Below, piece by piece: positions 1 to 64,000 of a stretch of 64,000 nucleotides of DNA. The position numbers and the translations under genes were made by a program. Where the stretch lies: the NCBI GenBank assembly GCA_947496865.1, contig CANMEE010000002.1, positions 1,261,825 through 1,325,824 of the forward strand, written 5' to 3'. The DNA is from an uncultured Sphingomonadaceae bacterium. GTDB taxonomy: Bacteria > Pseudomonadota > Alphaproteobacteria > Sphingomonadales > Sphingomonadaceae. The notes below the pieces were generated by a model. It saw only the letters and a list, made by a program, of their open reading frames with translations, ran no database searches and was not told the origin of the DNA. Numbering within the stretch: the first letter of the stretch is position 1; each line of letters begins with the position of its first letter.

Positions 1-330
1 ATGATAGTCGCCGCCTGCACGCCCCAAAAAACGCTCGGGTCTTGGACCGACAATTTCAATGATCCCCGCGACCCTGCAATTGTCGAAGAAGCGCGTGCTT
101 TCATCATCAATCGTCAGGGCTGCGACCACTTTCGTGGCGAGCCCGGCTATAATGAAGAGCGGCAGAAATTCCTCAACATGCAAATAGAAAAGCTTTGCAC
201 CGGTACGGACAAACAGCTGGCACAATTACGTAGCCGCTATGTAAATAGTCCGGAGACCATCAAAGCGCTTGCGGATTTCGAAGACTGTATTGAATATGAT
301 AGTATCTGTTCAACCACTGAACCGGAATAG
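1..330 (+). CDS. Hypothetical lipoprotein, probably 5'-truncated by the window edge
   Basis: ORF opens at base 1; MIVAAC resembles the end of a lipobox (V-A-A-C), so the true start probably lies upstream. Confidence 0.55.
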   Translation: MIVAACTPQKTLGSWTDNFNDPRDPAIVEEARAFIINRQGCDHFRGEPGYNEERQKFLNMQIEKLCTGTDKQLAQLRSRYVNSPETIKALADFEDCIEYDSICSTTEPE

Positions 331-335
331 ATGAT

Positions 336-878
336 ATGAAATTCATAACATCAATCAGCATGCTCGGCACCGCCTTGACTTTGTCCGCCTGCGCACAAAA
401 ACCGGTTCAAGATCCTCCAGTAGAGATCCTTAAAGAGAAAGCCAAATCCATGTTTCGCTCCATCAACGAAAAAATCAGCGTATCCCCCCAAATCAGTCTG
501 GCTGATATCGCCGCCGCCAAGGCCGACGGCGTAACGCTGATCGTCAACAACCGTCCGGATGGCGAAGAACCCGGTGCGCCGCAAAGCGCTGATATTGAGG
601 CAGCAGCCAAAGCCGCAGGCATTGAATATATTGGTATCCCGATCACCCACAGCGGCTTTTCCGCGCCGCAGGTCGATGCGATGATCGCTGCATTGGATGG
701 CGCCGAGGGCAAAACACTGGCCTATTGCCGGTCTGGAACCCGCTCGACTTTGCTTTGGTCACTGGCGCAAGCCAAGCAGGGCGTTTCGCCAGACGAGATT
801 GCGCGGCTGGCTGGCAATGCTGGCTATGATATTACTCCCGTTCGCGCGATGGTCGAGGCGCTAGCGGGCGGTCAATAG
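336..878 (+). CDS. TIGR01244/DUF442-like sulfur transferase/phosphatase, lipoprotein
   Basis: Signal peptide with lipobox LSAC; 'TLIVNNRPDGEEPGAPQS...YCRSGTRST' is the Cx5R (CRSGTRS) phosphatase/rhodanese-like motif of the DUF442 family. Confidence 0.8.
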   Translation: MKFITSISMLGTALTLSACAQKPVQDPPVEILKEKAKSMFRSINEKISVSPQISLADIAAAKADGVTLIVNNRPDGEEPGAPQSADIEAAAKAAGIEYIGIPITHSGFSAPQVDAMIAALDGAEGKTLAYCRSGTRSTLLWSLAQAKQGVSPDEIARLAGNAGYDITPVRAMVEALAGGQ

Positions 879-953
879 TTCTAATAGCCTCTCACTCAAA
901 GGGAGAGGATGAATATCTAGACAGCAACTTACATTCATGTAAATACAGTCAGC

Positions 954-1919
954 ATGGAAAGTTTTCCGTCCCCTACCCTTTGGGCCATTCCCTTTTTCGT
1001 GGCGACCGTCGCAGGTGAATGGCTGTGGAGCAGACGCAGCAGCAAGATCCGCTATGAAACCAAGGATGCGATAACGTCGCTGTCGCTTGGCACAGGCAGC
1101 GTGGTTGCGGGGCTGCTGACGGGCAGTATCGTATTTGCGCTGGCTCTATGGGTCTATGAGCATCGCCTGTTCGACTTCCAAGTCACTTGGACCAATGCGC
1201 TATGGCTCGTGCCGATCGCCTTCGTCCTCGATGATTTTGCCTATTACTGGTTTCACCGCACCGCGCATCGTATTCGTTGGTTCTGGGCGGCGCATGTCAT
1301 TCATCACAGCAGCCAGCATTATAACCTCACCACCGCGCTGCGGCAAACATGGACTGGTTTTTTTGCACTCAGTTTCATCTTCCGCATGCCGCTCTTCTTT
1401 CTCGGTTTTCCGCCAGCCTTGATTTTCTTTCTCGCGGGACTCAATCTCGTCTATCAATATTGGATCCACACCGAAGCGATTGACCGGATGCCACGCTGGT
1501 TTGAAGCGGTGATGAACACACCGTCACACCATCGCGTTCATCATGCAACCAATCCGCGCTATCTCGACCGCAACTATGCCGGTGTCTTCATCACTTGGGA
1601 TAAGATGTTCGGGACGTTTGAACCGGAAACGGTGGATGAAAAAATCGAATATGGCATCGTTCAAAACCTGACCAACCATAATGTCCTTTGGGCCGCCTTT
1701 CACGAATGGATCGGGATCTTTAAGGATTTATGGTCAGCGCCTTGGCGTTACAAGTTAAACTATCTAATAAAACCGCCCGGATGGAGTCATGATGGCTCGC
1801 GGGAAAACAGCGAAGCCATAAAGGCACGCTGGGCGCAGCAGGAGAGAATAAAATGGCAGAATATGACATCATCGTCATCGGCGGCGGATCAGCAGGCAGC
1901 GCGGTCGCCGGACGCTTAA
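954..1919 (+). CDS. Sterol desaturase / fatty acid hydroxylase superfamily protein
   Basis: Histidine clusters WFHRTAHR, HVIHHSS and HHRVHHATN with multiple hydrophobic segments. Confidence 0.9.
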   Translation: MESFPSPTLWAIPFFVATVAGEWLWSRRSSKIRYETKDAITSLSLGTGSVVAGLLTGSIVFALALWVYEHRLFDFQVTWTNALWLVPIAFVLDDFAYYWFHRTAHRIRWFWAAHVIHHSSQHYNLTTALRQTWTGFFALSFIFRMPLFFLGFPPALIFFLAGLNLVYQYWIHTEAIDRMPRWFEAVMNTPSHHRVHHATNPRYLDRNYAGVFITWDKMFGTFEPETVDEKIEYGIVQNLTNHNVLWAAFHEWIGIFKDLWSAPWRYKLNYLIKPPGWSHDGSRENSEAIKARWAQQERIKWQNMTSSSSAADQQAARSPDA

Positions 1920-3439
1920 GCGAAGACGGGAAGCGGTCTGTCTGCCTGATTGAAGCGGGTGGCAACAATAATAATTTCTTAGTCAAAACGCCGGGGATGA
2001 TGCCTTTCCTGCTAAAGAACGCGAACTGGAAATTTGATACGGTGCCGCAAAAAGGGCTGAATGGCCGGATTGGCTATCAACCGCGCGGACGCGGTCTCGG
2101 TGGGTCCAGCGCGATTAACGCAATGGTTTATATTCGTGGCAACAAATGGGACTATGACAATTGGGCAGCGATGGGCTGTGATGGCTGGAGCTATGATGAT
2201 GTCCTGCCCTATTTCAAAAAATCCGAAGGCAACGAGCGCGGTGGCGACGCATTTCATGGTGGCGATGGGCCGCTATCTGTATCCGACCAGAAATGGCTTA
2301 ACCCCGGCAGTATAGCCTTTGTTGAAGCGGCGCGTAATTTGCAAATGCCCATTCTCGATGATTTCAACGGTTCCGCACAAGAAGGCATTGGTATTTATCA
2401 AGTCACGCAAAAAAATGGCGAGCGCTGGTCCGCCGCGCGCGCGTACGTGGAGCCGGGCCGCAGTCGACAGAATCTAGACATCAAAACCAAATCACTGGTG
2501 GAAAAACTGATCATCGAAAATGACCGCGTTATCGGCGTGCAGATCAAACGCGGGCGTTCTCAAGAAACCTTGTCAGCCAAAGGCGCAGTTGTATTGTCCG
2601 CAGGTGCGTTTGGGACGCCTCATATCCTGCAACTATCCGGCATTGGTCCAAGCGGGCACCTCAAGGACAAAGGCCTAGATGTTGTTGTCGACAAACCGGC
2701 AGTCGGAGCCAATTTGAAAGACCATATTGATTTTGTTTCGGGTTATAAAACCGAATCCAAGGAATTGGTCGGGGACTCCATGCAAGGTACAATTCGCATG
2801 GGCAAAGCTATCATCGAACATCGCATGAAGCGCACCGGTATCATGACCACGCCCTATGCCGAAGCCGGGGGCTTCTGGAGCTCCAGCCGCGACCTACCGG
2901 CGCCCGATATCCAATATCATTTCGTGCCTGCGATGCTGGAAGATCATGGTCGGGAAAAAGTCAAAGGCCACGGTTTTAGTTGCCATGCTTGTGTATTGCG
3001 TCCGCACAGTAAAGGCACTGTACGACTTGGCTCCACAGACCCCGCAGCGCCTCCAGCAATTGACCCAAACTTCCTTGACGACGACCGCGATATCGCAACA
3101 TTAAGGGCTGGTGTTCGCAATATGCAGCGGATCATGGAATCGCCGCCGCTGACCGACTTTAAACCCACTAATCGTCATCCGATTGATATGAGCGATGATG
3201 ATGCATTGGATGCCCTTATCCGGGAGCGCGCCGACACCGTCTATCATCCCGTCGGCACCTGTCGTATGGGTAATGACAATGATGCGGTTGTCGATAGCCG
3301 TCTGAAATTCAAAGGCTTGGATGGTCTCTATATTGCCGACGCATCAATCATGCCGGAAATTATCAGCGGTAATACCAACGCGCCCAGCATGATGATCGGT
3401 GAACGCGCAGCTGACTTTATCAAAGCGGATCTGGCTTAG
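1853..3439 (+). CDS. GMC family FAD-dependent oxidoreductase (choline dehydrogenase-like)
   Basis: N-terminal IIVIGGGSAGSAVAGRLSE; GLGGSSAINAMVYIRG; C-terminal VYHPVGTCRMG and ISGNTNAPSMMIGERAAD. Confidence 0.95.
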   Translation: MAEYDIIVIGGGSAGSAVAGRLSEDGKRSVCLIEAGGNNNNFLVKTPGMMPFLLKNANWKFDTVPQKGLNGRIGYQPRGRGLGGSSAINAMVYIRGNKWDYDNWAAMGCDGWSYDDVLPYFKKSEGNERGGDAFHGGDGPLSVSDQKWLNPGSIAFVEAARNLQMPILDDFNGSAQEGIGIYQVTQKNGERWSAARAYVEPGRSRQNLDIKTKSLVEKLIIENDRVIGVQIKRGRSQETLSAKGAVVLSAGAFGTPHILQLSGIGPSGHLKDKGLDVVVDKPAVGANLKDHIDFVSGYKTESKELVGDSMQGTIRMGKAIIEHRMKRTGIMTTPYAEAGGFWSSSRDLPAPDIQYHFVPAMLEDHGREKVKGHGFSCHACVLRPHSKGTVRLGSTDPAAPPAIDPNFLDDDRDIATLRAGVRNMQRIMESPPLTDFKPTNRHPIDMSDDDALDALIRERADTVYHPVGTCRMGNDNDAVVDSRLKFKGLDGLYIADASIMPEIISGNTNAPSMMIGERAADFIKADLA

Positions 3440-3461
3440 CATTACGGCATGCTGTCGGTGA

Positions 3462-4508
3462 CTACGCTAGGATAGTGTAACCCTCGTCCCCCTGCCCGCG
3501 GCACATTTGCTTTGCGACACGAGTTTCAACCCCGTCGATAATCGCGACGTCTGTAATGTTGAGGCATTTGCGACCATTGGGCTGGGTATTGAGCGCAGTG
3601 ACCGTCGACGATCCGGAAACTCCGGCACGGGTCGGACTTTTCCACGTTGCTGTGGCTCCGACTTCTTCTTTCTCGGTCACCTCAACCGTAGCTGCTACGG
3701 CTTCTTTTTGCTCTTCTTCGGTCAATTTACAGGCGATTTCACCAACCAACACGGCGCCTACGCCGCTAGAAATCAGGGTGCCAATTTTTCCAAGACCAGC
3801 CGCATTACCAGCCACTCCGCCCAAAATTCCACCGAGAACACCGCCGCGTTTCTTAGCTTTTTTGCATTTTTGCGGGCCTTTGGACCTTTTAGCACTTTTT
3901 GACTTGCCGCTTTTCTTGGTTTTTTCGGGCTTATCGTCTTTCGCCACATATTCGGGTACCGAATAGCCACCGCAACCGGTATTGAAACAAAAGCGGTCCT
4001 GCAAATAGGTGCGATCCCGCTGATAGCGTGCTTCCAATGTGCGATAGTCGGCTAAATTTGCGCCATCAGGGTCGGAAGCGGCATGTTCCTGCATCATCAT
4101 CTTGTAAAAATCGTCCCGGCTTTTCGCGGAATACTCCATTCTTCCAGCCACCTTGCTGGTGTAGATTGCCGAAATTTGGTTCTGATGGTCGATCATTTTT
4201 TGGCGGAATGGCGTCAATATTTCGGCATAATAACGGTCGAGTAAGACCGTGCAGCGATTAGTGTCTTCAGCTTTGTCAAAAGGTGCAGCGATTTTCTGAA
4301 AATCTTCCCGGCAGTTGGGGTAACCGTCCTGACTCAAAACAGGAGTTGGTGGCAATGGCGGTAAATCGGGTTCGACAGATACCGGTGCCACATAGGCCCG
4401 ATCAGCGTCAGTCATCTCCTGATCCTGCGAAAAGGCTGGTGTACCGACGCCGGCTAAAAAGAAAGCCGCAATCAGCGCACGAAACATGCTTTGCCCCCAT
4501 TTTGTCAT
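3462..4508 (-). CDS. Secreted hypothetical protein with Lys-rich segment and glycine-rich hydrophobic segment
   Basis: Signal peptide; KKSGKSKSAKRSKGPQKCKKAKKRGGVLGGILGGVAGNAAGLGKIGTLISSGVGAVLVGEIACKL. Confidence 0.7.
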   Translation of the reverse strand: MTKWGQSMFRALIAAFFLAGVGTPAFSQDQEMTDADRAYVAPVSVEPDLPPLPPTPVLSQDGYPNCREDFQKIAAPFDKAEDTNRCTVLLDRYYAEILTPFRQKMIDHQNQISAIYTSKVAGRMEYSAKSRDDFYKMMMQEHAASDPDGANLADYRTLEARYQRDRTYLQDRFCFNTGCGGYSVPEYVAKDDKPEKTKKSGKSKSAKRSKGPQKCKKAKKRGGVLGGILGGVAGNAAGLGKIGTLISSGVGAVLVGEIACKLTEEEQKEAVAATVEVTEKEEVGATATWKSPTRAGVSGSSTVTALNTQPNGRKCLNITDVAIIDGVETRVAKQMCRGQGDEGYTILA

Positions 4509-4713
4509 CTGATTGCCTCCCTTCTTATATTGCTAACTATAATTATCAGCCGCTGCAAGCGTAGCCAATCCTGCATTGACCAGTTAAGCGTTGTTTGTTG
4601 TGGCTTAAGTCACAGATTTCTATCTGTCTGTGAAATATCGCACTTTCGACAAGAAATTTTACCTTACCATAGAATTCGCTTATGATATGCCGGTGCCGAA
4701 TGGACAAAAGCTT

Positions 4714-5436
4714 ATGAAAAAATACCTCAAATCTGTAGTTTTGCTGGCCGGCATGCTGGCTGTGCAAGGGAATAGCGCGCCTAAAGATGATCCGGCTATG
4801 GACCCGGACAATCCAACCTGTCCTGCCGAGCCAAATTGGACAAACAACAAGGAAATGGTTCTCACACCTATCGAAAAAAACGGTACCAAGGTGTTGCTAG
4901 CCGAAGGCGTGGTTGATGTTGATTTACCCGATCGACTCAAAAAAACCCTCTCCGAGAATCCTGATATTGCCGAAATCTGGTTAAGATCTCCTGGCGGTCA
5001 TGCCCGTGCGGGCAACGAAGCCGGCCGGATCATTCGCGAGTTGGGTGGATTGATGATCACCCGTATTCCCGCAGGATGGAGCTGTTTCAGCGCCTGCAAT
5101 TTTGTTTTCATGGGCGGGCGCGCTCGAATCATTGAAGCAGATGGCGGTTTCATGGTTCACATGTTCACCATGACCGGTGACCGCAACGCGATTAACTACA
5201 GTATTGAAATGGGCACCGATTCCACCGTCGAACTTATTGGTGAAGTCGAACAAGAAAGTGCCTTGCTCGCCACAGAAGATAATGACTTCCTCATCCGTAT
5301 GGGCGTATCCCGCAAGTTACTGAAAGACATCATGTACAAACAGAAAGCCGTCAAAGTAGAAGGGTCTGACCAGTCGACCCGACGCTGCCTGACCAAAGAA
5401 GAAGCCATTAAATATAATGTTGCCAATGTGGAATGA
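4714..5436 (+). CDS. Periplasmic ClpP-like / COG3904-type hypothetical protein
   Basis: ORF track starts at 4630; the internal ATG at 4714 begins a signal peptide (MKKYLKSVVLLAGMLAVQGNSA). SPGGHARAGNEAGRIIRE...CFSACNFVFMGG resembles the ClpP/crotonase fold of secreted COG3904 proteins. Confidence 0.7.
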   Translation: MKKYLKSVVLLAGMLAVQGNSAPKDDPAMDPDNPTCPAEPNWTNNKEMVLTPIEKNGTKVLLAEGVVDVDLPDRLKKTLSENPDIAEIWLRSPGGHARAGNEAGRIIRELGGLMITRIPAGWSCFSACNFVFMGGRARIIEADGGFMVHMFTMTGDRNAINYSIEMGTDSTVELIGEVEQESALLATEDNDFLIRMGVSRKLLKDIMYKQKAVKVEGSDQSTRRCLTKEEAIKYNVANVE

Positions 5437-5507
5437 GATATATTTTTCAGACCGCTAAGCCGTCGCAATATACATATTTCTGCATCAAAGTGGCGCACTG
5501 AACGCCC

Positions 5508-6344
5508 ATGTTTAAGAAGCTTCTCATTGTCGCGCTTTTCTTTTCTTCCACGCCAGCTCTGGCATGGGGTGAATATGCCCACCGAACTATTGCCGGCATT
5601 GCCGAGACCAATATCGATCCGAAAACAAAGGCGCGGATGAACAAGCTATTTCGTTCAGCAGCCCTGCTCGGAACGCCGAAATGCGATCTCAAAAATATTG
5701 ACGACGCCAGTGTCTGGCCCGATTGTATCCGGCGCGACCGGTTGCGATGGGGTTACACAAGTCCATGGCATTATCAGAATGTAGATATCTGCAAACCGTT
5801 TGATCTGAAAAGCGCCTGCCGCAACGGCAATTGTGTTTCTGCACAAATTGATCGCAATGCCGCGCTGCTCAAAGACAAGTCACTACCTGCCCATGTTCGA
5901 TTGGAAGCGTTAACTTTTCTGGTTCATTTCGTCGGAGACATGCATATGCCGCTTCACAGCGGTGATCGCAGCGATCGCGGCGGCAATGACGTCCGTGCGG
6001 CTTACGGGATCATCGAAGGCAGAATGAACCTGCATTGGCTGTGGGATGGACCATTGGCGGAACGGGCTATTACCGACGGCCCTGAAATGGTCCGCCGCTA
6101 TAGCGCTGAAGAAAAAGCCGATAAATCGTTCGGAACGACGGACTTTTGGGCCATGCAGGCATGGCAAGTCTCACGCGACTACAGCTATCCCGCCGCTGAA
6201 GATCAACCATCCTGCGGCCCGAAAATCACCCACCGGGGAAAAGTGGACAATGATGAAATCCGGATGCTGATTCCTACAGCACGACTCCAGATCGAACGGG
6301 CGGGACTGCGACTCGCTTTATTGCTAGAGCAATCCCTCAACTAG
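5508..6344 (+). CDS. S1/P1-type nuclease
   Basis: Trp-initiated mature end after signal peptide (ALAWGEYAHRTIAGIA) and zinc motif HFVGDMHMPLHSGDRSDRGGNDV. Confidence 0.9.
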   Translation: MFKKLLIVALFFSSTPALAWGEYAHRTIAGIAETNIDPKTKARMNKLFRSAALLGTPKCDLKNIDDASVWPDCIRRDRLRWGYTSPWHYQNVDICKPFDLKSACRNGNCVSAQIDRNAALLKDKSLPAHVRLEALTFLVHFVGDMHMPLHSGDRSDRGGNDVRAAYGIIEGRMNLHWLWDGPLAERAITDGPEMVRRYSAEEKADKSFGTTDFWAMQAWQVSRDYSYPAAEDQPSCGPKITHRGKVDNDEIRMLIPTARLQIERAGLRLALLLEQSLN

Positions 6345-6361
6345 CCGATTTTAACGGTTTT

Positions 6362-6592
6362 TTAAGGATATCTGTCAATATTTGGCAGTTTTTCGTAACT
6401 TTTTTTTAACAGTTTTTTCCGCTGTGATTCAACAGCTTGTGGATCATTGTGCGAAATGTCACCGCTAAATGGCGGAAAAATCCTATCTACATTCCTGTGA
6501 GCCTCTATCTCTTCATCGACGGAAAGAAACGGTTCACCGTCAGTAAAGTAACGAACCTTAGTCTCGTGCGTAATTAAGTTTGGCAACAACAA
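6362..6592 (-). CDS. Possible small hypothetical protein (76 aa)
   Basis: ORF in the gap between S1/P1 nuclease and the 6605 gene; soluble-looking composition but no recognised domain. Confidence 0.25.
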   Translation of the reverse strand: MLLPNLITHETKVRYFTDGEPFLSVDEEIEAHRNVDRIFPPFSGDISHNDPQAVESQRKKLLKKSYEKLPNIDRYP

Positions 6593-6604
6593 GAAGGAAG
6601 AACG

Positions 6605-6886
6605 ATGTATTTGTCCCCAAGATCATTCGTCAATCGCCCTCAAGACGCATTGGCCGAAACTGACCATTCGCAACAACCCGCTGTGCTACAGCGCGGCTAT
6701 CAACCCATGTACCATCTGGACATTGTCAATCGCTGCCCCGGCTGCGGTAAATCCCACTGGCATGTTGGCCGATTCAGTGCAGAATGTGCACATTGCGAAA
6801 CGGCCTTGCCGCTAGCGATTGTGTCCAGCCAGCCCATGGAACCCCGCTTCACCGAAAGCTTCAGCAAAACGGCGATGGCAGCTTAA
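6605..6886 (+). CDS. Small zinc-ribbon-like conserved hypothetical protein
   Basis: CPGCGKSHWHVGRFSAECAHCETALPLA: two CxxC knuckles; plausible SD aagaaggaagaacgATG. Confidence 0.65.
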   Translation: MYLSPRSFVNRPQDALAETDHSQQPAVLQRGYQPMYHLDIVNRCPGCGKSHWHVGRFSAECAHCETALPLAIVSSQPMEPRFTESFSKTAMAA

Positions 6887-6900
6887 ACAAGTTTAGCGTT

Positions 6901-8019
6901 TTACTCCGCTAATCCTGTGACACGCCGCAGCCATTTGCTGACGGGGGCAACATAAAGTTGATGCGCTGTGGCACCATTTTCATAGGTATAAGCGGAATAA
7001 GCGTCTGGATATAGCGTCAGCCCGTGATCAGCCTTTGCGATCTCAAGCCATTGTGCTGCACCGGGCGTTTTTCTGTTGATCATGTCGACAATCATCCGGT
7101 GACCGTGGCGGCTTTCAAATTGCTCATATTCGCCAAACGCCACCATGACCGGCACGTCCAGCGATAGCCAAGCAGCCAGAAAATTCTTCTCCGCTGCCTG
7201 CCAATGCCAGGCAAATGGACGACCGTAATGGTTTTCGGGATCAGTCCCCCGGATTTCCTGCCAGACACCGGCCAATTCCGGATGGTCTGATGCAACTTCT
7301 TCTGGTGTTTTCTGACCGATCAAATAATGCTGAAGAAACGCCATACGCTGGAGCATTTCAGGATGGATATCTTCTGGCTTCACGACGCCAGACCGTTCGA
7401 CATATAGACGTTCGAAATAGATCATGCGTTCCAGATAGGTTACCGCGCCACCGCCCTGAACCATCACGCCTGCAACATTGTTATTCTGCGCAACCAAGGG
7501 CGCGATGGTAGACCCCAGGCTGGATCCCAATATAACCACGCGCTGCGGGTCAACCCATGGATGCTGTTTGGTTTGAACCAGAGCCTCGCGATAGTGACGC
7601 ACCTCTGTATCATAGTCGAGCTTATCGCATCCCGGTCCTTCGCTGTCGCCAGTGCCAGCGCGTTCAATGCGGATCATTGCCATTCCTGACTGCTGCGCAA
7701 GTAACCGCAACTGCGTATCGCGGCCTTCAGGAAAGACTATGGTGTCGCAAGAAACCCATTGGGTCAGAAATATGGCGGGTAGTCGTCCGTTAGTCCCTTC
7801 CGGACGGGTAACAATGCTTCTCAGCCGCAAACCTTCACTCGTTGTGATTGTTCCATATTCCGTTTCCAAACCTTCCGTCTGTTCCAGCGGGACATCCACC
7901 ACCACTTCCAGACTTCCGGTTATTTGGGTTTCGGCATGTAACGCATTCCCATTCGTCCCGGTCATTGCCATCGCGAGGATCAACCCTGTCAACATTCGGC
8001 GCATAATCGTCCCTTTCAT
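6901..8019 (-). CDS. Alpha/beta hydrolase, secreted
   Basis: ORF track runs to 8424, but a signal peptide starts at 8019/8004 (MKGTIMRRMLTGLILAMAMTGTNGNALHA); nucleophile elbow ILGSSLGS; C-terminal ADHGL. Confidence 0.75.
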   Translation of the reverse strand: MKGTIMRRMLTGLILAMAMTGTNGNALHAETQITGSLEVVVDVPLEQTEGLETEYGTITTSEGLRLRSIVTRPEGTNGRLPAIFLTQWVSCDTIVFPEGRDTQLRLLAQQSGMAMIRIERAGTGDSEGPGCDKLDYDTEVRHYREALVQTKQHPWVDPQRVVILGSSLGSTIAPLVAQNNNVAGVMVQGGGAVTYLERMIYFERLYVERSGVVKPEDIHPEMLQRMAFLQHYLIGQKTPEEVASDHPELAGVWQEIRGTDPENHYGRPFAWHWQAAEKNFLAAWLSLDVPVMVAFGEYEQFESRHGHRMIVDMINRKTPGAAQWLEIAKADHGLTLYPDAYSAYTYENGATAHQLYVAPVSKWLRRVTGLAE

Positions 8020-8116
8020 GCTCTTTGTCTGGATGAGAGCAGATTGATAGATCAGCTGGATGCGGCCTAGAAAGGACGATGTGACGAAGGGACTAAATTT
8101 GCGATCGCAATATCTG

Positions 8117-8803
8117 TTACTGCAATGCCGAACGGTAACGGTTACCGGTTTTGAAGGTCTGACCGGTGTTGAGCGTGACAATATTGCCCGTAAACTCCTT
8201 GATATTCTGACGACGTACAAGAACGGATCGATGGATCCGGACAAAATCATGCGCAGACAAGAGTGTCGCCATCGCGGATATCGACATACGGTGCAATATT
8301 GGCGCCCCTGACCCATGCAGTTCAACATAATTGCCAGCGGCGGTAACCCACCCAATCTGGTCAACAAGAAGAGGAAGTTCATTGGTAGAGACAAGTTTCT
8401 TGGCCACGGCACGATCAGATACAAAGCGTTTCAATATCCACGACAAACCCAACATTCCTGAGATGATAGCTGCACCGGGGAGCCGCCTAGCAAGCTCGAA
8501 CATGATATCGCTCCCAGACATAAGGCTGTCGAGAAGCGACATCCCAACGGCAAAAACAAACAATATACCGAATTGCACGGGCCATGAACCCATCCGCTTT
8601 GCAATTTCAAAACATATCACCCACGGAACGATATTGAGTCCAGCCCAGACTATTCCGTCGATCAATGGCTCTCCCCGTCCCGCAAGCGTGGTATAAATCA
8701 CGCAATAAAGGGACGAGACAAGTGTAAGGGTCAGCGCCACCAGCAACAGCTGAGAGGCGGTTAAGGGGCGAATGAAAATTCTGTCCAGACTATCGCTCAA
8801 CAA
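8117..8803 (-). CDS. Membrane-anchored LytTR-domain DNA-binding regulator
   Basis: N-terminal transmembrane segments; C-terminal LytTR motifs VTAAGNYVELHG...HDFVRIHRSVLVRRQNIKEF...GNRYR. Confidence 0.85.
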   Translation of the reverse strand: MLSDSLDRIFIRPLTASQLLLVALTLTLVSSLYCVIYTTLAGRGEPLIDGIVWAGLNIVPWVICFEIAKRMGSWPVQFGILFVFAVGMSLLDSLMSGSDIMFELARRLPGAAIISGMLGLSWILKRFVSDRAVAKKLVSTNELPLLVDQIGWVTAAGNYVELHGSGAPILHRMSISAMATLLSAHDFVRIHRSVLVRRQNIKEFTGNIVTLNTGQTFKTGNRYRSALQ

Positions 8804-8859
8804 GGCTATTTCCCATGACCAATTTGAGCCTGATTTATATCAGAATGATCAATATTTGC

Positions 8860-9768
8860 CTAGATATCTCCGAAAGCCTCAAGCGCTGCCCGGGCAATCG
8901 GCTCTCCCCATTCTTGCACAAAATGGCCACCACCTTCGATCATCATCGGCTCGGGGCAGCCGTTGATCAGCTCCTGCAATTTCAGCATGGCTGGTGGACC
9001 GAGCACAGGGTCGGCATCACCGATCGCCATGAAACTCTGCCCTTTCCACTCGTCTTTCCAGAAGACGGCCGCTTGGGTACTGACCTCAACGCCATCCATT
9101 TCTGGTGACACGGGAACGAGTGCGGGGAATTTGCGTGCTCCTGCTTGATAGGTTGGATCAGGAAATGGTGCATCATAGGCTGCGATTTCCTGTTCGGTCA
9201 GATGCGGAGTGCCGCTGGCGATAATCTGGCCGGTTTTAAATTCCGGCGTGTTGAGCGCAAATTCTTTCCACGCATTAAAGCCATCACCCGGCGTGCGGCC
9301 AAGACCGAGCCCGGTGTTCATGACAATCAAACGCGACAGCCGCGCCTTGAACGCATCATCAACCGGCAAGGTCAGTCCGATCAGCCCACCCCAATCCTGC
9401 ACCACCAAAGTGATATTCTTGAGATCCAGTCGTTCAACCAGTGCCAAGATATAATTGCGATGAAAATCAAACGTATAGTCGTCCAGCTCCGTCGGCTTGT
9501 CGGAACGACCAAAACCAAAGAAATCCGGCGCAACGACCCGCGCCCCGCTTTCCAGAAATACCGGTATCATTCGGCGATAGAGAAAAGACCAGCTTGGTTC
9601 ACCATGCAGGCATAGGATGGTGCGCTCAGCGTCTTTGGCACCCTCGTCAATCCATGCTGCGCGCAGTCCTTCATAGCCGGGCAAATCTTCGGCATAATGG
9701 ACGGGATAATCAAAATCGGGAATATCGGCAAAGCGTGCATCAGGGGTACGGACAGCGTTGATTGGCAT
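8860..9768 (-). CDS. Haloalkane dehalogenase-like alpha/beta hydrolase
   Basis: LHGEPSWSFLYR, PDFFGFGRSDKP, VVQDWGG nucleophile elbow and GGHFVQEWGE follow haloalkane dehalogenase motifs. Confidence 0.85.
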   Translation of the reverse strand: MPINAVRTPDARFADIPDFDYPVHYAEDLPGYEGLRAAWIDEGAKDAERTILCLHGEPSWSFLYRRMIPVFLESGARVVAPDFFGFGRSDKPTELDDYTFDFHRNYILALVERLDLKNITLVVQDWGGLIGLTLPVDDAFKARLSRLIVMNTGLGLGRTPGDGFNAWKEFALNTPEFKTGQIIASGTPHLTEQEIAAYDAPFPDPTYQAGARKFPALVPVSPEMDGVEVSTQAAVFWKDEWKGQSFMAIGDADPVLGPPAMLKLQELINGCPEPMMIEGGGHFVQEWGEPIARAALEAFGDI

Positions 9769-9853
9769 GATGGAATCCTCTCAAAAGTTTCGATTCAAAA
9801 CCTGTCAGGCAGGCACGTTGCGGTCAAGGGCTGATCAGCGCACCAGCGCGTAA

Positions 9854-9887
9854 GAAAAACGCGCCAGCCCTTTCGGACCAGCGCGTC
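9854..9887 (-). terminator. Intrinsic terminator candidate downstream of the M3 peptidase
   Basis: Minus strand ACGCGCTGGTCCGAAAGGGCTGGCGCGTTTTTC: GC-rich stem followed by a T tract. Confidence 0.6.
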
Positions 9888-9911
9888 GGTAATTTACTGG
9901 AAAGCTAGAGA

Positions 9912-12161
9912 TTAATCGTTGCCGCTGCTTTCACCGCCGCCTTTGACTTCCGCCGTTTCGCCAGGAACTGGGAAACCGCGTTTCTTGAGGATATATTTGA
10001 CCTCGGGGTCACGGCCGCGGAATTTGCGGTAGGCTTCTTTGCGGTCGGTTTCATTTGCCGTGGACAGAATGATCGAACGGAAGCGTTCTGCCGTGTCTTT
10101 GTCCCAAACATCGCCCGCTTCTTCAAAGGCTGCCCAAGTGTCGGCATCCATGGTTTCAGACCACAGATAGCTGTAATAGCCGGCCGAATAGGCATCGGAC
10201 GAGAATAGATGATTAAACTGCGGCAAGCGGTGACGCATTACAATCGTATCCGGCATACCAATTTCAGCTAGTGTTTCACGCTCAAACGCATCGGGGTCGG
10301 TGACAGGATCAGTGCGATTGTGCAGCTTCATGTCGATGATGGCAGACGACAGATATTCAACCGTCGAGAAGCCTTCGTTGAAAGTTTTTGACTTGTTGAT
10401 CTTGTCGACCAAGGCCTGTGGCATCGGTTCGCCGGTTTCAGCATGTTTAGCGTAGTTGTCGAGGACATAGCGGGTCAGCAGCCAATTTTCATTCACCTGA
10501 CTTGGATATTCAACAAAGTCACGCGGCGTTCCGCCCAGACCAGGATATTTGATGTCATAGTTGAGATAATGCAGCGCATGGCCAAACTCATGGAACAAGG
10601 TTGATGCATCATCCAGACTGATCAGGGTCGGTGACCCTCCGCCGCCTTTGACGAAATTGTTATTATTCGATGCCAAGACATATTTGTTGTTACCGCCCAA
10701 TTCATATTGGCTGCGATAGGTGGTCATCCAAGCGCCAGAGCGTTTGCCAGCCCGCGCAAAATTGTCGAGATAGAAGAGGCCAACCAGCTTATCCCCGCGC
10801 TTCACTTCAAACGTGCGGATGTCAGGGTGGAACACGGGCACGGTTCCGGTATTCTCGGTAAAGTCCATGCCATAGAGTTTGTTGGCCGCATCAAACATTG
10901 CTGCAACCATATTGTCGAGCTTGAAATAGGGTTTGATCTCAGCTTCATCGAGATCATATTTCGCTTTGCGGACCTTCTCCGCATAGTAACGATAGTCCCA
11001 AGGCTTAATGGTGATGCCGGCATTCTCCGCATCAGCAATTTCCTGCATGTCAGCGACTTCTTCTTTCACGCGCGCAACCGCAGCAGGCCAGACTTGCATC
11101 ATCAGGTCCATTGCCGTCTCGGGCTCTTTCGCCATGGTATCGGCCATACGGTAATGGGCATGGGTTTTGAAACCGAGCAGCGTCGCGCGATCCGCACGCA
11201 ACTTCAGAATTTTCGCGATCGTCATATTAGTGTCGTTCGCGTCACCATTGTCACCACGGTTGATATAGGCGTTGTAAACCTTCTCCCGCAGATCGCGGCG
11301 GGTCGAGTTTTGCAGGAAAGGCTGCATGACCGAGCGGGTATTCTTGAGCGCCCACCCTTCTTTGCCTTGCTCTTTTGCTGCTTCGGCAATCGAAGCGATA
11401 AAGCTGGCTGGCAAACCGGCGAGCTCGGCCTCATCAGTCAGGAAGATAAAGGTTTCTTCATCCGCCAGCACCTTGTTCGAAAATTCGTTAAACGCTTTGG
11501 ACAATTCCGTGCTCAGTGCGATCAGCTTCTCTTTCTCGGCCCCTTCGAGCAAAGCGCCATTGCGCACGAGACCTTCATAGTCACGCTCGACTAGCCGCAA
11601 TTGCTGTGCGTCTAGGCCGGCTTCCATACGGTCATCATAAACCGCTTTATAGCGAGCAAAAACCTTTGGATCGAGGGTCAGCTCGTTGAAGAAGGCAGAG
11701 ATTTTTGGAAGCCACTCGCCCTGAATCTTGCGCACTTCGTCATTGGACAAGTTGCTGCTGTGAACGCCCCAAATGGCGAACAATTCATTGGCTTTGTTGC
11801 CGGCCAGTTCAAGCGGCACGGTCGTGTTCTCAAACGTCGCTGCTTCAGGATTGTCGCGCACCGCAACAAATTCAGCCTTAATATCCTTCATCGCCTGCTC
11901 GAAAGCAGCGGGAAAATCGGAAACTTTCACCTCATCCCAAGGCGGTACGCCGTCATACGGACCAGTCCATTCCTGTAGTATCGAATTTTCAGACGCGTCA
12001 TCAGATGTTTTCTTCATGCCGCTATTCCCATTCGCGCTCATCTTGTTGAGTTCTGCTGTGGTCTGTGCGGCCATCGCTGGACTAGCACCAAAACCAAGCA
12101 AGGCGGCAGTCGATACGCCTAGAAAAAATTTGCGGCTGGAAACTGAAAATCGCATGTACAT
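9912..12161 (-). CDS. M3 family metallopeptidase (peptidyl-dipeptidase Dcp-like), exported
   Basis: Zinc motif LFHEFGHALH; signal peptide; M3 architecture of about 750 aa. Confidence 0.92.
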   Translation of the reverse strand: MYMRFSVSSRKFFLGVSTAALLGFGASPAMAAQTTAELNKMSANGNSGMKKTSDDASENSILQEWTGPYDGVPPWDEVKVSDFPAAFEQAMKDIKAEFVAVRDNPEAATFENTTVPLELAGNKANELFAIWGVHSSNLSNDEVRKIQGEWLPKISAFFNELTLDPKVFARYKAVYDDRMEAGLDAQQLRLVERDYEGLVRNGALLEGAEKEKLIALSTELSKAFNEFSNKVLADEETFIFLTDEAELAGLPASFIASIAEAAKEQGKEGWALKNTRSVMQPFLQNSTRRDLREKVYNAYINRGDNGDANDTNMTIAKILKLRADRATLLGFKTHAHYRMADTMAKEPETAMDLMMQVWPAAVARVKEEVADMQEIADAENAGITIKPWDYRYYAEKVRKAKYDLDEAEIKPYFKLDNMVAAMFDAANKLYGMDFTENTGTVPVFHPDIRTFEVKRGDKLVGLFYLDNFARAGKRSGAWMTTYRSQYELGGNNKYVLASNNNNFVKGGGGSPTLISLDDASTLFHEFGHALHYLNYDIKYPGLGGTPRDFVEYPSQVNENWLLTRYVLDNYAKHAETGEPMPQALVDKINKSKTFNEGFSTVEYLSSAIIDMKLHNRTDPVTDPDAFERETLAEIGMPDTIVMRHRLPQFNHLFSSDAYSAGYYSYLWSETMDADTWAAFEEAGDVWDKDTAERFRSIILSTANETDRKEAYRKFRGRDPEVKYILKKRGFPVPGETAEVKGGGESSGND

Positions 12162-12301
12162 CTCTCCATAAAAAAGGATATTATGCCCCGTTTGAGGACA
12201 TGAATCTCTGCGCGCTCTTACGCTTGATACCCCGTTTACAATAACAGCGCACCAAAAGGCAAAAGGTTGCGTTTGAAATCATGTTTTAGACGAAAGGCAC
12301 T

Positions 12302-12324
12302 GAGCCGTCGATGAACGACGGCTC
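12302..12324. terminator. Hairpin, possible terminator downstream of the GST gene
   Basis: GAGCCGTCG-ATGAA-CGACGGCTC perfect 9-bp stem; weak T tract, so terminator function is uncertain. Confidence 0.35.
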
Positions 12325-12342
12325 TTGGGCACTGGCGATCGA

Positions 12343-13050
12343 CTATGCAGACAGGTCAAATTTTTCTGGTAAAATTTTCGCCAACATCTTCCCGCACACA
12401 GTCAAATTGCGTGTAAAGGCCGCATGCGCTTTCATTGCCTCCAGAAACGCCACCAACCCTGGCCACTTTGCACTATCAGGCGGCCCCACAAGCATATCGG
12501 TTTGCATCAATTGACAGGCAATAGATATATCAGCGATTGAAAACGCGCTGCCAACAAAATATTGGCCGCCATCCAGTTGCTTTTCCAGATAATCATAGAG
12601 CGGCGGCAGTTTCTCGTTCCAAGTGATGCGGGCCGTTTCGAGGTCCGGTTCCTTGCCCTGAAAAAGCTTGAAAGCAATCGGCCGAAACAACCCCAAACCG
12701 CCCGCCATTGCCATACCGGTATCCGCATATTCCTCCAGCCATAGAGCGCGACCATAGTGAAATGAATCGGCAGGATAGATGGCTGGATTGGGATATTTCT
12801 TTTCCAGATAACCGCAAATAGCGGAGCTGTCGGTGATCGTCCCGGCCGTTCCCTCTGAACCGATGCTTGTATCGCGAAGGGCCGGTATCCGCCCCAAGGG
12901 GCTTATTTCTTTAAACCAATCCGGCATGGCCATGACGGCAACCGCTTCGCTTTCATAGTCGAGATCTTTTGAAGCAAGCACCGCCTCCACCTTACGCTGG
13001 AAAGGTGAAAGAGGCGACCCATACAGGATGATTTCGGCAGTCATAGACAA
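12343..13050 (-). CDS. Glutathione S-transferase family protein
   Basis: N-terminal thioredoxin-like ILYGSPLSPFQRKVEAVLASKDLDYE; cis-Pro region GRIPALRD; SSAICGYLEKKYP. Confidence 0.88.
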   Translation of the reverse strand: MSMTAEIILYGSPLSPFQRKVEAVLASKDLDYESEAVAVMAMPDWFKEISPLGRIPALRDTSIGSEGTAGTITDSSAICGYLEKKYPNPAIYPADSFHYGRALWLEEYADTGMAMAGGLGLFRPIAFKLFQGKEPDLETARITWNEKLPPLYDYLEKQLDGGQYFVGSAFSIADISIACQLMQTDMLVGPPDSAKWPGLVAFLEAMKAHAAFTRNLTVCGKMLAKILPEKFDLSA

Positions 13051-13208
13051 GCTCTCCGTTAATTGTTCCGGCCAACTATGAGCGAGCAGAAGAGACAGGA
13101 GTCAACAGCGATTCTGCGTCCCGGCACTTTTCCCGTGAGACCATATTGAAAAATGATCTTCGAACCGCTTTGCATGTCGCTGGACGCGCGATGGGGTGAG
13201 ATGGTTGT

Positions 13209-14387
13209 TTAGCGATATTCAATTCCGACCGCATCCGCCGTTTGTTTGGCTAGCATTCGCGCCGCTTTGCTATCCACAGCTGACGCCAAAGCGACAGCCA
13301 TGCGCCGATAGGGTCGTGCAACCGGCTTACCGAATATCCGAACATCAACTTCTGCTCCATCCCCGCCGAGAGCCAAAGCTTCAGCAATACCGGTAAAAAC
13401 GAAACGCTCACTATCCCTGTCGGCCAAGATCACCGCGCTGGCGCTAGCTGGAGCAGTCAGCACAATATGTGGGATTGGCAGTCCCATGATCGCGCGGGCG
13501 TGCAGGTCGAATTCGGTGAGGTTTTGACCGATCAGCGTAACCATACCCGTATCATGGGGGCGAGGGCTGAGTTCAGAGAATATAACCTCGCCGGTTTTGG
13601 TCACAAAAAACTCGACCCCAAACAAACCATATCCACCGAGATTATCGACCACCTTACGCGCCATATCTTGAGCGCTGGTCAGCGCTGCATCGGTCATTGC
13701 AGCAGGTTGCCAGCTTTCTTGGTAGTCGCCACGTTCTTGCCTGTGTCCGATGGGCGGGCAGAACAGCACGCCATCGCCCGTCCGCACGGTCAACAGGGTG
13801 ATTTCATAGTCAAAGTCGATAAATTGCTCGACAATCACCCGGGCACGATCACCGCGCATATTATCAACCGCATACGTCCATGCAGTTTCAAGGGCGTCGA
13901 CAGTATCAACCTTGCTCTGCCCTTTGCCGGAGGACGACATAACCGGCTTGATGACTAATGGCAGCCCGATATCGTCCGCCGCCGCCTGCACCTCGGCAAA
14001 GCTTTCGGCATAATGATAGCGCGAGGTGGTGAGGCCCAGTTCCTGCGCGGCCACATCACGGATGGCGTCGCGGTTCATCGTCAACTGGGTGGCGCGCGCA
14101 GACGGCACGACGTTGAAACCTTCCGCCTCCACTTCCGCGAGAATTTCGGTGCGGATCGCTTCGACTTCCGGAACGATCAGATCAGGCTGATGCTTCGCAA
14201 TCGCCGCGCGCAGTTTGTCACCATCGAGCATGGAAAAAACTTCGCTGGCGTCCGCGACCTGCATGGCCGGAGCAGCAGCGTACGCATCGCAGGCGATGAC
14301 ATAAGCGCCGAGGCGTTTGGCAGAAATAACGAATTCGCGGCCCAGTTCTCCGGAACCGAGCAGCAGGATTTTTTTGGTGAAGGTCAT
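13209..14387 (-). CDS. purT: Formate-dependent phosphoribosylglycinamide formyltransferase
   Basis: ATP-grasp protein with LLLGSGELGREFVISAKRLG, PEVEAIRTE, VKPVMSSSGKGQS, FGVEFFV, SELSPRPHDTGMVTL. Confidence 0.95.
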   Translation of the reverse strand: MTFTKKILLLGSGELGREFVISAKRLGAYVIACDAYAAAPAMQVADASEVFSMLDGDKLRAAIAKHQPDLIVPEVEAIRTEILAEVEAEGFNVVPSARATQLTMNRDAIRDVAAQELGLTTSRYHYAESFAEVQAAADDIGLPLVIKPVMSSSGKGQSKVDTVDALETAWTYAVDNMRGDRARVIVEQFIDFDYEITLLTVRTGDGVLFCPPIGHRQERGDYQESWQPAAMTDAALTSAQDMARKVVDNLGGYGLFGVEFFVTKTGEVIFSELSPRPHDTGMVTLIGQNLTEFDLHARAIMGLPIPHIVLTAPASASAVILADRDSERFVFTGIAEALALGGDGAEVDVRIFGKPVARPYRRMAVALASAVDSKAARMLAKQTADAVGIEYR

Positions 14388-14440
14388 GAAAGATAACCTA
14401 AACTAGAAAAATAAATTCGTCATCCTGAACTTGGATGATC

Positions 14441-14941
14441 TTAGGCCGCTTCACCCGACATCATCTCTGCCATCCGTTTGTTCATCTCGTCAGGACTGAC
14501 ATCTTCGATATGCGTCGACAAGGTCCATTCATGGCCAAATGGGTCTTTTACCCAACCAGAGCGATCGCCGTAAAATTGATCTTCAACGGGACGAACCGCC
14601 GTCGCACCGGCGTCGATCGCCTTTGCAAAGGCCGCGTCACTATCCTCTACATAAATCATCATGCTGCAAGTGCCGCCGCCACGCTTAGTCGGCCCCAGCT
14701 TCTCCATATCCGGAAATTCATCGGACAGCATCACATGGCTATCACCGATTAGAATATCCGCATGGCCAATCTTGTCGCCCATTGGCATGCGCATGACTTC
14801 CTCAGCGCCAAAGGCATTTTTGTAAAACTCGATAGCCGCCGCGGCATCGTCGACCGTCAAATAGGGCGTTACGCTGTGATAACCTTCTTCCTTCCATTGG
14901 GTCACAATTTCTCTCCTCTCTAAATATCCTTGAAAACTCAT
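14441..14941 (-). CDS. VOC family (glyoxalase/bleomycin resistance-like) protein
   Basis: VTPYLTVDDAAAAIEFYKNAFGAEEV...MMIYVEDSDAAFAKAIDAGA...DPFGHEWTLSTHIEDV. Confidence 0.9.
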   Translation of the reverse strand: MSFQGYLERREIVTQWKEEGYHSVTPYLTVDDAAAAIEFYKNAFGAEEVMRMPMGDKIGHADILIGDSHVMLSDEFPDMEKLGPTKRGGGTCSMMIYVEDSDAAFAKAIDAGATAVRPVEDQFYGDRSGWVKDPFGHEWTLSTHIEDVSPDEMNKRMAEMMSGEAA

Positions 14942-14989
14942 AGCAAAATTCTTTCGATCTGGCGACCTGATCGAAATTATAGATTGATA

Positions 14990-15006
14990 TGTTATATCAT
15001 TATACT
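14990..15006. promoter_or_regulatory. Candidate Zur-box-like AT-rich dyad upstream of the TonB receptor
   Basis: tGTTATATcATTATACt: imperfect inverted repeat (5 of 7 positions) resembling alphaproteobacterial Zur operators, about 45 bp upstream of the receptor ATG. Confidence 0.4.
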
Positions 15007-15050
15007 TAAAGACGTTTCTAATAACCCCTCATCCAACAAAGTGAGTACCC

Positions 15051-17204
15051 ATGCCAAAGAGTAAGTTTTTGCTATCAACCGCCCTTCTCGTCGCATCTTC
15101 CACATCTGCTTTTGCCCAAACGGCGACAGCTCAAAGCGAATCGGAATCATCGCAGGAGCGCGGCAGTGTCGATGATTTCCACAATAACGATGCGATTGTC
15201 GTCACGGCCCCCTATCTTGATAGGCTGGATATTTTAGCCGGCACGTCCGTTCTGACAGGCGATCAACTGACCAACGATTTGCGCGGACAAATTGGCGACA
15301 GCCTGACCAAATTGCCTGGCATTTCTTCGACCAGCTTTGCACCGGGATCTTCGCGACCCGTGTTGCGCGGCTTTCAAGGACCACGGGTACGGGTTCTCAC
15401 CGATGGTATCGGCGCGCTGGATGCATCCAACACGTCAGTGGATCATGCTGTAACCATTGACCCGCTAACCGCCCAGAGTATCGAGGTCCTGCGCGGACCA
15501 GCCGTATTGTTGTTCGGCGGTGACGCCATCGGCGGCGCGGTCAATGTGATCGACAAACGTATCCCGCGCGATGTGCCCGAAGAGGCTTTCCACCTCGATG
15601 CGGTTGGCGGCTATGGTAGCGCGGCCAATGACTATAGCATCGGCGGATCGCTTGATGTGCCGCTGACCGATTCTTTGGTTTTCCACATTAACGGCGCCTA
15701 TCGCGATACGGATGATGTCGATATTTCCGGTTTCGTGCTCGCTCCAGAACTGCGTAATGAAGTGCTCGCTCAAGTCGCCGAAGAGACCGAGGAAGGCAAT
15801 CTCGACGAGGCAGCAGAATTGACGGAAACCGCCAATCAGCGTGGCACGATTGCCAATACGGCCAGCCGCACAGTCAGCGCGGCCACCGGCCTCGCCTACA
15901 TTACTGACGGCGGCAACATCGGTTTTTCTGTAAGCTATTATGACACAGATTACGGCGTACCATCTCGTCCCGGAGCGGAACATGGTCATGGCGACGAAGA
16001 CGCGGGTGGAGAAGAAGAAGAAGAGGAAGGTCCGGTTACCATTGGCTTGGAACAAATTCGTGCGGACTTGCGCGCGGGCGTCAATCTCGGCGATGGTTTC
16101 TTTGAAGCGCTCAACATCCGCGCAGGCTATTCAGATTACGAGCATACCGAATTTGAAGGGGATGAAATCGGCACCGTATTTACTGTCGAAGGTATCGAAG
16201 CCCGAGCAGAACTGGTTCAAAACGAGCGGAATGGCTGGCGTGGTGTGATCGGCACACAATTTTTGGCGCGCGATTTCAATGCCATTGGTGCCGAAGCCTT
16301 TGTTCCGAAGAACACCGTTGAAAGCATTGCTTTGTTCACTATTCAAGAAATTGATCTCGGTAATTTCGAAGTTGAGGTGGCGGGCCGCTATGACAGCACC
16401 AATATCTCATCTAATGCCGTTAACTTCGATCGCAGTTTCGACAGCTTGTCCGGCGCCCTAGGTTTTGCCTATGCCCCAGATGACAGCCCCCTTAAAGTTG
16501 GCGTTAATCTATCGCGATCAGAGCGTGCGCCATCACCCGAAGAGTTGCTATCCGACGGCCCCCATATTGCCACTCAGGCATTTGAAATCGGAAATCCAAA
16601 TTTCACGACCGAAAAAAGCTGGGGCGGTGAATTATATGCGCGTTGGAATTCAGACGATATCCAGTTGAGCGCGACGGTTTATGCCAATTTCTTTGATGAT
16701 TATATCTTTGAGACCGAGACCGGTGAAGAAGAAGATGGATTGCCCGTTTTCCAATTTTTCCAACAGGATGCGACCTATTATGGCTTTGAAGCCTCCGCAT
16801 CTTTCGTTGTCGCCCGTGCTGGCGGGTTTGAGTTCGTCACCGACGGGGTTGCCGACTATGTCCGGGCGAAAGTCACGGATGGCGGCGGCCCCGTTCCGCG
16901 TATTCCGCCCTTGCGGTTGCTTGGCGGGATCGGAGCGCAAAGCGATGCAATAGACTTACGCGCTGAGCTCGAATGGTCAGATAGTCAGAATCGCGTTTCA
17001 GCTTTTGAAACCCCGACCGACAGCTTTACAATGGTCAATGCTTCTGCGGCTTGGCGACCATTGGGTAAAGACGGCGGCGTGACCTTACTCGCATCGGCGA
17101 ATAATATTTTTAATGTGAACGCGCGCCGTCATGCCTCGTTCACGAAAGATTTTGTACCGCTTGCAGGACGTGATATTCGTATCAGCGCAAAATTTAGTTT
17201 TTAG
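15051..17204 (+). CDS. TonB-dependent receptor, ZnuD-like (putative zinc uptake)
   Basis: Plug domain LPGISSTSFAPGSSRPVLRGFQGPRVRVLTDGIGALDASNTSVDHAVTIDPL; acidic/His extracellular loop HGHGDEDAGGEEEEEE; C-terminal ISAKFSF. Confidence 0.85.
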   Translation: MPKSKFLLSTALLVASSTSAFAQTATAQSESESSQERGSVDDFHNNDAIVVTAPYLDRLDILAGTSVLTGDQLTNDLRGQIGDSLTKLPGISSTSFAPGSSRPVLRGFQGPRVRVLTDGIGALDASNTSVDHAVTIDPLTAQSIEVLRGPAVLLFGGDAIGGAVNVIDKRIPRDVPEEAFHLDAVGGYGSAANDYSIGGSLDVPLTDSLVFHINGAYRDTDDVDISGFVLAPELRNEVLAQVAEETEEGNLDEAAELTETANQRGTIANTASRTVSAATGLAYITDGGNIGFSVSYYDTDYGVPSRPGAEHGHGDEDAGGEEEEEEGPVTIGLEQIRADLRAGVNLGDGFFEALNIRAGYSDYEHTEFEGDEIGTVFTVEGIEARAELVQNERNGWRGVIGTQFLARDFNAIGAEAFVPKNTVESIALFTIQEIDLGNFEVEVAGRYDSTNISSNAVNFDRSFDSLSGALGFAYAPDDSPLKVGVNLSRSERAPSPEELLSDGPHIATQAFEIGNPNFTTEKSWGGELYARWNSDDIQLSATVYANFFDDYIFETETGEEEDGLPVFQFFQQDATYYGFEASASFVVARAGGFEFVTDGVADYVRAKVTDGGGPVPRIPPLRLLGGIGAQSDAIDLRAELEWSDSQNRVSAFETPTDSFTMVNASAAWRPLGKDGGVTLLASANNIFNVNARRHASFTKDFVPLAGRDIRISAKFSF

Positions 17205-17209
17205 CGGAA

Positions 17210-17259
17210 ATCCTGGGTAACTCCATGTTTCTGCTGAAAACGCAGGATCAGGAGTTACC
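17210..17259 (+). promoter_or_regulatory. Leader with interleaved inverted repeats covering the entericidin Shine-Dalgarno
   Basis: ATCCTG(17210-17215) GGTAACTCC(17216-17224) ... CAGGAT(17243-17248) ... GGAGTTACC(17251-17259); the last arm contains the GGAG SD of the ORF at 17263. Confidence 0.45.
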
Positions 17260-17262
17260 ATA

Positions 17263-17388
17263 ATGGGAAAAATAATCACTTCCATAATCCTCTCAGCAGC
17301 ATTGTTGCTGGGCGCGTGCAACACTGTGCAAGGTGTCGGGGATGATATTAAATCCGTCGGCAAAGCCGGCGAACGGGCAATCGATTAA
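17263..17388 (+). CDS. Entericidin A/B family lipoprotein, copy 1 (41 aa)
   Basis: My translation: MGKIITSIILSAALLLGACNTVQGVGDDIKSVGKAGERAID; lipobox LGAC and CNTVQGVGxDIxxxG entericidin motif. Absent from the ORF track because of size. Confidence 0.85.
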   Translation: MGKIITSIILSAALLLGACNTVQGVGDDIKSVGKAGERAID

Positions 17389-17411
17389 TCCCCATCATCA
17401 GGAGAAGAACC

Positions 17412-17537
17412 ATGCGCAAGATTTTGGCATCATTGATCATTTCATCGACCCTTGTTCTGGCAGCCTGCAATACGGTGCAGGGCGTTGGTCAAGATATTGA
17501 ATCAGTTGGTCGTGCCGGTGAAGACGCGATAAATTAG
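17412..17537 (+). CDS. Entericidin A/B family lipoprotein, copy 2 (41 aa)
   Basis: My translation: MRKILASLIISSTLVLAACNTVQGVGQDIESVGRAGEDAIN; SD aggag upstream; paralogous to copy 1. Confidence 0.85.
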   Translation: MRKILASLIISSTLVLAACNTVQGVGQDIESVGRAGEDAIN

Positions 17538-18313
17538 GAAGCGGCCTCAGCCTTGGCGCGCTTGCGCTCGGTGAACCACATAATCGCCAGTGAGACTTCG
17601 TAAAGCAGTATGAGCGGTATGCCGAGCAGGAATTGGGACACCACGTCCGGTGGCGTCAAGATCGCCGCTAGGACAAAGGCTCCCACGACCATGTAGCGGC
17701 GCAAACCCTTTAACTGTTCGCGCGTAACAAGTCCTGCGCGGTTAAGCAGCAACAGCAATACCGGCAATTGGAAACAAACGCCAAAGGCCAATATGAAACG
17801 CATCACCAGATCAAGATAGTCGCCCATGGCCGGCAACGCTTCTTGTGTCATGCCGCCGACTTCCCCCTCAAATCCAAGGAAAAATCGGAACGCGGTAGGC
17901 ATCACGATATAATAGGCAAGCGCAGCACCTGCTGCAAACAGGATGGGCGTCGCGAATAGGAATGGCAAAAACGCCTTTTTCTCGTTCGCGTAGAGCCCTG
18001 GCGCGACGAAGGACCAAAGCTGGTTGGATATAACCGGAAAAGCGAGCAAAAAAGCGGCGAACATGGCCACTTTAATCTCGACGAAAAATGCCTCGTAAAG
18101 CTTGGTATAAACAAGCTTACCTTCACCGGGGGGAAAAGCATCTGTGAGCGGCACAACCAGCATGCCGAATATCTGGTCGGCAAAATAGAAGCTGATTGCA
18201 AAAGCAATAACCAAAGCAACCACCGCCCAAACGAGGCGCTGGCGCAGTTCGATTAAATGTTCGATCAACGGCGCTTTGCTGTCTTCGATATCAGGCGCGG
18301 ATTGCTCGTTCAT
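17534..18313 (-). CDS. tatC: Sec-independent protein translocase TatC
   Basis: APLIEHLIELRQRLVWAV, multiple TM segments, DVVSQFLLGIPLILLYEVSL; adjacent tatB and tatA. Confidence 0.97.
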   Translation of the reverse strand: MNEQSAPDIEDSKAPLIEHLIELRQRLVWAVVALVIAFAISFYFADQIFGMLVVPLTDAFPPGEGKLVYTKLYEAFFVEIKVAMFAAFLLAFPVISNQLWSFVAPGLYANEKKAFLPFLFATPILFAAGAALAYYIVMPTAFRFFLGFEGEVGGMTQEALPAMGDYLDLVMRFILAFGVCFQLPVLLLLLNRAGLVTREQLKGLRRYMVVGAFVLAAILTPPDVVSQFLLGIPLILLYEVSLAIMWFTERKRAKAEAAS

Positions 18314-18681
18314 TCGCCCGATTTCTCTGATGGTTTTTCAGGTATCGTTTCATCCAACGGTAGATTCGCTTGACCAGACTCGCTCTGGCTTTTTCCCGTT
18401 GGCGGCCCGTCTAAGGGTTCCATCTGCGGCTCATCCTCAGAAACCGTCGGATGTTCGAGCATGATCCGTTCATTCTCGGACGCCCATTTCTTTTCCATTT
18501 CCTGCAATTCGGCCTCACGAACCATCGCGTCAAAGCCCGTGCGAAAATTGCCCATTACGCCGCGTGCCTTAGCCATCCAGCGACCTGCTGTGGCAAGCGC
18601 GCGCGGCAGCTCTTTCGGGCCGATCACCACAATCGCAATAATCACGATAATCGCGATCTCTGAGATGGAAAGGTCAAACAT
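18310..18681 (-). CDS. tatB: Sec-independent protein translocase TatB
   Basis: MFDLSISEIAIIVIIAIVVIGPKELPRALATAGRWMAKAR. Confidence 0.95.
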   Translation of the reverse strand: MFDLSISEIAIIVIIAIVVIGPKELPRALATAGRWMAKARGVMGNFRTGFDAMVREAELQEMEKKWASENERIMLEHPTVSEDEPQMEPLDGPPTGKSQSESGQANLPLDETIPEKPSEKSGE

Positions 18682-18723
18682 ATCTGTGCGCCCCTAGGTC
18701 TCGCCTAGATCAGCGAACCAGCC

Positions 18724-18951
18724 TTAACCGGCTGTCTTGTCGGATGTGGTGGCTTTATCTGCGCTGGCATCCACTGGTTTGCTGTCAATCTGGGCAGAAG
18801 CTTTTACGCTTTCCTCTTCCTCGGTAATGCCTTTTTTGAAGGACTTAATGCCTTTACCGACATCACCCATCATCTCCGAAATTCGGCCGCGACCGAACAG
18901 GATTAGCACCAAAGCTGCTACAATTAAAATCTGCCAAATACTCGGTTGCAT
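18724..18951 (-). CDS. tatA: Sec-independent protein translocase TatA
   Basis: [41 protein letters not shown]. Confidence 0.95.
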
Positions 18952-18979
18952 CGAAAATCTCCTGATCTAAGCCTTATAC

Positions 18980-19690
18980 TTAAGCGCTTTCCGCCTCATT
19001 TTCCAGTGAGTCGGCGGCATCATCGCCATTTTCTTCTAGACCATCTTCGTTAAGCTGTTGTTCCAGCGGCAATTCATCCTCTGCCTCCATCTCAAGCCGT
19101 TCCAGCGCTAAGTCGACCGGATCAAGCAATCCGGCGGCTTTCAAGTCATCAATGCCCGGCAATTCCTTACGACTTTGCAAGCCAAAGTGAGTCAGGAATT
19201 CTGCTGTTGTGGCATAAATAAGCGGGCGCCCCGGCACTTCACGCCGGCCTGCCGGACGGACCCAGCCCGCCTCCATCAGCACATCAAGCGTGCCTTTGGC
19301 AACTTGAACGCCGCGTATAGCTTCGATTTCGGCACGGCTAACAGGCTCATGATACGCAATAATCGCCAATGTTTCCATTCCGGCACGGCTGAGCTTGCGA
19401 AGTTCGGCGCGTTCCCTGCGGAGCAAGTGCGACAGATCATGGGCGGTCTGGAAATGCCAACGCTCGCCGGTTTTGATCAGCGATATGCCACGCCCGGAAT
19501 AGTCGTTTTGCAAGTCGTTGAGCGCGGCGCGAATATCGACTTCTTCGCCGACATAGAGCTTGATATCGGCAACCGTCATGGGATGCTCCGAGGCGAATAA
19601 AGTCGCCTCAACGGCTCTAGTGCCCTCATCCATCTCGACGTTCATGCCCATGATCAGGTTGCGATCGGTTTTTTCTGGCTCATCCATCAC
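18980..19690 (-). CDS. scpB: Segregation and condensation protein B
   Basis: AVEATLFASEHPMTVADI..., LSRAGMETLAIIAYHEPVSRAEIEAIRGVQVAKGTLDVLMEAGWV; overlaps scpA. Confidence 0.95.
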   Translation of the reverse strand: MMDEPEKTDRNLIMGMNVEMDEGTRAVEATLFASEHPMTVADIKLYVGEEVDIRAALNDLQNDYSGRGISLIKTGERWHFQTAHDLSHLLRRERAELRKLSRAGMETLAIIAYHEPVSRAEIEAIRGVQVAKGTLDVLMEAGWVRPAGRREVPGRPLIYATTAEFLTHFGLQSRKELPGIDDLKAAGLLDPVDLALERLEMEAEDELPLEQQLNEDGLEENGDDAADSLENEAESA

Positions 19691-20462
19691 TGCTTGCTTT
19701 CAATTTTAAGGGCGCAAAGCTCTCTTCTTGACTGAGCACCAATTTTCCTTGGCGCGCCAGTTCAAGCGCCGCGACGAAACTTGAGGCCAGTGCGGATTTG
19801 CGCAATTGTGGTGGCGCTCCGGGTGGCAGAAACTCGCGAATGTCCATCCAGTCTATGGCCTCGCCAAGCATGAGCGACACCCGTGCCAAGGCGTCTTCCA
19901 AGGTCATGACCATGCGCTGTTTGACAATATGCACCGGCGGTACACTGCGCAATTTGACGCGGCCATAGGCAGAGATCAGGTCAAAATATTCCGCCTGCCA
20001 ATGGCGGTTTTTAACAACCCGCAAGCCTTCAGGCGCCCCGCGGGGAAAAACATCGCGACCGATGCGGTCACGGGCGAGCAGCCGAGCACCAGCCTCCCGC
20101 ATCGCATTCAGCCGCTCCAACCGCATTTGCAGGCGCAGCGCCAATTCTTCGGGCGAAGGATCAATTTCAGGGTCTTTGGGTAGCAATAATCCCGATTTCA
20201 AATAGGTCAACCACGCCGCCATCACCAAATAATCTGCCGCCAGTTCGAGCTTCAAACTCTGCGCATCGGCGATATATTTCAGATATTGCTGAACCAGTTC
20301 CAGGATTGAAATTTCCCGCAAATCAACCTTTTGGTTGCGCGCCAATGCAAGCAACAGATCAAGCGGCCCTTCCCAGCCGTCGATATTCAATGTCAGCGAC
20401 GCATCTTCTTCAGCCGGCGTCGGCGGAAAGAAAAAGCGTTCAGGTTCCTCGTCTGCCATCAA
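19680..20462 (-). CDS. scpA: Segregation and condensation protein A
   Basis: LNIDGWEGPLDLLLALARNQKVDLREISILELVQQYL, YLVMAAWLTYLKSGLLLP. Confidence 0.95.
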   Translation of the reverse strand: MMADEEPERFFFPPTPAEEDASLTLNIDGWEGPLDLLLALARNQKVDLREISILELVQQYLKYIADAQSLKLELAADYLVMAAWLTYLKSGLLLPKDPEIDPSPEELALRLQMRLERLNAMREAGARLLARDRIGRDVFPRGAPEGLRVVKNRHWQAEYFDLISAYGRVKLRSVPPVHIVKQRMVMTLEDALARVSLMLGEAIDWMDIREFLPPGAPPQLRKSALASSFVAALELARQGKLVLSQEESFAPLKLKASSDG

Positions 20463-21466
20463 GCCGCCGCCAACAGGGCATCTCGACGGGACAATAGATC
20501 CGCTACTTCCACTGGTTCAATGGCGGCGTCCAAGGTCGCCATCGCCTTATCGAGCCGCGTTCGGGAAAGGCTGCTAATCTCACCAAGCAGATCCGCAATG
20601 CCGATCATTTCGTCCATCCGGCCCCAGCAATTCAGCGCAATGTCGCAACCCGCGGCAACCACATCACGGGCGCGTTCGGGCACTTCGCCTTTCAACGCCT
20701 TCATGTCGAGATCATCAGAGAATAACAGTCCGTCAAAACCGATAGACCCGCGAATAATATCCTCAATAACTATCGGTGACAGGCTTGCGCAACGCTCAGC
20801 GTCCCAAGAGGTATAAACGATATGGGCCGTCATCCCCATTGGCGCGCCCGACAGCGACCGGAACGGTGCCAGATCGGTTTCCAGCTCTTCGGCAGATGCT
20901 GCCACTTTCGGTAATTCCATATGGCTATCGACCACGGCCCGGCCATGGCCCGGCATATGTTTGACGACGCTCACCGCGCCGCCCTTGGTCTGGCCATCAA
21001 TCACCGCACGCCCCAAAGCAGCCACTTGCATAGGCTCGCTACCCATGGCGCGATTACCAATGGCATCTACGGTTTCCGGCTGCCGGACATCCAACAAAGG
21101 TAGGCAATTGACAGTTATGCCCACTTCGCGGAGGCTTTCGGCAATCGCCTGTGCGTTAAGGCGTGCGGCCTCGATCGCGGTTGCGGGCGCAATATCATAA
21201 AGTTTGTCGAACGTTTCGCCGGGTGGAAATTTCGGCCAGATCGGTTTCTGCATCCGGGCAACGCGACCGCCTTCCTGATCGATCAGGATGGGTACGTCCT
21301 TGCGGCCATGGAGAACACGGAGCTCGTCAGTCAGCGCCCGCAGCTGTTCTTTACTCTCAACATTGCGGCCAAAAATAATATATCCGGCGGGGTCGCTTTC
21401 CTTGAAAAACGCTTTTTCATCAGCCGTCAGGCTTAATCCCGACATACCAAAAATAACCGGTTTCAT
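20459..21466 (-). CDS. nagZ: Beta-N-acetylhexosaminidase (GH3)
   Basis: DQEGGRVARM, KHMPGHGRAVVDSH, LLFSDDLDMKAL. Confidence 0.94.
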   Translation of the reverse strand: MKPVIFGMSGLSLTADEKAFFKESDPAGYIIFGRNVESKEQLRALTDELRVLHGRKDVPILIDQEGGRVARMQKPIWPKFPPGETFDKLYDIAPATAIEAARLNAQAIAESLREVGITVNCLPLLDVRQPETVDAIGNRAMGSEPMQVAALGRAVIDGQTKGGAVSVVKHMPGHGRAVVDSHMELPKVAASAEELETDLAPFRSLSGAPMGMTAHIVYTSWDAERCASLSPIVIEDIIRGSIGFDGLLFSDDLDMKALKGEVPERARDVVAAGCDIALNCWGRMDEMIGIADLLGEISSLSRTRLDKAMATLDAAIEPVEVADLLSRRDALLAAA

Positions 21467-21589
21467 GATCTAACTCTACCCAATTTCACGCGAATACTCA
21501 CATAAAGATTATGCGGATATTTGGCAGGTCGGTAAAGCGGAAAGCGCCGTTGTCCACAGTGTTTCCCCGATTATCGCGATTTGAGCACC

Positions 21590-22234
21590 CTATTGCGGGA
21601 CGACAATACAGCTTTCGCCAGCCGCTTTCAGGCCGTTACAGACTTTCTGAGCCGCTGAAACATTGGCAGCAACCGCGTTGAGACGATAGATCGTACCGCC
21701 CTCGACAGAGCCCTGTACAATTTTCTTGGGCAAAGCGCCGATATCGGCAAAGCGGCGGCTGAAACCGGACCACGCGCTGTCGGCTTGCCCGGCTGAGCTG
21801 AACGCGCCAAGTTGAATCAACGCGCTACCGGCAGTTGATGGTGCTGTAGATGCGGTCTTTTTAATAGGCGTTTCCACGGGCGGAGCCGTACCCAGCTTTC
21901 CCGCAGTACCTTGTCCTTCAGAAGCGGCAAAACTGGCATCGCCTTCGCCTTCAAACTTCCTGGCCTGCGGATCGTCAGGACGCACTTTATAGTCACCTTC
22001 TTGCGCAGCAATCAGCGTGCCGTCGCCACTGAGCCCGCCGGCGTCGCGATTCTGCATCCAGTAGATGCCGCCCACAATCGCGGCGAGCAACGCTATGCCC
22101 AAGCCAATAAACAAGGCGACACGAATGGGAGAATATTCGTCTTCGGCATCGTAATCTTCGGCCGATTCCAGCCAAGGCAAACGATTTTCATCGTCCAGGT
22201 CCAAACCATCGCTATTCACATCAGACATACTCAA
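21590..22234 (-). CDS. SPOR domain-containing protein
   Basis: Single TM segment, then C-terminal ALIQLGAFSSAGQADSAWSGFSRRF...YRLNAVAANVSAAQKVCNGLKAAGESCIVV. Confidence 0.9.
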   Translation of the reverse strand: MSMSDVNSDGLDLDDENRLPWLESAEDYDAEDEYSPIRVALFIGLGIALLAAIVGGIYWMQNRDAGGLSGDGTLIAAQEGDYKVRPDDPQARKFEGEGDASFAASEGQGTAGKLGTAPPVETPIKKTASTAPSTAGSALIQLGAFSSAGQADSAWSGFSRRFADIGALPKKIVQGSVEGGTIYRLNAVAANVSAAQKVCNGLKAAGESCIVVPQ

Positions 22235-22257
22235 CCCCGTAAACTATTTTTGAGCGC

Positions 22258-23979
22258 TTACATTTTGTCAGCGGCACTAACCCCCATCAGCGCGAGACCG
22301 TTCTTAATCACCTGCCCTAAATATTTAACTAAGAAAAGCCTAGCCGATGTCATTGCAGGGTCATTTACCATGATAATCCGCAATTCCGGCCGGTCGTTAC
22401 CCATATTCCAAAAGGCGTGAAAGGCTGCTGCTAGGTCATTGAGATAAAAGGCAACCCGATGTGGTTCACGGCTAGCTGCTGCCGATTCGACGATTCGTGG
22501 AAACTGAGCAGCCTGTTTGATAAGATCCAGTTCTTCCGGACCCAACGAAGCCAAATGCTCTGCGGATGGATGGACACCTTCTTCCGCAGCCTTACGCAAC
22601 GTGGATTGAATGCGCGCGTGCGCATATTGTACATAAAAGACCGGATTGTCGCGCGATGCCTCTGTTACCTTGGCAAAGTCAAAGTCCATTTGCGCGTCGG
22701 CTTTGCGGGTCAGCATCGTGAAACGCACCGCATCTTTGCCGACTTCTTCTACCATATCAGCGATAGTGACGAAGTTACCCGAGCGCTTAGACATTTTCTC
22801 CGGCTCACCATTGCGGAGCAAGCGCACCATCTGGATCAGCTTGATGTCAAATTTAGTTTTGCCATTGGTCAGCGCAGCGACAGCTGCCTTGATCCGCTTC
22901 ACCGTGCCAGAATGATCCGCGCCCCAAATGTTGATGAGTTCATCAGCATTTTGTGATTTTTGGAAATGATAAGCGAGATCACCGCCGAAATAGGTCCAAC
23001 GGCCATTGGATTTTTTGATCGGTCGATCCTGATCGTCGCCAAATTGGGTGGAGCGAAACAGTGGCAGTTCGACCGCTTCCCAATCATCGATGGTCTTGCC
23101 CTTCGGCTTTTCCAATACGCCATCATAGACCAGGTCACGGGATCGCAATTCGGCTTCCGCCGCATCGGCCTTACCCGCCTCATGCAGATCCGCTTCAGAC
23201 GAGAACACATCATGTTTAATCCCGAGCATCGCAAGATCAGCCCGGATCATGTCCATCATACCAGCGACCGCCGCTTTACGGAAAATCGGAAGCCATTCGT
23301 CAAAAGGGGCATCGCGATACTGATCGCCATATTGTTGGGCCAGCGCCCAACCCACCGGCTTCAGATAATCTCCGGGATAAAGCCCTTCGGGGATTTCCAA
23401 AATCGTTTCACCGAGCGCTTCGCGATATCGGATATGGGTCGACTCTGCGAGAATATCGACCTGCGCCCCGGCGTCATTGACATAATATTCGCGGATCACC
23501 TCGTGGCCAATAAACTCGAGTAGATCAGCCAGCGCGTCGCCTACTACTGCGCCACGACAATGGCCCATATGCATGGGGCCCGTCGGATTGGCCGAGACAT
23601 ATTCCACATTGACAGTGACGCCTTGACCCTTTTTCGAACGGCCATAATCAGCACCCAGCGCTTCTATTTCCTGAAGCTCCTTGATGAGGACCGCGTCACT
23701 CACGCGAAGGTTTATAAACCCAGGCCCTGCCATTTCCGCCGATTTGACATCGGTCAGCGCGGTGAGTTTTTCCACAATTTTCTCCGCCAAATCGCGCGAT
23801 TTCTCTCCAGCTGCCTTGGACAGGACCATCGCAGCATTGGTGGACAAATCGCCATGAGAAGGATCGCGTGGCGGCTCCAACGTCACGTTTTTACGATCCA
23901 GATCAGCCGGCAGGTCGCCCTTGGCCACCAGATCATCCAAAGCTTCGTCAATATGTTGCTGAAAAATATGAAACAGCAT
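22258..23979 (-). CDS. argS: Arginyl-tRNA synthetase
   Basis: VEYVSANPTGPMHMGHCRGAVVGDALA (HIGH-type motif), EKMSKRSGNFVT (KMSKS) and C-terminal DALR domain. Confidence 0.97.
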   Translation of the reverse strand: MLFHIFQQHIDEALDDLVAKGDLPADLDRKNVTLEPPRDPSHGDLSTNAAMVLSKAAGEKSRDLAEKIVEKLTALTDVKSAEMAGPGFINLRVSDAVLIKELQEIEALGADYGRSKKGQGVTVNVEYVSANPTGPMHMGHCRGAVVGDALADLLEFIGHEVIREYYVNDAGAQVDILAESTHIRYREALGETILEIPEGLYPGDYLKPVGWALAQQYGDQYRDAPFDEWLPIFRKAAVAGMMDMIRADLAMLGIKHDVFSSEADLHEAGKADAAEAELRSRDLVYDGVLEKPKGKTIDDWEAVELPLFRSTQFGDDQDRPIKKSNGRWTYFGGDLAYHFQKSQNADELINIWGADHSGTVKRIKAAVAALTNGKTKFDIKLIQMVRLLRNGEPEKMSKRSGNFVTIADMVEEVGKDAVRFTMLTRKADAQMDFDFAKVTEASRDNPVFYVQYAHARIQSTLRKAAEEGVHPSAEHLASLGPEELDLIKQAAQFPRIVESAAASREPHRVAFYLNDLAAAFHAFWNMGNDRPELRIIMVNDPAMTSARLFLVKYLGQVIKNGLALMGVSAADKM

Positions 23980-24056
23980 CGCTTCACCCCAATTTTCAAT
24001 AGATTACGGAGCCCGGACCAGCCGAGCTAGATTTAAATTATCGCCCACACAAAGCT

Positions 24057-24716
24057 TTATCGGGTCGCGTTATACTGCAGTTGTTCTGCGCTCAGCTGAA
24101 ATCCGATCAAAAGCTCAAAAGTTGAGCGCGCCACAGCTGCACGCACGGCAGGATCAGCCAATGGATCCAATGCAGCGTCGGGATCCCCAGGCTTTCTCTT
24201 GCGCGTAATTCGCTCAATCACATCTTCTGGTAACCGTGCAGCGGCCGCGTCAACATAAGAACCCGCTTTTCCAGAAGCCGACGCACGATATTGGCCATCG
24301 GCAAAAGTCAGCGTGATATTTTTTACGCGCTTGGCGACAACAGCGGTGCCGCCCCTGACCACGGAGGAGAAATAGGGCACAGTCACAGTCCGCGCGCCTT
24401 CTGGACGTGACCGAATGGCGTAAACGTCAAAAGTCGCTTCGGAATAGATCCGCGCGCCTTCGCTGTTACAGGTCGAGCGGACGTTGGTAATATTGGCCAC
24501 AACATCAATCGCATTGGCGTCAGTGCTGTTGATCGGATCAAAAATCGTGATATCGCCCGTATGATCTGGCACAGCAACCGCGGGACAGCCGGTGCGTGTT
24601 ACACTGACGCCAACACCAGAGCTGACATCGAGCGCGCCATCCTGAGCGCAGCCCGCCAGCGCCAAAACTGTTCCACCCGTTAATAGCAACTTATTGAAAC
24701 GCCCTTTGAGTATCAT
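24057..24716 (-). CDS. Hypothetical lipoprotein
   Basis: Signal peptide with lipobox LAGC (LLLTGGTVLALAGCAQDG). Confidence 0.7.
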   Translation of the reverse strand: MILKGRFNKLLLTGGTVLALAGCAQDGALDVSSGVGVSVTRTGCPAVAVPDHTGDITIFDPINSTDANAIDVVANITNVRSTCNSEGARIYSEATFDVYAIRSRPEGARTVTVPYFSSVVRGGTAVVAKRVKNITLTFADGQYRASASGKAGSYVDAAAARLPEDVIERITRKRKPGDPDAALDPLADPAVRAAVARSTFELLIGFQLSAEQLQYNATR

Positions 24717-24873
24717 GCTTATTCCTTGCCTTTAATCCCATTTCACACAGATATTATCTGCGTCCTTGTTCAGGGTTACGAAACCCTTATCTATGCCTTT
24801 AAGAGCGCGCAACCATCCATAGGATGAACAGATGGGCTTTTCGCCGTCTCTGTTTTTCACTAAGGCTTTGATT

Positions 24874-25833
24874 ATGAATCATACAAAATCAGAAAAACCC
24901 CGTATTAGCTTGCTTGTAGCTGCACCGCGTGGCTTTTGCGCCGGCGTGGATCGGGCAATAAAAATCGTTGAACTGGCGATCGAAAAATATGGCGCGCCCG
25001 TCTATGTCCGCCATGAAATTGTCCATAATCGTTATGTTGTCGATGAATTGAAAAAATTGGGCGCGGTATTTATCGAAGAATTGGACGAGGTGCCGGATGG
25101 CGTTCCGGTGGTCTTTTCCGCTCATGGTGTCCCAAAAGCCGTTCCGCATAAAGCGGAAGAGCGGGGCCTGGAATATCTTGATGCCACCTGTCCTTTGGTA
25201 TCGAAAGTACACCGGCAAGCCGAACGCCAAGTGGAAGCAGGACAACATATTATTTTTGTCGGTCATGAAAATCACCCGGAAGTTATTGGCACATTCGGTC
25301 AGGTCGAAGAAGGCATGATGACCTTGGTAGAAACATTGGATGATGTCGCAGCGCTTACACCAGCAGAGCCGGACAAACTGTCTTTTCTGACTCAAACAAC
25401 GCTATCCGTCGATGATACAAGAGCCATTGTGGCTGCACTGAAAGAGCGCTTTCCATCTATCGTGGGACCCAAGGGCGAAGATATTTGCTACGCTACCTCA
25501 AATCGTCAGGATGCAGTCAAAAGCATTGCTAAATCTTGTGACCTAGTTTTGGTCATTGGCGCACCCAACAGCTCAAACAGCTTGCGGTTGGTCGAGGTTG
25601 CCGAGCGAGAAGGCACGGTTTCCCATCTGATACAGCGCGCGGATGAAATTGATTTCAACTGGATGAAAGGCGTTAAGACGCTGGGATTGACGGCCGGTGC
25701 CTCCGCACCGGAAATATTGGTGCGCGAAGTCGTTACACATTTGGCAAAACATTATATTGTTGATGAAGAAAAAGTCGAAACCACCGACGAACGCATGGTG
25801 TTTAAACTACCTCGCGGGCTCGAAGACGCCTGA
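24874..25833 (+). CDS. ispH: 4-hydroxy-3-methylbut-2-enyl diphosphate reductase
   Basis: [64 protein letters not shown]; track ORF begins at 24832 but the ATG at 24874 is the better start. Confidence 0.96.
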
Positions 25834-26792
25834 TGGCCGTTTATACCAAGGTTAGCGCCGAAGAGATTGACGCTTTTCTCACCCAATTTGACGTCGGGAC
25901 TTTGGTGTCTGCCAAAGGGATTGCTGAAGGGGTTGAAAATAGCAATTATCTCATTGAAACCACGCAGGATCGCTTCATTTTGACGCTCTATGAAAAGCGC
26001 GTTGATCCTGATGATCTGCCCTTTTTTATCGCGATGCTCGACCATTTAGCCAAGAAAAACCAGCCGGTACCACCGATGATTGCGGATCAGACCGGCACAA
26101 AAATACAAAAATTATGCGGCAGATATGCTTGCCTGATCAAATTTCTTCCCGGTATTTCTGTAACCATACCAACCCCTTTGCAAGCGCGAGCGACCGGCTC
26201 CGCCTTAGGGGCCATGCACGACGCTTTAAGGGGTTTTTCAATCCAACGTCCCAACAGCATGAGCCACGATACATGGCGCAAATTGGCGGCAGATTGCGGC
26301 CCGAGCAAATTGGATGACATTGCGCCGGGCTTAAATGATCTGGTGGCTACCGAACTCGATTATCTCGACGCATATTGGCCCAACTCATTACCACAATCCG
26401 TTATCCATGCCGATTTATTCCCAGACAATGTCTTGATGCTGGATGATAAAGTCACTGGCCTGATCGACTTTTATTTTTCCTGTACCGACATCCGCGCTTA
26501 TGATGTTGCGGTCACTCACGCTGCATGGTGTTTCTCCGAAGATGGACAGCAATTTGATAGTACAGTCTCTGCTGCACTGTTGGATGGCTATGGTGAGACA
26601 TTCGGCCTTAGTGCAGAAGATCGAGCGGCCCTGCCCTTGCTGGCCCGCGGCGCAACTCTGCGGTTTTTGCTGACCCGTGCTTATGACTGGATCAACACGC
26701 CTGCCGATGCGCTGGTTACCCGCAAAGACCCGACCGCTTTTCTCAACCGCCTTAAATTTTATCAGGCCAATCCGGATGTTTTTGCAGAATGA
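25833..26792 (+). CDS. thrB: Homoserine kinase (ThrB type II, APH-like)
   Basis: [16 protein letters not shown]...[11 protein letters not shown]...[30 protein letters not shown]; start overlaps the ispH stop (TGATG). Confidence 0.93.
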
Positions 26793-27280
26793 GTGATCTT
26801 TCTTATGTCGAAATCGCGACCGATGGCGCGTGCAAAGGCAATCCCGGGCCTGGCGGATGGGGCGCGCTGATCCGTCACGGTAATAAGGAAAAGGAAATTT
26901 CCGGAGGCGAACCGGATACCACCAATAACCGGATGGAGCTACGCGCGGCGATCGAAGCCCTCAACGCACTCAAGCGGCCTTGCAAGGTCAAACTGTCCAT
27001 AGACAGCACCTATGTCAAAGACGGGATTACCAAATGGGTGTTCAACTGGCAGAAAAATGGCTGGCGGACGGCGGCAAAAAAACCGGTCAAAAATGCCGAT
27101 CTGTGGCAGAATCTCGTCGAAGCGGTGGAGCGCCACGATATCGAATGGCACTGGGTCAAAGGCCATGCCGGTGATGCGGACAATGAACGCGCCGATGTGC
27201 TGGCGAGTGATGCGGCCATGAATATAATGACCAACGGTTCTCAATATCCGTCATCCCGCTTTCGCTGGGATGACGGTTAA
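26789..27280 (+). CDS. rnhA: Ribonuclease HI
   Basis: [56 protein letters not shown] overlap with thrB. Confidence 0.96.
27248..27276. repeat. REP-like hairpin overlapping the rnhA 3' end
   Basis: CCGTCATCCC-GCTTTCGCT-GGGATGACGG: perfect 10-bp arms ending at the rnhA stop. Confidence 0.7.
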
Positions 27281-27296
27281 ATTTCAATAAGCAGCC

Positions 27297-27473
27297 TTAG
27301 CTGTTGTCTTCGACCTCCGCGCCCGGACCATTTTTTATGATCGAAGCAATCGCGTTTTTGGCGCTCGCTTTGCTCGCATAACCTTCGGTAGAGAACATGA
27401 TTTCACTATTATGCTTGAAGCGAACTCGAAATTCGCCTTTTTTGTCTTTATAAATCTCAAATTTATGCGCCAT
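27297..27473 (-). CDS. YegP/DUF1508 family small protein
   Basis: MAHKFEIYKDKKGEFRVRFKHNSEIMFSTEGYASKASAKNAIASI; internal start at 27473 preferred over 27488. Confidence 0.88.
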   Translation of the reverse strand: MAHKFEIYKDKKGEFRVRFKHNSEIMFSTEGYASKASAKNAIASIIKNGPGAEVEDNS

Positions 27474-27572
27474 ATTTTCAGTCTCCATCCTAAGCCTATT
27501 TTGGCCTTTATCGGTCCGTATCGGACGATCGATTTATTGCGCGTTAAAGCGCTGTGCGCAATGGTAAATTTA

Positions 27573-28700
27573 TCAAGCTGCCTGATCAATAAAACGTTTG
27601 GGGTCATATAAGTCAGCATCAAGTGACCGTACAGATGGGTCTCGTTCTGCATCCAGAAAAATGGCTTTGGCCAATTTGGCGGCAGCTGGTGCCGTCTGTA
27701 TGCCAAAGCCGCCTTGCCCGGCAAACCAAAAGAAATCAGGCCGCTCTGGGTCAAAGCCATAGATAGGCAAACGGTCGGGAGAAAAGCTGCGAAGGCCAGC
27801 CCATTTCCGGCTTACCAACTCAATTTCTACGTCCATTATCGATTGGAAGCGATCTATCGCTAAGGCTACATCCCATTCTTCCGGGGCGACATCGCTGGCA
27901 ACGACCGGCGTTTCATCATGCGGACTGATCCAGAAACTGCCTCCCGATTCGGGCTTGAAGTAAAAACTGCCGTCCAAAGCCACGACTAGCGGCATATCTG
28001 ATGAAGAGGGCGGATTGGTCCGCAATTGGACCATAGTCCGGCGCATCGGCTGAATTTCTACCGGGAGCGCACCAGCAAGTTTGGCGACATCGCCAGCCCA
28101 TGCACCAGCTGCATTGATGATTTTTTTGGCGTGAATCACTTCACCGCCGCTGCCAATCACCCATGCTCCCTCCTTATAAGTAATCTGATCTACCCGGGCC
28201 CTGCACGACAAGGAAACATCTTTCCGTTTTGCACTGCGTAAGTAGGCCATGTGCAAAGCGGCCACATCAATATCGCAACAGTCGGGCTCATAGATCGCGC
28301 GGTCCCAACCGTCTTTCAAATTGGGAACCACGGCCGCGATTTCATCTTTATTCCATCGGATCATTGCGACGCCGCTTTTTGAAAATTCGGACACAAAATC
28401 CTCGATGAGGTGCTGTTCGTCAACGCGCCCTATATTGATGGCCCTGCGGATTTTCAGGAAACCAGTCTCGGAAAATTCCGATGGTGGGTTGTGGAGAAAA
28501 TCGAAAGACGCAGTCGTGAGGGGTTGAACCTGAGGCCCGCCATAACTTTCCGTCCAAAAGGCTGCGGAACGGCCGGTACTGTGATATCCCGGCTGATCTT
28601 CTGCCTCCAATATGATCACCGAGCAATCATCCGCTATTTCAGCCGCTATGCTCGCACCCGCAATTCCAGCTCCGATAATGGCGACGTCATATTGGCTCAT
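27573..28700 (-). CDS. FAD-dependent oxidoreductase (glycine/D-amino-acid oxidase, DadA-like)
   Basis: DVAIIGAGIAGASIAAEIA dinucleotide-binding motif; INAAGAWAGDVAKLAG; DFFWFAGQGGFGIQTAPA. Confidence 0.9.
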   Translation of the reverse strand: MSQYDVAIIGAGIAGASIAAEIADDCSVIILEAEDQPGYHSTGRSAAFWTESYGGPQVQPLTTASFDFLHNPPSEFSETGFLKIRRAINIGRVDEQHLIEDFVSEFSKSGVAMIRWNKDEIAAVVPNLKDGWDRAIYEPDCCDIDVAALHMAYLRSAKRKDVSLSCRARVDQITYKEGAWVIGSGGEVIHAKKIINAAGAWAGDVAKLAGALPVEIQPMRRTMVQLRTNPPSSSDMPLVVALDGSFYFKPESGGSFWISPHDETPVVASDVAPEEWDVALAIDRFQSIMDVEIELVSRKWAGLRSFSPDRLPIYGFDPERPDFFWFAGQGGFGIQTAPAAAKLAKAIFLDAERDPSVRSLDADLYDPKRFIDQAA

Positions 28701-28731
28701 GATGCAACTGGCTCGCGCATGAATTTACTCA

Positions 28732-29754
28732 TTACTTGGGTGCCACTCTATTTAAAAAATCAAAACTCACTTGCAAGGCCGCATTGCGCACCAGGTCAGC
28801 CTCCCGATAAATTTCATGAGCACATTCCTTGCCAAATAGCTTCATCTCGGCGTTAGGCAGCAAATGGACAGCTCTTTCTATTGTGGGATGGTCAACCAGT
28901 TCATCGACCGCAGTCGCAAGGACCAATATTGGCGTCTCTACTGTTTCCAAATGCCTCCGGTTCCTCAGTCCGCGTGTGGAAGAATAAGCTCTCTCCACCC
29001 AGCGCCAACTAGCAGGGCCCAAACGCAAATGCGGGCGCTCTTTAAACCAGAAAAATTCATCAGAGTAGCGATCAGCGTCATGGGTCAGCAGGCCTTGCCG
29101 CAACACTTCGGGTTCGAGCGGTTTCTCGCTAACTTTCCACGCACGGCGCGTTGCTCGGCCAAAGGCACAGATGGCTTTGGATAGGAGATACGCGGTCCAT
29201 TCGGGCATACCACCCCCTGCGGGCGCAAGCATTGGGGCGCATAATATCGCGGCATCGGGATGAATTCGCTGTTCGGCAAGCGTGCGCGCTACGAGATGCC
29301 CGCCCATGCTATGGCCGATGACGACATGCGGTCCAGGATGATTGGCACGCCATTCAAAATAGAATGCACGCAGATCGTCCACCCACGTTGCAAAATCATC
29401 AATATGTCCGACGTGCGGGTGCGGCCCGCAACGGCCCGAACCGCCCTGCCCGCGCCAGTCGGGTGACGTGACATTCCATCCAGCAGCATGGAAGTCGCTA
29501 AATGTCTCAAGATATTTTTCGTAAAAATCAGCACGGCCAGTCATGAACAATATTGAGCCGCGGGCATTTTTACCCGGTTGAAGCCATTCAAATTGGCGCA
29601 ACGCCCAGCCATCGGAAGCGTGCCAGACCAGTTCTTGCGCGTCTTTAGGAATGGACCGTCGATCAAATACAGGCAGGTTCGATCGATTCAAAAACGGGCT
29701 CCGGCCATGATGGTTACTATTTGGTAAGGCATTTTTCTTAAAGCTGTTTCCCAT
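28732..29754 (-). CDS. Alpha/beta hydrolase, lysophospholipase-like
   Basis: GRADFYEKYLETFSDFHAAGWNVTSPDWRGQGGSG, VVIGHSMGGHL; start at 29754 (MGNSF) or 29772. Confidence 0.85.
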   Translation of the reverse strand: MGNSFKKNALPNSNHHGRSPFLNRSNLPVFDRRSIPKDAQELVWHASDGWALRQFEWLQPGKNARGSILFMTGRADFYEKYLETFSDFHAAGWNVTSPDWRGQGGSGRCGPHPHVGHIDDFATWVDDLRAFYFEWRANHPGPHVVIGHSMGGHLVARTLAEQRIHPDAAILCAPMLAPAGGGMPEWTAYLLSKAICAFGRATRRAWKVSEKPLEPEVLRQGLLTHDADRYSDEFFWFKERPHLRLGPASWRWVERAYSSTRGLRNRRHLETVETPILVLATAVDELVDHPTIERAVHLLPNAEMKLFGKECAHEIYREADLVRNAALQVSFDFLNRVAPK

Positions 29755-30226
29755 GAACGGGGAACAACTCATCTACTTGCTCTGGGGCGGCTTGGCAATT
29801 GCGCTGATCGTGGCTGCGATCACCGATATCAAAAGCCGTCACATTTCCAACAAGCTGAATCTGGCCATTGCATTGGGTGCGCCCGTGTTCTGGATTGCCA
29901 GTGACATGGCTTTCTGGCCCGACATGGTGTGGCAAATCGGCATCGCTACGGTCGTATTTACCATATTTGCCGGAATGTTTGCCATTGGCGCGATGGGCGG
30001 CGGGGACGTCAAACTCCTTACAGCCATTGCGTTGTGGCTTCATTGGCTCACCTTAATTCAGATGCTGGTGATCATGTCGATCGCTGGCGGTGTGCTCACG
30101 CTGTTAATGATAACGGCTAAGAAAATCCAAAAAACTGAGGGTCCAGTAAAGGTCCCATATGGAGTTGCCATATCATTTGCAGGGCTTTGGATAATTTACG
30201 AACGATATTTTAACCATTTTACTTGA
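29753..30226 (+). CDS. cpaA: Tad/Cpa prepilin peptidase CpaA (TadV)
   Basis: ITDIKSRHISNKLN and GAMGGGDVKLLTAIALW are type IV prepilin peptidase (A24) aspartate motifs; adjacent to cpaB. Confidence 0.93.
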   Translation: MNGEQLIYLLWGGLAIALIVAAITDIKSRHISNKLNLAIALGAPVFWIASDMAFWPDMVWQIGIATVVFTIFAGMFAIGAMGGGDVKLLTAIALWLHWLTLIQMLVIMSIAGGVLTLLMITAKKIQKTEGPVKVPYGVAISFAGLWIIYERYFNHFT

Positions 30227-30299
30227 AAGAGAAATCTACCGCCAACGGATCATTCAGGGTGATCGATTCCGGTGGGGCATTCAGGAGGCGTAAGACGTC

Positions 30300-31259
30300 A
30301 TGGACAAGAAGAAACTAATTTTGCTCATCGGTGCACTGGTTGTGGCTGCGGTCACGGCATTGCTCGCGAAGAACATGTTCACCGGTGCTTCGGCACCTCA
30401 GGTCGAAGCGAAAAAAGTCGAAGTGCTCGGCGAAGAAGTGCTCGTCGCTTCACGCGCTCTACCTGTTGGCACGATCATTACGCCGGACGCCTTCAGCTTC
30501 CAGCCATGGCCCGAAGATCTCGTTGAAGAAGCCTATTATGAAAAAGAAGGCACGGACATTGAGTCTCTAAACGGTACAGTTGTCCGCAACGCCATCACAG
30601 CCGGTCAGCCACTCACCAAAGGCGCTATTGTTAGCCCAGGTGATCGCGGGTTCCTCGCTGCGGCGCTTGGCCCGGGCATGCGGGCGGTCACCATTCCAGT
30701 CTCAGGCCTTACAGGCGTTGCTGGCTTTGTATTCCCTGGCGATCGTATCGACCTAATGCTTACACAAGCAGTCAAAGGCGACGGTCCTGAACTTAAAGTC
30801 TCGGAAACGGTTATTCGCAACGTCCGGGTATTGGCAACCGATAACCGGGTCACGCAGACTAAGAACGAAGCCGGTCAAGCTGTTGCCCAGAAAACCAAAT
30901 TGGTGACATTGGAAGCAACTCCAAAAATCGCAGAGAAAATTGCCGTCGCACAGACGTTAGGGACGCTTAGCTTGTCGCTACGTTCGCTGGCAGACAGCAC
31001 CGCTGAATTGGAAGAGGCTATTGCGTCTGGCGATATCAAACTGCCCAAGACAGATGATCCAGCCGAAGAAGCAGCGATGCTAAAATCTCTCGCTGCTCGG
31101 CCCAATTCGAAAAAGTCGACCTATTCAACCGGCGGTGAAGTGTCACGCTTTGAAGCACGCACGCCTCCACCTCTTGCCAAGACAGAAATACCCGAAGGAC
31201 CAAAAGTCCGGGTGGCACGCGGCAATGCCGTCAATGAAGTTCAGTTTGGAGACAAATAA
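30300..31259 (+). CDS. cpaB: Flp pilus assembly protein CpaB
   Basis: VLVASRALPVGTIITPDAFSFQPWPED (SAF domain), GMRAVTIPVSGLTGVAGFVFPGDRIDLMLTQ. Confidence 0.95.
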   Translation: MDKKKLILLIGALVVAAVTALLAKNMFTGASAPQVEAKKVEVLGEEVLVASRALPVGTIITPDAFSFQPWPEDLVEEAYYEKEGTDIESLNGTVVRNAITAGQPLTKGAIVSPGDRGFLAAALGPGMRAVTIPVSGLTGVAGFVFPGDRIDLMLTQAVKGDGPELKVSETVIRNVRVLATDNRVTQTKNEAGQAVAQKTKLVTLEATPKIAEKIAVAQTLGTLSLSLRSLADSTAELEEAIASGDIKLPKTDDPAEEAAMLKSLAARPNSKKSTYSTGGEVSRFEARTPPPLAKTEIPEGPKVRVARGNAVNEVQFGDK

Positions 31260-32923
31260 TGTCCACGCAATATGCAAAGCATAGTCGCTTGACGAATAAC
31301 ATATCGGCTAAAAAGGCAATGGGTTCGGCTATTGCTGCTGTATTGGCCTTCACCGCGACTGCCAATGGTTCCGCGCCGCTAAACGCACAGTCGGTCAAAG
31401 TTTCTGCACCGCAATCACGTATTTCGGTTGCCGTGGGCCGAGGCAAATTAATCACCCTGCCTGCGCCCATTGAAGATATTTTCATTGCAGAGAATAACAT
31501 TGCCGATGTGCAAGTCCGTTCGCCGCGGCAAGTCTATATTTTCGGCAAAACTGGCGGTCAGACAAGTTTTTATGCGACCAGCCGCTCCGGTAAGGTCGTA
31601 TATTCTGCAGAAGTATCGGTAGGAGCTGAAATATCCTCCATTGATCAGATGCTCGCTCTCGCCATGCCGGACGCAAAAATTACAGTCAGCTCGAACAATA
31701 ATTTCGTTCTGCTAACCGGAACAATTGCGAATCCGGATGATGCCGAAGAAGCTGAAAATCTTGTAAGAGCCTATGTTGGCGGCGGTGCTGGCGGAGCCGG
31801 CACTACGGTCGTCAGTCGCTTGAAAACGGCTACACCTATGCAAGTAAACTTACGGGTGCGCTTTGCTGAGGTTAGTCGCTCGCTGGCCAAAAATATCAAC
31901 GGTAACTTGCTGACGCGCGATACCACTGGCGGATTCCAATTTGGTGTCGCCCGCGGTCGTAACTTTGGTTCGATCACCGATTTTGACACCAGCGGCTTTC
32001 CAAGCTTGGACGCGTCCAATCTGTTCGGTTTGCCCGCTGGATCGATTTCCTTGCCTTTCAATACGGCCACCGGTCAGTTTGTCACACAGGGCGGAACCGC
32101 ATTCAACTTTAACCAAGCAACCGGCCTAGACTCTGTTCAAGCCGCAGGCCGTCTTTTTGGTCTCGACATTGCAACGGCATTGGATGTGTCGGAGCGTATC
32201 GGTTTGGTGACGACATTAGCATCTCCGAACCTGACAACTATTTCCGGTGAAACTGCTAGTTTTCTGGCAGGTGGACGTTTTCCGATACCCCAATCATCGG
32301 GTTTCGGCGAAGTTAGTGTCACCTATCAAAGCTTTGGTGTTGAACTATCTTATACGCCTACGGTTTTGTCTAACGGACGGATTTCCATCCGGGTCAAACC
32401 AAGCGTGTCCGATATTTCGGCAAATGGCGCCGTTCGCTTGAACGGTTTCGAAATTCCAGCCATTTCAACCAGGGAAGCGGAAACGACCGTTGAACTGGGT
32501 TCTGGCGAAAGTTTCATGATCGCCGGATTGATGCAGAATAACTATAGTTCGACCATCGACAAGACTCCCGGCCTTGCCGACGTGCCGATCCTTGGCAATC
32601 TATTCAAATCAGACGGCTATCGGAAAAACGAAACCGAGCTGATGATCGTGGTGACACCTTATTTGGTGAAACCAGTGAGCGATAGCGAGATTGTGCTGCC
32701 CACAGATGGATTTAAACAGGCCAACGATCTGGAGCGGTTGCTTATGAACCGCCACAGTTCAACCGGTACCGGCGATCGTCCGAAACCGTCGGTCGCACCG
32801 CCGGTAAAATCTGGCCCTGCACTTAGCAGCCAGTCCGCGCCAACGGTTGGTCAAACCGCCAAGAAATTCAAAAAATCGAAAAAATCTGGTGGCGCAGCCC
32901 CCGGTTTCAGCTTCGACAAATAG
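31259..32923 (+). CDS. cpaC: Type II/III secretion system secretin, CpaC (RcpA)
   Basis: BON-like N-terminal region, RVRFAEVSRSLAKNINGNL, GGRFPIPQ, FMIAGLMQNNYSSTIDKTPGLADVPILGNLFKSDGYRKNETELMIVVTPYLVKP. Confidence 0.96.
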   Translation: MSTQYAKHSRLTNNISAKKAMGSAIAAVLAFTATANGSAPLNAQSVKVSAPQSRISVAVGRGKLITLPAPIEDIFIAENNIADVQVRSPRQVYIFGKTGGQTSFYATSRSGKVVYSAEVSVGAEISSIDQMLALAMPDAKITVSSNNNFVLLTGTIANPDDAEEAENLVRAYVGGGAGGAGTTVVSRLKTATPMQVNLRVRFAEVSRSLAKNINGNLLTRDTTGGFQFGVARGRNFGSITDFDTSGFPSLDASNLFGLPAGSISLPFNTATGQFVTQGGTAFNFNQATGLDSVQAAGRLFGLDIATALDVSERIGLVTTLASPNLTTISGETASFLAGGRFPIPQSSGFGEVSVTYQSFGVELSYTPTVLSNGRISIRVKPSVSDISANGAVRLNGFEIPAISTREAETTVELGSGESFMIAGLMQNNYSSTIDKTPGLADVPILGNLFKSDGYRKNETELMIVVTPYLVKPVSDSEIVLPTDGFKQANDLERLLMNRHSSTGTGDRPKPSVAPPVKSGPALSSQSAPTVGQTAKKFKKSKKSGGAAPGFSFDK

Positions 32924-32944
32924 TCCGTTTCAGGAGAAAACATC

Positions 32945-33553
32945 ATGCGTTTTGTTTCTACAGCACTTGTAACCGCTCTCGGACTTTCCGTTGCTGCGTG
33001 TGGCGCCAATACCGCCAATCGTTCGGTTAACAGCGAACGACAGCCGGTGGTCACACGGACCCATTTCGTTCTTGACGTCAACACCGCAGGATCGGGATCA
33101 CTCCCGAGCGGTGAGCTTCGCCGCCTAGCAGGCTGGATGGATGCGTTGGATCTGGGATATGGTGACCGTATTTCCATCGATGACCCAAGCTACAATGCCG
33201 GCGCTTCGGCACGCGGTGCAGTTGAAGCCCTCGCCGCTCAAAAAGGATTGCTGATCAGCGACGTTGCCCCGGTAACAGAGGGCAATGTTCCAAGCGGCGC
33301 GATGCGCGTTGTCGTATCTCGCTCAACCGCTGCTGTTCCGGGCTGCCCCGATTGGAGCAACCGCAGCCACACCGACTTTCAAGCGCGTACGAGTGAAAAT
33401 TACGGATGCGGTGTGAACAGCACAATGGCAGCTATGATTGCCAATCCTGAAGATCTTGTTCGCGGACAAAGCGCTGACGGTGAAGACCAGTCAGAAGCTT
33501 CAAAAGCCATCCGCGCCTATCGTGATAAAGCCAAACAAGCTGGAGGCCTATAA
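32945..33553 (+). CDS. cpaD: CpaD family pilus assembly lipoprotein
   Basis: Lipobox VAAC; PGCPDWSNRS...ENYGCGVNSTMAAMIANPEDLVRG. Confidence 0.93.
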   Translation: MRFVSTALVTALGLSVAACGANTANRSVNSERQPVVTRTHFVLDVNTAGSGSLPSGELRRLAGWMDALDLGYGDRISIDDPSYNAGASARGAVEALAAQKGLLISDVAPVTEGNVPSGAMRVVVSRSTAAVPGCPDWSNRSHTDFQARTSENYGCGVNSTMAAMIANPEDLVRGQSADGEDQSEASKAIRAYRDKAKQAGGL

Positions 33554-34842
33554 TGAACGCTCCTTGGAAACCAGGTTCCGTAAACGGTCGTGATCCGTTC
33601 TCTGCCTTTGTCTGTGATGATGATACGCTGGACCTATTACGCCCTGTCGTAGAAGAAATGGGCTGGCCCGTAGACAAGTGCCACAAAGGTGGACTGCGCA
33701 ACGCCGTACAATCTTTGTCGGTTGCCGCAAGCCCGAACATATTGATGGTCGACCTTTCTGAATCAGGCGATCCGCTGGCTGACATCAATTCACTGGCAGA
33801 AGTATGTGAGCCCGGTACGGTTGTTATCGCCATGGGTCAGGTAAATGACGTACGTCTTTATCGCGACCTGATAGTCAGCGGTTTGCAAGACTATCTGCTC
33901 AAACCATTTAGCCCGGAACAATTGCGGGACGTGCTCAGCCAGGCGCAAGCGACGCTCAACGCACCGAAAGCAGAAGATCAGGCCAGCGAGAAGCCCCATG
34001 TTTCTACCGCAGTCATTGGAACCCGTGGCGGTGTTGGCGCATCGACCATTGCGACTTCTCTCGCATGGTTGCTGAGTAACGAGAAAGAGCGTTTGACCGC
34101 TCTTCTGGATCTTGATGTCCATTTCGGCACTGGCGCTTTGTCGCTCGATCTCGAACCTGGTCGCGGTCTTACTGATGCAATCGACAATCCCAGCCGGATT
34201 GACGGCCTGTTCATTGAACGTGCGATGATCAAGGCGAACGATAAGCTTTCTTTACTCTCAGCAGAGGCGCCAATTAACTCGCCAATGATGACAGATGGAA
34301 CAGCATTTTTCCAATTGCAGGAAGAATTCCGCGCCGCGTTTGAATGTACAGTCATCGACTTGCCACGGGAAATGTTGATCAGCTATCCGCATCTTCTTGG
34401 TGATGTGAACGCAACTGTTATTGTCACCGAATTGACATTGGCTTCTGCGCGCGATGCTATTCGCTTGCTCTCATGGCTCAAGTCACATGCCGCGCAAAGC
34501 AAGGTCATTGTGGTTGCCAACAAAGTGCAATCTGGCGGCCTTGAAATCTCTCGTCAGGATTTTGAAAACTCGATTGAACGAAAAATCGATATCATGATTC
34601 CGTCAGATCCCAAAACAGCGGCCCACTCGGCCAAATTGGGTCAGGCATTTGTTGAAGCCGGAAAATCAAGCAAAGCGACCAGCAAAATCATCGCGCTGGC
34701 CGATCATATACTCGGCACAGTGGAAGCCGAAGGCGACGACGGTGAAGCTGCTGGCAAAACATCTCTGATGGACAAATTTGGCGGAATGAAATCGCTGCTT
34801 TCATCAAAGAAAAAGAAAGAAGACGAGACATCTAAATCGTGA
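33553..34842 (+). CDS. cpaE: CpaE-like pilus assembly ATPase (MinD/ParA-type with receiver-like N-terminus)
   Basis: GTRGGVGASTIATSLAWLLSNE (deviant Walker A), LLDLDVHFGTGALSLDLEPGRGL, IDLPRE. Confidence 0.95.
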   Translation: MNAPWKPGSVNGRDPFSAFVCDDDTLDLLRPVVEEMGWPVDKCHKGGLRNAVQSLSVAASPNILMVDLSESGDPLADINSLAEVCEPGTVVIAMGQVNDVRLYRDLIVSGLQDYLLKPFSPEQLRDVLSQAQATLNAPKAEDQASEKPHVSTAVIGTRGGVGASTIATSLAWLLSNEKERLTALLDLDVHFGTGALSLDLEPGRGLTDAIDNPSRIDGLFIERAMIKANDKLSLLSAEAPINSPMMTDGTAFFQLQEEFRAAFECTVIDLPREMLISYPHLLGDVNATVIVTELTLASARDAIRLLSWLKSHAAQSKVIVVANKVQSGGLEISRQDFENSIERKIDIMIPSDPKTAAHSAKLGQAFVEAGKSSKATSKIIALADHILGTVEAEGDDGEAAGKTSLMDKFGGMKSLLSSKKKKEDETSKS

Positions 34843-34883
34843 TGGAACACTCGTTTCTTTCTAAAATGCAAGGACGCACATAA
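34842..34883 (+). CDS. 13-codon ORF between cpaE and tadB (possible scar or leader peptide)
   Basis: ATGGAACACTCGTTTCTTTCTAAAATGCAAGGACGCACATAA = MEHSFLSKMQGRT*; start overlaps the cpaE stop (TGATG), stop overlaps the tadB start (TAATG). Confidence 0.35.
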   Translation: MEHSFLSKMQGRT

Positions 34884-35854
34884 TGGATATGATGCAGACA
34901 GCGGTGCTTGGCGGGGGCATATTAATTGTCCTGATGCTTGTCGTTTTTGCTTTTGCGGGCCCCTCTGAGGCGGCAGCGAAAGCAAAACGGTTGGATAAAG
35001 TGCGCTTCCGTCATTCGGATAGCACCAATGCCAAGATGGAAGCACAGATGAAAAAGGCGGTTAGTGCCCGTCGGAAAAACCATCGCCCCACCAGCGAAAA
35101 CCAATCAAAAATGGATACGCTCGCGATCCGATTGGACCGGACTGGACGGAATTGGACGATATCACAGTTTTTCTATGTTTGCGGTGGTCTGGCCGCCCTG
35201 GTCGCTGCCGGCCTGTTTTTTCAGGGCGCACCGCTATTGCTCTGCCTGTTTGGCGGTTTGGCGATAGGTTTTGGATTGCCGCATATGGTCGTAAGCATAC
35301 TGATAGGGATGCGCGTCGCCAAATTTACGGCTTCTTTCCCAGATGCCATCGAACTTCTGGTTCGCGGCCTCAGATCCGGCCTTCCGGTGACAGAAACAAT
35401 TGGTGTTGTCGCTAAAGAAATCGATGGTCCTGTTGGCGAAGAATTTGGCAAGGTTGTCGACCGGATCAAAATTGGCCGGACGATGGAAGATGCCCTGGGC
35501 GAAAGCGCAAAGCGCCTCGACACCGCGGAGTTTAAGTTTTTCTGCATCACGTTGGCTATCCAGCGCGAAACCGGTGGTAACCTGGCAGAGACGCTTGCCA
35601 ATTTGGCCGATGTACTGCGGAAGCGCGGGCAGATGAAGCTAAAAATTAAAGCTATGTCCTCTGAATCGAAGGCCTCTGCTTATATTGTTGGTTCGTTGCC
35701 GTTTATCGTTTTCGCCTTGGTGTGGTCGGTTAATCCCACTTATCTTGCGGGTTTTTTCGTTGAAGAACGATTGATTATAGCTGGGCTTGGCGGATTGACC
35801 TGGATGAGCATTGGTGTGTTCATCATGGCCAAAATGGTCAACTTTGAAATTTAA
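34883..35854 (+). CDS. tadB: Type II secretion system F family protein TadB
   Basis: SFPDAIELLVRGLRSGLPVTETIGVVAKEIDGPVGEEFGKVVDRIKIGRTMEDALGE...QRETGGNLAETLANLADVLRKRGQMKLKIKAMSSESKASA. Confidence 0.95.
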   Translation: MDMMQTAVLGGGILIVLMLVVFAFAGPSEAAAKAKRLDKVRFRHSDSTNAKMEAQMKKAVSARRKNHRPTSENQSKMDTLAIRLDRTGRNWTISQFFYVCGGLAALVAAGLFFQGAPLLLCLFGGLAIGFGLPHMVVSILIGMRVAKFTASFPDAIELLVRGLRSGLPVTETIGVVAKEIDGPVGEEFGKVVDRIKIGRTMEDALGESAKRLDTAEFKFFCITLAIQRETGGNLAETLANLADVLRKRGQMKLKIKAMSSESKASAYIVGSLPFIVFALVWSVNPTYLAGFFVEERLIIAGLGGLTWMSIGVFIMAKMVNFEI

Positions 35855-35871
35855 GAAGAAGGTGTAAGGCA

Positions 35872-36858
35872 ATGCCCAACAGTGGTCCGACTTTACTGGG
35901 AATAGACATCCTCTGGGTAGCAACTATTATGGCTGCCGTAGCGACGCTTGCGGTCATCTTCGCCATCTATGCAGCCGTAACTGTCCGCGATCCTATGGCA
36001 AAGCGCGTCAAATCGCTCAATGAGAGGCGCGAGCAGCTTAAAGCCGGTATTACCGCCTCTACAACCAAGAAGCGCGCGAAGTTGGTCCAGCAGAACGATA
36101 CGACCGACCGTATGCGCGGCCTGTTGTCGTCTCTAAAAGTTTTGCAGGATGACCAGCTAAAAGAATCGCAACAAAAATTGGCCCAAGCCGGGATCCGGTC
36201 GAAAGATTTGGCCTATGCGGTTATTTTTAGCCGCATGGTATTGCCGATTGTTTTCGGCGGTGCTGCTGCCCTTGCCTTATACGGCTTTGATTACATGCCC
36301 GACTGGACGCCGATCAAGAAATTCGCCGCCTTTGCTGGTTCTGCGATTGCCGGCTATAAAGGCGCAGATATCTATTTGAACAACCTGATCTCAAAGCGTA
36401 CGGACTTGGTCCGCAAAGGTCTTCCCGACGCCATTGACCTCTTGGTCATCTGCGCCGAAGCTGGCTTGACCGTTGATAGTGCTTTTGCGCGTGTCGCCAA
36501 GGAACTGGGGGATGCCTATCCCGAGTTAGCAGATGAATTCTCTCTCACATCAATTGAGTTGGGTTTCCTTACCGAACGCCGCCAGGCATTTGAGAATCTC
36601 GCTTATCGCGTGGCATTGGAGCACGTCAAAGGTGTGGTTACAACCATGATTCAGACCGAAAAATATGGTACGCCGCTGGCTTCCGCTCTGCGCGTCCTAT
36701 CAGCAGAATTTCGAAATGATCGGATGATGCGTGCCGAAGAAAAAGCCGCGCGTCTGCCAGCGATTATGACGATCCCGCTGATTCTATTCATTCTGCCAAC
36801 ACTGTTTATCGTGATCTTGGGCCCTGCAGCCTGCTCGATCTCGGATACGATGTTATAG
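35872..36858 (+). CDS. tadC: Type II secretion system F family protein TadC
   Basis: GLPDAIDLLVICAEAGLTVDSAFARVAKEL...EKYGTPLASALRVLSAEFRNDRMMRAEEKAARLPAIMTIPLILFILPTLFIVILGPA. Confidence 0.95.
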   Translation: MPNSGPTLLGIDILWVATIMAAVATLAVIFAIYAAVTVRDPMAKRVKSLNERREQLKAGITASTTKKRAKLVQQNDTTDRMRGLLSSLKVLQDDQLKESQQKLAQAGIRSKDLAYAVIFSRMVLPIVFGGAAALALYGFDYMPDWTPIKKFAAFAGSAIAGYKGADIYLNNLISKRTDLVRKGLPDAIDLLVICAEAGLTVDSAFARVAKELGDAYPELADEFSLTSIELGFLTERRQAFENLAYRVALEHVKGVVTTMIQTEKYGTPLASALRVLSAEFRNDRMMRAEEKAARLPAIMTIPLILFILPTLFIVILGPAACSISDTML

Positions 36859-36879
36859 CGAAGAGCATCAAACCAAAAC

Positions 36880-36914
36880 AAAAAAGAGCGGCCTCAAAAA
36901 GCCGCTCTTTTTTT
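36880..36914 (+). terminator. Intrinsic terminator after tadC
   Basis: AAAAAAGAGCGGC-CTCAAAAA-GCCGCTCTTTTTTT: strong stem with T tract. Confidence 0.9.
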
Positions 36915-36940
36915 GTTTAAAATTGAGCATATATAAGCAT

Positions 36941-37384
36941 TTAGCTGGCGGCGATATCATCCGCAGACTGTTTGATCTTCGCCAGCATTTCCGATAATTG
37001 CCGCTGATCATCGGCGGTCAAAACCGTCATGATTTTCTTTTCCATCACCTCTGCTGCCGGCATGATCTGATCATAAAGACCCCGGCCTGTCTGGCTCAGC
37101 ATCAAATGGTGAGAGCGGCCATCAGCGCTATTGGGGCTGCGTCCCAGCAATTCGCGATCGACTAGCGTTTTGACCGCACGATTGACCGTTACCTTGTCCA
37201 TAAGGGTTGCTTCGACAAGTTGCCGCTGCGTTGATGCGCCGCGGTTGCCCAAAACGGCCATAACGCGCCATTCCGGAATTTTAAGACCGAAGCGGCTTTT
37301 ATATTCGCTTGAAATCAAATCACTCACCGCATTGGATGCAGTGGACAATTGATAGGGAATGAAATCGTCAAGATTTGTGCTCAT
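36941..37384 (-). CDS. MarR family transcriptional regulator
   Basis: EWRVMAVLGNRGASTQRQLVEATLMDKVTVNRAVKTLVDRELLGRSPNSADGRSHHLMLSQTGR. Confidence 0.95.
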   Translation of the reverse strand: MSTNLDDFIPYQLSTASNAVSDLISSEYKSRFGLKIPEWRVMAVLGNRGASTQRQLVEATLMDKVTVNRAVKTLVDRELLGRSPNSADGRSHHLMLSQTGRGLYDQIMPAAEVMEKKIMTVLTADDQRQLSEMLAKIKQSADDIAAS

Positions 37385-37393
37385 AAGTAATAT

Positions 37394-39487
37394 TTATTCA
37401 ATTTTGGTGCGAAGTCCAATCCAAAATGTCCTTGGGAACGCACGTTCGATAATATTGCTGCTACTAATCGCGGTCTCTACCCGCGCGTCAAACAGATTTT
37501 CAACCCGTCCTTCGACCAACAAACGATCATTTACTGCGAAGGCCACACGACTATCGATGGTAAAAGCATCATCGAGGCGGCGGGTATTCTGCTCATCTTC
37601 AAACTGGTTGCCGATATAGCGTGCGGTCAGTTCAAAGCCCGACCCGTTATCGCCATCCAACCGAAAGGCTGCAAAACCGTTATGCTCTGGTATCTGAGCC
37701 GGGCGCAGGCCATTGACGGCTAGTGCTGCGCCAGATGCTTCGACTTGCGCATCCACATAAGAATATCCTGCACGTAACGAGAAATCTATTGCACCGATCA
37801 GATTGCCCTGAAATTCAGCATCCAGCTCGATTCCTTTTGACTCGATCGCATCCAGATTCTGCCGCTGACGGAAAACCCCTGCCCCGGAAACAAAGCCAAC
37901 ACCGGGAAATAATCCCGGACCATTGTCTAGCGTCACATTAGCAACCGCGTCGTCGAGTTGATTATAAAATAGCGTTGCGCTCGCCGAGAACGGTCCGCTG
38001 TCCCAATCTAGTCCCAGTTCTGCACCCTTGACGCGTTCTGGTTCCAACAGCTCGTTTGCCGCTGTCGCATCCGGACCCACGCGGAAAGGGCGGAACAATT
38101 CATTGAGGGTCGGTAAGCGCCAGCCAAGATAGGCAGCGCCGCGCAAGGTCAGCTGATCACTGGCGTCAAAGGCGAAACCGCCGCGTGCGGTAAATTCGGT
38201 GCCATCGCGATTGGCAAATTGAGCATCTGTCCGCACGGAACCGGGGAAAGGAGTGATCAGTTCAATCTCTCTCCGGAAACCATCATCGATGGTCCAGAAA
38301 TCTATGCGCCCGCCGCCGGTTAGGGTTAGCGCTTCGCTGGCCTGTACGCTGGCCTCAACAAAGGCACCATAAGTTGCGATCGACCCGCCAGCATTGCGGC
38401 TACGGCGCGGGGTCTCGTCATCGAGGAAGAAGAAGTTCTCGTTCGTCTCCCCTTCCGTCCGCCGCCAGTCACCACCGATGCGCAGTTCAACATTGTCGCC
38501 GACGGGTGGTCGCACTTCAAAGCGCGCACCAAGCCCGGTCGAGGGCACATTAAACTGTTCAAACACACGACCAACGCTGTTGCGGTCGGCTGAGACGCCT
38601 CCAAAACTCACATCAAAATTTCGGATTTGGACATAGCCCAGTGCCGACCATTGCCAACCCGTATCAGACCGATTGACCAACCGGATACTGGCATCAGCAC
38701 CATCATTATGGTTTTCGCTAAAAGCAAAGCCGCGTTCGCGGTCATCGGTAAAGACGCGGACGTTGGCCTGCAATTCGGTATTGTCGTTGAGCGGCGCGAC
38801 ATAGCGCACGGCCAGACCAGCTTGCTCATATTCCGCCTGCTGGTCGACCTCTCCGCGTTGGCTTTCGACAATGGGAGTAAAACCATCACCGCGAGCATAG
38901 TTGGCGGAGATAGTGAGCTGCCCCTGCCCCAGTTCGCGGCCAACGAGCAGATCAGCGTCAACGCTGTTGCGGCTGCCATAAGCCGCGCCCAATTCGATAA
39001 GGTTGCCGACATCTTTGCTGAACAGTTCGATGGTTCCGGCAATCGCGCCTGATCCTTCGGTCCCGCTACCGCCGCCGCGCGTTATGCGAGCAGAGCCCAA
39101 AGCCAGCGCATCATAGCCGGGCCATGCCACCCAGCCGCCAAAGGGATCGGCCTGCGGAACACCGTCCAGCAACAGCACAGCGCGCGACGACGCGTTGCCG
39201 CCAAGGCCGCGGATGGTGATACCTTGGCTGGTCGGATTAGCAGAGCGCGCATCGGAGCGACGGAATTGCTGGAGCCCAGGGACCGTGCGCAGCGCATTTT
39301 CAATGCGCTCATCTGCATCCAGCTCGATTTCGATGGCGCTATAGACGTCATCCGCGTCCGGCAGCGGCAGGCCGGTTACAGTAATGCCCTCCGCAGCTTC
39401 AGCATCGGCCAGTGTTTCCGCAGCAACCGGAACACTCACAAGACAAATTGGTGCCAAAAGCGGCAACGCCAAAATTGATTTTTTCAT
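37394..39487 (-). CDS. TonB-dependent receptor
   Basis: Signal peptide, plug domain (LRTVPGLQQFRRSDARSANPTSQGITIRGLGGNASSRAVLLLDGVP), C-terminal FPRTFWIGLRTKIE. Confidence 0.95.
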   Translation of the reverse strand: MKKSILALPLLAPICLVSVPVAAETLADAEAAEGITVTGLPLPDADDVYSAIEIELDADERIENALRTVPGLQQFRRSDARSANPTSQGITIRGLGGNASSRAVLLLDGVPQADPFGGWVAWPGYDALALGSARITRGGGSGTEGSGAIAGTIELFSKDVGNLIELGAAYGSRNSVDADLLVGRELGQGQLTISANYARGDGFTPIVESQRGEVDQQAEYEQAGLAVRYVAPLNDNTELQANVRVFTDDRERGFAFSENHNDGADASIRLVNRSDTGWQWSALGYVQIRNFDVSFGGVSADRNSVGRVFEQFNVPSTGLGARFEVRPPVGDNVELRIGGDWRRTEGETNENFFFLDDETPRRSRNAGGSIATYGAFVEASVQASEALTLTGGGRIDFWTIDDGFRREIELITPFPGSVRTDAQFANRDGTEFTARGGFAFDASDQLTLRGAAYLGWRLPTLNELFRPFRVGPDATAANELLEPERVKGAELGLDWDSGPFSASATLFYNQLDDAVANVTLDNGPGLFPGVGFVSGAGVFRQRQNLDAIESKGIELDAEFQGNLIGAIDFSLRAGYSYVDAQVEASGAALAVNGLRPAQIPEHNGFAAFRLDGDNGSGFELTARYIGNQFEDEQNTRRLDDAFTIDSRVAFAVNDRLLVEGRVENLFDARVETAISSSNIIERAFPRTFWIGLRTKIE

Positions 39488-40119
39488 TAGACTGTTTTTA
39501 CCTGTTCGGGCGCTGCGTCATGAAACGCCGCCAGTTTATTGCATGCCGCATCAATGCGCACGAGTTTTGGAAAGGCCGTCATATCGGTTTCAAACCGGCG
39601 GCCATTATACATTTGCGGGACCAGACAGACATCGGCCAGATTGGGCGCTTCGCCACCGAAAAAGCCATCTTCCGGGGCCATGGCTTCCAGCGCCTTGAAA
39701 CCCTCGCTGACCCAGTTGCGATACCAGATGTTGATGGCCTCCTGTTCCTGACCCATCTCATGCTTGAGATATTTCATGATCCGCAAGTTGTTGACCGGGT
39801 GGATGTCGGCCGCGACGACCAGCGCCTGCGCCAGCGTCCGGCTGCGTTCCAGCGGATCGCTTGACACCATCGGTGGCTCGGGGAATTGCGCATCAAGATA
39901 GTCGATAATCGCGAGCGACTGGGTCAGGTCTTGCCCGTCGATATGCAGCATCGGAATAAAGCCTTGCGGATTGCGCGCAATATAGTCGGCCTGCTTGGTG
40001 CTATCGTCGAGCAAATTGGTGCTGGCTGATTTATACGCTATGCTCTTTAGGTTAAGCGCTATGCGCACGCGATAACTCGCGGAACTGCGCCAATAGTCGT
40101 AGAGAATGATATCCGTCAT
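39487..40119 (-). CDS. maiA: Maleylacetoacetate isomerase (zeta-class GST)
   Basis: ILYDYWRSSASYRVRIALNLKSIAYKS...NPQGFIPMLHIDGQDLTQSLAIIDYLDAQFPEPP; ATG at 40119 preferred over 40155. Confidence 0.93.
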   Translation of the reverse strand: MTDIILYDYWRSSASYRVRIALNLKSIAYKSASTNLLDDSTKQADYIARNPQGFIPMLHIDGQDLTQSLAIIDYLDAQFPEPPMVSSDPLERSRTLAQALVVAADIHPVNNLRIMKYLKHEMGQEQEAINIWYRNWVSEGFKALEAMAPEDGFFGGEAPNLADVCLVPQMYNGRRFETDMTAFPKLVRIDAACNKLAAFHDAAPEQVKTV

Positions 40120-40179
40120 GAATCGGCTTGTGCAGAGGACGCGGATGAATTGCAAGGGGTGTAACGACCAGTGACCTAA

Positions 40180-40339
40180 TCCTCTCCCCCTAGAGGGAGA
40201 GGATAGATTTACTTGTCAGTTTACTGACTAGAAAATCTTGGTGACGGGTTGAGAGAAATCGCCAAGCCAGCCCCCTCTCGAACTCGACGAGGCAGGCAAG
40301 CCGCCAAGTCTCCGTTTCCTCTCCCTCTAGGGAGAGAGA
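40180..40339. repeat. Intergenic element bounded by CCTCTCCC...GGGAGAG palindromes
   Basis: CCTCTCCCCCTAGAGGGAGAGG near 40180-40201 and CCTCTCCCTCTAGGGAGAGAG near 40319-40339. Confidence 0.55.
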
Positions 40340-40340
40340 A

Positions 40341-41345
40341 TTAGCTAACTTGCCCACCGGTGATTGGTATATCGCCTTTTGCCTCGACCGAAACAGTGCG
40401 ACCGGTGCGCTTTGACAGTGCGTCCAGCCAAGTCTGGCTTTGATTGAGTTTCGCAGCAATCGCCGGATGCGCATCGAGCCGCATTGCGCCAGTTCCGTGG
40501 GTTCGTTCCGCCTGCCGCAACAGTGCGAGGGCCGCGCTCAACACCTTATCTGCCTGCACCACTTCCAGAACTGAAGGGCCCGTCTTGCGGGCAACAACCT
40601 GCATCAAGCCAAAGCCATTTATCGCTGTTCGCTCGCATTTTCCGGTCATATGCTTATCAAATATCGTGGAAACTTCGGTCCGCTCTGCTTTCGCTTCCAG
40701 GGTTGGAAAATCCACACCAATGGAACCGCCAATATCAAAGCGCGTCAAAGCCCGCGCCACCGCCTTGGCGGCGCGTTTCGCTAACTCATAGGACGAAAGG
40801 GGGCCGTCCACATCGATCACCGTCATTGCTGGCGTGAGGGAGACCAGCAGGCTACCGCCATCAAAATCTATCTGGCCGGTTTCGGCTTCTTCCATGGCTT
40901 CGTTCCAACCAACAGCCGCGAGCATATCCGGTTCATGCGCTTGCACTGTCCGGACCGGTCCGCCGCTTGCTTGGACAATATCCAAAAGGCTCGGACCCGT
41001 CTCTAGCGCGCTATCGTCGGCTGCTAGCCGTGCTTTGGCCCGTTTCGACTGCCCGCCCTTTTCGTCCAAGGCTTCGCGTACAATTTCCACTCGCACCGTC
41101 GCACCTTCGGTCAATCCTTTGGGCAACGGTTGCAACAAGCATTGCTCGCCGCTTTCCAGCGTTACGATACCGGATCGTCCGGCCACCCATTGCTCGGTAA
41201 ATTGCGCGTCGATGAGTGAGCCCAGTCGCGCGCCATCCCGATCGCGCTCGACCCGGACCGCGACCAGCTCGCCATCCGCGATGCGCAGCGCTCGGTTCTC
41301 ACCGATACCGGCTTCATAGAGCCAGCCATTTTGGAAATCAGCCAA
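40341..41345 (-). CDS. Short RNase E/G family protein
   Basis: WLYEAGIGENRALRIADGELV...VDVDGPLSSYELAKRAAKAVARALTRFDIGGSIGVDFPTLEAKAER; downstream of maf. Likely TTG start at 41345; the track ORF begins at 41384. Confidence 0.8.
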   Translation of the reverse strand: MADFQNGWLYEAGIGENRALRIADGELVAVRVERDRDGARLGSLIDAQFTEQWVAGRSGIVTLESGEQCLLQPLPKGLTEGATVRVEIVREALDEKGGQSKRAKARLAADDSALETGPSLLDIVQASGGPVRTVQAHEPDMLAAVGWNEAMEEAETGQIDFDGGSLLVSLTPAMTVIDVDGPLSSYELAKRAAKAVARALTRFDIGGSIGVDFPTLEAKAERTEVSTIFDKHMTGKCERTAINGFGLMQVVARKTGPSVLEVVQADKVLSAALALLRQAERTHGTGAMRLDAHPAIAAKLNQSQTWLDALSKRTGRTVSVEAKGDIPITGGQVS

Positions 41346-41907
41346 CAGGGTAGCCCGAGGAAATAAGCAGATTGCGGGTCTCATAAAGCGGTAGCCCCAT
41401 GATCCCGCTGAAACTGCCGCTGATCGAAATCACAAAGGCTTCGGCAAGGCCCTGGATGGCATAGCCACCGGCTTTGCCCTGCCCTTCGCCCGATTTTATA
41501 TAATTCTCGATCTCTGTATCGTCGAAACGCTTGAACTTGATGGTGCTATCGGACAGTTTCGTACGGGCGGTGCCATCTGCCGCGATGATGCAGACCGCCG
41601 ACATCGTATGATGCCGCCGGCCGCCCATAAGTTTCAGAAACTGCCGCTGTTCAGCGTCATTTTCCGCCTTGCCCAATATCCGTCTGCCGACCGCAACAAT
41701 AGTGTCACCAGCGATCAATATTTCATCGTCGGCGCGCTCAACCGCGGCGGCTTTTTCCTGCGCCATACGCAGTACATAGTCGCGCGGAAGCTCTGCCTTT
41801 AACGGCGTTTCATCAATATCGGGAGATATGATCCGGTTAGGCTTCACACCGAGCCGACCGAGCAATTCCAGCCTTCGCGGGCTGGATGAGGCGAGGACGA
41901 GTTTCAT
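41338..41907 (-). CDS. maf: Maf-like nucleotide pyrophosphatase
   Basis: LVLASSSPRRLELLGRLGV, AGDTIVAVGRRILGKAEN, GKAGGYAIQGLAEAFVISISGSFSGIMGLPLYET. Confidence 0.94.
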   Translation of the reverse strand: MKLVLASSSPRRLELLGRLGVKPNRIISPDIDETPLKAELPRDYVLRMAQEKAAAVERADDEILIAGDTIVAVGRRILGKAENDAEQRQFLKLMGGRRHHTMSAVCIIAADGTARTKLSDSTIKFKRFDDTEIENYIKSGEGQGKAGGYAIQGLAEAFVISISGSFSGIMGLPLYETRNLLISSGYPVG

Positions 41908-41984
41908 CTATTTCGCAAGCCTCCAATCCATTCGGGCCGAGCCAGTCGAAGCCATTGCCTCTCATTCACACTCAGCCTGAAAAT

Positions 41985-42005
41985 GTCCTGCGACAGGCTC
42001 AGGAC
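41985..42005. repeat. REP-like hairpin, single copy
   Basis: GTCCT-GCGACAGGCTC-AGGAC followed by GAACGG; same family as the 56827-56915 pair. Confidence 0.6.
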
Positions 42006-42018
42006 GAACGGAATTTCT

Positions 42019-42237
42019 CTACTTAAACCGGTAAGTGATACGACCCTTGGTCAGGTCATAAGGCGTCAGTTCCACGAGCACTTCATCACCCACCAGCACA
42101 CGGATGCGGTTTTTGCGCATCTTGCCAGCGGTGTGACCCAGAACTTCATGGCCGTTTTCCAATTCGACCCGGAACATCGCGTTGGGGAGTAATTCGCGGA
42201 TCATCCCCTTCATTTCTAATAATTCTTCTTTTGCCAT
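42019..42237 (-). CDS. infA: Translation initiation factor IF-1
   Basis: [72 protein letters not shown]. Confidence 0.99.
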
Positions 42238-42455
42238 TCGGCTTTACTTTATCCCTATTGATTCGTTGATTTTTCGTCGTGTTGCGGTGCGCCATAAACC
42301 CAATTTCCACAAAAGGGAAGGATTTGCTGCCCGGCAACAAATAGCCGCGCTATGGCCTTGCGACAAATTATTACAAACATTTGATTGAGCATTTCAGGCC
42401 TGCACGGCATTTTGACCATGTCTCCCCCAACGCCTGAAGCGATTAGAGCGATAGT

Positions 42456-45026
42456 ATGATTAAGTCTTCCCCCCAGTTTTTCGGGGCCAACCTGTTGGTC
42501 CTTTCCTTCATAATTACGCTTCCAGCACATGCCCAATCCAATGACGACGGCTTCGAAAATGAGGATATTATTGTAACGGCCGAACGCCTGCGGGGGTCGG
42601 TGATTACAGAAGTTCCGCCAATAGTGGAGCTGGATGCCGATGACGTTGCCAGCTATGGCGTATCATCCATCGAGGATCTGGTTGGCGAGCTGTCATCGCA
42701 AACCAGTTCTAATCGCGGACGCGGTAGCGGGCGTCCCATTGTTCTGATCAATGGCCAGCGTACATCGGGCTTTCGTGATATCCGCGATTTACCGCCAGAA
42801 GCGATTAAAAGCGTGCAGGTTTTCCCCGAAGAGGTCGCACTGCAATATGGCTATGCGCCGGATGAGCGCGTGATTAACTTCATCCTGCAAGACGATTATA
42901 CTGGGTTTAGCGCCGAGGCTGAATATGGTGTTCCAACCCGCGGTGATCAGGGCAAGGCCGAGCTAGAATCGACACTCACCCGCATTGGCAAAAATAGCCG
43001 GTTAAACCTGAATATCGAATATGAAACACAGACAGCCATTACAGAAGCAGAACGGGGTATCGTTCAGGATGCTGCTGGTGATCTGGTCAATCTGGGCAAC
43101 TTCCGGACATTGAGCGCCCCATCGGATAATGTCGAATTTAATGCCAATTATAGTCGAACCTTTGCCGATGGCATGTCGCTGTCGTTCAACGGTGGATATG
43201 TTTACGACAAGTCCCGTTCGCTGTTGGGGCTGGCCAGCGGTACGCTGGATATTCCCGCAACCAGCCCTTTCGCGCAATCCGCCACGGACGAAAACCTGTT
43301 TCGCTATTTTACCCAATTTGATCCGCTGCGCAAAACGGTCGAGACCAACACATTTCAGGGCGGCGCGGTGCTGAACGGTACACTGTCCGAGTGGCGTTGG
43401 TCGCTAACCGCTGATTATGCGCGGGAACAAACCGAAACGACGACCGACAATAGCGGAGATATCAGCGCGCTGCAGGCGGCAATTAATGCAGGGACCGCCG
43501 ACCCGTTTGCGACAGATTTCGGTACCCTGCTGTCTCCTCCGGTCGTGGACGAGGCGCGGTCCATCAGCAACACGCTCGATAGCTTGGCGACTATATCTGG
43601 CACGCTGCTCAACCTGCCGTCTGGTTCGGTCACTACGACATTGCGCGGCGGCTATAATCGGCAGGATCTCGATAGCAGCGACAATACTGACGGGGTTAGC
43701 ACGATCAGCAGTTTGGGGCGGGACAATTTCAATGCCGGTGTCAATATTGACATTCCTATCGCTAAGGAAAATATCGATGTTGTCGAAGCCATTGGTGAGC
43801 TGTCGATTAACGGCAATTTCAGTTATAGTGAACTATCCGATTTTGGCGGTCTGATCGAATTTGGCATTGGTTTGAATTGGGAGCCTGTCGACGGCCTGAT
43901 CTTTACAGCTTCCGCCATTGGTGAAGAAGCCGCCCCGACAATCCAACAGCTTGGAAATCCGATCATTGTCACTCCCAATGTCACCAGCTTCGATTTCACC
44001 AATGGCGAAACCGTTCTAGCCAGCATAACCACTGGCGGTAATCTGAACCTGCCTGCAGAAACACGGCGGGATATCAAACTGGCCCTCAATTACAGCCCGA
44101 AATGGTTGGATGGCATGACGTTTCTAAGCGAGTATATTCGTAATAATAGCAAGAATGTTGCCTCTGACTTTCCATTGCTAACCGAGGAAATTGAAGCCGC
44201 ATTCCCCGATCGCGTGACGCGTGACAATACTGGCCGTTTGATCGCTATCGACCAGCGTCCGGTCAACTACAGCAATGTCCGCAGCGAGAGCCTGCGTTAT
44301 GGACTGGAATTTTCGAAACGATTTGGTCAACGGCGCGGAGGTCGTGGATTAAGAGGGGCAGGCGCTGGTAGGCCAAGCGCGAGCGATGGCAGATCACCAC
44401 CCGATGATGCTCGTCCTCCACGCGATGGACCGCCACCAGAAGGCGGTCGCGAGTCCAGCCGGTCCGAAGCCGGGCCGACCAGCGCAGAACGATCTGGCAC
44501 GCGGGCCGACAGACCGCCGCGCGGTAGCGGCAGACCGGGCCGGCGTGGCGGTCGTTGGCGCCTATCCGCCTATCATACCGTTCACCTGGACGAGCGCATA
44601 TTGATTCGACCCGGCGTCGAAGAGCTGGACTTGCTCAATGGTTCGGCGATCGGGTCGACCGGAGGCCAACCCCGCCACGAATTTGAACTGGTAGGCGGTT
44701 GGTTTAATAACGGTATCGGATTCCGGATTCGTGGCGAACATCAAACCGCCACGCGTGTCGATGGCGGCCTGACCACCTCGGATCTTCGCTTTTCCGACCT
44801 GACAACGCTCAATCTGCGCGCCTTCATCAACCTTGATAACCGGGGTAACCTGACAGAGCGATTGAAGTTTCTGAAAGGCAGCAGGATCGCCTTTCGCATC
44901 GACAATGTCTTCGACGATATTCAGGGTGTCCGAGACAGCGATGGGTTGGTTCCGCTTAGCTATCAGCCCGGTTTCGTCGATCCGACTGGCCGCTATGTCG
45001 AAGTGAGTTTTCGCAAGCGTTTTTAG
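42456..45026 (+). CDS. TonB-dependent receptor-like outer-membrane protein with Arg/Gly/Pro-rich insert
   Basis: Plug-like N-terminus (DIIVTAERLRGSVITEVPPIVELDADDVASYG...VLINGQRTSGFRDIRDLPPEAIKSVQVFPEEVALQYGY); C-terminal GRYVEVSFRKRF. Confidence 0.85.
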   Translation: MIKSSPQFFGANLLVLSFIITLPAHAQSNDDGFENEDIIVTAERLRGSVITEVPPIVELDADDVASYGVSSIEDLVGELSSQTSSNRGRGSGRPIVLINGQRTSGFRDIRDLPPEAIKSVQVFPEEVALQYGYAPDERVINFILQDDYTGFSAEAEYGVPTRGDQGKAELESTLTRIGKNSRLNLNIEYETQTAITEAERGIVQDAAGDLVNLGNFRTLSAPSDNVEFNANYSRTFADGMSLSFNGGYVYDKSRSLLGLASGTLDIPATSPFAQSATDENLFRYFTQFDPLRKTVETNTFQGGAVLNGTLSEWRWSLTADYAREQTETTTDNSGDISALQAAINAGTADPFATDFGTLLSPPVVDEARSISNTLDSLATISGTLLNLPSGSVTTTLRGGYNRQDLDSSDNTDGVSTISSLGRDNFNAGVNIDIPIAKENIDVVEAIGELSINGNFSYSELSDFGGLIEFGIGLNWEPVDGLIFTASAIGEEAAPTIQQLGNPIIVTPNVTSFDFTNGETVLASITTGGNLNLPAETRRDIKLALNYSPKWLDGMTFLSEYIRNNSKNVASDFPLLTEEIEAAFPDRVTRDNTGRLIAIDQRPVNYSNVRSESLRYGLEFSKRFGQRRGGRGLRGAGAGRPSASDGRSPPDDARPPRDGPPPEGGRESSRSEAGPTSAERSGTRADRPPRGSGRPGRRGGRWRLSAYHTVHLDERILIRPGVEELDLLNGSAIGSTGGQPRHEFELVGGWFNNGIGFRIRGEHQTATRVDGGLTTSDLRFSDLTTLNLRAFINLDNRGNLTERLKFLKGSRIAFRIDNVFDDIQGVRDSDGLVPLSYQPGFVDPTGRYVEVSFRKRF

Positions 45027-45152
45027 GTTCGCGATTTGGTGGACCATGGCATCGCATCCATTCCCCGCAATCAAAAGATAATATGGGCGGTGATCTACAT
45101 CACTTACGCAGCAAAACTACCAGTTATCACCTCAGCTTCAAAGGGGGAATAT

Positions 45153-45596
45153 ATGCGATATCTTACTGTTATTATTGGAGCTTTTGTGATGGTGGCAGTT
45201 TCGCAACCAGCAGAAGCACGGAAACGTGGAACGACCAATCAAGAAATAGCTTTGGTCGAAAATCTGCCAGATACCGAGGAATATCAGATTGAGGGCAGCT
45301 ATGTTGATGTCGGATATATGTATGAGTCCACCAGCCTTTGGTTCATACCGCTTTGGGCCGAGGCAACAACCGAAACATTCGTCCTCTACACCGAAACAGA
45401 AGACGGTTATTCCTATCTACCGCTCGATGAGGTCGAATTGTCGCAGTTAAAAGCGACTTTAGGTTCGGATCCTACCGAAGGATATAGCTTTTCCAGATGG
45501 AAACATATGTGGGGCGTATTTCCGGCCGGCTTGCTGATTCTATGGGGCATATATTCAACCCTGTTCGGTAAGAAAGACGACGAGGAAGAAGCCTAA
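45153..45596 (+). CDS. Hypothetical membrane/exported protein
   Basis: Signal peptide MRYLTVIIGAFVMVAVSQPAEA from an internal ATG; C-terminal TM segment VFPAGLLILWGIYSTLFGKK. Confidence 0.65.
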   Translation: MRYLTVIIGAFVMVAVSQPAEARKRGTTNQEIALVENLPDTEEYQIEGSYVDVGYMYESTSLWFIPLWAEATTETFVLYTETEDGYSYLPLDEVELSQLKATLGSDPTEGYSFSRWKHMWGVFPAGLLILWGIYSTLFGKKDDEEEA

Positions 45597-45733
45597 ACCA
45601 AGCTCTGGCTTTAACCTTCATTTTTGGAAGCGCCCCGCAAAGTCGTTTTGAGGGGCCTTTCCTAATGCTGCGTGATATGTTGAGCAGCGTGTTCATCCTG
45701 TCAATTTTGTCGAAATCCTGCCGTGAACGCGGC

Positions 45734-46609
45734 TCAATTGACCAAGTGCAGCTTCCGTAAAACCCGCCAGCTCAGGGCCTTTGCCTTATTCTGTTCGGGG
45801 AAGCGGCCCGGCGCATCAGGGTTCATACCCCAACCGCGGAGCAGATGATTAAACGCACGGGCATCGGCCTCGGCAAAACTCCAGTCGGACCGCCACGTAA
45901 TCGAGAGCGAAATGCTAGACTCTGGACCATTTTTGACAAAATGCGGTGCCATCACGGGCACGAAAATCGCCTTTCCCGATGTCAAAGGATAAGCCTTTCC
46001 TTGTTCGGCAAAGCTGTCCTGCCAAACCAAATTGCGCGGTCCTCCGGTATGATAGGATTCATGCGCTGAAGCTGGAGCAAAACGTTCATCCCCGGCGGGA
46101 AAGACTGTCATAGTCTTCTCGCCGCGCAGCTGCAGCAGAATGTTATGCTCCGGATCGAAATGATAAGGCGTCATTGCGTTGGGTGATGAGACAAAGATGA
46201 AACCCTGAGGCCTCAACATCTTGCCGGTTTTGCTTTCTAATATCGGTTTGATCTCGGCGAGCAAAGATAATAGCAGCGCCCCATATTCCGGAACCTGCTC
46301 GATATTCTTCAGCACCGCCCAGCTGGCCGAATTTTCGATCATCAAAATCGTATCAGCGATCGACATGCCATTATCAGGCACGTCTTTCGGGTCAATTCCC
46401 ACCGGCAAGTCGCCGGGATTATATTCGACGCTGGCTTTAGGCAATGCCGTCCCCAGCTTGGCCAATGATTCTAACGTGAGCAATTTGTTCGCCGCCATAT
46501 TGTGATCTAACACTTGAGGCTTTTCAGGATAGCAGGCCGCAAATTGCTGTCGCATATCATGCCCGAATACCTGCCTGCTAAAAGCATCTTTACTAGCAAT
46601 CTGGTTCAT
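45734..46609 (-). CDS. JmjC-like cupin domain protein (putative Fe(II)/2OG oxygenase)
   Basis: MTPYHFDPEHNILLQLRGEKTMTVFPAGDERFAP: HxD and cupin/JmjC context; ATGA overlap with the upstream GNAT gene. Confidence 0.75.
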   Translation of the reverse strand: MNQIASKDAFSRQVFGHDMRQQFAACYPEKPQVLDHNMAANKLLTLESLAKLGTALPKASVEYNPGDLPVGIDPKDVPDNGMSIADTILMIENSASWAVLKNIEQVPEYGALLLSLLAEIKPILESKTGKMLRPQGFIFVSSPNAMTPYHFDPEHNILLQLRGEKTMTVFPAGDERFAPASAHESYHTGGPRNLVWQDSFAEQGKAYPLTSGKAIFVPVMAPHFVKNGPESSISLSITWRSDWSFAEADARAFNHLLRGWGMNPDAPGRFPEQNKAKALSWRVLRKLHLVN

Positions 46610-47823
46610 CGCTGTGCCTGCATAATATCGATTATTTCGCGTTTCTTGATATTGGCCATCAGGTCTTCCCCGAGACGCACACCGCGAAACATAGCGGTGC
46701 GCGAAAGGCCTTTAAGTTCAATAGAAAAGCGACCGATATGCCGGCGTCCGGACCATAAGCTGTCGATCATCGGATGATCTTCGGCCGCACAGCTGTCCAT
46801 CCAGTCAATACTCGGTTGCTCGAGGATTTTAAGATTTTCCAGTTGCAGCAACACCCCGGGAGAAAAACGGGAATAATCATCGTCAAACGCCGTTTTGAAG
46901 GAGAAGCTTCCCGGTGCAGAATGAAAGTTCACCAGCATCGCTAGCGGCTTCCCATCCAGCCGCAGGTCATGACGTTCCAGTTGGCCTGCTGCCGCCGCTT
47001 CGACCAACGCGTCGCCAAAAAATCCGCGGGTATCGTCAGAACAATCGAGCGCAGAACCCTCCTGCCCCTTCCAACTCCGCCGTTCCAGTTTCAGGAAATC
47101 ATCAGTCCATGCGTCCAAGCCGGCATCGTCTTTATGGTGCGCAAATTTGAGAGCACCCATTTCCGCCAGTCGCTTGGCTTGGCGACGCAGCTCTTTGCGT
47201 TTCTTGGATCTGACGGTTTTGGCATAATAACTGTCGGCGTCCAGATTGCTTTCGAGCAGCGCCCGGGCCTCGCTATGAACCAGATCACAACGGCGCTGTT
47301 GCCGCGCGCAAACGGAACGCAAAGCCTGATCGAGTGGCCCGCCAACTGTGAGTCCTCTTACGTGGAAAAAGCCCGGCCAGTTTTTGGTGTCGAGCTCTTT
47401 GAACAAAGCAGTCCAGAATTGGTTCTCAAACCCGATGCGCACGAGCGGCGTTCCAAGGAAACTGTTGTGATGGGTCCAATTCTGGACAAATGGCACTGGC
47501 CAGCGGCCAAATTGCCGGGATGGCCCCACTGGCATCAATCCCAATAGATCCGATTTATGCGGCACACCCGCCCAAAAGAGAAAAAGGCTCAGTTCGGGGT
47601 GGGTACTGAAATATTGCAGCGCCGGGTTCAGCAGATAATGCTCGTAAAAAACATTAGGCTCTGCAGCGTTGCGAGCAAGCTTTTGCCATGACGGAAGCAA
47701 ATTATCGCCGATCGTGGCAATAGGCACCAACTCGGCTGACGCAGAGCTATTCAGACATACGCGATCAGCGGTTTCATAGTAAACCGCCTCGTCACTTTGG
47801 GTGTGGAACCCACCTACATCCAT
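46606..47823 (-). CDS. GNAT/FemAB-like acetyltransferase (BioF2-like/CelD-like)
   Basis: VRSKKRKELRRQAKRLAEMGALKFAHHKDDAGLDAWTDDFLKLERRSWKGQEGSALDCSDDTRGFF; FSFKTAFDDDYSRFSPGVLLQLENLK. Confidence 0.8.
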   Translation of the reverse strand: MDVGGFHTQSDEAVYYETADRVCLNSSASAELVPIATIGDNLLPSWQKLARNAAEPNVFYEHYLLNPALQYFSTHPELSLFLFWAGVPHKSDLLGLMPVGPSRQFGRWPVPFVQNWTHHNSFLGTPLVRIGFENQFWTALFKELDTKNWPGFFHVRGLTVGGPLDQALRSVCARQQRRCDLVHSEARALLESNLDADSYYAKTVRSKKRKELRRQAKRLAEMGALKFAHHKDDAGLDAWTDDFLKLERRSWKGQEGSALDCSDDTRGFFGDALVEAAAAGQLERHDLRLDGKPLAMLVNFHSAPGSFSFKTAFDDDYSRFSPGVLLQLENLKILEQPSIDWMDSCAAEDHPMIDSLWSGRRHIGRFSIELKGLSRTAMFRGVRLGEDLMANIKKREIIDIMQAQR

Positions 47824-47917
47824 ATCGCCATCCTCTTTAGCTTGAGGAATTTGCTAGCAAAAATAGGGTAATAACCAATTAACGACGGCAAATTGACGGA
47901 TCAGCAAAGTGGTTTCC

Positions 47918-47953
47918 AAAGAAAACCCCGCCGGAATTGCTTCCAGCGGGGTC
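47918..47953 (-). terminator. Intrinsic terminator after hppA
   Basis: Minus strand ACCCCGC-TGGAAGCAATTCCG-GCGGGGTTTTCTTT. Confidence 0.85.
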
Positions 47954-47977
47954 TTTGAGGCCAATATATGATTTGGC

Positions 47978-50113
47978 TTATGCCATCCCGTGCGCCAGCG
48001 CTGCGAGCAGCAACAAGGCAACAATATTGGTGATTTTAATCATCGGGTTGACGGCTGGACCTGCAGTATCCTTGTAAGGATCACCCACAGTATCGCCCGT
48101 CACAGCAGCTTTATGGGCTTCTGAACCTTTGCCGCCATGATTGCCGTCTTCGATATATTTCTTCGCATTATCCCATGCGCCGCCGCCTGCTGTCATCGAC
48201 AGAGCAACGAACAGACCAGAGACGATCACGCCCAGCAGCAATGCGCCAAGAGCCGCAAAGCCTTCTGCTTGACCAGCAACAGCTGTGACCACGAAATAGA
48301 CCACAATTGGTGCCAATACCGGTAGCAGCGATGGCAGGATCATTTCCTTAATCGCCGCCTTGGTCACCAGATCAACCGTACGCGCATAATCAGGACGCGA
48401 TGTGCCATCCATAATGCCCTTGTCAGCAGCAAACTGCGCGCGAACGTCTTTCACAACGTCACCAGCAGCACGGCCCACAGCGGTCATGCCCATGGCTCCA
48501 AAGAGATAAGGCAAAAGCGCACCAAGCAGCAAACCGACAATCACATAAGGATTTTCAAGACTGAAGTTGACTTCAAGGTTCGGGAAGAACTCTCTGAGAT
48601 CAGCGGTATAAGCCGAGAAAAGTACTAGTGCGGCAAGACCAGCAGAACCAATGGCATAGCCCTTGGTCACCGCTTTCGTGGTGTTACCTACGGCATCGAG
48701 AGCATCGGTCTTTTCCCGAACGCTTTCGTCCAGGCCAGACATTTCGGCGATACCGCCAGCATTATCCGTAACCGGGCCATAAGCATCAAGCGCTACAACC
48801 ATACCAGCCAAAGCCAACATCGCCGTTGCCGCAAAGGCAATGCCGATCAGACCAGCAAGCTGGAAAGCCACAACAATACCGATAACGATGACCAAAGTTG
48901 GCAAAGCCGTTGCTTCCATCGAAATAGCCAGACCCTGGATCACGTTAGTACCGTGGCCAGTTTCCGAAGATTTAGCGATAGACCGCACCGGACGATATTC
49001 TGTGCCGGTATAATATTCGGTAATCCAGATGATCAGGCCAGTAACAGCCAGGCCAACCATCATCGACCAGAACAACGCCATGCCGGTAAATCCGCCGGTA
49101 CCGTCTAGGTCAGCGCCGATAACTGTATTCATGTCACCGAGCGTACGCATTGTGACATACCAGATGGCAGGGATCGACAGAACAGCGGTGGTGATGAAAC
49201 CCTTGTACAAAGCGCCCATGATGTTGTTGCTGCTGCCCAAACGGACCATGTAGGTGCCGATAATGGAAGTGATGATGCAGACACCACCAACAATAAGCGG
49301 CAATGACATAAGATCGTAGAGAACTGTGTTACCAACCAAATTGCCGACAGTAAGCGCCAGCAGAACCATGGTAGCACCGACAGTCACAACATAGGTTTCG
49401 AACAGATCGGCCGCCATACCAGCACAGTCACCAACATTGTCGCCAACATTATCAGCAATGGTCGCAGGGTTGCGTGGATCATCCTCAGGGATGCCTGCTT
49501 CAACCTTGCCCACCAGGTCAGCGCCAACGTCGGCCGCTTTGGTAAAGATCCCGCCGCCCAAACGTGCGAAGATTGAAATGAGCGAGGCACCAAAGGCAAG
49601 TGCAACAAGGGAATCGATCACTTCACGGCTTTTTGCTTCGAGGCCCATCTGCGTGGTGAGCACCCAGAAAAAGATGGAAATGGCCAGAAGAGCAAGACCA
49701 GCGACCAGCATGCCAGTAACGGCACCAGCACGGAACGCAACGGTCAGGCCAGTTTGCAGGCTTTCGCTAGCACCCTGCGCGGTGCGGACATTGGCACGAA
49801 CGGAAATATTCATCCCGACATAACCAGCAACACCAGAAAGGATTGAGCCAAGCAAAAATCCGATTGTTGAAATTGGAAATCCACCGCGTGGCATATCTAG
49901 GAAAATGAAAACCAGAACCGCGACTACAACGCCAACGATACCAATCGCGCGATATTGACGGTTCAGATAGGCTTGTGCGCCTTCCTGAATAGCCGCAGCA
50001 ATGTCTTGCATTTTTTCATTGCCTGCCGGCGCGCTAAGCACCTGACGGCTTGTAACAAACCCATATACTATGGCAATTAAACCACAGATTATTGAAATGG
50101 TGACAACAGTCAT
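47978..50113 (-). CDS. hppA: Membrane-bound proton-translocating pyrophosphatase
   Basis: About 16 TM protein; [71 protein letters not shown]. Confidence 0.97.
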
Positions 50114-50272
50114 TGCTGTTCTTCTCCCCCTAAATTATTATAGTGAAATGCCCCAGAATTGGGGCGATATCGCGGAAACTTATAATGCGTGATCCGCATG
50201 GCGCAACCCCTGATTTTACCGGAATAACCTAGCATTTCAGATACTCCGCAAATTGATGAAAATCAGAATGGA

Positions 50273-51208
50273 TTATGCGTGCACAAAACCAAGAGTTTCC
50301 GGCAAACCAATCCGTTCGCCTTTTTGCACCAATGAAACGCCTGATCCGGGTCGGCACTTGCCAATCAAGGTTAAATTGATTGGCAATACGGTTTCCGGGC
50401 TAGCCGTCAGCAGCAATTGATAATCATCGCCGCCCGTTGCTGCGCTCATTCTGGCGTCTTCAGCATCACCGAATACGGTCTTGAAAGCCTTTGATAGAGG
50501 AAGCTGATCAAGATCAATTTCCAAATTGACCCCACTTGCGCTTGCGATCCGTGACGCGTCGAGCAACAGGCCGTCCGATATATCCATCATCGTGCTAACC
50601 AACGATGACAAAGCGCGGCCGTCCTCCAGTTTCGGTTGCGGCCGGTTATGAGCCTTTAGCAACGTCGCTGATGTTTCAATATCGGCCGCATGGGCCTTTC
50701 CGGATGCTATCTGCAATCCGGCCCACGCGTCCCCGATGTCGCCAGTTACATAAATGCTGTGCCCCGGTGCGGCGCCGCAGCGGGCCGGGATGATATGGCC
50801 CTTCGCTTCACCAAAAGCAGTCAGTGCCAAAGTGCGTTTCCCGCCTTCTCCTACAGACACGGTATCACCGCCGAGCAAAGGCACGCAAAAATGGTTGATT
50901 GCTTCCTTTAGTCCGCGGATAAAAGCGGTATCCCAGGCATCGTCACCAGCCCTGCTATAACCCATTAATATGCCTAGCGGCTTTGCCCCTTTGGCGGCGA
51001 GATCAGACAGGTTCACCGCGACCAGCTTCCAAGCCACATCGGCCGGATCGGCATTGGTCAAGAAATGCTTGTCTTCGACCATCATGTCATGGGTCATGAC
51101 CAGCTTGTGCCGGCCAAAAGGCAGAACCGCGGCATCATCCGCCAATCCACGCGCAGCGGGATGGGTTGCCAGCGCTTTCAACTGGTCAATAAAGTCTAAT
51201 TCGGTCAA
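50273..51208 (-). CDS. thiL: Thiamine-monophosphate kinase
   Basis: DDAAVLPFGRHKLVMTHDMMVEDKHFL, WKLVAVNLSDLAAKGAKPLG, LLGGDTVS, MDISDGLLLDASRIA, GGDDYQLL. Confidence 0.95.
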   Translation of the reverse strand: MTELDFIDQLKALATHPAARGLADDAAVLPFGRHKLVMTHDMMVEDKHFLTNADPADVAWKLVAVNLSDLAAKGAKPLGILMGYSRAGDDAWDTAFIRGLKEAINHFCVPLLGGDTVSVGEGGKRTLALTAFGEAKGHIIPARCGAAPGHSIYVTGDIGDAWAGLQIASGKAHAADIETSATLLKAHNRPQPKLEDGRALSSLVSTMMDISDGLLLDASRIASASGVNLEIDLDQLPLSKAFKTVFGDAEDARMSAATGGDDYQLLLTASPETVLPINLTLIGKCRPGSGVSLVQKGERIGLPETLGFVHA

Positions 51209-51299
51209 TTAGGGCCCCCTTCACAAAGAAGATGTGCCCCACATCTGTTACTACCACTTACACTCCCCTGCCAAGCAGGCTTGTGCACGTGTCAGCCCC

Positions 51300-51749
51300 T
51301 CAGCTGCCGCGAACCTGCTTCGCTATTGCGTCCAGCAATCCGTTTATGAAACCGCTATCCTTTTTGTTGAAAAAGGCGTGAGCGACGTCAACATATTCAC
51401 TGATCACTGTCCCCGTCGGAACATCGTCCCGCGCCATTAATTCAAAGGCCCCTGCCCGCAAAATTTGCAACATTGTTTTGTCGAGCCGCCCCATAGACCA
51501 GCCAGATGCCAGTTTTTCGGCAATTAATGCGTCAATTTCGTCGCGTTTTTCGGACGCTCCGACGACGAGTTCATCAAAAAAATCCACCTCTACCGGCCGA
51601 TATTGTTCGTCCTCAATTTCCGCGCCAAGCCGGTGATCATGAAATTCCTTGAGCAACCGCGGAACCGGCGTCTTTTCCATGTCATGCTGGAACAGCGCCT
51701 GAACCGCAGCAAGGCGAGCAGTGGAACGGGTGTTTGATTTTGCGGTCAT
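51300..51749 (-). CDS. nusB: Transcription antitermination factor NusB
   Basis: ARLAAVQALFQHDME...LDKTMLQILRAGAFELMARDDVPTGTVISEYVDVAHAFFNKKDSGFINGLLDAIAK. Confidence 0.95.
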   Translation of the reverse strand: MTAKSNTRSTARLAAVQALFQHDMEKTPVPRLLKEFHDHRLGAEIEDEQYRPVEVDFFDELVVGASEKRDEIDALIAEKLASGWSMGRLDKTMLQILRAGAFELMARDDVPTGTVISEYVDVAHAFFNKKDSGFINGLLDAIAKQVRGS

Positions 51750-52273
51750 GCCGGCAACGTCATTCGTGGCATACCCACGAAGTCCATTTTGCCAATCTTG
51801 AAGCCACGTTCCCGAAGAAGATCATAGGCTGTGGTAGCGTGGAAATAGAAATTGGGCTGCGCGAAACTGAAAAGGAAATGTTCGGCCGTAAATGGCATCA
51901 CGGTCTCTTTGAACCGAAACTCCATTGGCTGCCCGACAAAACCCGCCATCTCTGCTTCGTCGACCTTTTCAAGCCCGGCTTTCGCTTCATCGAGCTTTTC
52001 ATAAAGCCCGTCCCAGCTGTCTGGCGGTGCCACCAGACTAGGCGTAAACACGCCTTCACGGACAGCCTCAATCGCGCCTAGCGAATGTTCACGGCAACAT
52101 TTCACCTGGTAGGAAAAGGGCTGCATGTCTTCAATCAACCGAGCACCGATAATATCTTCGGCAGCAGTACCGCTCTCTTCACAATGGGCTTTTGCCTTAT
52201 CGACCAGCCCACGAACGGCTGCAATAATCTGAAGTTGTGACGGAATAACGGCGTCATATAATGAAATGGTCAT
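51746..52273 (-). CDS. DUF1993 family protein
   Basis: SLYDAVIPSQLQIIAAVRGLVDKAKAH...ARLIEDMQPFSYQVKCC...PNFYFHATTAYDLLRERGFKIGKMDF. Confidence 0.88.
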   Translation of the reverse strand: MTISLYDAVIPSQLQIIAAVRGLVDKAKAHCEESGTAAEDIIGARLIEDMQPFSYQVKCCREHSLGAIEAVREGVFTPSLVAPPDSWDGLYEKLDEAKAGLEKVDEAEMAGFVGQPMEFRFKETVMPFTAEHFLFSFAQPNFYFHATTAYDLLRERGFKIGKMDFVGMPRMTLPA

Positions 52274-52293
52274 AGGCTCAGTCTTTCTGTTGA

Positions 52294-53592
52294 TTATCGA
52301 CGCGTGTCCAGCCGCTTTTGCACACTGGCGGCATGAGCAGGCAAACCTTCGGCTTCGGCGAGGGCAACCGCCGCAGGGCCAATTTTTTCAAGCGCCGCGG
52401 CGTCGCATTCCAAAAAGCTCGTGCGTTTCATAAAATCCGTTACCGACAAACCGGAGGAGAAACGCGCGCGCCGTCCAGTGGGCAGCACATGATTGGGACC
52501 GGCCACATAATCGCCAACCGCTTCCGGAGTATGACGGCCCAGGAACACGGAACCCGCATGGCGGACCTTGTTGAAGAGCGCCTGCGGATCATCGCAAGCC
52601 AATTCCAGATGCTCGGCGGCCAATCGATCAACCAGCGGCATAGCCTTTTCCAGACGATCAACCAAAATGATCGCGCCATTGTCGTTCCAGCTTTGTGTCG
52701 CTGTTTTGCTTGTTGCCAATTCACCAAGCTGCTTTTCAATCTGCGTCGCGACCGTGTCTGCAAAAGCGGCATCATCCGTGAATAAAATTGATTGACTGGT
52801 TGGATCATGCTCCGCCTGAGACAGCAAATCTGCCGCTATCCAGTCCGGGTTATTCTTGCCATCGGCAACAACCACGATTTCCGACGGCCCAGCGACCATA
52901 TCAATGCCGACTACCCCGTAAACCTGTCGCTTGGCTTCCGCGACCCAGGCATTGCCGGGACCCGTGATGACATCGACCGGTTTGATTTTCTCCGTACCAA
53001 AAGCCAAGGCAGCAACAGCCTGCGCGCCGCCAATGCGCCAAATTTCATCGACACCAGCAATTTGAGCCGCGGCAAGAACCAAAGGATTTACTTCACCACC
53101 GGGCGTCGGTGTCACCATGATGATCCGATCGGCACCAGCAACCTTCGCTGGTATCGCGTTCATCAATACCGATGACGGGTAAGCGGCACGGCCACCGGGA
53201 ATATAGATTCCCGCCCGCTCCACCGCATTCCAGCGCGCACCGATGCGGACGCCGGCATCGTCGTAATAGTCGCGATTGTCGGGTTTTTGACCCTCATGAT
53301 AATCACGAATACGTATCGCAGCCAATTCCAGAGCGATCCGCAAGTTAGGATCAAGCCCATCCAGCGCCGCTTCACATTCCAGTTGCGACACCTGCCAACC
53401 GGTAAAATCGAGATCATGACCGTCAAATTTCTGGGTTAGACGCGAGACTGCTTCGTCACCATTGGACCGTACGTCTTTGATGATGGCGACGACGTCGGCT
53501 GATACATCGGCATCCGCCTCGCGCCGGGCGTTGACCAACAGGTCGAAGGACGTATCGAAATTTGTGTCAGAAGTTGAAAGGCGAAGGACCAT
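52294..53592 (-). CDS. hisD: Histidinol dehydrogenase
   Basis: ERAGIYIPGGRAAYPSSVLMNAIPAKVAG, GPGNAWVAEAKRQVYG, DMVAGPSEIVVVAD, SAEHLEL-type AAEHLEL, YVAGPNHVLPTGRRARFSSGLSV. Confidence 0.97.
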   Translation of the reverse strand: MVLRLSTSDTNFDTSFDLLVNARREADADVSADVVAIIKDVRSNGDEAVSRLTQKFDGHDLDFTGWQVSQLECEAALDGLDPNLRIALELAAIRIRDYHEGQKPDNRDYYDDAGVRIGARWNAVERAGIYIPGGRAAYPSSVLMNAIPAKVAGADRIIMVTPTPGGEVNPLVLAAAQIAGVDEIWRIGGAQAVAALAFGTEKIKPVDVITGPGNAWVAEAKRQVYGVVGIDMVAGPSEIVVVADGKNNPDWIAADLLSQAEHDPTSQSILFTDDAAFADTVATQIEKQLGELATSKTATQSWNDNGAIILVDRLEKAMPLVDRLAAEHLELACDDPQALFNKVRHAGSVFLGRHTPEAVGDYVAGPNHVLPTGRRARFSSGLSVTDFMKRTSFLECDAAALEKIGPAAVALAEAEGLPAHAASVQKRLDTRR

Positions 53593-53599
53593 CTAAAAG

Positions 53600-53716
53600 C
53601 CCCTCCTCTTCAGAGGAGGGGTTGGGGTGGAGGACTCAAAAATGCGCCAATCGCTGACGCGAGCGATGCAAGTGCATCGCCACCACCCTTTGATCCCCTC
53701 CTCTGAAGAGGAGGGG
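53600..53716. repeat. Intergenic element with mirrored 22-bp palindromic ends
   Basis: CCCCTCCTCTTCAGAGGAGGGG (53600-53621) and its reverse complement CCCCTCCTCTGAAGAGGAGGGG (53695-53716). Confidence 0.75.
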
Positions 53717-53735
53717 AAATTATTCCCGCGAATCA

Positions 53736-54386
53736 TCAGACCTGCCCCACTAGCTCACGGAATTTCTGCACCAGTCCGGTCAACTCTTCGCTGCGCATCT
53801 TGAACGCGGCCCGGTTGACCACCAATCGCGCGGAAATGTCGATAATCCGGTCAGTCTCGACCAGATTATTGGCTTTCAACGTGCTGCCAGATTCCACCAG
53901 ATCGACAATATGCCGTGATAAACCGAGCGAAGGCGCGAGTTCCATGGCCCCATTCAATTTCACACATTCCGCTTGAATGCCCTGCGCTTCAAAATGGCGG
54001 CTTGTCAGATTGGGATATTTGGTCGCGACTCGAATATGGGAGATATTGCCGATCTGCTCCGCATCATCCTTGGGCTGGGCCACGGACAGACGGCATCGGC
54101 CAATGCCCAGATCAACCGGCGCATAAAGTTCGCTATAGCCAAATTCCTCGACCACATCCGACCCGACAATGCCAATCTGTGCGGCACCATGGGCGACAAA
54201 TGTCGCCACATCAAAGGCACGCACCCGGATGATCGACACATGCGCCTGATTGGTCCCGAACATCAGGCTGCGATTGGCCTTGTCGAAAAATTCTGGTAAC
54301 GGCTCAATCCCGACCTTAGCCAGCATCGGCAAGGCCTCGTCGAGAATCCGTCCCTTGGGGATGGCAAAGATCAGGGGTGTGGTCAT
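53736..54386 (-). CDS. hisG: ATP phosphoribosyltransferase (short form)
   Basis: [72 protein letters not shown]. Confidence 0.95.
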
Positions 54387-54426
54387 AGATGCGGGGGCTT
54401 TACGGCCTCATACCAGAAAGGGCAAT

Positions 54427-55479
54427 ATGTCTAACCAGCAAAAGGTGCGCGACGCCTTCACCAATCAGATTGAATATTGCCGCTCCAACGGTGCGCCAAT
54501 TACCGGCCGGATAGTCGAGGCCATCATCGGAGCGCTGGACGAAAGCAGCGAACTGGGCCGCCGGGTGCTGGGATGGGAGGGCAATCCGCTCGCCGATGCG
54601 CTGCCCCTGAGAGTTGCGGGCGGCTTTCACGCGCTCCATCTCGCTGGCAATCATGCCCGGCTTTCCGCTATCTATAATGGCGACGACCAAGCCGCAGCCG
54701 ATGCCGAGCAGATCATTGCTCAGACCATTGCCAGAGATGAAGCCGCTTTGTTGCCTTGGCTGAACTCCCCACCCCAGACGAATGAGGCCGGACGCTCCTC
54801 TTCTTATATCGCGGGATTGCTTTGGCTCACCATGCAAGGTCTTCCGCCGCGCTATGAGTTGCTGGAAATCGGTTCCAGTGCTGGCTTGAACCTGATGGTC
54901 GACCGCTATCATTATGACCTCGCTGGCGTTTCCGTAGGGCCGGATAGTGCGCCCCTGAATTTCAAACCTGAATGGGAAGGGCCACCACCGCCGGACGTCC
55001 CCTTCGCCGTTGACTCCCTGCGCGGCTGCGACATTGCTCCGGTTGATCTGGCCGACCCGGCCCAGGCCCGCCGCTTGACCGCCTTTATCTGGCCCGAACA
55101 TACAGTCCGCTTCGAGCGGATGAAGACCGCCATCGCTCTGGTTAATCAGCAGCCACCCCAAATTGAAGGCGCCAGTGCCGATGACTGGATGATCGCGCAA
55201 CTCGCCAAGCCCCAGAAAGAGGGCGTAACGCGGATATTGGTCCATTCCATCGTCTGGCAATATATCCCCAAAGCCGGACAGGACCGAATCAGCCAAGCGA
55301 TGGAGGCGGCAGGCGTCCGCGCCACCGACGAGCGACCGCTGGCGTGGCTGTCGCTAGAGGCCAATCGCGAAACCTATCGTCATGAGTTGATTGTCCGGCA
55401 CTGGCCCGATGGTGGTGAACCAGTCAAGCTTGGCGAAGCCCATGCCCATGGGGCTTGGCTTAAATGGTTGGGCGTCTAA
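54427..55479 (+). CDS. DUF2332 family protein
   Basis: FTNQIEYCRSNGAPITGRIVEAIIGAL...EIGSSAGLNLMVDRYHYD...ILVHSIVWQYIP; internal ATG at 54427 preferred over 54250. Confidence 0.88.
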   Translation: MSNQQKVRDAFTNQIEYCRSNGAPITGRIVEAIIGALDESSELGRRVLGWEGNPLADALPLRVAGGFHALHLAGNHARLSAIYNGDDQAAADAEQIIAQTIARDEAALLPWLNSPPQTNEAGRSSSYIAGLLWLTMQGLPPRYELLEIGSSAGLNLMVDRYHYDLAGVSVGPDSAPLNFKPEWEGPPPPDVPFAVDSLRGCDIAPVDLADPAQARRLTAFIWPEHTVRFERMKTAIALVNQQPPQIEGASADDWMIAQLAKPQKEGVTRILVHSIVWQYIPKAGQDRISQAMEAAGVRATDERPLAWLSLEANRETYRHELIVRHWPDGGEPVKLGEAHAHGAWLKWLGV

Positions 55480-55482
55480 ACT

Positions 55483-55863
55483 CTAAATCCGATCCAGTTC
55501 GGTCACCGTTTTTTCGGTCACGACGTTGCCGGTATTCAATATCGTCTTCGGTTCCAGCAACAGCACATGGCATTCGCCATCAAGTCCTTCCGGGCAATGC
55601 TCGACGCCGCGCGGGATGATGATAAATTCACCGGGTTCGACATCCACGTCCCCGGTGCGCAGGCCCATCCGCATGGTTCCGGCAATGACCAGAAACAGCT
55701 CATCCTCTTCCTCATGATGATGCCAGTCGAACTTGCCCGCAAATTTCGCGAGTTTCACTTGCGCATCGTTGATATCACCGGCGATTTTGGGCGACCAATG
55801 GTCGGAGAAGGTTGCAAAGGCGTCTTTGAGATTGACCTTGCGTGGTGACGCCGGCTTACTCAC
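55483..55863 (-). CDS. Cupin domain-containing protein
   Basis: KFDWHHHEEEDELFLVIAGTMRMGLRTGDVDVEPGEFIIIPRGVEHCPEG. Confidence 0.92.
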   Translation of the reverse strand: MSKPASPRKVNLKDAFATFSDHWSPKIAGDINDAQVKLAKFAGKFDWHHHEEEDELFLVIAGTMRMGLRTGDVDVEPGEFIIIPRGVEHCPEGLDGECHVLLLEPKTILNTGNVVTEKTVTELDRI

Positions 55864-56147
55864 GCCCCCGGTGCCCGCGCCTTGATCGCCATCGCGTGCA
55901 CTTTGTCCCGCATCAAGTCGCCCAGTGCCGTGTTCACCATCCGCTGACGGTTGAGCCGCGACTGACCTTCAAACGCAGCACAAGTAATTTCAACAGTGAA
56001 ATGCGACTCGCCACTGCCATCGTCGCCCGCGTGACCGTGGTGGCTCGCGCTGTCATTGATGACGTTTAACGCCGTGGGCGATAGCGCCTCCAAAAGCCGT
56101 TTTTCAATTTCTGCGGCAACGGGGCCTTTTGATTCTGTTTCCATCAT
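55860..56147 (-). CDS. BolA family protein
   Basis: IEKRLLEALSPTALNVINDSASHHGHAGDDGSGESHFTVEITCAAFEGQSRLNRQRMVNTALGDLM. Confidence 0.93.
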   Translation of the reverse strand: MMETESKGPVAAEIEKRLLEALSPTALNVINDSASHHGHAGDDGSGESHFTVEITCAAFEGQSRLNRQRMVNTALGDLMRDKVHAMAIKARAPGA

Positions 56148-56211
56148 GCCTATATAGGAGCATCATCCCCGTTTGCGAACCTCCTTCTCACGCCATCAAC
56201 CGGACAATCAC

Positions 56212-56814
56212 TTGCCTTCCTCCGATCCACAAAAGAAAAAACCCAATCGTTTTCATGGCCGTGTGGAAACAGACGGTCAGACTTGTGCGATTGACGGGTG
56301 CGAGGAAGATGGCGAATTTCGGGCACCTCCTATTTACGGCGCTCGCCATGGCTATGACGGCCCCGGAGAATATCGCTGGCTGTGCCTCGACCATGTTCGC
56401 GAATTTAATCAAGGCTATGATTATTTCGATGGCATGGATCAGGAACAGATTTTCGAAGCCCAACATCCGGTACGCGGATGGGATAGCAATCGGCGAATCT
56501 ATGAGACGGGACCTAATGCCACACCGGCGTGGTCTGATTTTACCGACCCGTTGGACGCGATTGGCGCAAGATTTACGGCGAGCGTTTCACGCCCGCAAAC
56601 GCCGGGTCGCGCGCTTGGCGCGGGCGACCGAAAAGCGCTAAAGACGCTAGGGCTTGGCGAAGATGCGGAGCGAGGCGAAATTCGCAGGCGCTATTCTGAA
56701 CTGGTGCGCAAATATCATCCCGACCGCAATGGCGGTAACAGAAGTCATGAGAAACAGTTGGCAAATGTTATCGCGGCCTATACGCAGCTTAAGGAATCAC
56801 CAGATTTTAGATGA
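56212..56814 (+). CDS. J-domain (DnaJ-like) protein
   Basis: C-terminal J domain KTLGLGEDAERGEIRRRYSELVRKYHPDRNGGNRSHEKQLANVIAAYTQL; probable TTG start at 56212 (track ORF begins at 56173). Confidence 0.88.
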   Translation: MPSSDPQKKKPNRFHGRVETDGQTCAIDGCEEDGEFRAPPIYGARHGYDGPGEYRWLCLDHVREFNQGYDYFDGMDQEQIFEAQHPVRGWDSNRRIYETGPNATPAWSDFTDPLDAIGARFTASVSRPQTPGRALGAGDRKALKTLGLGEDAERGEIRRRYSELVRKYHPDRNGGNRSHEKQLANVIAAYTQLKESPDFR

Positions 56815-56826
56815 TCGTCAAAATTA

Positions 56827-56915
56827 CCGTTAGTCCTGAGCCTGTCGAAGGACGCTTCACGCCCGTCGCTGTATGAAAAACGATAGGCGCACTTCGACAG
56901 GCTCAGTGCTAACGG
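56827..56915. repeat. REP-like inverted pair
   Basis: CCGTTAGTCCTGAGCCTGTCGAAGGACGC ... GCGCACTTCGACAGGCTCAGTGCTAACGG. Confidence 0.75.
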
Positions 56916-56939
56916 GTCAAAATCGAGTTAAGGACAAAC

Positions 56940-57929
56940 ATGACTGACATACCAAATACCCACCCTAGCGGCAGCGGCGAAACTGTTTTGGACGCACCGG
57001 ATCAAACCGTTGATGCGCGGGAAATGTTTGGCATTGATCTGGACATGCAAATTCCAGCGTTCAGTGAAAAGGACGAGCGGGTCCCCGATCTCGATCCGGC
57101 CTATGTATTTGATCAGGATACGACCGCCGCAATCCTCGCCGGTTTTGCGTTTAACCGCCGGGTGATGGTGCAGGGTTTTCACGGCACGGGTAAATCAACG
57201 CATATCGAACAGGTTGCCGCTCGGCTCAACTGGCCTTGTATCCGGATCAATCTCGATGCGCATATCAGTCGGATCGATCTGGTTGGCCGCGATGCGATTG
57301 TCCTGAAAGACGGACAGCAAATCACTGAATTCCGCGAAGGCCTTTTGCCTTGGGCGTTGCAGACACCGACAGCCTTAGTGTTCGACGAATATGACGCCGG
57401 ACGGCCTGACGTGATGTTCGTGATTCAGCGGGTGCTGGAGGCAGAAGGCAAATTGACTCTGCTCGACCAGAATCGCGTTATTCGTCCCAATCCGAATTTC
57501 CGTCTTTTCGCGACCGCCAATACGGTTGGCCTTGGCGACACCAGCGGGCTGTATCATGGGACACAACAGATCAACCAGGGTCAGATGGATCGCTGGAACA
57601 TCGTCGTTACGCTCAACTATCTACCTGCCGCGACAGAAGCGAAGGTCATCCTGTCGAAAGTACCGGACACCGACGACAAAACGGTCGAAAACATGATCAA
57701 GGTCGCTGACCTGTCGCGTCAAGGCTTCGTCAATGGGGATATTTCCACCGTTATGAGCCCGCGAACCGTGATCAGCTGGGCCCAGAATGCCGCGATATTC
57801 AACAATGTCGGCTTCGCTTTCCGTCTCAGCTTCCTCAACAAATGTGATGAAGCCGAACGGATGTTGGTCGCGGAATATTATCAGCGTGTCTTTGGTGAGG
57901 ATCTGCCGGAAAGCGTGATCGGGGCCTAG
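56940..57929 (+). CDS. cobS: CobS-like AAA+ ATPase (cobaltochelatase subunit family)
   Basis: [65 protein letters not shown]. Confidence 0.93.
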
Positions 57930-58031
57930 TCCAGCTTAACCGCGGGTTCACTCGCTTTTGTTCAGACAGGCTTCGCCGGATATCGAGGAAGCTTGTTCAA
58001 TGACTAATCAAAATTGCCACTCGCATTTCGT

Positions 58032-58049
58032 GTATTACTAGTATAATAC
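58032..58049. promoter_or_regulatory. Inverted repeat with a TATAAT-like element just upstream of the PBP gene
   Basis: GTATTA-CTAGTA-TAATAC; TATAAT at 58042-58047, 10 bp before the annotated ATG. Confidence 0.35.
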
Positions 58050-58057
58050 AGTAGCTG

Positions 58058-60178
58058 ATGCTGGACAAAACATCTCACCCTGATGCGCCTCGCCGGCGCT
58101 GGTACTGGCCTTTCGGCCGAAAAGCACCTGTGGAAACCGTCTTCTACGAGCCATATGGTAATGCGCTCCATCCACATTTGCCGGACGAACCAATTGCGTC
58201 GCCCAAAAAACCGCACGGTAAATGGTGGTGGTACAGCCGTGGGCTGGCGGCTTTTCTGTTCCTCTTCATCCTGCTGATCGCCTGGCTTGCCATTACCGCC
58301 CCGCTGTCCAAGTCTTTGCAGCCCATTGCTCCGCCTCAAATCACCCTGCTGACCTCTGATGGCCAGCCGATTGCGCGCAACGGTGCTGTTGTTGACGAGC
58401 CTGTAAAAATCACCGCGCTTCCCGATCATGTGATCGACGCTTTTCTGGCGATTGAGGACCGGCGTTTTTATTCCCATTGGGGCGTCGATCCTCGCGGTCT
58501 CGCGCGGGCAGCGTGGAGCAATGCCACCGGCAGCGGCATGACTCAAGGCGGCAGTACGATCACCCAGCAACTCGCCAAACTGACCTTTCTAACGCCCGAG
58601 CGCAGCCTGACCCGCAAGGCGCGTGAAATGCTGATCGCTTTCTGGATGGAAGCACGATTGTCGAAAGACCAGATATTGGAACGTTATCTCTCCAATGTCT
58701 ATTTCGGTGACAATGTTTACGGCCTGCGCGCGGCATCCCTGCATTACTATTATCGCAAGCCGGAAAATCTGAAACCGGAACAGGCGATCATGCTCGCCGG
58801 ACTGGTGCAGGCTCCTTCCCGCCTTGCGCCGACCCGCAACCCTGATCTTGCGGCCAAACGGGCTAAACTAGTCAAGGCAGCAATGGTCAATGGCGGCTTC
58901 CTGACGCAGGCAGAGGCCGACAAGCTGCCCAATCCGGTGCTGGATGTTCGGACCAAGAATACCGTTCCGACAGGGACCTATTTTGCTGACTGGGCGATGC
59001 CGCGGGCCAGAGCCCTGTCGGAAATGAGCTATAGCAAGCTGACGCTAACGACGACGCTGGACTCCCGGTTACAGCGGATTGCCAACAATGTCGTCAGCCG
59101 CGCACCACTCGGAAAAGCGCAGGTCGCGCTGGTAGCGATGCGGCCGGATGGCGAGGTCGTGGCGATGATCGGCGGGCGCGATTACAAGCAATCGGCCTTT
59201 AACCGCGTGACGCAGGCAAAACGGCAACCGGGGTCAACCTTCAAACTGTTCGTCTGGCTCGCCGCATTGCGCGCCGATATCCGGCCCGATGACATGGTCG
59301 ATGACAGCCCGATTACCAAAGGCGGCTATCTGCCGAAAAATGCCGGCGAGAAATATCGCGGCGAGATCACCCTGAAAGAGGCGTTTGCCAAATCCAGTAA
59401 CGTCGCAGCCGTGCGTCTGTTCGGACAAGTCGGCGACAAGGCAGTGATCCGTGAGGCCAGAAACCTTGGCGTCACGTCGAAACTGGCCGAAGATGACCCT
59501 AGTCTCGCGCTGGGCACATCAACCATGACGCTGATGGAGCTGACAGCCGCCTATGCTGGCGTTGCCAACAATAGCTGGCCGGTAAAACCCTATGCGTTCA
59601 AAAAGGGTGAACAGAGCTGGGGTGAATGGCTGTTTGATTGGCCGGGGCGTTACGGCAACAGCACCCATGAGCGGATGGAAGATATGCTGCGTACTGCAGT
59701 CAATGACGGCACGGGTCGCAACGCTCGCCTCTCTATTCCCAATTATGGAAAAACCGGGACCAGCCAGAACAACCGCGACGCACTGTTCGTTGGTTATGCG
59801 GAAGACTTGGTGGTCGGCGTGTGGGTCGGCAATGATGATAATAGCCCGCTGAAAGGTGTTAGCGGCGGCACTATTCCCGCCCGCATCTGGCGAGACTTCA
59901 TGAGTCAGGCCGTTAAAGGCGCGGGCCCGGTCAACAAACCGAAACCCGTTGAGAAACCGGATCCCGATGGCCCCATTAAGCCGCTCGATATACCGGATAT
60001 TGAGGACCTGCAGGACATTCCCATCGACCTTGGCGATTCTGAAATCCGGATTAAACGCAATGATGGCGTTTCTCTTTCGACCGAAATTGGCGGTATTCCT
60101 TTGGACCTGAACATTGATGGTGATGGCGTAGCCGTCCAAACCAGGCGCGAAGAAGCGCCGCCTCCCGCGAACCGATAA
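58058..60178 (+). CDS. Bifunctional penicillin-binding protein, class A (PBP1A-like)
   Basis: GT51 motifs EDRRFYSHWGVDPRGLARA, GGSTITQQLAKL; transpeptidase PGSTFKLFVWL (SxxK), SSN, KTGTSQNNRDALFVGY. Confidence 0.95.
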   Translation: MLDKTSHPDAPRRRWYWPFGRKAPVETVFYEPYGNALHPHLPDEPIASPKKPHGKWWWYSRGLAAFLFLFILLIAWLAITAPLSKSLQPIAPPQITLLTSDGQPIARNGAVVDEPVKITALPDHVIDAFLAIEDRRFYSHWGVDPRGLARAAWSNATGSGMTQGGSTITQQLAKLTFLTPERSLTRKAREMLIAFWMEARLSKDQILERYLSNVYFGDNVYGLRAASLHYYYRKPENLKPEQAIMLAGLVQAPSRLAPTRNPDLAAKRAKLVKAAMVNGGFLTQAEADKLPNPVLDVRTKNTVPTGTYFADWAMPRARALSEMSYSKLTLTTTLDSRLQRIANNVVSRAPLGKAQVALVAMRPDGEVVAMIGGRDYKQSAFNRVTQAKRQPGSTFKLFVWLAALRADIRPDDMVDDSPITKGGYLPKNAGEKYRGEITLKEAFAKSSNVAAVRLFGQVGDKAVIREARNLGVTSKLAEDDPSLALGTSTMTLMELTAAYAGVANNSWPVKPYAFKKGEQSWGEWLFDWPGRYGNSTHERMEDMLRTAVNDGTGRNARLSIPNYGKTGTSQNNRDALFVGYAEDLVVGVWVGNDDNSPLKGVSGGTIPARIWRDFMSQAVKGAGPVNKPKPVEKPDPDGPIKPLDIPDIEDLQDIPIDLGDSEIRIKRNDGVSLSTEIGGIPLDLNIDGDGVAVQTRREEAPPPANR

Positions 60179-60272
60179 TGGGGATCGATAAGCGCTCGTA
60201 AACACCCTACCAAAATCGCTGAATTTAGACCTTTGATTCCGCTCGACTTTCCGCTTATGGCTGTTGGCTTCT

Positions 60273-62102
60273 ATGGCTGACCGTTCCAAACTTGATGATC
60301 TGAAAGACGTGCTCGGTGGCACCGCGCGCGCCATGTCTCACGAACCCGAATTAGAGCTGGCATATACGGCCGAGGCGCCTTCCCAATCCGGGCCGCATCT
60401 CAAAGTCCCGATGCCCGCCCGCGATCTTCCCGCCGATCAAGTGGCTCAAGCGCGCGGTTTTGCCGATAGTTTTGCGCTGAAATTGCGCCATCATAACGAA
60501 GTCCGACATCGCAAAAATGCGCCGCAAGAGGCCATTGCACGCGCCTGTTTCGATGCCCTAGAGCAAGTCCGCACGGATGCGCTGGGTTCTCGCAATATGA
60601 AGGGCGTCAACGGCAATCTTGATGCGGCGCTCGAAATGCGGATGCGTTCTGACCCGATATCGCGTGCGCAAAACCGCGACGAAGTGCCTATTTCCACTGC
60701 TCTCGCGTTGCTGGCTCGGGAAAAACTGACCGGCGAAGCGCCGCCTGAGTCCGCCCAAAAGGGCGTCGATATGCTGCGCGAGTGGATTGAAGAAGGCGCT
60801 GGCGCTGATCTGGAAGGGCTTAATCTGACGCTCGACGATCAAGATAGTTTTGCGAAGCTCTCGACGCAACTGCTCGAACATCTCGACCTTATCAAGAGCG
60901 ATGATGAAACATCGGAAGCCGATGACAGCGATGATGATTCTGATGAAGACAGCGATGATCAGGAAGATGATGGCGCGGATGATGAGGCCACGGGCGATCA
61001 GGGGCAACAGGACATGCGCTCCGAACAGTCCGAAGATGACGCGCAGGAAAGCGAAAGCGAACTGAACGCCGACGACCTGGAAGAAGGCGCGGAAGAGGAA
61101 ATGGGCGACGCCGGGGATGATGGCATGATGCCTGTGCGCCCCAATCGCCCGATGTCCGACCTGCCGCCCGGCTTTGACTATGCGCCGTGGACCGAAAAAT
61201 ATGACGAGATTATCAGCGCGACCGAATTATGCGATGAAGAAGAACTAACACGGCTCCGCGCCTTTCTCGATCAGCAATTGACCAATTTACAGGGAGCAGT
61301 GACAAAACTTGCCAACCGCCTCCAACGGCGTCTGATGGCACAGCAAAACCGCAGCTGGGATTTTGATCAGGAAGAAGGCATGCTCGATGCCGCCCGCCTC
61401 GCCCGCGTCGTAAGCAACCCAGCGCACAGCCTGTCCTACAAGATAGAGCGGGAAACCGATTTCCGCGATACGGTTGTCACCTTGCTGATCGACAATAGCG
61501 GTTCCATGCGCGGTCGCCCGATCAGCATCGCCGCGATCAGCGCCGATATCATGGCGCGCACACTCGAACGCTGCGGCGTCAAAACAGAGATTTTGGGCTT
61601 TACCACCCGCGCCTGGAAAGGCGGTCAGTGCCGTGAAAGCTGGCTCGCAGAAGATCGCCCGGCCAGTCCCGGACGGCTTAACGACCTGCGCCACATCATC
61701 TATAAACAGGCCGACGAACCTTGGCGGCGAGCCCGTAAAAATCTTGGCCTGATGATGCGCGAAGGCTTGCTGAAAGAAAATATCGACGGCGAAGCATTGC
61801 TCTGGGCCCACAGCCGCCTGATCGCTCGGCCCGAAGAACGCCGTATTTTAATGGTGATTTCCGACGGCGCGCCAGTGGATGACTCAACGCTATCGGTTAA
61901 TCACGGTGCCTATCTCGAAAATCATCTGCGCAAGGTTATCGACTGGATTGAAAGCCGGTCACCGGTACAACTGGTCGCTATTGGCATCGGCCACGACGTA
62001 ACGCGCTATTATAAACGTGCGGTGACGATCATGGACGCGGAACAATTGGGCGGCACCATGGTTGAACAACTTGCTGGCCTTTTTGATGAGGAAAAAAAAT
62101 GA
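60273..62102 (+). CDS. cobT: CobT-like VWA-domain protein (cobaltochelatase subunit family)
   Basis: Long acidic linker, then [60 protein letters not shown] at 60273 preferred over 60264. Confidence 0.92.
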
Positions 62103-62770
62103 ACGTAACCGATGCTGTCAATTCACGCCGTTCCGTGCGCCAATTTCTCGACAAGCCGGTTGATCAAAAAACGCTTCAGAAAGTCCTAGAAACCGCCGCG
62201 CGTTCGCCGTCAGGCGGGAATACGCAGCCATGGAACGCCATCGTCGTAGGCGGCGATGAGCTCACCCGTATCGCTGGTGCTGTAAAAGCCAAAGTCCCTA
62301 CCGCCCCAGCTGGCGAGGATATGGAATATGACATTTATCCCAAAGGTCTTGAAGGTCGTTATGAAGAACAGCGGCAGGGTGTAGGCAAGGCCATGTTTGG
62401 TGCTCTTAAAATTCCCAAGGAAGATGGCGGAGCACGGATTAAGCAGATGATGGCAAATTGGGACAGCTTTGGCGCCCCAGTGCAGCTGTTTACTTACACC
62501 CGCAAATATATGGGCCCGCCACAATGGTCTGACATGGGCATGTGGTTACAAACCGTAATGCTATTGCTACGTGAAGAAGGTCTGGACAGTTGTCCGCAAG
62601 AGATTTGGGCGATGTATGGTACCTATATGCGCGAACTGCTCAATATCGACGATGATCACATCTTTTTCTGCGGTATGGCCATTGGTTATCGCGATCCCGA
62701 TGCACCGATTAACAATTTCGATGTTCCGCGTGCTCCATTGGCCGAAAGTGTAAAATTTCACGGATTCTAA
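62099..62770 (+). CDS. Nitroreductase family protein
   Basis: [47 protein letters not shown] overlap with cobT. Confidence 0.94.
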
Positions 62771-62821
62771 ATTATGTAACACCTTGAAAATAAATCATTT
62801 TATTTTCAACTGTTTCATATA

Positions 62822-62835
62822 GTGACAATTGTCAC
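62822..62835. promoter_or_regulatory. Perfect 14-bp palindrome, putative operator
   Basis: GTGACAATTGTCAC in the nitroreductase-to-TPR intergenic region. Confidence 0.4.
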
Positions 62836-62866
62836 CTCATTTAACCCACAGTGTCCATTAATTACT

Positions 62867-62980
62867 ATGCCAGACTCGGAAACGTCGCTTATGAAGGTTT
62901 CTGAGGGATTTTCGGGTCGCAATTTGAGCAGCTTAGCCGATGAGCTTGAGCTGCCATGGGGTATTGTGGGGAATATATGA
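62867..62980 (+). CDS. Possible 37-aa leader ORF upstream of the TPR-like gene
   Basis: MPDSETSLMKVSEGFSGRNLSSLADELELPWGIVGNI*; stop overlaps the next start (ATGA). Confidence 0.25.
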   Translation: MPDSETSLMKVSEGFSGRNLSSLADELELPWGIVGNI

Positions 62981-64000
62981 TCGGTCCGAGTAATTTGCGC
63001 TTGCCGCTATTGGCATTGCTTCCGCTATTGGCTGCCACGTCGTCCATTGCCTATGCGCAAGGTACGCCGGTCGCGCTGCGGGACAGTTTTCCCATTGGTT
63101 CCGGTGATGGCACGCTCTGTCAAGTCCAGGACCGAAGCCTCGAAAACAAAGCAAAAAAGACTATTTTTGACCGCAGCTGGGCCGTCGTTTGCCGTGATTC
63201 CGCTCGGCCAGTTGGCTATGTCTATGCTTTTCGGTCGCCCGAAAGCGATGTCGTCACCCATATCGCCGAATATCGCGCCGATCGCATTTCCTGCGATGAT
63301 CAGACCCAGCAAGACAGTTTTGATGGCATCGGCCAACAGATTTGCAAGCTTGCCGACGAACCGGTCAGCTATTCCATATATCAACAACAACGCGGCAATG
63401 TGTCTTACGTGGCCGAAGGCTTGACCGTTTACGACAGCGCGACTTTACTTGCACTCAAATCGGTTGTCGCAGACAAAATCGTCAAAGGCAAAATTGATGT
63501 CGCTTCGACATCAATCGAAGACCCGTTCGCATTTGCTCGTGTTCAGGCGCTAACGCTCAAACCTGACCAAGCGTTGGCCGAGGGCTATCGCCGCAATCTT
63601 AGCGGTAACTATGCGGAAGCCGCAGCCTTTTTCGAAACTTTGCAACAACGTACCGCGGGCATGGATAATCAGGATATTAACCCGGAAGAATATTACATTA
63701 ATCGCGCTTTGCAAAAATCAAATCTCGGTGAATTTGCCGAAGCAGATGAACTGTTCAAACAAGCACGATCCGTGATTTCAACGGATATCGTCAATCAGAA
63801 ACTCTTGCGAAATTTCGAGGGCATGCATCTGCTCAATCAGGGCCGCTACAATGATGCAGTAACGCGGATAAACTTGCCAATAGATGCTGCTGAGAAGCAA
63901 CGGGATGCGATATTTTCGGATCTCACCATTTCGGCTCCCATTGCCACGCGTATCAACGGCGATAACAAAACAGCCAACTTGCTGGGCCTTAAAGACGATC
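62977..64000 (+). CDS. Exported TPR-like protein, 3'-truncated by the window (possibly a TPR/CHAT-domain protein)
   Basis: Open frame from ATG 62977 through the window end; signal peptide MIGPSNLRLPLLALLPLLAATSSIAYAQ; helical-repeat-like AEGYRRNLSGNYAEAAAFFETLQQ...ALQKSNLGEFAEADELFKQA...GMHLLNQGRYNDAVTRI. Absent from the ORF track. Confidence 0.75.
   Translation, partial: MIGPSNLRLPLLALLPLLAATSSIAYAQGTPVALRDSFPIGSGDGTLCQVQDRSLENKAKKTIFDRSWAVVCRDSARPVGYVYAFRSPESDVVTHIAEYRADRISCDDQTQQDSFDGIGQQICKLADEPVSYSIYQQQRGNVSYVAEGLTVYDSATLLALKSVVADKIVKGKIDVASTSIEDPFAFARVQALTLKPDQALAEGYRRNLSGNYAEAAAFFETLQQRTAGMDNQDINPEEYYINRALQKSNLGEFAEADELFKQARSVISTDIVNQKLLRNFEGMHLLNQGRYNDAVTRINLPIDAAEKQRDAIFSDLTISAPIATRINGDNKTANLLGLKDD

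Follow-up and report, generated by a model that had tools for sequence, protein, structure and literature searches.

A Tad pilus operon without its motor gene, and a stand-alone CpaF paralogue as the probable Tad motor of most Sphingomonadaceae

We analysed a window of 64,000 nucleotides (C2:1261825-1325824 of genome G000, which is 3.38 Mb in size and 100% complete), in which a single plus-strand run at positions 29753-36858 encodes cpaA, cpaB, cpaC, cpaD, cpaE, tadB and tadC (Table 1). The ORF list and the Pfam and NCBIfam models agree on these genes, and their coordinates are as a first-pass annotation of the window had described them. Together they supply the core set of a Tad (type IVc) pilus: a secretin, CpaB, CpaD, CpaE/TadZ, the platform proteins TadB and TadC, and a prepilin peptidase. 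Neither ORFs nor family models revealed a cpaF, flp or TadE/G gene in the tad block of the window, in line with the absences already reported there, and the place between cpaE and tadB is without the CpaF/TadA motor gene, a paralogue of which lies intact 1.19 Mb away. The terminator previously noted after tadC was also recovered, as a hairpin with its U tail in the minus direction.

Table 1. Genes and other features of the tad block, in window positions.
Feature	Position	Strand	Basis
cpaA, prepilin peptidase	29753..30226	+	Pfam Peptidase_A24, 65.7 bits
cpaB/rcpC	30300..31259	+	Pfam RcpC, 111.9 bits; TIGR03177, 206 bits (cut-off 71)
cpaC/rcpA, secretin	31259..32923	+	Pfam Secretin, 140.8 bits; T2SS-T3SS_pil_N
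cpaD, pilus lipoprotein	32945..33553	+	Pfam Pilus_CpaD, 150.6 bits
cpaE/tadZ, ParA/MinD-like	33553..34842	+	TIGR03815, 57.7 bits, below its cut-off; MinD-type matches; operon position
13-codon frame, read as spacer, no gene	34842..34883	+	Sequence; relatives' junctions
AAGGA, Shine-Dalgarno-like, conserved spacer core	34870..34874	+	8 nt before tadB start
tadB (CpaG), platform protein	34883..35854	+	Pfam T2SSF, 88.6 bits
tadC (CpaH), platform protein	35872..36858	+	Pfam T2SSF, 65.8 bits
Terminator-like hairpin between tadC and a convergent MarR-type gene	36880..36913		15-pair stem, loop of 4, near-symmetric

The cpaE stop (34840-34842) and the tadB start are separated by 40 nt that hold no gene, TGATGGAACACTCGTTTCTTTCTAAAATGCAAGGACGCACATAATG. 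As reported earlier, a 13-codon frame from ATG to TAA, MEHSFLSKMQGRT, bridges them exactly, its first base being the last of the cpaE stop and its last base the first of the tadB start. This end-to-end frame is kept only among the closest relatives, namely in the window and 8 of the 9 nearest loci, one of which (L056) keeps it across a 6-nt in-frame insertion as 15 codons, while another close relative (L054) has lost its stop. No such frame was found at the junction in other members of the genus, despite a similar spacer length, or in most other members of the family, whose spacers measure 26-158 nt. The double overlap and the persistence of the frame in the nearest loci, even across the insertion in L056, would suit the proposal that it encodes a genuine coupling peptide or leader, kept by selection, which stands in for cpaF and tunes the translation of tadB. 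Against this stand its absence from the rest of the genus, the lost stop in L054 and the lack of codon-position bias, with 5, 5 and 4 variable sites at codon positions 1, 2 and 3 in an alignment of nine equally long sequences. Codons 2-4 vary almost freely, and the constant part holds a Shine-Dalgarno-like motif that is AAGGA or GAGGA in close relatives and a similar AAAGGAAT in more distant members of the genus. Because of the even spread of substitutions, the free codons and the stop loss, selection for a peptide is unsupported and this proposal is improbable; judged by its nucleotides, the conservation pattern is that of a ribosome-binding spacer, and the frame looks like ordinary spacer DNA without a coding signature. 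At the same junction in L118 (Qipengyuania sp. YIM B01966), an unrelated 16-codon frame, MAGGTTPVMDEGGPMR, shares bases with the cpaE stop and extends as far as the tadB start, so that mini-frames of this kind can arise by chance at this position.

The first-pass annotation had alternatively suggested that cpaF was lost and that its two ends were fused as the mini-ORF. We compared the encoded peptide with the first and the last 60 residues of 55 CpaFs, using 200 shuffles, which revealed no likeness to CpaF N-termini (185 of 200 shuffles scored as well) and a best C-terminal match to a distant second-system CpaF, which 12 of 200 shuffles equalled; a cpaF remnant was rejected on these scores. 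The first half of the suggestion holds, in that an ancestor within the family lost the cpaF that once occupied this slot, but the mini-ORF is not made of its fused ends, because the loss predates most of the family, most spacers lack such a frame and the peptide does not resemble a CpaF N-terminus.

The nearest named records come from the Sphingorhabdus/Parasphingorhabdus group of the Sphingomonadaceae. Directly adjacent cpaE and tadB, without cpaF and with gaps of 26-158 nt, occur in all 79 named Sphingomonadaceae loci that hold both genes (from Parasphingorhabdus, Erythrobacter, Qipengyuania, Novosphingobium, Blastomonas, Croceicoccus, Tsuneonella and others), although these were picked by similarity to the window TadB and thus represent the cpaF-less lineage, not the family at large. 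An assembly collapse that removed cpaF at 34842-34883, which the first-pass annotation wished to see checked, has nothing in its favour beyond the absence of the gene itself and, with the same junction in 79 other assembled records, is extremely improbable. We fetched 27 loci from the class outside this family: 26 have the order cpaE-cpaF-tadB, and the remaining one has frameshifts. The absence of cpaF from its slot is systematic, far beyond chance.

We also surveyed 40 further Sphingomonadaceae genera, with one genome per genus. A cpaF-less tadB together with a stand-alone (orphan) cpaF was found in 27 genera, that is, in every genus with a cpaF-less locus; eight had a linked cpaF only, most of them with a more distant tadB; one (G037) had both an orphan and a linked cpaF; one (G058) had an orphan and no detected tadB; and three had neither a cpaF-less tadB locus or orphan nor a linked cpaF. 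Orphans thus occurred in 2 of the 13 genera without a cpaF-less locus (G037 and G058), and the association between orphan and cpaF-less locus is strong by Fisher's test (p = 3e-8), which ignores relatedness, so that the cpaF-less state may represent one loss. The two assemblies with an orphan but no tadB (G058 and G015) are fragmented or incomplete, and an orphan may have been missed in G045 (91% complete) and G055 (67% complete). In seven genomes (G012, G025, G029, G048, G050, G065 and G069), more distant TadB and CpaF pairs lie together, indicating further divergent tad clusters with a linked cpaF of their own.

Across the whole of genome G000, T2SSE models identified two ATPases. The only one of CpaF type is intact at C2:106435-108024, on the same contig as tadB, with an EamA-type transporter gene and atpC, atpD and atpG on one side and genes for a hydroxyisobutyrate dehydrogenase and an enoyl-CoA hydratase on the other. 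It has the 3HB-NTD-CAD core of CpaF/TadA with Walker A and B motifs, Asp box and arginine fingers, and aligns over the full core with the solved Caulobacter CpaF structures (486 bits). Stand-alone cpaF genes just downstream of atpG-atpD-atpC, often with an EamA-type gene between, were seen in many Sphingomonadaceae genera (L128:9433-14726, corresponding to G000:C2 ~106-112 kb, and L141, L142, L143, L147, L189, L226 and L227). The second T2SSE match (C1:73172-74305) adjoins GspF- and secretin-like genes, consistent with a type II secretion system, and this GspE-type ATPase was rejected as a Tad motor.

Genome G000 also contains two tandem flp genes (Flp_Fap) for Flp pilins at C1 ~32.5-33.0 kb and a TadG/TadE/TadE-like three-gene cluster of pseudopilins at C2 709.5-712.8 kb; like cpaF, both are unlinked to the operon. 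The members of the flp pair (L129:7523-7972) are clearly different in sequence, each a short stand-alone frame, and the same pair occurs across the genus. With cpaF, flp and TadE/G located elsewhere, all main classes of the Tad system are present, though distributed among four sites, as the other alternative in the first-pass annotation, that these genes lie elsewhere in the genome, had anticipated. The missing motor gene and the absence of flp and TadE from the window could also be read as early signs of a decaying locus whose pilus is no longer made; however, no frame of the operon is broken, its gene order persists throughout the family, the orphan CpaF, flp and TadE/G genes are undamaged at their own sites and flp was found in 59 of 61 relatives checked, which leaves decay very unlikely.

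A simpler account of the stand-alone gene is relocation, in which the operon's own cpaF moved and the gene found elsewhere is its direct descendant. The single intact CpaF outside the operon fits this account, as do the distances in some relatives: within the genus of the window, 15 genomes have only 71-89 kb between cpaF and tadB, compared with 1.2-1.3 Mb in G000 and three other members. In G063 (L143, contig C29), the orphan beside the atp operon is only ~6.5 kb from the tad operon, which is likewise what a moved gene might look like. The phylogeny points the other way. In a 55-row CpaF tree, the stand-alone CpaFs from Sphingomonadaceae form one clade (100/100) with those from other families of the order, families that also keep a linked cpaF, and this orphan clade lies apart from every linked CpaF, from the second-system CpaFs and from the Caulobacter CpaF. 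It remains a single clade (100/100) when other families of the class are added, where it adjoins the clade of all linked Sphingomonadales CpaFs (98/91) through a weak join (83/51). Placements were taken from mixture-model trees, the LG+G4 tree having given long-branch warnings for the second-system rows. The orphan is thus not orthologous to the operon-linked CpaF on this separate clade and on an AU test, defined after the first tree had been seen, which rejected forcing the orphans and linked CpaFs of the family into one clade (p = 9e-5). Both types occur in G037 and, in other families of the order, in G074, G086, G089, G090, G093, G094 and G096. Where surroundings were readable, the other-family orphans stand alone among unrelated genes; that they belong to hidden second tad clusters was rejected, there being no tad homologues among the neighbouring genes. 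With an Arg-to-Pro marker that is common to 27 of 28 orphans and occurs in no linked CpaF examined (see below), relocation is unlikely, and the trees indicate that what remains is an old and distinct cpaF paralogue instead of the missing gene at a new site, which the first-pass annotation did not foresee.

The TadB tree places the cpaF-less loci with the early-branching linked loci of Sphingomonadaceae in G045, G055 and G037 (99/96), a group that second-system rows also join on a very long branch, probably as an artefact. Since early-branching members retain a linked cpaF, one of them (G037) has both types and the orphan clade is separate, the family appears to have lost the canonical motor and kept the paralogue. 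The simplest history we infer is that both motors were present in the ancestor of the order, and that the linked one was kept in a few early-branching genera and lost in the rest.

Residues known from the Caulobacter enzyme support the view that the orphans could act as motors. The nucleotide-handling residues of Caulobacter CpaF (D215, R217, R223, G284, K287, T288, E312, R347 and E357; PMC12019362) have invariant equivalents in 28 of 28 orphans, and the pore-loop residue E331, named for platform contact (PMC12019362), is kept in 27 and is Asp in one. Caulobacter R322, in contrast, is replaced by Pro in 27 of 28 orphans and by Thr in one, but is Arg in all 20 linked Sphingomonadales CpaFs, all 6 rows kept apart because they represent second systems or long branches, and all 23 class-level CpaFs with a readable motif. 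The extended pore loop (T325-T337), which is predicted to touch CpaG/CpaH (PMC12019362), begins three residues after this position, and a Pro next to the loop where Arg is otherwise invariant could signify altered function. All Sphingomonadaceae orphans examined except that of G037 have Trp for the usual Val at the V320 position (353 in the 530-residue frame), and those of the main lineage have Arg at the Q314 position. G037, the sole exception to the Trp, is the only one of these genomes to retain a linked cpaF besides its orphan.

Taken together, we consider it probable (roughly 80%) that the linked cpaF was lost in the main Sphingomonadaceae lineage, that the orphan paralogue serves in trans as its sole Tad motor and that the spacer has its 13-codon open frame by chance. 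The operon in the window would then be the core assembly operon of a Tad pilus spread over at least four chromosomal sites. On the trees, the Sphingomonadales ancestor would have had the order cpaE-cpaF-tadB and a second, stand-alone cpaF paralogue; deletion of the linked cpaF in the main Sphingomonadaceae lineage would have left a short spacer serving as the tadB ribosome-binding region, while the stand-alone paralogue, which in many genera adjoins the ATP-synthase operon, would have become the only Tad motor, acting on TadB and TadC from a distance. Translation of the 13-codon frame would at most help to pass ribosomes from cpaE to tadB. Judging from the genomes, most of the Sphingomonadaceae apparently have the orphan CpaF as sole motor, and some relatives carry it as a second motor gene. 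The first-pass annotation would have regarded the locus as unremarkable if an intact cpaF elsewhere were normal in close relatives; the bare arrangement is indeed normal for the family, but the finding is worth more than dismissal as a family norm because the remaining motor is a separate, older paralogue.

A more speculative extension, which we regard as possible but doubtful, is that the orphan clade is a second kind of Tad motor, with linked and orphan CpaFs, in genomes that have both genes, doing different jobs on one pilus, for example extension versus retraction or use under specific conditions, and with the orphan as sole motor in most Sphingomonadaceae, where its takeover would have come with a changed site next to the pore loop. 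The reference for one motor that both extends and retracts the Tad pilus is Caulobacter CpaF, and the picture of Tad as a single-motor system would be broken if two motors shared the work. The apparent motor swap, along with relatives that have both genes, offers a natural test of motor contacts and of work-sharing between two Tad motors. There is also a practical consequence, in that locus-based annotation will call the Tad systems of Sphingomonadaceae motor-less or incomplete. In the open-access literature, to which our search was confined, we found no account of an orphan CpaF or a divided Tad locus in Sphingomonadaceae, and no paper showing that cells of this family make Tad pili or that the orphan drives them.

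Among known systems, the closest is the Tad/Cpa (type IVc) pilus of Caulobacter crescentus, which has the same cpaA-B-C-D-E and tadB/tadC (cpaG/cpaH) families. Genome G000 likewise encodes a CpaF-type motor, Flp pilins and TadE/G-like pseudopilins but, unlike Caulobacter crescentus, has no cpaF between cpaE and tadB, carries flp, TadE/G and cpaF at three other sites and has a separate CpaF paralogue as its putative motor. Compared with the CpaF/TadA hexamer (PDB 9e24 and 8rkd; PMC12019362, PMC11300603), the orphans keep the equivalents of Walker A K287, E312, E357, the arginine fingers R217/R223/R347 and, in all but one, pore-loop E331, whereas Arg322, just ahead of the extended pore loop, is replaced by Pro or, in one of them, by Thr. 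The linked tad loci of other Sphingomonadales families and of G037, G045 and G055 have homologous CpaE and TadB in the same order apart from cpaF; unlike the window, they keep the canonical cpaF, and some of these genomes also have the orphan.
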